Of a DNA stretch of 21,537 nucleotides, positions 1 through 21,537 are shown one piece after another. The DNA is taken from positions 1 through 21,537 of IMG/VR virus record IMGVR_UViG_3300027736_000281. One strand, given 5' to 3'. The notes beneath the pieces were generated by a model. The model worked only from the letters and a program-made list of their open reading frames with translations, was not told where the DNA came from and ran no database searches. A program made the translations under genes and the position numbers. Source of the stretch: a virus. Every line of letters starts with the position of its first letter. Position 1 is the first letter of the stretch.

Positions 1-1
1 A

Positions 2-1282
2 CACGATAATAGTAAAAGATGGGCTGTAGTAGTCGCACACCGTAGAGCTGGTAAAACCGTAGCATGTGTTAATCATCTTATAAGGGAAGCACTTACTACT
101 GAACGCACAGATTTTAGGGGTGGATATATAGCACCTTTTTACCGTCAAGCTAAGGCAGTTAGTTGGGATTACTTTAAACACTTCACAAGGGTTATTAAAG
201 GCACTACGATTAATGAGTCTGAAATGCGATTAGACTTTGCTAACGGTGCAAGAATACAGCTCTTTGGAGCAGACAATGCTGATAGCCTTCGTGGTCTATT
301 TTTTGACATGCTTATTGCAGACGAATATGGCGATTGGAAGCCTTCAGTAATGAATTACGTTATACGCCCAGCGTTAGCCGATAGACAAGGTAAAGCTATT
401 ATTATTGGCACACCTAAAGGTCGCAACCAATTCTGGGAAGTATATAACAGAGCTACTACAAGTAGCGAATGGTTAGCACTCAAGATCACAGCATCAGAAA
501 GTAATATACTTCTGCCTAGCGAATATGATTCTCTTAAAAAAGAGATGACTGAAGATGCCTGGCGTCAGGAGATGGAATGTGATTTTGACGCTGCTATACC
601 TGGTGCAATATGGGGTAGAGAGTTATATCAAGCCGAACAAGAAAACAGAATTACAGAAGTTAAGTATGATAAAGAAGTCCCTGTACACACAGTATGGGAT
701 CTAGGATATAGTGATGATACTGCTATATGGTTCTATCAGGTCATTCATGGTGAAGTCCATGTCATTGACTATTATGCTTCAAGTGGTAAAGAAATAGCTC
801 ACTATGCTGCGCAAGTGCTTACCAAACCCTATAAGTTTGGATTACATTATCTACCGCATGACGCTAAAGCTAAAACTCTAGCATCCGGTGGTAAATCTAT
901 TGTAGAACAGTTAGCTTCTCACTTTGAGTGGAAGAATATGCGTATTACTACTAACTTATCTATTATGGATGGTATTCAAGCTGCAAGACTTATGTTTCCT
1001 AAAGTATGGATTGACAAAGAGAACTGTGCTGATGGCATAGAAGCTCTAAAGCAATATCAACGTGAATGGGATGAAGATAGAAAAATCTTTAAAGATAAAC
1101 CTAAACACGATTGGACATCTCACGCCGCTGACGCATTTAGATACCTAGCTGTATGTTGGCAAGAAGAAGCTAAGATAGACAAGAAGGATGACAAGCCCAG
1201 AGGATTGCATGTAGGTAAGACAGAAGTTACATTAAACGAATTATGGGATACAGTCCCTAAAACACAAGGTGGAAGGATCTAA
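2..1282 (+). CDS. terL: Terminase large subunit (5' end outside window)
   Basis: ATPase and nuclease motor that packages DNA through the portal into the prohead and cuts the concatemer. The reading frame is open from base 2, so the gene begins upstream of the window; the first internal ATG at 224 is not the start because the Walker A motif AHRRAGKT lies before it (bases 35-58). Walker B, LFFDMLIADEY, has its Asp-Glu pair at 320-325. GTPKGRN after it fits the coupling motif. The C-terminal RNase H-like nuclease shows WDLGYSDDT (first Asp at visible residue 233), LPHDA (Asp about 287) and HAADAFRY (Asp about 377), the usual three acidic sites. 426 residues are visible; full-length proteins of this kind are normally somewhat longer, so only a short N-terminal part is missing. 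No small terminase subunit is visible; it would lie upstream if present. Confidence 0.96.
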   Translation, partial: HDNSKRWAVVVAHRRAGKTVACVNHLIREALTTERTDFRGGYIAPFYRQAKAVSWDYFKHFTRVIKGTTINESEMRLDFANGARIQLFGADNADSLRGLFFDMLIADEYGDWKPSVMNYVIRPALADRQGKAIIIGTPKGRNQFWEVYNRATTSSEWLALKITASESNILLPSEYDSLKKEMTEDAWRQEMECDFDAAIPGAIWGRELYQAEQENRITEVKYDKEVPVHTVWDLGYSDDTAIWFYQVIHGEVHVIDYYASSGKEIAHYAAQVLTKPYKFGLHYLPHDAKAKTLASGGKSIVEQLASHFEWKNMRITTNLSIMDGIQAARLMFPKVWIDKENCADGIEALKQYQREWDEDRKIFKDKPKHDWTSHAADAFRYLAVCWQEEAKIDKKDDKPRGLHVGKTEVTLNELWDTVPKTQGGRI

Positions 1283-1283
1283 A

Positions 1284-1559
1284 ATGGCAGGAACAGTACA
1301 AAACGTAGGTGGATATAAACTATTAACAACAACAGGTAATGTATCGCCAGTCGGTGCTAGTTTACTAGGTATATTTGTATCAGCATCAACAGCAGGCACA
1401 GTAACTATTTATGATAGTGCTACTACAACGACTGCAGCTAAAGTCATTGACACATTTACTGGTGTATTAGGCACATGGTATCCAATACCTGTATCTACAA
1501 CAGCAGGCATCTACATTGTTGTAGGTGGTACTCTTAGTGCTACTGTGGTATTTGCATAA
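1284..1559 (+). CDS. Small beta-rich putative virion protein
   Basis: A 91-residue protein rich in Thr, Ser, Val and Gly, with almost no charged residues and alternating hydrophobic residues that suggest a beta-sandwich. I place the start at ATG 1284 because a strong GGAAGGA ribosome site lies just upstream (1271-1277); a GTG at 1269 in frame would sit inside that site and overlap the terminase gene. The central part (GTVTIYDSA, then a TWYPIPV and IYIVVGGT segment near the end) recalls small proteins of phage structural modules, where a capsid decoration or fibre-base role is often supposed but seldom shown. Its place between terminase and portal supports a virion role. Function is not established. 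Confidence 0.75.
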   Translation: MAGTVQNVGGYKLLTTTGNVSPVGASLLGIFVSASTAGTVTIYDSATTTTAAKVIDTFTGVLGTWYPIPVSTTAGIYIVVGGTLSATVVFA

Positions 1560-1561
1560 GC

Positions 1562-3772
1562 ATGACTAAAGTAGAACTTTACCTAAATGTTGTCACGCAG
1601 TATGACAAAGAGTTCTCCAAATGGATGAACCGTACTGACAAGATATTGCGTAGATACAGGGATGAACGTCAAACCAATTCAACCCAAACACGTTACAACA
1701 TGCTATGGGCTAACGTACAGACATTAAAAGCTGCTACGTTTTCACGCATGCCTAAACCTGACGTGTCACGCAGATTTAAAGACAATGATCCAGTAGGTAG
1801 AGTAGCATCCATGATCTTAGAAAGAGCTATGGACTTTGAGATTACTCATTATGAGGATCTTAAACATTGTTTAGAAGCGTCAGTATATGACAGATTCTTA
1901 GGTGGTCGTGGTTCAGCATGGGTTCGTTATGAGCCTAAGATTGAGTCACAAGACTATTCAGTATCAGAATCAGACGAAGAATCAGATGAAGCTGCAGAAT
2001 ACTTAGATTCAGAAGCAGCACCTATTGACTATGTGCATTGGAAAGACTTTGGACATGAGCCAGCAAGAACATGGGATGAAGTAAATAAAGTATGGCGTAA
2101 AGTCTATATGACACGCAAAGCTTTAGTTGACAGATTTGGTAAGGAATTAGGTAACAAAGTACCATTAGATTCAAGCCCAGATGACCAAAAATATAAAGAC
2201 TCAGATGGTATCGGTAAAAAAGGTCTTATCATTGAGCTATGGGATCGTGAAACTGAAACAGTATTATGGATCTCTAAATCACTTAACCAAATTTTAGATG
2301 AAAGAGATGATCCTTTAGAGCTAGAGGAATTTTTCCCATGCCCTAAACCACTCTATTCAACTATTACTAACGAATCACTTGTACCAATTCCAGACTTTAC
2401 ACTTTATCAAGATCAAGCTAATTCTTTAGATGTACTCTCTACACGAATTTCTGGCCTTATAGACGCATTAAAAGTTCGTGGTGTATATGACGCATCAGAA
2501 CCTACATTACAAAGGTTATTTACAGAAGGTGAAAACAATACTCTTATCCCAGTTAAGAATTGGCCTGCGTTCTCTGAAAAGGCTGGACTTAAAGGTGCGA
2601 TTGACATTGTTGATATTACACCTATCGCTATGGCTCTTAGCAATGCTTATGAAGCTATGGCTCAGATTAAGCAAGAAATATACGATATTACTGGTATATC
2701 TGACATTATTCGTGGCCAATCTAATGTAATTGAAACTGCAACATCAGCTCAAATTAAGAGCCAATTTGCATCATTACGTTTAAAAGAATACCAAGATGCT
2801 GTAGCTTGCTATGCTTCACATATTCTTAAACTAAAAGCACAAGTTATCTGCGGACAATTTCAACCAGAAACACTTATGAAAATTGGTGGCGTTGCACAAT
2901 TAATGCCAGAAGATCAGCAATTAGTACCACAAGCTATAGAGATGCTTAAAAACAATCCTATGCGTACATTTAGAATTGAAGTTGCTACGGATTCTATGCT
3001 TTACCAGGATGAACAACAAGAAAAGGCTGATCGTGTAGAGTTTTTAGGTGCAGTAGGTACATATTTAGAGAAAGCTGTACAAGCATCACAAGCTATGCCA
3101 CCGGAAGCTACTCCATTACTTATGGACTTGCTCAAGTTTGGTGTAACAGGCTATAGAGTAGGTCGTGAATTAGAAGGTGAGTTTGATACATTAGCAGATC
3201 ACATTAAACAACAATCTAAACAACCAAAACAACCACCGCCACCTGATCCAGAAATGATGAAAATACAGATGGAAGCTCAAGCTAGACAAGCTGAATTACA
3301 AAATGAAACACAAATGCGTGAGCATGAAATACAATTAGAAGCTCAAAAACAAGAAGCTCAAGCACAAAATGACATGAAAGAACGTCAGCACAAAGCAGAG
3401 CTAGATCAAGCATTAGAAAAACAAAGATTAGAGTTTGATGCCTGGAAAACTAAACTAGATAATGAAACTAAAATTCTTATTGCTGAATTAGATGCCAAGA
3501 CTAAACTAAAACAACAACACATGTCAGCCAACCCACAACTTGATCCATTATTAGATATTGATATGAATGGTAATGCTCACTTAACAGATGAAATTACAGG
3601 CGTATTAAGTGCTGTAAACCAAAACGTAGCTGAATTGATTAATGCTAATCACATGCACAATCAAGAATTGGCTATGAAACAAGAAATGGCACATCAAGCA
3701 CTTGTTGAGCAGATGACTAGACCTAAGACTATTGTTCGTGATGCCAACGGTAAAATTATAGGGGTTAAATAA
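1562..3772 (+). CDS. Portal protein
   Basis: A 736-residue portal, about the size of the P22 portal, which forms the dodecameric ring at one head vertex and is the DNA channel and terminase docking site. Seen: an N-terminal helical region with RYNMLWANVQTLKAATF and RMPKPDVSRRF; an acidic insert near residues 138-160; a core with ITGISDIIRGQS followed by long helices; a Pro run at 558-561; then a Gln/Glu/Lys-rich coiled coil at about 565-655, like the long C-terminal barrel helices of P22-type portals; and a short C-terminal tail ending in VRDANGKIIGVK. It starts two bases after the previous stop with no good ribosome site, so coupled translation is likely. Its last base overlaps the next start in TAATG. 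The position directly after terminase supports the call. Confidence 0.93.
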   Translation: MTKVELYLNVVTQYDKEFSKWMNRTDKILRRYRDERQTNSTQTRYNMLWANVQTLKAATFSRMPKPDVSRRFKDNDPVGRVASMILERAMDFEITHYEDLKHCLEASVYDRFLGGRGSAWVRYEPKIESQDYSVSESDEESDEAAEYLDSEAAPIDYVHWKDFGHEPARTWDEVNKVWRKVYMTRKALVDRFGKELGNKVPLDSSPDDQKYKDSDGIGKKGLIIELWDRETETVLWISKSLNQILDERDDPLELEEFFPCPKPLYSTITNESLVPIPDFTLYQDQANSLDVLSTRISGLIDALKVRGVYDASEPTLQRLFTEGENNTLIPVKNWPAFSEKAGLKGAIDIVDITPIAMALSNAYEAMAQIKQEIYDITGISDIIRGQSNVIETATSAQIKSQFASLRLKEYQDAVACYASHILKLKAQVICGQFQPETLMKIGGVAQLMPEDQQLVPQAIEMLKNNPMRTFRIEVATDSMLYQDEQQEKADRVEFLGAVGTYLEKAVQASQAMPPEATPLLMDLLKFGVTGYRVGRELEGEFDTLADHIKQQSKQPKQPPPPDPEMMKIQMEAQARQAELQNETQMREHEIQLEAQKQEAQAQNDMKERQHKAELDQALEKQRLEFDAWKTKLDNETKILIAELDAKTKLKQQHMSANPQLDPLLDIDMNGNAHLTDEITGVLSAVNQNVAELINANHMHNQELAMKQEMAHQALVEQMTRPKTIVRDANGKIIGVK

Positions 3773-6099
3773 TGGCTGTAACCATTAAACATGCCAAGAC
3801 GGATACCATATCTGATTGGACACAGCCAGATTTAGATGCACAAATTGCATTAGGTAACTATCCGCCTGGCACAGTATTAGCTGATATTGTATTACCAAGC
3901 GATTGGAATAATGACCACACATTTACAGGCACATTAGGTGTTAGTAATGGTGGTACAGGTGCTACAACCCTAACAGGCTATGTAAAGGGTAGCGGTACTT
4001 CAGCATTTACAGCAAGTTCAACAGTACCAAGCACAGATATTACTGGTTTAGGTACAATGTCCACACAAAATGCTAATGCAGTAGCTATTACTGGTGGCAC
4101 AATGTCAGGCGTAACTGTAACAGGATATATTCCTACTACAGACAGAGGTATTGCTAACGGTGTTGCTTCATTAGATGGTAGTGGTACAGTACCAGTTAGT
4201 CAGCTTCCTGCTGCAGTATTAGGTGCATTAAGCTATCAAGGCACATGGAACGCTAGTACTAATACTCCAACATTAGCATCATCTACAGGCACAAAAGGTT
4301 ATTACTATGTAGTCAATGTTGCTGGTTCTACAAATTTAAATGGTATTACAGATTGGGTAGTAGGCGATTGGGCTGTATATAACGGTTCAGCATGGCAAAA
4401 AATTGATAATACAGACGCTGTAACAAGCGTAAACGGATATACAGGAACAGTAGTTCTTAGTTATGGTGATATTACAAGCGGTGTCGTTCCAGTTGTAAAT
4501 GGTGGTACAGGAGTTACAACATCTAGCGGTGCTAATTCTGTAGTCATTAGAGATGCTAATGCTAATATAACAACAAATTGTTTGTTTGAAGGTTTTACTA
4601 ACCAAGCAGCTAGCACACTTATAACTTTAACTGCATCATCAGTACAAAATTGGGTTATTACAGGTTCTGGCGGTCAAACAATTAAATTACCAGACGCTAC
4701 TACATTACCTAATGGTGCATTGTTTACATTTAACAATAATCAATCATCAGGCACGATCATTGTTCAAAACAATTCTGGTACTACTGTAGATACATTACAA
4801 TCTGGTGCTTTTAGTACTGTTTCTTTATTAAGTAATTCAACTGCTGCAGGATCATGGGATAAACACGATCAAGCACCAGCTAATGTATCTTGGTCTACAA
4901 ACACATTTGATTATGCAGGTTCTATTACATCAGCTACATGGAATGGTACTGCTATTGCTTTAAATCGTGGTGGAACTAATGCAAATTTAACTGCAGTAAA
5001 TGGTGGTGCAGTTTATTCTACAGGTACAGCATTAGCTATTAGTGCAGCAGGTACAAGTGGTCAAGTATTAACATCTAGCGGTGCAGGTGCGCCAACATGG
5101 ACAACACCAACCACAGGAACAGTTACAAGCGTAACAGGAACATCACCTATTGCATCATCAGGCGGTGCTACTCCAGCAATTAGTATTAGCCAAGCCACAA
5201 CAAGCACAAACGGATATTTAAGCTCTACTGACTGGAATACGTTTAACAATAAAGGATCAGGAACTGTTACAAGTGTAACAGGTACTTCTCCAGTAGTATC
5301 TTCAGGTGGCGCAACACCAGCTATTAGTATGCCAGCAGCAACAACATCTGTAAATGGTTATCTAACTTCTACAGATTGGACAACATTTAATAATAAAGGT
5401 AGTGGATCTGTCACAAGTGTTGCAGCATTAACATTAGGTACAACAGGTACAGATTTAACATCAACAGTAGCTACAGGAACAACGACTCCTGTTATTACTT
5501 TAAATGTACCTACAGCATCAGCTTCTAATAGAGGTGCATTATCATCTGCTGACTGGACAACATTTAATAACAAAGGCTCTGGCTCAGTAACATCAGCATC
5601 AGTAGTATCAGCTAATGGATTTGCAGGTACAGTGGCCACAGCTACAACTACTCCAGCTATTACTATTACAACATCTATTACAGGTGTATTAAAAGGCAAT
5701 GGTACTGCAATTAGTGCAGCAACATCAGGAACAGATTATTCAGCAGGTACATCTGCATTAGCTACAGGTATTGTTAAATCTACAACTACAACTGGTGCTT
5801 TAAGTATTGCAATATCAGGTACAGATTATGCTCCTGCCACAAGTGGATCATCCATACTTTATGGAAATGCTGCTGGTGGTTTTAGTAACGTAACAGTAGG
5901 TACGGGTTTATCATTTAGTACCGGTACATTATCTTCTGCGGGAATAGCAGCAGTAGATGGTATGATGGTACATACTAATACAATAGCTACCGATTATACC
6001 TTTAGTTCAGGTTATAATGGTATATCTGGTGGCCCAATTACAATAAATTCTGGCGTAACAGTAACGGTAGATAGTACTAACACTTGGTCAATAGTTTAA
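3772..6099 (+). CDS. Large repetitive fibre-like protein
   Basis: A 775-residue Gly/Ser/Thr/Ala-rich, nearly uncharged protein built of modules common in phage tail fibres. These are: NGGTGATTL motifs at about 59-67 and 243-250; a segment with SYQGTWNAST and WVVGDWAVYNGSAWQ at about 154-212, as in cell-binding fibre modules; a beta-rich QTIKLPDATTLPNG segment at about 302-315; tandem units ending in DWNTFNNKGSG at 449-603; and a terminal cap GGPITINSGVTVTV. This predicts an extended trimeric fibre, but no chaperone or enzymatic domain is seen. It sits in the head region, between portal and scaffold, rather than with the tail fibre genes near 18.4-20.3 kb, so it could be a head fibre or a misplaced tail fibre. 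It overlaps the portal gene by one base (TAATG). Confidence 0.82.
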   Translation: MAVTIKHAKTDTISDWTQPDLDAQIALGNYPPGTVLADIVLPSDWNNDHTFTGTLGVSNGGTGATTLTGYVKGSGTSAFTASSTVPSTDITGLGTMSTQNANAVAITGGTMSGVTVTGYIPTTDRGIANGVASLDGSGTVPVSQLPAAVLGALSYQGTWNASTNTPTLASSTGTKGYYYVVNVAGSTNLNGITDWVVGDWAVYNGSAWQKIDNTDAVTSVNGYTGTVVLSYGDITSGVVPVVNGGTGVTTSSGANSVVIRDANANITTNCLFEGFTNQAASTLITLTASSVQNWVITGSGGQTIKLPDATTLPNGALFTFNNNQSSGTIIVQNNSGTTVDTLQSGAFSTVSLLSNSTAAGSWDKHDQAPANVSWSTNTFDYAGSITSATWNGTAIALNRGGTNANLTAVNGGAVYSTGTALAISAAGTSGQVLTSSGAGAPTWTTPTTGTVTSVTGTSPIASSGGATPAISISQATTSTNGYLSSTDWNTFNNKGSGTVTSVTGTSPVVSSGGATPAISMPAATTSVNGYLTSTDWTTFNNKGSGSVTSVAALTLGTTGTDLTSTVATGTTTPVITLNVPTASASNRGALSSADWTTFNNKGSGSVTSASVVSANGFAGTVATATTTPAITITTSITGVLKGNGTAISAATSGTDYSAGTSALATGIVKSTTTTGALSIAISGTDYAPATSGSSILYGNAAGGFSNVTVGTGLSFSTGTLSSAGIAAVDGMMVHTNTIATDYTFSSGYNGISGGPITINSGVTVTVDSTNTWSIV
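5116..5580 (+). repeat. Tandem protein-coding repeats in the fibre-like gene
   Basis: Three consecutive units encode G(T/S)VTSV...DW(N/T)TFNNKGS: 5116-5259 (48 codons), 5260-5403 (48 codons) and 5404-5580 (59 codons, longer and more divergent in the middle), followed by the start of a fourth. Units 1 and 2 share TGTSP and SSGGATPAIS. The repeats are similar as protein but differ at many third codon positions, so they are not fresh duplications. They probably add length to the fibre shaft. Confidence 0.85.
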
Positions 6100-6116
6100 T
6101 TTAAAGGAAATAAAAA

Positions 6117-6701
6117 ATGGCTGTATCAATTAACGGAACAACGGGTATATCAACACCAGCAATAACTGGAATGACTACTCCATTAACTGTAGCTCAAGGT
6201 GGAATAGGAGCAACTACATTAGCTGGAGCTAACATTCCTGTAACCAATGCTGCAACATCATATACTGCAACTCAAACATTTAATGGATCAACAAGTGTAT
6301 TAGCGGCTGTTTTTGCTAATGCTGCAGAAACTACAACAATTTCAGCGACAGCTGCAGCGAGCACTATTCAATATGATGTAACTACACAGTCTGTTCTTTA
6401 TTATACAACAAGTGCTTCAGGTAATTTTACTATGAACTTTAGAGGCTCAAGTGGCACATCATTAAATACTGCTATGGCTACAGGTCAAACAGTAACGGTA
6501 GTGTTTTTATGTACTAATGGTGCTACAGCTTATTATAATAATGCAGTAACAGTAGATGGCACATCTGTTACACCTAAATATCAAGGTGGATCAGCATGGA
6601 CATCTGGTAATGTTTCTGGAATAGATGCTTATTCATATACCATTATTAAAACAGGATCTGCTGCATTTACAGTACTAGCTGCACAAACTCAATTTAAGTA
6701 A
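6117..6701 (+). CDS. Fibre or head-fibre protein sharing its C-terminal domain with the tail fibre at 18445
   Basis: A 194-residue protein. Residues 1-45 are a fibre-type leader (AVSINGTTGI, then AQGGIGATTL, akin to the NGGTGATTL motifs in the preceding gene). Residues 53-179 form a beta-rich domain with YDVTTQSVLYYTTSAS, ATAYYNNAVTVDGTSV and AWTSGNVSG. The same domain ends the fibre encoded at 18445-19437, with 94 of 127 positions identical by my hand alignment. A domain of this kind at a fibre end is likely a trimerising or receptor-binding tip. The start has a good AAAGGAA ribosome site eight bases upstream. It lies in the head module, so it may form a capsid-surface fibre with the previous protein (inference). 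Confidence 0.78.
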   Translation: MAVSINGTTGISTPAITGMTTPLTVAQGGIGATTLAGANIPVTNAATSYTATQTFNGSTSVLAAVFANAAETTTISATAAASTIQYDVTTQSVLYYTTSASGNFTMNFRGSSGTSLNTAMATGQTVTVVFLCTNGATAYYNNAVTVDGTSVTPKYQGGSAWTSGNVSGIDAYSYTIIKTGSAAFTVLAAQTQFK

Positions 6702-6707
6702 AATTAA

Positions 6708-7085
6708 ATGGCTTATTCAGGGTTTCAGAATAGCGCATTTCAGCGTAATGCGTTTCAAATAATTGCCAATATTCCTGTAATACAAACTATTACAAGGGGT
6801 GGGTTAAAAAAAGAACGTACACATAATAGATCATTTAAACAGACTGTAAAAGAGTCTTTAGAAGAATTATTAGGCGAACCAAAAGTAGTAGAACAAGTTA
6901 AAGAGATTGTTAGTGAATATTCTAATTCCAATAGATTATCTTTAAGCTCAGTAGATTTAAAACTTTTAACTCAAAATGTAGCTGCAGCTCAACGCATTAT
7001 TATGTTGGCAGAACAATTACATTATGAAAGACTAGAAGCACAACGTGAAATGGAAGATGAAGAAGCAATACTTCTACTAATATAA
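6708..7085 (+). CDS. Hypothetical structural-module protein with FQxxAFQ repeats
   Basis: A 125-residue protein I cannot assign to a named family. The N-terminus has a short repeat, GFQNSAFQRNAFQ, where an F-Q pair recurs every five residues; such repeats occur at the start of small phage virion proteins. The rest is helical and charged: a basic stretch (LKKERTHNRSFKQ), then an acidic helix region and a Glu-rich C-terminal helix (about 95-122) likely to form a coiled coil. It begins six bases after the previous stop without a strong ribosome site and its stop overlaps the next start in TAATG, so it is probably translated together with its neighbours. A role in head assembly is suggested only by position. 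Confidence 0.72.
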   Translation: MAYSGFQNSAFQRNAFQIIANIPVIQTITRGGLKKERTHNRSFKQTVKESLEELLGEPKVVEQVKEIVSEYSNSNRLSLSSVDLKLLTQNVAAAQRIIMLAEQLHYERLEAQREMEDEEAILLLI

Positions 7086-7366
7086 TGGCTAGATATATAC
7101 AAGATCCGGTAACACATAAACTTATTCCTGCTGACGAATATTATACAGAACAGGTAAATTCACATTACATTATGGCTGATTATCAACCTTATAGGTCTAT
7201 GGTGACTGGTGAGATGATAGAAGGTCGTAAAGCACATAAAGAGCATTTAAAACGTCACAATTTAGTAGTGGCGGAACAGAGTTCAGCAAGACCACAGAAG
7301 CCTGACGGTGGTCAGTTGAAAGAGCAAGTGGCACGTCAGGTTTATGAAAAACTAAGGTATAAATAG
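7085..7366 (+). CDS. Small conserved-type phage protein upstream of the capsid genes
   Basis: A 93-residue soluble protein, rich in charged residues. The central stretch (ADYQPYRSMVTGEMI, then GRKAHKEHLKRHNL) matches a type of small protein seen in many podovirus genomes just ahead of the scaffold gene, where the pattern reads roughly 'QPYRSMV-G-I-SR--H--HLR-H'. The C-terminal QVARQVYEKLRYK is a predicted helix. Its function is not known to me; binding of scaffold or nucleic acid would be guesses. The start overlaps the previous stop (TAATG at 7083-7087), and its own stop TAG forms part of the ribosome site of the next gene. Confidence 0.75.
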   Translation: MARYIQDPVTHKLIPADEYYTEQVNSHYIMADYQPYRSMVTGEMIEGRKAHKEHLKRHNLVVAEQSSARPQKPDGGQLKEQVARQVYEKLRYK

Positions 7367-7375
7367 GAGAACATT

Positions 7376-7741
7376 ATGGCATTAGTAAAAACAATTCAAG
7401 GTAGTGGTAACGCTGGTCAAACAGCTCAAGCTATTGTTGGTTTTGTAACAAAAGCACAAACAGCAACAGCAGCAGCACAAGGTGGTCAATTATTACCTAC
7501 ATCAGTTGTTGAATATTCATCATCTACAAGTAACTATGGCCCAACATTGCCATCAGATTCAGCTCCAGGTGACAAATATTGGATAGCTAATACATCAGCT
7601 AACACAATTAAAGTTTGGCCTGCTTCAGGGTTCAAAATTAATGGTGGTTCAGCAGATGCTGCATTATCAATCGCAACACTTAAATCAGCAGTATTTATCT
7701 CATTAGGAGATGGTAACTGGTTTGCAAACTTATCAGCATAA
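7376..7741 (+). CDS. Putative small virion protein, beta-rich
   Basis: A 121-residue protein with a TAGGAG ribosome site that overlaps the preceding stop. Residues 1-45 are Ala/Gln-rich. Residues 55-121 form alternating hydrophobic strands, with GDKYWIANTSANTIKVWP, FKINGGSADAAL and a closing DGNWFANLSA. This 'nucleotide-free' beta module occurs in small structural proteins and in fibre proteins of phages, often beside capsid genes. A head decoration or fibre-base role is plausible, but the sequence shows no catalytic motif and I cannot name a family. It stands 17 bases before the scaffold gene. Confidence 0.7.
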   Translation: MALVKTIQGSGNAGQTAQAIVGFVTKAQTATAAAQGGQLLPTSVVEYSSSTSNYGPTLPSDSAPGDKYWIANTSANTIKVWPASGFKINGGSADAALSIATLKSAVFISLGDGNWFANLSA

Positions 7742-7758
7742 TTAACTAGGAGTTTTAA

Positions 7759-8757
7759 ATGGAAAACCAGACTACTCTGGAAACGCCATCTTTGCGTGAC
7801 CAAATAGAAAGTGCAGTAGAAACAATTGACGTAGCACCAGAAGTTGTAGAATCAGAAGTAACAGAAAATAAATCAGATAAATTAAGAGATGAATCTGGTA
7901 AGTTTAAAAGTACTAAAGAGGTAACAGAAACACCTTTAGAAAAAGTCCAAGAAGAAGTCGTAGCAGAGATAAAAACTGCTAAACCAAGACCATCTTCATG
8001 GAAAAAAGATTATGAAGAATCATGGGGTAAATTAGATCCTACATTACAGGATTATATTTCTCAACGTGAAGCAGACTTTGCTAAAGGTGTTTCTACTTAT
8101 AAGAGCCAATGGGATCAAGCACAGCCTATTCTTTCTACAATGGAGAAATTTGCTCCTACACTACAACAAAATGGTATTGATCCGGCACAATGGATTAATA
8201 GCTTAGGTACTGCACATCAAACTTTGGTATTTGGTAATCCTGACCAAAAATTACAGATGTTTGCACAATTAGCAAACGATTATGGTGTTGATCTAAATGG
8301 ATTGTTAGGCGGCCAACAAGCTAGTCCACAATTTTCTATGATCGCACAGGAATTAAGCCAGATTAAAAATCAATGGCAACAATTCCAATCGCAACAAGAA
8401 CAAATAGAACAAACCCAGTTAAAGGGTGAAATAGAATCTTTCAGTAAGGATAAACCTTACTTTGATGACGTCAGAGAAACAATGGCTGGATTACTCCAGA
8501 ACAATATGGCTTCTGATTTGAATACTGCTTACGACAAAGCAATCCGTTTACATGATGACATTTGGCAAAAGGTACAGTCTGAACAGACTCGTTCTAACCA
8601 AACAGAGCAGAAAAGTAAACTTGCCCTAGTCAAAGCTAAGGCTATATCCCCTAAGTCTAGCTCGCCTACAGCGAATATGAGTATAGGTGGTAAAGGCAAT
8701 AATCTTCGTGACCAATTAGCGTCTATTGTAGATACTTTTTCTAGCGAAAATATTTAA
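7759..8757 (+). CDS. Capsid scaffolding protein
   Basis: A 332-residue acidic, Gln-rich, helical protein immediately before the major capsid gene, the standard place of scaffold, which directs coat assembly and then leaves the prohead. Seen: an acidic, low-complexity N-terminal 70 residues; the stretch RPSSWKKDYEESWGKLDP at 77-94 and YISQREADFAKGVSTYK at 99-115, typical of podovirus scaffolds; a Gln/Glu coiled coil at 190-225; and a basic C-terminal stretch (KSKLALVKAKAISPKS) before a last short helix. In P22 the C-terminal helices of scaffold bind coat; the basic tail here fits that. Both ends carry a similar LRDQ helix (residues 12-23 and 316-327). An AGGAG ribosome site lies at 7748-7752. 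I see no protease signature. Confidence 0.88.
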   Translation: MENQTTLETPSLRDQIESAVETIDVAPEVVESEVTENKSDKLRDESGKFKSTKEVTETPLEKVQEEVVAEIKTAKPRPSSWKKDYEESWGKLDPTLQDYISQREADFAKGVSTYKSQWDQAQPILSTMEKFAPTLQQNGIDPAQWINSLGTAHQTLVFGNPDQKLQMFAQLANDYGVDLNGLLGGQQASPQFSMIAQELSQIKNQWQQFQSQQEQIEQTQLKGEIESFSKDKPYFDDVRETMAGLLQNNMASDLNTAYDKAIRLHDDIWQKVQSEQTRSNQTEQKSKLALVKAKAISPKSSSPTANMSIGGKGNNLRDQLASIVDTFSSENI

Positions 8758-8767
8758 TTAAACTAAC

Positions 8768-8774
8768 AAAGGAG
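8768..8774 (+). promoter_or_regulatory. Strong ribosome binding site of the major capsid gene
   Basis: AAAGGAG, seven bases before the ATG at 8782, is among the best Shine-Dalgarno matches in the window and sits in a 24-base A/T-rich gap with no overlap to the scaffold gene. Most other genes here use weaker sites or overlapping starts. This fits high, independent initiation for the most abundant virion protein. Confidence 0.8.
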
Positions 8775-8781
8775 TTTTACT

Positions 8782-9777
8782 ATGGCATTTGCCAATTCTT
8801 CAGTTAGTGACATTATCGCTACCACCATTCAATCTCGTTCTGGTGAATTAGCTGACAACGTAACTAACAACAATCCGCTTCTATTAAAATTGAAGTCAAA
8901 AGGTAACGTACGCCCATTTTCAGGCGGTAACGTAATTCTTGAAGAAATCATGTACAATGACACTTCAACAAACAACACTAACTCATATAGTGGCTTTGAA
9001 ACATTAAACATTTCACCTAATAGCCCAATTTCTGCAGCGCAATTCAGTATTGCTCAATACGCTTCAGCAGTTACTATCTCTGGTCTTGAAATGTTACAAA
9101 ATTCTGGTAAAGAAGCAATCATTGACTTACTAGAAGGTCGTATCAAAGTAGCAGAAGCACAATTATCTAACCGTATCAACCTTGACCTTTATGGTGACGG
9201 TACTGGTAACGGTGGTAAGAACCTTACTGGTTTAGCTGCAGCAGTTGCAGATGCACCATCAAGCGGTACTTACGGTGGTATCAATCGTGCTACATGGTCA
9301 TTCTGGAGAAACCAAGCGTTCTCTGGCGTAACTAACGGTGGCTCAGCAGTATCAGCAGCTAACATTCAATCTTACATGACTCAATTAGCTATCAAGCTAG
9401 TTCGTGGTACTGATAAGGCTGACTTAATTGTTGCTGACAATAACTACTACAATCTATATGTAAATAGCTTACAAGCAATCCAACGTGTAACTGATCCAGA
9501 AATGGCCGGTTCAGGTTTCGCTTCACTCAAATTCTACGGTGGTGGTACATCTGCTGACGTGGTACTTGGTGGCGGTATTGGTGCGCAAGAACCAGCTAAC
9601 CACATGTATTTCTTAAACACAGACTACATTTTCTTCCGCCCACACAAAGACAGAAACTTTGTGCCAATCGGTGGTGAACGTCAATCTGTAAATCAAGACG
9701 CTATTGTTAAATTAATCGGCTGGGCTGGTAATCTTACTGCTTCAGGCGCACAATTTAACGGTGTCCTAACAGCTTAA
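8782..9777 (+). CDS. Major capsid protein
   Basis: A 331-residue coat protein of the size and style of HK97-fold coats of small podoviruses. Seen: an N-terminal arm; NNNPLLLKLKSKGNVRPF and GGNVILEEI at 32-56; the helix SGLEMLQNSGKEAIIDLLEGR, likely the spine helix, near 97-117; a Gly-rich loop region around 134-160; and a C-terminal part with YIFFRPHKDRNFVPIG and IVKLIGWAGNLT. No prohead protease gene is visible, so maturation without coat cleavage is likely. It follows scaffold directly and has the strong AAAGGAG site. Codon use differs from its neighbours: I count about 21 AAC to 11 AAT for Asn, whereas fibre genes use mainly AAT, as expected for selection on a highly expressed gene. Confidence 0.94.
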   Translation: MAFANSSVSDIIATTIQSRSGELADNVTNNNPLLLKLKSKGNVRPFSGGNVILEEIMYNDTSTNNTNSYSGFETLNISPNSPISAAQFSIAQYASAVTISGLEMLQNSGKEAIIDLLEGRIKVAEAQLSNRINLDLYGDGTGNGGKNLTGLAAAVADAPSSGTYGGINRATWSFWRNQAFSGVTNGGSAVSAANIQSYMTQLAIKLVRGTDKADLIVADNNYYNLYVNSLQAIQRVTDPEMAGSGFASLKFYGGGTSADVVLGGGIGAQEPANHMYFLNTDYIFFRPHKDRNFVPIGGERQSVNQDAIVKLIGWAGNLTASGAQFNGVLTA

Positions 9778-9795
9778 TTAAAGGGAGAATATAAC

Positions 9796-10086
9796 ATGGC
9801 TTTTTCAGTAACCCCTTTAGTGGGAATTGATTTAAGTAACACAGTAACAGCTGCAAATATTGCATTAGGTTACCCTGTAAACCAATTAATTGGTGTTCAA
9901 GTATGGGGATCAGATGGCCTACGATATGTATTTGGTAAAGCTAATGCTTCAATCACAGCTTCAACAACTGCATGTACAGTTAATGCTACTACGTTTCTTG
10001 TCACAGCTTCAGGTGGTGCTTACACATCTCCAGCTTACGACATGGTAACTGGTGACTATGGCTGGTTTAGCAAGGCTTCAGTATAG
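9796..10086 (+). CDS. Small protein following the coat, putative capsid decoration protein
   Basis: A 96-residue protein with a very good ribosome site (AAAGGGAG, 9780-9787) and the last gene before the terminator at 10095. It has hardly any charged residues and alternates strands and turns: GVQVWGSDGLRYVFGKAN, a Thr/Ala-rich centre with ACTVNATTF, and a closing DYGWFSKASV. Small beta-rich proteins in this place next to coat often cap or cement the capsid, but this role is inferred only from place, size and likely high expression. An alternative is a head-completion or virion-surface protein. Confidence 0.75.
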   Translation: MAFSVTPLVGIDLSNTVTAANIALGYPVNQLIGVQVWGSDGLRYVFGKANASITASTTACTVNATTFLVTASGGAYTSPAYDMVTGDYGWFSKASV

Positions 10087-10094
10087 TAATAAGT

Positions 10095-10119
10095 ACTCCC
10101 CTAGCAATAGGGGGGTTTC
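10095..10119 (+). terminator. Intrinsic terminator with a GCAA tetraloop after the capsid genes
   Basis: A nine-pair stem, ACTCCCCTA (10095-10103) with TAGGGGGGT (10108-10116), closes over the loop GCAA, a stable GNRA-type RNA tetraloop. One pair is a T-G wobble. It is followed by a short T-rich run (TTTCT). It lies nine bases after the stop of the last capsid-group gene and would reduce transcription from capsid genes into the neck and tail genes. The T run is short, so termination may be partial. Confidence 0.75.
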
Positions 10120-10148
10120 TCAAGTCTATTCATGGTGAGTAGGCTTGA
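10120..10148 (+). promoter_or_regulatory. Second hairpin between the terminator and the next gene
   Basis: TCAAGTCTA (10120-10128) pairs with TAGGCTTGA (10140-10148), nine pairs with one G-T wobble, around an 11-base loop. It directly abuts the terminator and ends 26 bases before the ATG at 10175. No T run follows, so it is not a terminator by itself. It may protect or be a cleavage site for the downstream message, or help anti-termination; none is shown by the sequence. Confidence 0.5.
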
Positions 10149-10174
10149 CAAACCAAACTACTTTGGAGAATTAA

Positions 10175-10777
10175 ATGTCAGACACAGGCGCACTAGCAGT
10201 AAGATTTTATAGTAAAGAAATGCAAAACGATTTTCTAACCAATAAAGAAGGCAGACCAATTAGTTACATGGCTGACTTTGTTAGAATTGAAGTTCCAGGC
10301 AATCAAACAAGCATTATTGAAACATTTGTCAATAATGGACATAAATCCAGATTCCCAACACAATGGGCTATGTATTTAAACGAAAAAGCGGATGGCAATA
10401 ACAATCCTGATAACGTGCAAGGCACAATATTAAGAGATTGGCCTATCCTTAACGCAGCACAAGCGACAGAATTAAAACACTTCAAGTTCTACACAGTAGA
10501 ACAAGTGGCAGCAGCTTCAGATCAACAAATTATGGCTATTGGTATGACAGCAGGTATGTCACCATTAGCTTTAAGAGATAAAGCTATAGCGTTCTTAGAA
10601 AACGCAAAAGATTCATCATTTGTACAAAGACAGTCAGAAGAACTTAAATTAAGAGAGCAAGAAATTGCTGATCTTAAAGATCAAATGACTAGATTAGCAA
10701 AAATGGTAGAAGCTAAAGCTAAATCAGAAGATAAAACTGAGGTCAAAGCCGAAACAAAAGAACCTAAAAAGGACTAA
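10175..10777 (+). CDS. Coiled-coil protein of the head-neck module
   Basis: A 200-residue charged protein. The first 90 residues are mixed: VRFYSKEMQNDF, FVRIEVPGNQTSIIE, SRFPTQWAMYLNEK. Residues 95-150 hold a stretch LRDWPILNAAQATELKHF followed by YTVEQVAAASDQQIMAIG, which looks like a small helical, helix-hairpin-type module. Residues 150-190 are a heptad-like coiled coil and the end is Lys/Glu-rich. Proteins of this layout are common between coat and head-tail connector in podovirus genomes, but I know no proven function. The ribosome site is GGAG at 10165-10168. It is the first gene after the terminator and hairpin, so its message may begin close upstream or come from readthrough. Confidence 0.77.
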   Translation: MSDTGALAVRFYSKEMQNDFLTNKEGRPISYMADFVRIEVPGNQTSIIETFVNNGHKSRFPTQWAMYLNEKADGNNNPDNVQGTILRDWPILNAAQATELKHFKFYTVEQVAAASDQQIMAIGMTAGMSPLALRDKAIAFLENAKDSSFVQRQSEELKLREQEIADLKDQMTRLAKMVEAKAKSEDKTEVKAETKEPKKD

Positions 10778-10780
10778 TAA

Positions 10781-11683
10781 ATGGCATCAACTCTATTGCA
10801 ACTCGTTCAGCAAGCTACAGGTGAAATGGGTTTAACTCAGCCTACGCAAGTCGTAGGTAATACTGCAGCAGATGTTGTTCAGATGTATGCTCTAATGAAC
10901 TCAGTAGGCTATGAGATTCAAAGAGATCATAACTGGGAAGCATTAGACAAAGAATACCGTTTTTATACAGTCTATACAACACTTACTTGTACTCTTGTGG
11001 CAAATTCTACATCTGTGACAACCGTAGAATTAACCACAGGGTTAAGTAACTTATATATTGTAACAGGTACAGGTATCAATCAAGATACTTATGTTAATAC
11101 TGTTACAGGCGCACATACACTTACATTATCACAAGCCGCAACAACAACCGGTGTATATACACTTTACTTTTCACAAGCTAAATACCCATTACCAAGTGAC
11201 TGGGATAGACAAATAGATCGTACACATTACGACAAGTCTAAACGCTGGGAAATGTTAGGCCCTACAGATGCTCAACAATGGCAATTCTTAAAGTCTAGCT
11301 ATATTTCAACAGGCCCTAGAATACGTTACAGAATTTTAGGTGGATACTTCCAAGTATGGCCAGCCATGAATACAGATGAGTATTTAGGCTTTGAATACAT
11401 GAGTAACCAATGGGCTACAAGTACAGTAGGAGTGACACAATCATCATTCTTAGCTGATTCAGATACTTGTATATTCCCTGATCGTTTAATGGTTATAGCG
11501 TTGAAAAAGAAATACTTTGAAATTAAAGGTTTTGACGCAACAGCATTTACGAGAGATTACTTACAACAATTATCATTCGCTAAAGCTAACGATTCTGGTT
11601 CAGCTACATTGAGCTTTGCTCCAGTACCTGGATCAATCTTAATTGGATTTGAAAATATACCTGACGCTAATTACGGACAGTAG
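10781..11683 (+). CDS. Head-tail adaptor, P22 gp4-like tail accessory factor
   Basis: A 300-residue protein whose N-terminus (TLLQLVQQATGEMGL..., then LMNSVGYEIQRDHNWEAL) and later parts (YPLPSDWDRQIDRTHYD, GPTDAQQWQFLKS, RIRYRILGG) match the helical core of P22 gp4-type proteins, which bind below the portal and form the neck. P22 gp4 is 166 residues; here a Thr-rich beta insert at about 65-130 (VTGTGINQDTYVNTVTG) adds an Ig-like module on the outside, a frequent variant. A last domain from about 195 has FPDRLMVIALKKKYFEIKG. The start is supported by AAGGA in the end of the preceding gene. Order before the hub gene fits the neck. Confidence 0.8.
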   Translation: MASTLLQLVQQATGEMGLTQPTQVVGNTAADVVQMYALMNSVGYEIQRDHNWEALDKEYRFYTVYTTLTCTLVANSTSVTTVELTTGLSNLYIVTGTGINQDTYVNTVTGAHTLTLSQAATTTGVYTLYFSQAKYPLPSDWDRQIDRTHYDKSKRWEMLGPTDAQQWQFLKSSYISTGPRIRYRILGGYFQVWPAMNTDEYLGFEYMSNQWATSTVGVTQSSFLADSDTCIFPDRLMVIALKKKYFEIKGFDATAFTRDYLQQLSFAKANDSGSATLSFAPVPGSILIGFENIPDANYGQ

Positions 11684-11685
11684 TT

Positions 11686-12066
11686 ATGGATAACTACAAT
11701 TTAAAGTTAGCACAATTATTACAAGGCGCACAACCATCACAAGGTGGATTAAGCGTAGGTGATTATCCTAATCCTTATGGATTAAGAGCATATCAAAAAC
11801 CTAATGGTACTTATGGCGGTCAAATGATGCCTAAGACTACAGGATGGCAAGGTGTTCATAAAAACTCACAAGGTCAAGATATGACAGAATTTTCTATTGG
11901 TGATAATAAAGGTGATTTTCCATCTATTGTTCCTACATTAAATGCAAATGAATTAGCTCAAATTGTTCAAAAGCAAAACATTACACCATCTGCTAAACAA
12001 AAAGCACAAGAATTTGCAGATTTAAGAAGGTCACAAGGATTAAGTCCATTTAAGGATTATAATTAA
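11686..12066 (+). CDS. Short virion-associated protein with a conserved phage module
   Basis: A 126-residue protein. Residues 1-50 are Gln/Gly/Tyr-rich and probably flexible. Residues 50-123 form a compact module with GWQGVHKNSQGQDMTEFS, FPSIVPTLNANELAQ and a closing RRSQGLSPFKD. The same pattern ('G-G...tE-s-g......PslVPtL-..E...........A...A..R...G-spF') occurs in many phages, alone or fused to other structural proteins, and its role is not known to me. It begins two bases after the adaptor stop and its stop overlaps the hub start in TAATG, so the three are likely translated together. Confidence 0.75.
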   Translation: MDNYNLKLAQLLQGAQPSQGGLSVGDYPNPYGLRAYQKPNGTYGGQMMPKTTGWQGVHKNSQGQDMTEFSIGDNKGDFPSIVPTLNANELAQIVQKQNITPSAKQKAQEFADLRRSQGLSPFKDYN

Positions 12067-13592
12067 TGTTTCTAGTAAAAAAACAATCGTCAGGAAGCGT
12101 ATCATTACCAGCACCGGTAGGCGGATGGAACGCTAGAGATAGTTTAAGTGATATGCCTGCAACAGATGCAGTCTATCTTACAAACTGGTTTCCTGCTACT
12201 ACAGAGCTTGTCCTAAGAAACGGATATACTCAATGGGCTACAGGATTACCTGCGCAAGTAGATACTCTTATGAATTACCAAAGTGGTACATCTGGTAAAC
12301 TTTTAGCTATATCTAATGGTGCTGTTTATAATGTTACTAATGGTGGTGCAGTAGGTGCTGCATTATTATCAGGATTATCTAATTCACGTTGGCAATATTG
12401 TAATATTACTACTGCTGGTGGATCATTTTTATACATGGCTAATGGTATAAATACACCTTATATCTATGATGGTACAACATGGACATCTATTACAGGTATA
12501 AGTACTCCTGCTATTACAGGCGTTACTACTACTACATTAAATAATCCTATTGTATTTAAAAATAGAGTATTTTTTACACAAACTAACACATTAAAAATAT
12601 GGTATTTACCTACATTATCTTTAGGCGGACTTGCTAAATCATTAGATTTAAGTTCTTTTGCTTATAAAGGTGGAAATATTGTACAACATGCTACATGGAC
12701 AATAGATGCAGGTTATGGTGTAGATGATTACTATGCTATTTATACATCTAAAGGCCAAGTAGTCGTATATAAAGGTTCAGATCCAGATAATGATTTTGCT
12801 TTAGCAGGTGTATGGGATTTAGGAACACCAGTAGGCACTCGTTGCATGTATAAATATGGTGGTGATTTACTATTATTAGGTAAAGATGGTCTTACACCAT
12901 TAGCATCAGAGTTACAATCATCTAGGCTTGATCCTAGAGTAGCTATTACAGACAAAATACAATGGGCTGTATCAGAAGCTATTTCTAGTTATGGTTCTGT
13001 TTTTGGATGGCAAATATTGTTTTATCCAGAAGAAAATCAATTATGGTTAAACGTACCTAATACTACACAAACTACGCAATATGCTATGAACACCATTACT
13101 ACAAATTGGTGTAATTACACAGGATGGAACGCTACTTGTTGGGAATTATATAACGATCAACCTTATTTTGGTGGCAATGGTTATGTAGGTCGTGCATGGT
13201 ACACAAACTCAGATAATAATAGCAATATTACTGCTAACGCATTACAAGCATTTTCATCATTTAGTAGTCCAGGCGAATTAAAGCGTTTTACAATGGCTAA
13301 ACCCATTTTTAGAACATCTGGAAGCCCTGCTATTTATGCAAATATAAATGTTGATTTTAACTTAGCTATTCCTACTACAATACTTAATTATACGCCCACA
13401 TCATCAGGAACATGGGATAATGCTTTATGGGATACAGGTATGTGGGGCGGTGGATTAAATGTATTGCAGCAATGGCAAGGTGTTAATGGCGTTGGCTATT
13501 ATGGTGCGCCTATTGTAAGTACAGCATCACAAGGAATAGATGTAAGATGGGTTTCAACAGATTTAGTACTTGAAAAGGGTGCAGTTCTATAA
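12066..13592 (+). CDS. Tail hub protein, P22 gp10-like (DNA stabilisation)
   Basis: A 508-residue beta-rich protein, close in size to P22 gp10 (472), which seals the neck below gp4 and holds packaged DNA. The N-terminal segment LPAPVGGWNARDSLSDMP followed by AVYLTNWFPATTELVLRNGY at 15-52 is typical of this family in podoviruses. The remainder has repeated strands with turn motifs such as GGSFLYMANG, GLTPLASELQSSRLDP and a C-terminal Trp-rich set of segments (WDNALWDTGMWGGGL). The gene follows the gp4-like adaptor, the P22 order. Its last codons overlap the open frame of the next gene at 13589-13592. The family call rests on N-terminal pattern, length and order and not on a search. Confidence 0.75.
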   Translation: MFLVKKQSSGSVSLPAPVGGWNARDSLSDMPATDAVYLTNWFPATTELVLRNGYTQWATGLPAQVDTLMNYQSGTSGKLLAISNGAVYNVTNGGAVGAALLSGLSNSRWQYCNITTAGGSFLYMANGINTPYIYDGTTWTSITGISTPAITGVTTTTLNNPIVFKNRVFFTQTNTLKIWYLPTLSLGGLAKSLDLSSFAYKGGNIVQHATWTIDAGYGVDDYYAIYTSKGQVVVYKGSDPDNDFALAGVWDLGTPVGTRCMYKYGGDLLLLGKDGLTPLASELQSSRLDPRVAITDKIQWAVSEAISSYGSVFGWQILFYPEENQLWLNVPNTTQTTQYAMNTITTNWCNYTGWNATCWELYNDQPYFGGNGYVGRAWYTNSDNNSNITANALQAFSSFSSPGELKRFTMAKPIFRTSGSPAIYANINVDFNLAIPTTILNYTPTSSGTWDNALWDTGMWGGGLNVLQQWQGVNGVGYYGAPIVSTASQGIDVRWVSTDLVLEKGAVL

Positions 13593-14014
13593 TAGTTCAA
13601 GGACAAAATGTAGGAGAATGGGTTTGCCAAGAAGCTGGCGGATCATGGACTTCTATTTGCCAAGCCATAGGACAAACTTACAATAACAAAATAATAGTAG
13701 GTGTGATGTATGATGGTTATACAGGATCAAGTATAGCTATCCACTCAAGATGTGACAATCCACGTCATGTATCACGTCACTTCTATTTTTCAATATTTGA
13801 TTATCCGTTTAATACATTACAAGTAAAACAGTTAAAAGGGTTAGTATCTACAGCTAACCTAAAAGCTCAAAAAGTAAATGAACATTTAGGATTTAAGCGA
13901 GAAGCATTGCTTAAAGACTATTTCCCAGATGGAGATGGTATTGTTTATACCATGTCTAAAGATGAATGTAAGTGGTTAAAACTTAAAGATAGATATATAA
14001 AGGACAAAGTATGA
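13589..14014 (+). CDS. GNAT-family N-acetyltransferase without a visible standard start codon
   Basis: The frame is open from 13574 (TGA at 13571) to 14014 and reads IIVQGQNVGEWVCQEAGGSW..., then KIIVGVMYDGYTGSSIAIH, FSIFDYPFNTLQVKQLKGLV, ANLKAQKVNEHLGFKREALL and YFPDGDGIVYTM. This is a complete small acetyltransferase of about 141 residues; the 'N--A-----e-LGF' segment is the usual GNAT helix for acetyl-CoA. The first standard start, GTG 13703 or ATG 13706, would drop the first 38 or 39 residues, including the first strand and helix. No ATG, GTG or TTG lies between 13574 and 13703. ATA codons at 13589 and 13592 stand exactly where an overlap start with the hub gene is expected. I therefore place the start there, as a non-standard or mutated start. 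The substrate is unknown. The stop overlaps the next ATG (ATGA). Confidence 0.78.
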   Translation: MIVQGQNVGEWVCQEAGGSWTSICQAIGQTYNNKIIVGVMYDGYTGSSIAIHSRCDNPRHVSRHFYFSIFDYPFNTLQVKQLKGLVSTANLKAQKVNEHLGFKREALLKDYFPDGDGIVYTMSKDECKWLKLKDRYIKDKV

Positions 14015-14895
14015 AATTGTTAGATTTTAAATGGTTAATGCCAGCGTTAAATGATTATTTTACATTTTATGGCGGAGGTAAGGGCGGATCTGCTCCACCA
14101 CCACCAGATTATGCTGGTGCTGCAACTGCAACTGCTGCTGGTAACTTAGAAGCTGCTAGAGCAACTGCTGCTGCAAACCGTACAAATCAAGTTACACCTT
14201 ATGGTAATTTAACATACACAGCTAATCCTGGTACTGATCCATACGGTAACACTTTATATACTGCTACACAAACATTAGCACCTGAGCAACAAGGTATTCT
14301 AAAATCCACTAATACCCTTAATCAGGGATTAATGGATACAGCTAATACAGGTTTAAATTATGCTAATACTGTATTAAGCCAACCTGGTATAGATACATCC
14401 AAATTAGCTCAAACAGGTATCAATCCTGGTCAATCATACCAAGATGCTATCATGTCAAGACTTTCACCACAAATTGATCGTGAAAATGCTGCATTAGAGC
14501 AACAATTAGCCAATAGAGGTATTGCTGCTGGTACAGATGCTTATAATCAAGCTAAAACATTACAAGCTCAAAAACAAAATGATTTACTTAATAGTGCTAC
14601 AGTTACTGGTATGAATACAGGTCTTGCAGCTAATCAACAAGGATTTCAACAAGCTGCTTATAATCAAATGCAACCTATTAACGTCATTAACGCATTACGC
14701 ACAGGATCTCAAGTACAAAATCCTAACTTTACAAGTACACCTATGCAAGCTAACACAGCAGGCCCAGATTTACTTGGTGCGGCTAATGCAAGTTATCAAA
14801 ATCAACTTAATGCTTACAATGCTCAACAAGCTCAACAAGGTGGATTTATGGGTGGTTTAATGAGTCTTGGAGGTTCTGCAATAACAGCATACTAA
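14011..14895 (+). CDS. Putative internal virion (DNA ejection) protein
   Basis: A 294-residue protein rich in Ala, Gln, Asn and Thr. The opening hydrophobic/aromatic stretch (LDFKWLMPALNDYFTFYGGG) leads to a Pro run and DYAGAATATAAGNLEAARA, followed by QVTPYGNLTYT and QTLAPEQQGILKS. The middle, about 100-215, is helical (SRLSPQIDRENAALEQQLANRG). The end is GGFMGGLMSLGGSAI, a Gly-rich hydrophobic tail. This order, 'PPPP-DYA', 'VTPYGNLTY' and 'LAPEQQ', is common in podovirus proteins encoded after the tail hub, which are held to be ejected with the DNA. It overlaps the GNAT gene by four bases (ATGA) and the next gene by one (TAATG). Confidence 0.72.
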   Translation: MKLLDFKWLMPALNDYFTFYGGGKGGSAPPPPDYAGAATATAAGNLEAARATAAANRTNQVTPYGNLTYTANPGTDPYGNTLYTATQTLAPEQQGILKSTNTLNQGLMDTANTGLNYANTVLSQPGIDTSKLAQTGINPGQSYQDAIMSRLSPQIDRENAALEQQLANRGIAAGTDAYNQAKTLQAQKQNDLLNSATVTGMNTGLAANQQGFQQAAYNQMQPINVINALRTGSQVQNPNFTSTPMQANTAGPDLLGAANASYQNQLNAYNAQQAQQGGFMGGLMSLGGSAITAY

Positions 14896-15581
14896 TGTTT
14901 GCTATAGCATTTAGTGGTGGTAAAGATTCATGGGCTTGTTTGCAGTTATACAAAGACCAGCTCAAAGATATTACTGTTTTATGGGTAAATACAGGTAAAA
15001 ATTTCCCAGAGTTGCTAGACAGTATTAATTTAGCAAAAGAAATGTGTCCTAACTTTATTGAAATAAATACAGATAGAGATGCACAAAATGCTATATATGG
15101 CATACCTTCTGATATTGTTCCCTGTGCTAATACAGCTTATGGTGAAACAGTTACAGGAAAAGTAAAACAAAAGATACAACCATATTTTCAATGTTGTTAT
15201 GAAAACATAGCCAAACCTTTGCATGATAAAGCAAAAGAAATTGGTGTAACACACATGATTCGTGGTGACAGAAAAGATGAAGGCCATGTATCTAATAGAG
15301 TTAATGGTCAATTAGTAGATGGCATAATACAAATTCATCCACTTGAAAATATGACAAAACAAAATGTATTAGATTATCTTGCTACAGTAATGGATATGCC
15401 AAAACACTTTGATTTTGAACATAGCTCTTTAGATTGCTATGATTGCTCTGCATATTTAAAAGATACAAAAGATATTGCTGAATGGGCTAAAGTTACCCAT
15501 CCTGATTTATATAAACAACGAATGAATAAAGTAATACAAATTAAAGAAATTTTAACAAATAGTATGAAAGATGCTTTTTAG
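14895..15581 (+). CDS. PP-loop ATPase of the PAPS/APS reductase family with Fe-S cysteine signature
   Basis: A 228-residue enzyme. SGGKDSW at 7-13 is the PP-loop that binds ATP or adenosine phosphosulphate; LWVNTGKNFPELLD at 29-42, IRGDRKDEG at 122-130 and HPLENMTKQNVLDYL at 148-162 are the other family blocks. Cys100-Cys101 and CYDC at 181-184 form CC-X79-CxxC, the [4Fe-4S] ligand pattern of assimilatory APS reductases. The terminal catalytic Cys motif (ECGLH type) is missing: no Cys follows residue 184. So it probably does not complete sulphate reduction and may be a cluster-containing adenylating enzyme, for example for thiolation of nucleic acid; this is inference. It lies among ejection-type genes, overlapping the previous stop by one base. 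Confidence 0.85.
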   Translation: MFAIAFSGGKDSWACLQLYKDQLKDITVLWVNTGKNFPELLDSINLAKEMCPNFIEINTDRDAQNAIYGIPSDIVPCANTAYGETVTGKVKQKIQPYFQCCYENIAKPLHDKAKEIGVTHMIRGDRKDEGHVSNRVNGQLVDGIIQIHPLENMTKQNVLDYLATVMDMPKHFDFEHSSLDCYDCSAYLKDTKDIAEWAKVTHPDLYKQRMNKVIQIKEILTNSMKDAF

Positions 15582-15589
15582 GAGATAAC

Positions 15590-16534
15590 ATGGCATTTAT
15601 GGACTTTTTACCGCAATTTGGGGATAACACAGATCAATCTGGAGTAGATGATCCAAATTTAGCTCAAATTAATCTTAAACGCAAACTTGCTTTAGCTGAT
15701 TCTTTACGCAATACAAAAATGCCACAAGGTCAAATGGTAGGCGATAGATATGTAGCTCCTTCTTGGACTCAATATCTTGCTGGTGCAGTAAATCAAGGCA
15801 TGGCTGGTATGAATGAAAAAGAAGCTATGAAAGAATATAGTGATGTTCAAAAAGCTAAAGAAGCTAAACAACGTACTGGTTTAGCTACATTATTAAGTGA
15901 TTTAGCTCCAAAATTTATAGATAAAACTACAATGCAACCTACAAATGTAGATTTGCAACAAGGGATGAATGTTCCTACATCACCTTATAATACTACTGAA
16001 CAAGTAAGTGCAACATCACCATATCAAACACAAAATATGCAAGGTCAAAGTAATATGATGCAACCAGTTACAACACAAGTACCTGGACAACCATTGTCAA
16101 GAAATGATATTTTAGGTGCTGTAACAAGATATGGTCAAACTGTTGGTGATAATAAAATAGGTGAAGGTGCTATTTTAGATTATGTAAAACAAGCTTATGG
16201 CCCTAAAAAAGCTACATGGATTAATAATGGAAATTTACAAATTCAAGTAGATGAAGCAGGACAGCCTACAGGATTAACATTACCTATAGGCGTTTCTCCT
16301 AATACAACTCTTACATTAGAACAATCTGGCAAACAACATAAAATTGAAAATGAATTTAAAAAAGAACAAATAGCAATAGAAAAGAAAAAACTTAATCCAT
16401 TAGGGCTTCCAGATTTATCTACACCAACAACAAAACCATTAACAAATAATAAAGGATGGACATTACATACTGATGCTCAAGGCAATCAAGCTTATGTTAG
16501 CCCAGACGGTAAACAATTTGAGGAAACTAAATAA
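15590..16534 (+). CDS. Putative internal virion protein
   Basis: A 314-residue soluble protein. The N-terminal third is helical with KRKLALADSLRNTKMPQGQ, RYVAPSWTQYLAGAVNQG and a Lys/Glu/Ala helix (MNEKEAMKEYSDVQKAKEAKQ); the start resembles internal virion proteins of podoviruses, where 'R--lA-aL------P-Gqmv----va-s--q-la' precedes a long helix. The centre (about 115-180) is a Gln/Asn/Thr/Pro-rich linker. The end carries a charged helix (HKIENEFKKEQIAIEKKK) and the terminal module GWTLHTDAQGNQAYVSPDG, common in such proteins. The ribosome site TAGGAG contains the stop of the previous gene. The stop overlaps the next start (TAATG). A role in the ejected complex is inferred from order and composition. 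Confidence 0.72.
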   Translation: MAFMDFLPQFGDNTDQSGVDDPNLAQINLKRKLALADSLRNTKMPQGQMVGDRYVAPSWTQYLAGAVNQGMAGMNEKEAMKEYSDVQKAKEAKQRTGLATLLSDLAPKFIDKTTMQPTNVDLQQGMNVPTSPYNTTEQVSATSPYQTQNMQGQSNMMQPVTTQVPGQPLSRNDILGAVTRYGQTVGDNKIGEGAILDYVKQAYGPKKATWINNGNLQIQVDEAGQPTGLTLPIGVSPNTTLTLEQSGKQHKIENEFKKEQIAIEKKKLNPLGLPDLSTPTTKPLTNNKGWTLHTDAQGNQAYVSPDGKQFEETK

Positions 16535-17391
16535 TGCCATTTGACCTATCTACCGCTTCACCAACATCACAACAAATGTTAACCCAACCTACAGGCGAAG
16601 ATTACTTAAAAACAATATCCCCTACTGCAGGTAATTTAATTAAGAAATATGCTAATGGTGAATTGCAAGTAACTGCACAAATGGTAAGAACACCTGCTGG
16701 ACAACAATTACTAGGTGCTATTACACAATACGATCCTACTTTTGATGCTACAAACTTTCAAAAACGTCAGCAAACAGCTACTGCGTTTTCTAAGGGTAAG
16801 CAAGCAGATGCTATTCGTGCAGCTAATCAAACCTTATATCACATGGGTAATTTATATCAAAGAACAGAAGATTTAAACAATTTAAATATTTTGCCTGGCG
16901 TATTAAATGCACCAATTAATTATATTGAAGAAAAAGGATTTGGTGATTCACGTCAAGGTAGATACAGACAATCTTCTCAAGCAGTTGCATCTGAATTACG
17001 CAAAGTATTTGCTGCTTCTGGCGGTGGTAATTTAACGGAATTGCAAGCATGGGAAAAATCATTTGATCCAAATGCAGGCGAACAACAACAAAAAGATTAT
17101 ATTGCAAACGGTGTTGATTTGTTGCGTGGAGCTTTAAAATCTTTAGAATCACAATATCAATCTGGAATGGGTTTAAATAAAAATATTGGAGATTTATTAA
17201 GCCCTGAAGCTAGAAACGTATATACAAAATTACAAGCTGGTGAAAGCCCTACTGTTAAAAAAACTACAGCTCAAAAACAAGGTGAAATATTAGCTCAACC
17301 TAAAAAAATTAGTAATGATGCTGAATATAATTTACTTCCATCTGGTTCTACTTTTGTAGATCCAAATGGTATTACTAGAGTTAAACCATAA
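16534..17391 (+). CDS. Putative DNA ejection protein
   Basis: A 285-residue, mainly helical, Gln-rich protein. The block at about 30-105 (TAGNLIKKYANGELQVTAQM, AITQYDPTFDATNFQKRQQ, FSKGKQADAIRAANQTLYHM) is typical of a phage family described as internal or injection proteins, where 'v--yDPsFd--n---R------f-sGk-a-----lN---hhl' is conserved. A further helical part at 150-215 (RQSSQAVASELRKVFAASG) follows. The C-terminus DAEYNLLPSGSTFVDPNG with a basic end is a short module shared with many virion-internal proteins. It stands in a row of similar genes, overlaps the preceding one by one base and precedes the next by ten with an AAGGA ribosome site. The exact P22 counterpart (gp7, gp16 or gp20) cannot be told. 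Confidence 0.74.
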   Translation: MPFDLSTASPTSQQMLTQPTGEDYLKTISPTAGNLIKKYANGELQVTAQMVRTPAGQQLLGAITQYDPTFDATNFQKRQQTATAFSKGKQADAIRAANQTLYHMGNLYQRTEDLNNLNILPGVLNAPINYIEEKGFGDSRQGRYRQSSQAVASELRKVFAASGGGNLTELQAWEKSFDPNAGEQQQKDYIANGVDLLRGALKSLESQYQSGMGLNKNIGDLLSPEARNVYTKLQAGESPTVKKTTAQKQGEILAQPKKISNDAEYNLLPSGSTFVDPNGITRVKP

Positions 17392-17401
17392 GGAATAAAT
17401 A

Positions 17402-18445
17402 ATGGGATGGCAAGACGCACCAGTTAAAAACGCATGGGAACAAGCTCCTACAATCAAACCAGGCCTTGATCCACAAACAAATGCACCTTATGATCCGTCT
17501 ATTCCTACGAATATGACATTACAAAGCAATAGAACTGCTGCACCTTATAATTCAAGTTTAATGGACAAAATTGGCAATGCTTGGGATGCAAGTAAACTAG
17601 AAGGTTTAGCACCAGAAGTATATCCTATTGGCGGTCTTACTAAAACACCAATGATAGAAAAAGGTAAAGTTGCAGCAGAAACAATAGCTAGTGATATTAA
17701 AGGTTCAGAAACTGCACAAAAATTAGCTGCTTTATTAAGCAAATCTGGTAATTTTATTGGATCAATTCCTAATAGACTATTATCGTTTGAATCGGGAAAA
17801 GATCCTGAAGCATTTAATACTATCTATCAAGCGTATAAGCAAGATATTCCTGAATTAAAAAAAGCTATTAGTGAAGCTACCCCATTAGGCAAACAATTGT
17901 ACAACGATATGGTTTATAACTATACAAGAAAACTTCAAGTGCCACATGATGTAGCAATACTTGCAGAAGATTATACAAAAGGACATCCTGAAGGATTAGG
18001 TGCTTGGGATTTATTGGCTCAACATTATAAAGATTTACCTGGAGATATGGCAGCAGCAATTAAAAGAACAACAATGCCTTCTTATAAACCTTTTGAACAA
18101 TTAACTGACGCTGAAAAATTAAAACAAGCTACACAAGCTAGTGTTGATACTGCGGTATGGAATCCAAAACCACCTAGCACAGGTCAAGGAATATCTGCTG
18201 GAGATTTATGGACTATTGGGAAAAAAATTGGTTTACCATTACTTACACATAATCCACTCATAGCCGCAACAGCTTCACCTAGAGTTGCTCGTTTAGCAGC
18301 TATGTTAGCAGGTAAAACTGCAAATGTTGGCGGTAAAATTAGTGATGCAGCTACAAATATAGTAAATATGTTGCCTGAAGCATCATTGGAAAACATAATA
18401 AATACAGCAATACTAACTAATAAAGCAAACAAGGAGCAACAATAA
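17402..18445 (+). CDS. Putative internal virion or ejection protein, function unknown
   Basis: A 347-residue protein that I cannot place in a named family. The N-terminus repeats a small motif (WQDAPVKNAWEQAP), which occurs often at the start of phage ejection proteins. The centre is helical with FESGKDPEAFNTIYQAYKQ and a mix of charged and Ala residues. A more hydrophobic stretch at about 275-302 (KIGLPLLTHNPLIAATA then ARLAAMLAG) could insert into a membrane, as expected for a channel-forming ejection protein, but it is weak. The gene follows the other ejection-type genes, has AAGGA upstream, and overlaps the tail fibre start by one base (TAATG), so it is probably the last of this block. 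Confidence 0.68.
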   Translation: MGWQDAPVKNAWEQAPTIKPGLDPQTNAPYDPSIPTNMTLQSNRTAAPYNSSLMDKIGNAWDASKLEGLAPEVYPIGGLTKTPMIEKGKVAAETIASDIKGSETAQKLAALLSKSGNFIGSIPNRLLSFESGKDPEAFNTIYQAYKQDIPELKKAISEATPLGKQLYNDMVYNYTRKLQVPHDVAILAEDYTKGHPEGLGAWDLLAQHYKDLPGDMAAAIKRTTMPSYKPFEQLTDAEKLKQATQASVDTAVWNPKPPSTGQGISAGDLWTIGKKIGLPLLTHNPLIAATASPRVARLAAMLAGKTANVGGKISDAATNIVNMLPEASLENIINTAILTNKANKEQQ

Positions 18446-19437
18446 TGGCAAGAAATGGATCAGGAACATATACGCTTCCAGCCGGAAATCCAGTAGTCAC
18501 AGGAACTACTATATCATCTACATGGGCTAACAATACTTTAAATGATATTGGAAATGCTGTGACAGCATCTCTTGCTTATGATGGACAAACTGTGCCTGTT
18601 GCTAATTTACCTATGGGTGGATTTATTCACACAGGTGTAGGTAACGCTACTGTTAGAACTAATTATGCGTCTGCTGGACAAGTTCAAGATGGAACATTAT
18701 CTTATCTTACTGGCATATCTGGTACAGACACAATTATTGCTACAGCACCTGTTTCTATGACCGCTTTAGCTGCTGGTCAAACATTTAGATTTATTGCGGC
18801 AGGCGCAAATACCACTACAAGCGTTACACTAAATATTAATAGTATTGGTGCTAAGGCTATTACTAAAAATGGCACTACTGCACTAGCTATTGGTGATATT
18901 GTATCTGGTTCTATTATAGAAGTAACTTATGATGGCACAGAATTTCAAATATCTAGCCAAGTTTCAGTATCACTTTTAGGTTTAAATAATACATGGACTG
19001 GTAAACAAACATTTACAGGTACATCTAGCCTTCTTGCATCTAAATTTATTAATGCTATAGAAGGCGTTACAGTATCTGCTACTGCAGCTACAAGTACTAT
19101 AAACTATGATGTTACAACGCAATCTGTATTATACTATACAACATCTGCAAGCTCTAATTGGACTGTAAATTTTAGAGCTTCTAGTGGAACAACTTTAAAT
19201 TCAGCATTAGCTATTGGAGAATCAATTACAGTTGTATTTTTAGTAGCACAAGGTGCAACAGCATATTATAATAATGCTATTACTATAGATGGTACATCAG
19301 TTACACCGTTATATCAAGGAGGAACTGCTTGGACATCTGGAAATGTTTCAGGCGTAGATGCTTATTCTTATACTATTGTAAAAACAGCATCAACTCCAAC
19401 ATATTCTGTATTCACATCACAAATTCAATTTAAATAG
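18445..19437 (+). CDS. Tail fibre protein
   Basis: A 330-residue fibre. Residues 1-82 (ARNGSGTYTLPAGNPVVTG, TTISSTWANNTLNDI, NLPMGGFIHTGV) are the well-known N-terminal module that anchors podovirus fibres to the tail. Residues 83-172 form a second module (SYLTGISGTDTIIATAP, GQTFRFIAAGANTTTS, AKAITKNGTTALAIGD). Residues 188-314 repeat the beta-rich domain of the protein at 6117-6701, sharing 94 of 127 positions by hand alignment, and probably form the distal tip. The start overlaps the previous stop (TAATG). A glycine-rich adhesin gene follows ten bases later, so the two may make one fibre. Receptor unknown. Confidence 0.88.
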   Translation: MARNGSGTYTLPAGNPVVTGTTISSTWANNTLNDIGNAVTASLAYDGQTVPVANLPMGGFIHTGVGNATVRTNYASAGQVQDGTLSYLTGISGTDTIIATAPVSMTALAAGQTFRFIAAGANTTTSVTLNINSIGAKAITKNGTTALAIGDIVSGSIIEVTYDGTEFQISSQVSVSLLGLNNTWTGKQTFTGTSSLLASKFINAIEGVTVSATAATSTINYDVTTQSVLYYTTSASSNWTVNFRASSGTTLNSALAIGESITVVFLVAQGATAYYNNAITIDGTSVTPLYQGGTAWTSGNVSGVDAYSYTIVKTASTPTYSVFTSQIQFK

Positions 19438-19446
19438 GAATTAATT

Positions 19447-20316
19447 ATGCCATTATTGTCAAGATTAGCTGTAAATGCAGCTAAAGGTTATGGAATGTTT
19501 GGTAAAGGTTTTGATGGTACTATTTCTTACCTAGTTGTAGCTGGTGGTGCTGGAGGTGCTAATGCAATAGCTGGTGGTGGCGGTGCTGGTGGCTTTAGAA
19601 ATGGCACGGCTACATTAACAAAAGGAAATGTTTATACAACCACAGTAGGATTAGGTGGTGCTGGAGCTCCCTCATCATCTTTTGTAAGAGGAACTAATGG
19701 TGCTGATTCAGTATTATCAGGAACTGGAATTACAACCATAACATCAACAGGTGGTGGTGGAGGTGGTAGTTCTTATGGTGGATTCTCTGGAGCTTCTGGA
19801 GGTTCAGGTGGAGGTGGAGGCGCACAAGGAGGACCACCACTAACTGCTGGCGGTGCAGGTAATACACCTTCTACAAGCCCATCTCAAGGTAATAATGGTG
19901 GGCCTGCTCAAGATTCAGCTTCAGGTGGCGGTGGAGGTGGAGCTAATGCAGTTGGTGTTAGAAGTGGTGGAGCAGGAACAGCTTCATCTATTACAGGTTC
20001 AAGTGTAACTTATGCTGGCGGTGGTGGTGCTGGAGCAAGAACTGATTTAGGTGGAACTGCTGGTTCTGGCGGTGCTGGTGGTGGCGGTAATGGTGGTAGT
20101 GGTACTAGCGGTTCAGCAGGCACAGCTAACACAGGTGGCGGTGGAGGTGGTGGTGGTTATGGTGTAGACACTGGCGGTGCTGGTGGTAGCGGAGTTGTTA
20201 TTATTTCTATTGCGACAAGTGCATATTCAGGCACATCTACAGGAAGCCCTACTATAACAACATCAGGTGCTAACACTATTATTAAATTTACAGGATCGGG
20301 AACTTATACTGCTTAA
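19447..20316 (+). CDS. Glycine-rich tail fibre tip or adhesin
   Basis: A 289-residue protein with Gly runs at about 43-46, 102-107, 121-125, 160-165, 191-194, 211-214 and 230-237. The pattern begins with SYLVVAGGAGGAN at 27-39 and closes with GGAGGSGVVIISIATS at 243-258, the frame of glycine-rich phage fibre domains thought to pack as polyglycine-II helices, as in the known adhesin of phage S16. A last strand segment IIKFTGSGTYTA ends the protein. The likely role is host recognition at the fibre end. AGGAA upstream gives a ribosome site. The DNA is much richer in G than the surroundings because of Gly codons. The stop overlaps the oxygenase start in TAATG. Confidence 0.83.
   Translation: MPLLSRLAVNAAKGYGMFGKGFDGTISYLVVAGGAGGANAIAGGGGAGGFRNGTATLTKGNVYTTTVGLGGAGAPSSSFVRGTNGADSVLSGTGITTITSTGGGGGGSSYGGFSGASGGSGGGGGAQGGPPLTAGGAGNTPSTSPSQGNNGGPAQDSASGGGGGGANAVGVRSGGAGTASSITGSSVTYAGGGGAGARTDLGGTAGSGGAGGGGNGGSGTSGSAGTANTGGGGGGGGYGVDTGGAGGSGVVIISIATSAYSGTSTGSPTITTSGANTIIKFTGSGTYTA
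19746..20182 (+). repeat. Low-complexity GGN-rich DNA in the adhesin gene
   Basis: Runs of GGT, GGA and GGC codons give many GG pairs on the + strand, densest near 19750-19830, 19924-19945 and 20137-20182. It stands out from the AT-rich surroundings. Such codon runs can change length by slippage or unequal recombination, which would vary the adhesin. No exact long tandem unit is present. Confidence 0.7.
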
Positions 20317-20918
20317 TGGTAAAAAAATTAACACAAAAAACTAATGCTAGTTGGGCATTTGAAGTAGAAAAAACTAATGCGTGGGCATATTGGGATAAAG
20401 CTTTTACTCCAGAAGAATGTCAAAAGATTATTAATTATGCAAATCAGTTTAAGAAAATAGATGCTAAAGTGTCTAATAAAATTGAACTTAATCTTGAAAT
20501 TAGAGAAAGCAAAGTTGTATGGATAACACCTGATTCTGATATTAATTGGGTATATCAACGTATGACTGATGTTATTACAAAACTTAATGTTGATTACTTT
20601 AACTTTGATTTGTTTGGTTTTACAGAAAGCTTTCAATTTACAGAATATGAAGCACCAAGCGGACACTATAGTAAACATATAGACAGTATATTTAACGGAA
20701 TAGTAAGAAAGCTATCATTTGTATTACAATTATCAGACCCTAAAGATTATGAAGGTGGTGAACTACAAATTCATTTAGGCGATACTCCTGAAGTAATGAA
20801 GAAAGAACAAGGAACGTTAATTGCATTTCCTTCATTTACATTACACCAAGTTACACCTATTACAGAAGGCAAACGTTATTCATTAGTAGGTTGGATTACA
20901 GGCAAACCATTTAAATAA
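20316..20918 (+). CDS. 2-oxoglutarate/Fe(II)-dependent oxygenase, prolyl-hydroxylase-like
   Basis: A 200-residue enzyme. Iron ligands are the HxD pair H121-x-D123 (in SGHYSKHIDS) and H177 (in SFTLHQVTP); R187 in GKRYSLVGW should bind the 2-oxoglutarate carboxylate. DYEGGELQIHLG at 144-155 is the usual strand between them. These motifs fit the prolyl 4-hydroxylase / PKHD group, which couples oxidation of 2-oxoglutarate to hydroxylation of a protein or other substrate. The N-terminal AFTPEECQKIINYANQF is the common entry helix. All key residues are present, so it should be active. The gene overlaps the adhesin stop by one base (TAATG), which suggests a fibre protein as substrate, but this is inference; a host substrate is an alternative. 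Confidence 0.88.
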   Translation: MVKKLTQKTNASWAFEVEKTNAWAYWDKAFTPEECQKIINYANQFKKIDAKVSNKIELNLEIRESKVVWITPDSDINWVYQRMTDVITKLNVDYFNFDLFGFTESFQFTEYEAPSGHYSKHIDSIFNGIVRKLSFVLQLSDPKDYEGGELQIHLGDTPEVMKKEQGTLIAFPSFTLHQVTPITEGKRYSLVGWITGKPFK

Positions 20919-20928
20919 GGATTAAAGT

Positions 20929-21294
20929 ATGGCACATTTTGTAAAATTAGAAAACGGAATAGTTGTTCAAGGCATAGTTGTAAATAATGCTGAATTACTA
21001 GATGAAAATGGTGTAGAAAGTGAAGCTAAAGGTATTGCTTTTTGCTCTAACCTATTAGGTGGCACTTGGAAACAAACATCATATAATGCTCGTATTCGTA
21101 AAAACTACGCAGGTATTGGTTACACTTATGACGAAACACTAGATGCGTTTGTTCCACCTAAACCTTTTGCTTCATGGATATTAGACGAAACAAAAGCACA
21201 ATGGAAAGCACCTGTTGATTACCCAACAGAAGAAGGTCGCTTTACTTGGAATGAAGAAAAACAATCTTGGGATGCAATGCCTGAAAGTGCATGA
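20929..21294 (+). CDS. Small fibre-region protein, conserved in phages, function unknown
   Basis: A 121-residue protein. The start MAHFVKLENGIVVQGIVVNN is a frequent opening in small proteins located by tail fibre genes of marine and related phages; a Gly-Gly-Trp-like turn (LLGGTWKQTSYN, then RKNYAGIGYTYDETLDAFVPP) and a C-terminal part with SWILDETKAQWKAP and FTWNEEKQSWDA follow. The repeated W-x-x-(D/E) pattern at the C-terminus suggests small beta repeats that bind another protein. An attachment or assembly role for fibres is often supposed, but I cannot support more. AAGGA gives the ribosome site; the stop overlaps the next start (ATGATGA). Confidence 0.75.
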   Translation: MAHFVKLENGIVVQGIVVNNAELLDENGVESEAKGIAFCSNLLGGTWKQTSYNARIRKNYAGIGYTYDETLDAFVPPKPFASWILDETKAQWKAPVDYPTEEGRFTWNEEKQSWDAMPESA

Positions 21295-21500
21295 TGAACG
21301 ACATCAATCCAGTATCCTATGGCAAACTTATAGGCAAGGTGGAATCTTTAGAACATAAAGTAGAAAGCCTTGAAAAAGACATAAAAGAGCTATTAGAGCT
21401 TGCCAACAAAGGTCGTGGTGGTATGTGGGCTGGCATGATGATCGTATCTGCTATGGGCGGATTTATCGGATATATTAGTCATACGTTTCTAGGAAAATAA
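21291..21500 (+). CDS. Small coiled-coil membrane protein, possible lysis accessory (XhlA-like)
   Basis: A 69-residue protein with a heptad coiled coil at about 12-38 (KLIGKVESLEHKVESLEKD...) and one membrane segment at about 45-66 (MWAGMMIVSAMGGFIGYI). This layout, soluble coiled coil followed by a C-terminal membrane helix, is that of XhlA-type proteins associated with holins and endolysins. It follows the fibre genes, where the lysis cassette of many podoviruses starts. ATG occurs at 21291 and 21294; the first overlaps the previous stop in ATGA and is slightly preferred. A tail-anchoring or superinfection role is the main alternative. Confidence 0.72.
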   Translation: MMNDINPVSYGKLIGKVESLEHKVESLEKDIKELLELANKGRGGMWAGMMIVSAMGGFIGYISHTFLGK

Positions 21501-21501
21501 A

Positions 21502-21537
21502 ATGAAAGTATTAACCTATATTACAATATTACTTGTT
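21502..21537 (+). CDS. Start of a further membrane-type protein, cut by the window end
   Basis: An ATG one base after the previous stop opens a frame reading MKVLTYITILLV to the last base. The lysine followed by hydrophobic residues looks like a signal or anchor segment, as in an inner-membrane spanin or holin. Twelve codons are too few to be sure. An AGGAAAA stretch (21491-21497) lies upstream and could serve as the ribosome site. Confidence 0.5.
   Translation, partial: MKVLTYITILLV

Follow-up and report, generated by a model that had tools for sequence, protein, structure and literature searches.

A phage PP-loop protein with a predicted CC...CxxC cluster site is probably misnamed as a PAPS reductase

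The PAPS reductase label carried by a family of phage genes is probably wrong. In the window, by which we mean the whole stretch of DNA analysed, a complete viral-contig record of 21,537 bases, one such gene encodes a PP-loop ATP-pyrophosphatase-like protein (Table 1), and we conclude that this enzyme is very probably not a sulphonucleotide reductase. The explanation that we favour as a whole, and to which we give an even chance, is a stand-alone, late PP-loop ATP pyrophosphatase that has a [4Fe-4S] site, does not reduce APS or PAPS, and perhaps acts on RNA. Sequences of this family were already on deposit under the name PAPS reductase, and what we add is a different reading of a known gene. 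Its signature, namely an intact PP-loop, CC without the lysine that usually follows, CxxC[TS]A[YFW] and an HP tail, marks the family as a distinct variant. It is routine to tally phage 'cysH' genes as auxiliary sulphate-assimilation genes; for this family, with no fewer than 312 loci in a single viral collection, three separate diagnostic features contradict such a role.

Motifs and conservation of the PP-loop family

The window protein contains cysteines at residues 15, 51, 77, 100, 101, 181 and 184. It matches PF01507 above the curated cut-off (E = 2.9e-14; Pfam), and has both the SGGxDS loop and the fold of that PP-loop superfamily. The coordinates and strand of the ORF given by an earlier, sequence-only reading are exact, as are its motifs SGGKDS, RGDRKDE and CC-X79-CxxC, and its observation that no cysteine lies beyond residue 184 is true of this protein.

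Table 1. Positions in the window of the PP-loop gene, its motifs and its neighbours.
Feature	Position	Strand	Remarks
GNAT acetyltransferase (phrog_4470), near-core neighbour	13589..14014	+	full length needs a non-AUG start
Ejection-type virion protein (phrog_6121), upstream	14011..14895	+	TAA overlaps the PP-loop ATG by one base (TAATG)
PP-loop ATP-pyrophosphatase-like protein with CC...CxxC four-cysteine cluster site, usually labelled PAPS reductase	14895..15581	+	228 aa
PP-loop SGGKDS, residues 7-12	14913..14930	+	invariant except K/R at position 10
CC (C100, C101), predicted [4Fe-4S] ligands, then N104-I105	15192..15197	+	
RGDRKDE, residues 123-129	15261..15281	+	consensus across the family RGQRxDE
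CxxC (C181, C184), predicted [4Fe-4S] ligands	15435..15446	+	
Helical C-terminal tail (W197, K199, HP202-203)	15447..15578	+	like the SspD and PRK13795 tails, without ECGLH
Ejection-module protein, downstream	15590..16534	+	

We compared 93 distinct full-length homologues drawn from viral contigs, species genomes, phage records and plasmids; in a ten-sequence sample of these, identity to the window protein ranged from 22 to 77%. C100, C101, C181 and C184 are present without exception (93/93), with 77-82 residues separating CC from CxxC, an arrangement that conforms to the CC-X~80-CxxC ligand pattern of assimilatory APS reductases. C15, C51 and C77 are variable, and SGG[KR]DS is present in every homologue. 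The median dN/dS of the gene is 0.072 across 567 moderately close pairs, indicative of purifying selection, and together with the invariance of the four cysteines this places their pattern far beyond chance.

That the terminal cysteine is missing, as the sequence-only reading had it, holds insofar as the catalytic-cysteine motif of CysH, ECG[LI]H, occurs in 0/93 homologues, but 46/93 do carry a single cysteine in the tail. In 37/93 (~40%) this residue lies within the final six positions (e.g., 'NCDA', 'DCNE') of a tail that runs 48-52 residues beyond CxxC. Across the 93 homologues the C-terminal cysteine occupies no fixed column and never stands in an ECGLH-like context, and it is missing from the window protein, its nearest relatives and the Lessieviruses. 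The trait changes 5 times on the family tree, having been gained several times, and it is lineage-specific. The number of changes and the lack of a fixed column led us to reject it as a conserved replacement nucleophile. One homologue, from a Comamonas thiooxydans plasmid-phage (L009:5443-6702), has an additional N-terminal ~180 aa annotated 'methyltransferase type 11', in which no Pfam domain was found; this protein may be fused to a methyltransferase-like domain.

Relation to other PP-loop enzymes

Phylogenetic analysis (IQ-TREE) recovered the family as one clade with 100/100 support, separate from APS reductases, CysD, SspD, DndC and PRK13795-like proteins. HHalign found the PRK13795-like proteins to be closest (E = 2.7e-28), with an alignment that extends through the tail, followed by two CysH-like proteins without the nucleophile tail (3.4e-20), CysD (1e-14; alignment stops before CxxC), SspD (1.7e-12; the tail beyond CxxC aligns too), APS reductase (1.3e-11; alignment ends near CxxC) and, as the most distant profile, DndC (E = 3e-6; alignment stops short of CxxC). 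Many CysH-like NCBIfam models match far below their cut-offs, PRK13795 first, and the DndC model TIGR03183 is not among the matches at E <= 1. The window protein scores 35.9 bits against the curated PRK13795 model, whose cut-off is 588, and 228 residues leave no space for the PUA and Fer4 domains of PRK13795, a model that NCBIfam itself names 'hypothetical protein'. The RNA-binding PUA domain was found in three scanned PRK13795-like proteins (L104, L119 and L113), and ferredoxin domains in most. The PADLOC SspD model matches residues 4-209 at E = 9.1e-8, as against 1e-91 to 1e-137 for true SspD, and in HMMER searches some CysH models outscore it on the window protein. CysH-like proteins from Desulfofundulus (L105:5896-6576) and an Anaerolineales bacterium (L129), combine SGGKDS and the APS-reductase cysteine set with no ECGLH end, and their group may be another set of misnamed reductases.

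The AF2 model of the window protein (pLDDT 94, pTM 0.89) agrees with the predicted viral structure A0A6J7WEP5 (TM 0.90). A PDB search with this model returned APS reductase 2goy first (TM about 0.48) and then other PP-loop enzymes; because TM is about 0.4-0.5 for all PDB matches, the fold is that of the superfamily and offers no choice of function. CysD, QueC, LarE, GMP synthetase and FAD synthase are among the fold and profile neighbours, as would be expected of an ATP pyrophosphatase for a small molecule or nucleotide (compare CysD, QueC, LarE and FAD synthase), such as a host-defence signalling nucleotide, and not for nucleic acids. We consider this unlikely, as most such families leave four invariant cysteines at CysH-type spacing unexplained, and the CysD alignment gives out before the second cysteine pair is reached.

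The CysH proteins used for comparison, which were taken from bacterial genomes, have degenerate loops (ASSLAAED(M), VSSFGAES(A)) in place of a phosphate-binding one, a CCGIRKVEPL-type motif and a KECGLH tail. The phage family, by comparison, keeps SGG[KR]DS throughout. A lysine three residues before a conserved proline is kept in CysH (CCGIRKVEPL), SspD (WCTRQLKLLPF), DndC (WCTDRMKIQP) and PRK13795-like proteins (WCCKVTKLGP). The lysine after CC contacts sulphate in APS reductase. In 86/93 phage homologues this column, I105 in the window protein, is I, V or L. It is the absence of ECGLH, the intact ATP-pyrophosphatase loop and the loss of the active-site lysine, taken together, that argue against sulphate reduction, and they bear out the earlier judgement that it is the poorer fit. 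The lack of a catalytic cysteine is less unusual than the same reading implied, since PRK13795-like proteins share CC/CxxC without ECGLH. An archaeal PRK08557-type protein is reportedly a PAPS reductase, and if it does reduce PAPS, an intact PP-loop would not by itself suffice to exclude reduction.

The protein might still be a true though divergent APS or PAPS reductase, encoded by an auxiliary sulphate-assimilation gene and drawing its nucleophile from another cysteine or a partner protein. Such an enzyme would be in keeping with the PF01507 match, with the first fold match being 2goy and its matching CC/CxxC layout, and with the C-terminal cysteine of 37/93 homologues, and homologues in phages JC1 and CSP3 have been published as PAPS reductases. 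A role in sulphate assimilation is assumed, without experiment, in both the JC1 and the CSP3 paper, and the literature found on the function of the family consists of annotation-level statements. We regard this alternative as decidedly unlikely: ECGLH is found in 0/93 homologues, the C-terminal cysteine is unconserved in position and missing from the window protein and the Lessieviruses, the active-site lysine is substituted in 86/93, the ATP loop is intact in contrast to the CysH proteins compared, and thioredoxin was not found in ten phage records.

Gene neighbourhood and partner genes

The gene had been described as lying among ejection-type genes, and this is so: an ejection-type virion gene precedes it and ejection-module genes follow. 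In 63/71 loci having that neighbour, its start codon shares one base with the stop codon before it (-1 overlap), and in divergent members (Lessievirus, Chromobacterium, Caballeronia and a spring-water phage) the upstream gene again encodes a virion/DNA-ejection protein, belonging to phrog_8003 or phrog_4287. Pairwise identities of the PP-loop gene parallel those of neighbouring core virion genes (rho 0.83-0.90). We rejected the idea of a moron gained recently from a host and carrying a promoter of its own, given the 63/71 start-stop overlaps and a divergence that follows the core genes.

Among 57 control loci picked by their gp10-like protein alone, 6 contain the PP-loop gene. Near relatives without it (L200-L209) have gp10-like proteins 74-92% identical and the same ejection protein; in L209, a homologue of the downstream ejection-module gene directly follows the upstream virion gene after a gap of about 12 bases, and no copy of the PP-loop gene is present elsewhere in its 33-kb record. 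Missing as it is from close relatives, the PP-loop gene is optional cargo with a fixed slot in ejection modules. That slot (14895-15590 in the window) is occupied by the unrelated phrog_7839 in two relatives (L200:3375-3671 and L240:4776-5084) and empty in many, and, with small cargo that differs from one relative to another, it has the behaviour of a slot for accessory genes within a late operon.

The GNAT gene is found one gene upstream in 68/80 carrier loci with sufficient upstream sequence, and in 48/57 control loci, mostly without the PP-loop gene. As it is common whether or not the PP-loop gene is present, GNAT is simply near-core and the link between the two is unspecific; a functional module of GNAT and PP-loop enzyme was rejected on these frequencies (48/57 versus 6/57). 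The GNAT ORF attains its full length from an ATA/ATT codon close to 13589, where the gp10-like gene ends; standard gene callers place its start at GTG 13703, with loss of the N-terminal quarter. The gp10-like protein (12066-13592) is an 'amidase' (lysis) according to PHROG 5107, its MW202711 counterpart is named phage stabilization protein, and its position together with that name suggests that it is structural. A 2OG-Fe(II) oxygenase (20316-20918; PF13640, phrog_61) adjoins tail-fibre-like and glycine-rich genes, and could hydroxylate a virion protein. The virion-associated proteins encoded at 6117-6701 and 18445-19437 have C-terminal parts that are near copies (VTVVFLCTNGATAYYNNAVTVDGTSVTPKYQGG / ITVVFLVAQGATAYYNNAITIDGTSVTPLYQGG), which suggests a duplicated domain at two sites.

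Given this neighbourhood, the enzyme might instead modify the upstream-encoded ejection protein or another virion protein, perhaps in an adenylation-driven reaction, for genome delivery in some hosts. We think this very unlikely. The start-stop overlap with the preceding virion gene at 63/71 loci, the ejection or virion gene upstream in divergent members too, and the GNAT enzyme on the other side of the ejection gene are consistent with such a role; however, L200-L209 have the same ejection protein and no PP-loop gene, the pairing with GNAT is unspecific, and gene position may reflect late expression only. The sequence-only reading had further speculated that the protein enters the cell with DNA. 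Mass spectrometry of CsCl-purified JC1 virions detected gp64, gp67, gp68 and gp69, and gp63 (GNAT) and gp65, the PP-loop homologue, do not appear in the virion table (PMC9144972). With gp65 missing and its neighbours gp64, gp67 and gp68 present (PMC9144972), entry is not supported, although this is one proteomics data set and absence from it is not proof.

Neither a cysteine desulphurase (Aminotran_5) nor a thioredoxin family member was found in ten phage records, among them three complete phages as well as partial contigs, and no Dnd/Ssp genes are annotated in BcepIL02. When all ORFs of 7 carriers and 10 non-carriers were compared, only the PP-loop gene was common to all carriers and the next-best carrier-only ORFs were common to 3 of 7; we therefore rejected a co-travelling partner gene. 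The lack of a tracking gene, desulphurase, thioredoxin or Dnd/Ssp gene implies that the enzyme works by itself or together with proteins of the host. The desulphurase and nearby partner genes that mark a Dnd/Ssp system were not seen, within a scope limited by the partial contigs, and it is unlikely that the phages encode such a system for phosphorothioation.

Phosphorothioation, or another thiolation of phage DNA in the fashion of DndC/SspD that would shield it against host nucleases, is highly improbable: the SspD model does match residues 4-209 (about 9e-8) and the tails beyond CxxC do align, but SspD has one cysteine (WCT) where the family has CC and keeps the lysine, DndC is the most distant profile, no desulphurase occurs in the ten records and no gene tracks with carriers (7 versus 10 non-carriers), and BcepIL02 is without an annotated Dnd/Ssp gene. 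A nucleic-acid substrate as in phosphorothioation had been tentatively suggested for the enzyme; the nucleic acid is still favoured, given the PUA domains of the nearest cellular relatives, and the Dnd/Ssp-like chemistry is not, with DndC and SspD both farther away than PRK13795 and neither a desulphurase (ten records) nor a tracking gene to accompany it.

Proposed mechanism and comparison with known systems

The reading that we prefer, a stand-alone PP-loop ATP pyrophosphatase, would operate as follows. The gene would be translated late, together with the ejection protein of a P22/Bcep22-like podovirus. Its product would not reduce APS or PAPS; it would bind ATP, adenylate its substrate and release PPi, with a predicted CysH-type four-cysteine [4Fe-4S] cluster that either holds the active site or handles sulphur; the reaction would be completed by a nucleophile or sulphur donor from the host. 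RNA would be the likeliest substrate class, subject to thiolation or a similar change. Distant kinship with the PUA-containing PRK13795 proteins is what points to RNA, and that the enzyme acts on it is a tentative suggestion that may well not hold. We rate as somewhat unlikely the more specific proposal of a phage-specific [4Fe-4S] PP-loop family, made with ejection proteins, that carries out an adenylation-dependent, possibly sulphur, modification of RNA or the ejection protein by lysine-independent chemistry. Were modification of RNA or of a virion protein true, the gene would have a phage-host or delivery function for which clean natural plus/minus pairs exist.

Among known systems, the [4Fe-4S] tRNA thiolases TtuA and TtcA are also cluster-using PP-loop enzymes, with weak fold and profile matches to the phage family and a sequence match confined to the surroundings of the PP-loop. 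TtuA clusters have three cysteine ligands, compared with four conserved cysteines in the phage family. SspD and DndC share the intact PP-loop and CxxC, and SspD also has a similar tail; they differ in having a single cysteine in place of CC, in keeping the lysine, and in belonging to multi-gene systems with a desulphurase, of which there is no sign here. APS/PAPS reductases (CysH, 2goy) have in common with the family the fold, CC-X~80-CxxC and an NTG..PE motif, but their degenerate PP-loop, the RK ahead of the PL motif and ECGLH are all absent from the phage proteins.

The archaeal and clostridial PRK13795/PRK08557 proteins resemble the phage family in their intact SGGKDS, CC, CxxC, HP-type tail and lack of ECGLH; they differ in having kept the lysine that follows CC and in bearing PUA and ferredoxin domains besides the catalytic domain, which is all that the phage protein has. 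The Lessievirus 'PAPS reductases' (BcepIL02 gp67 and JC1 gp65; PHROG 424) are full-length homologues with 30-32% identity and the same four cysteines. Their genes stand where the window gene does, one gene past GNAT and behind the gene for an ejection-type virion protein; apart from sequence divergence, the only difference is the family to which that virion protein belongs.
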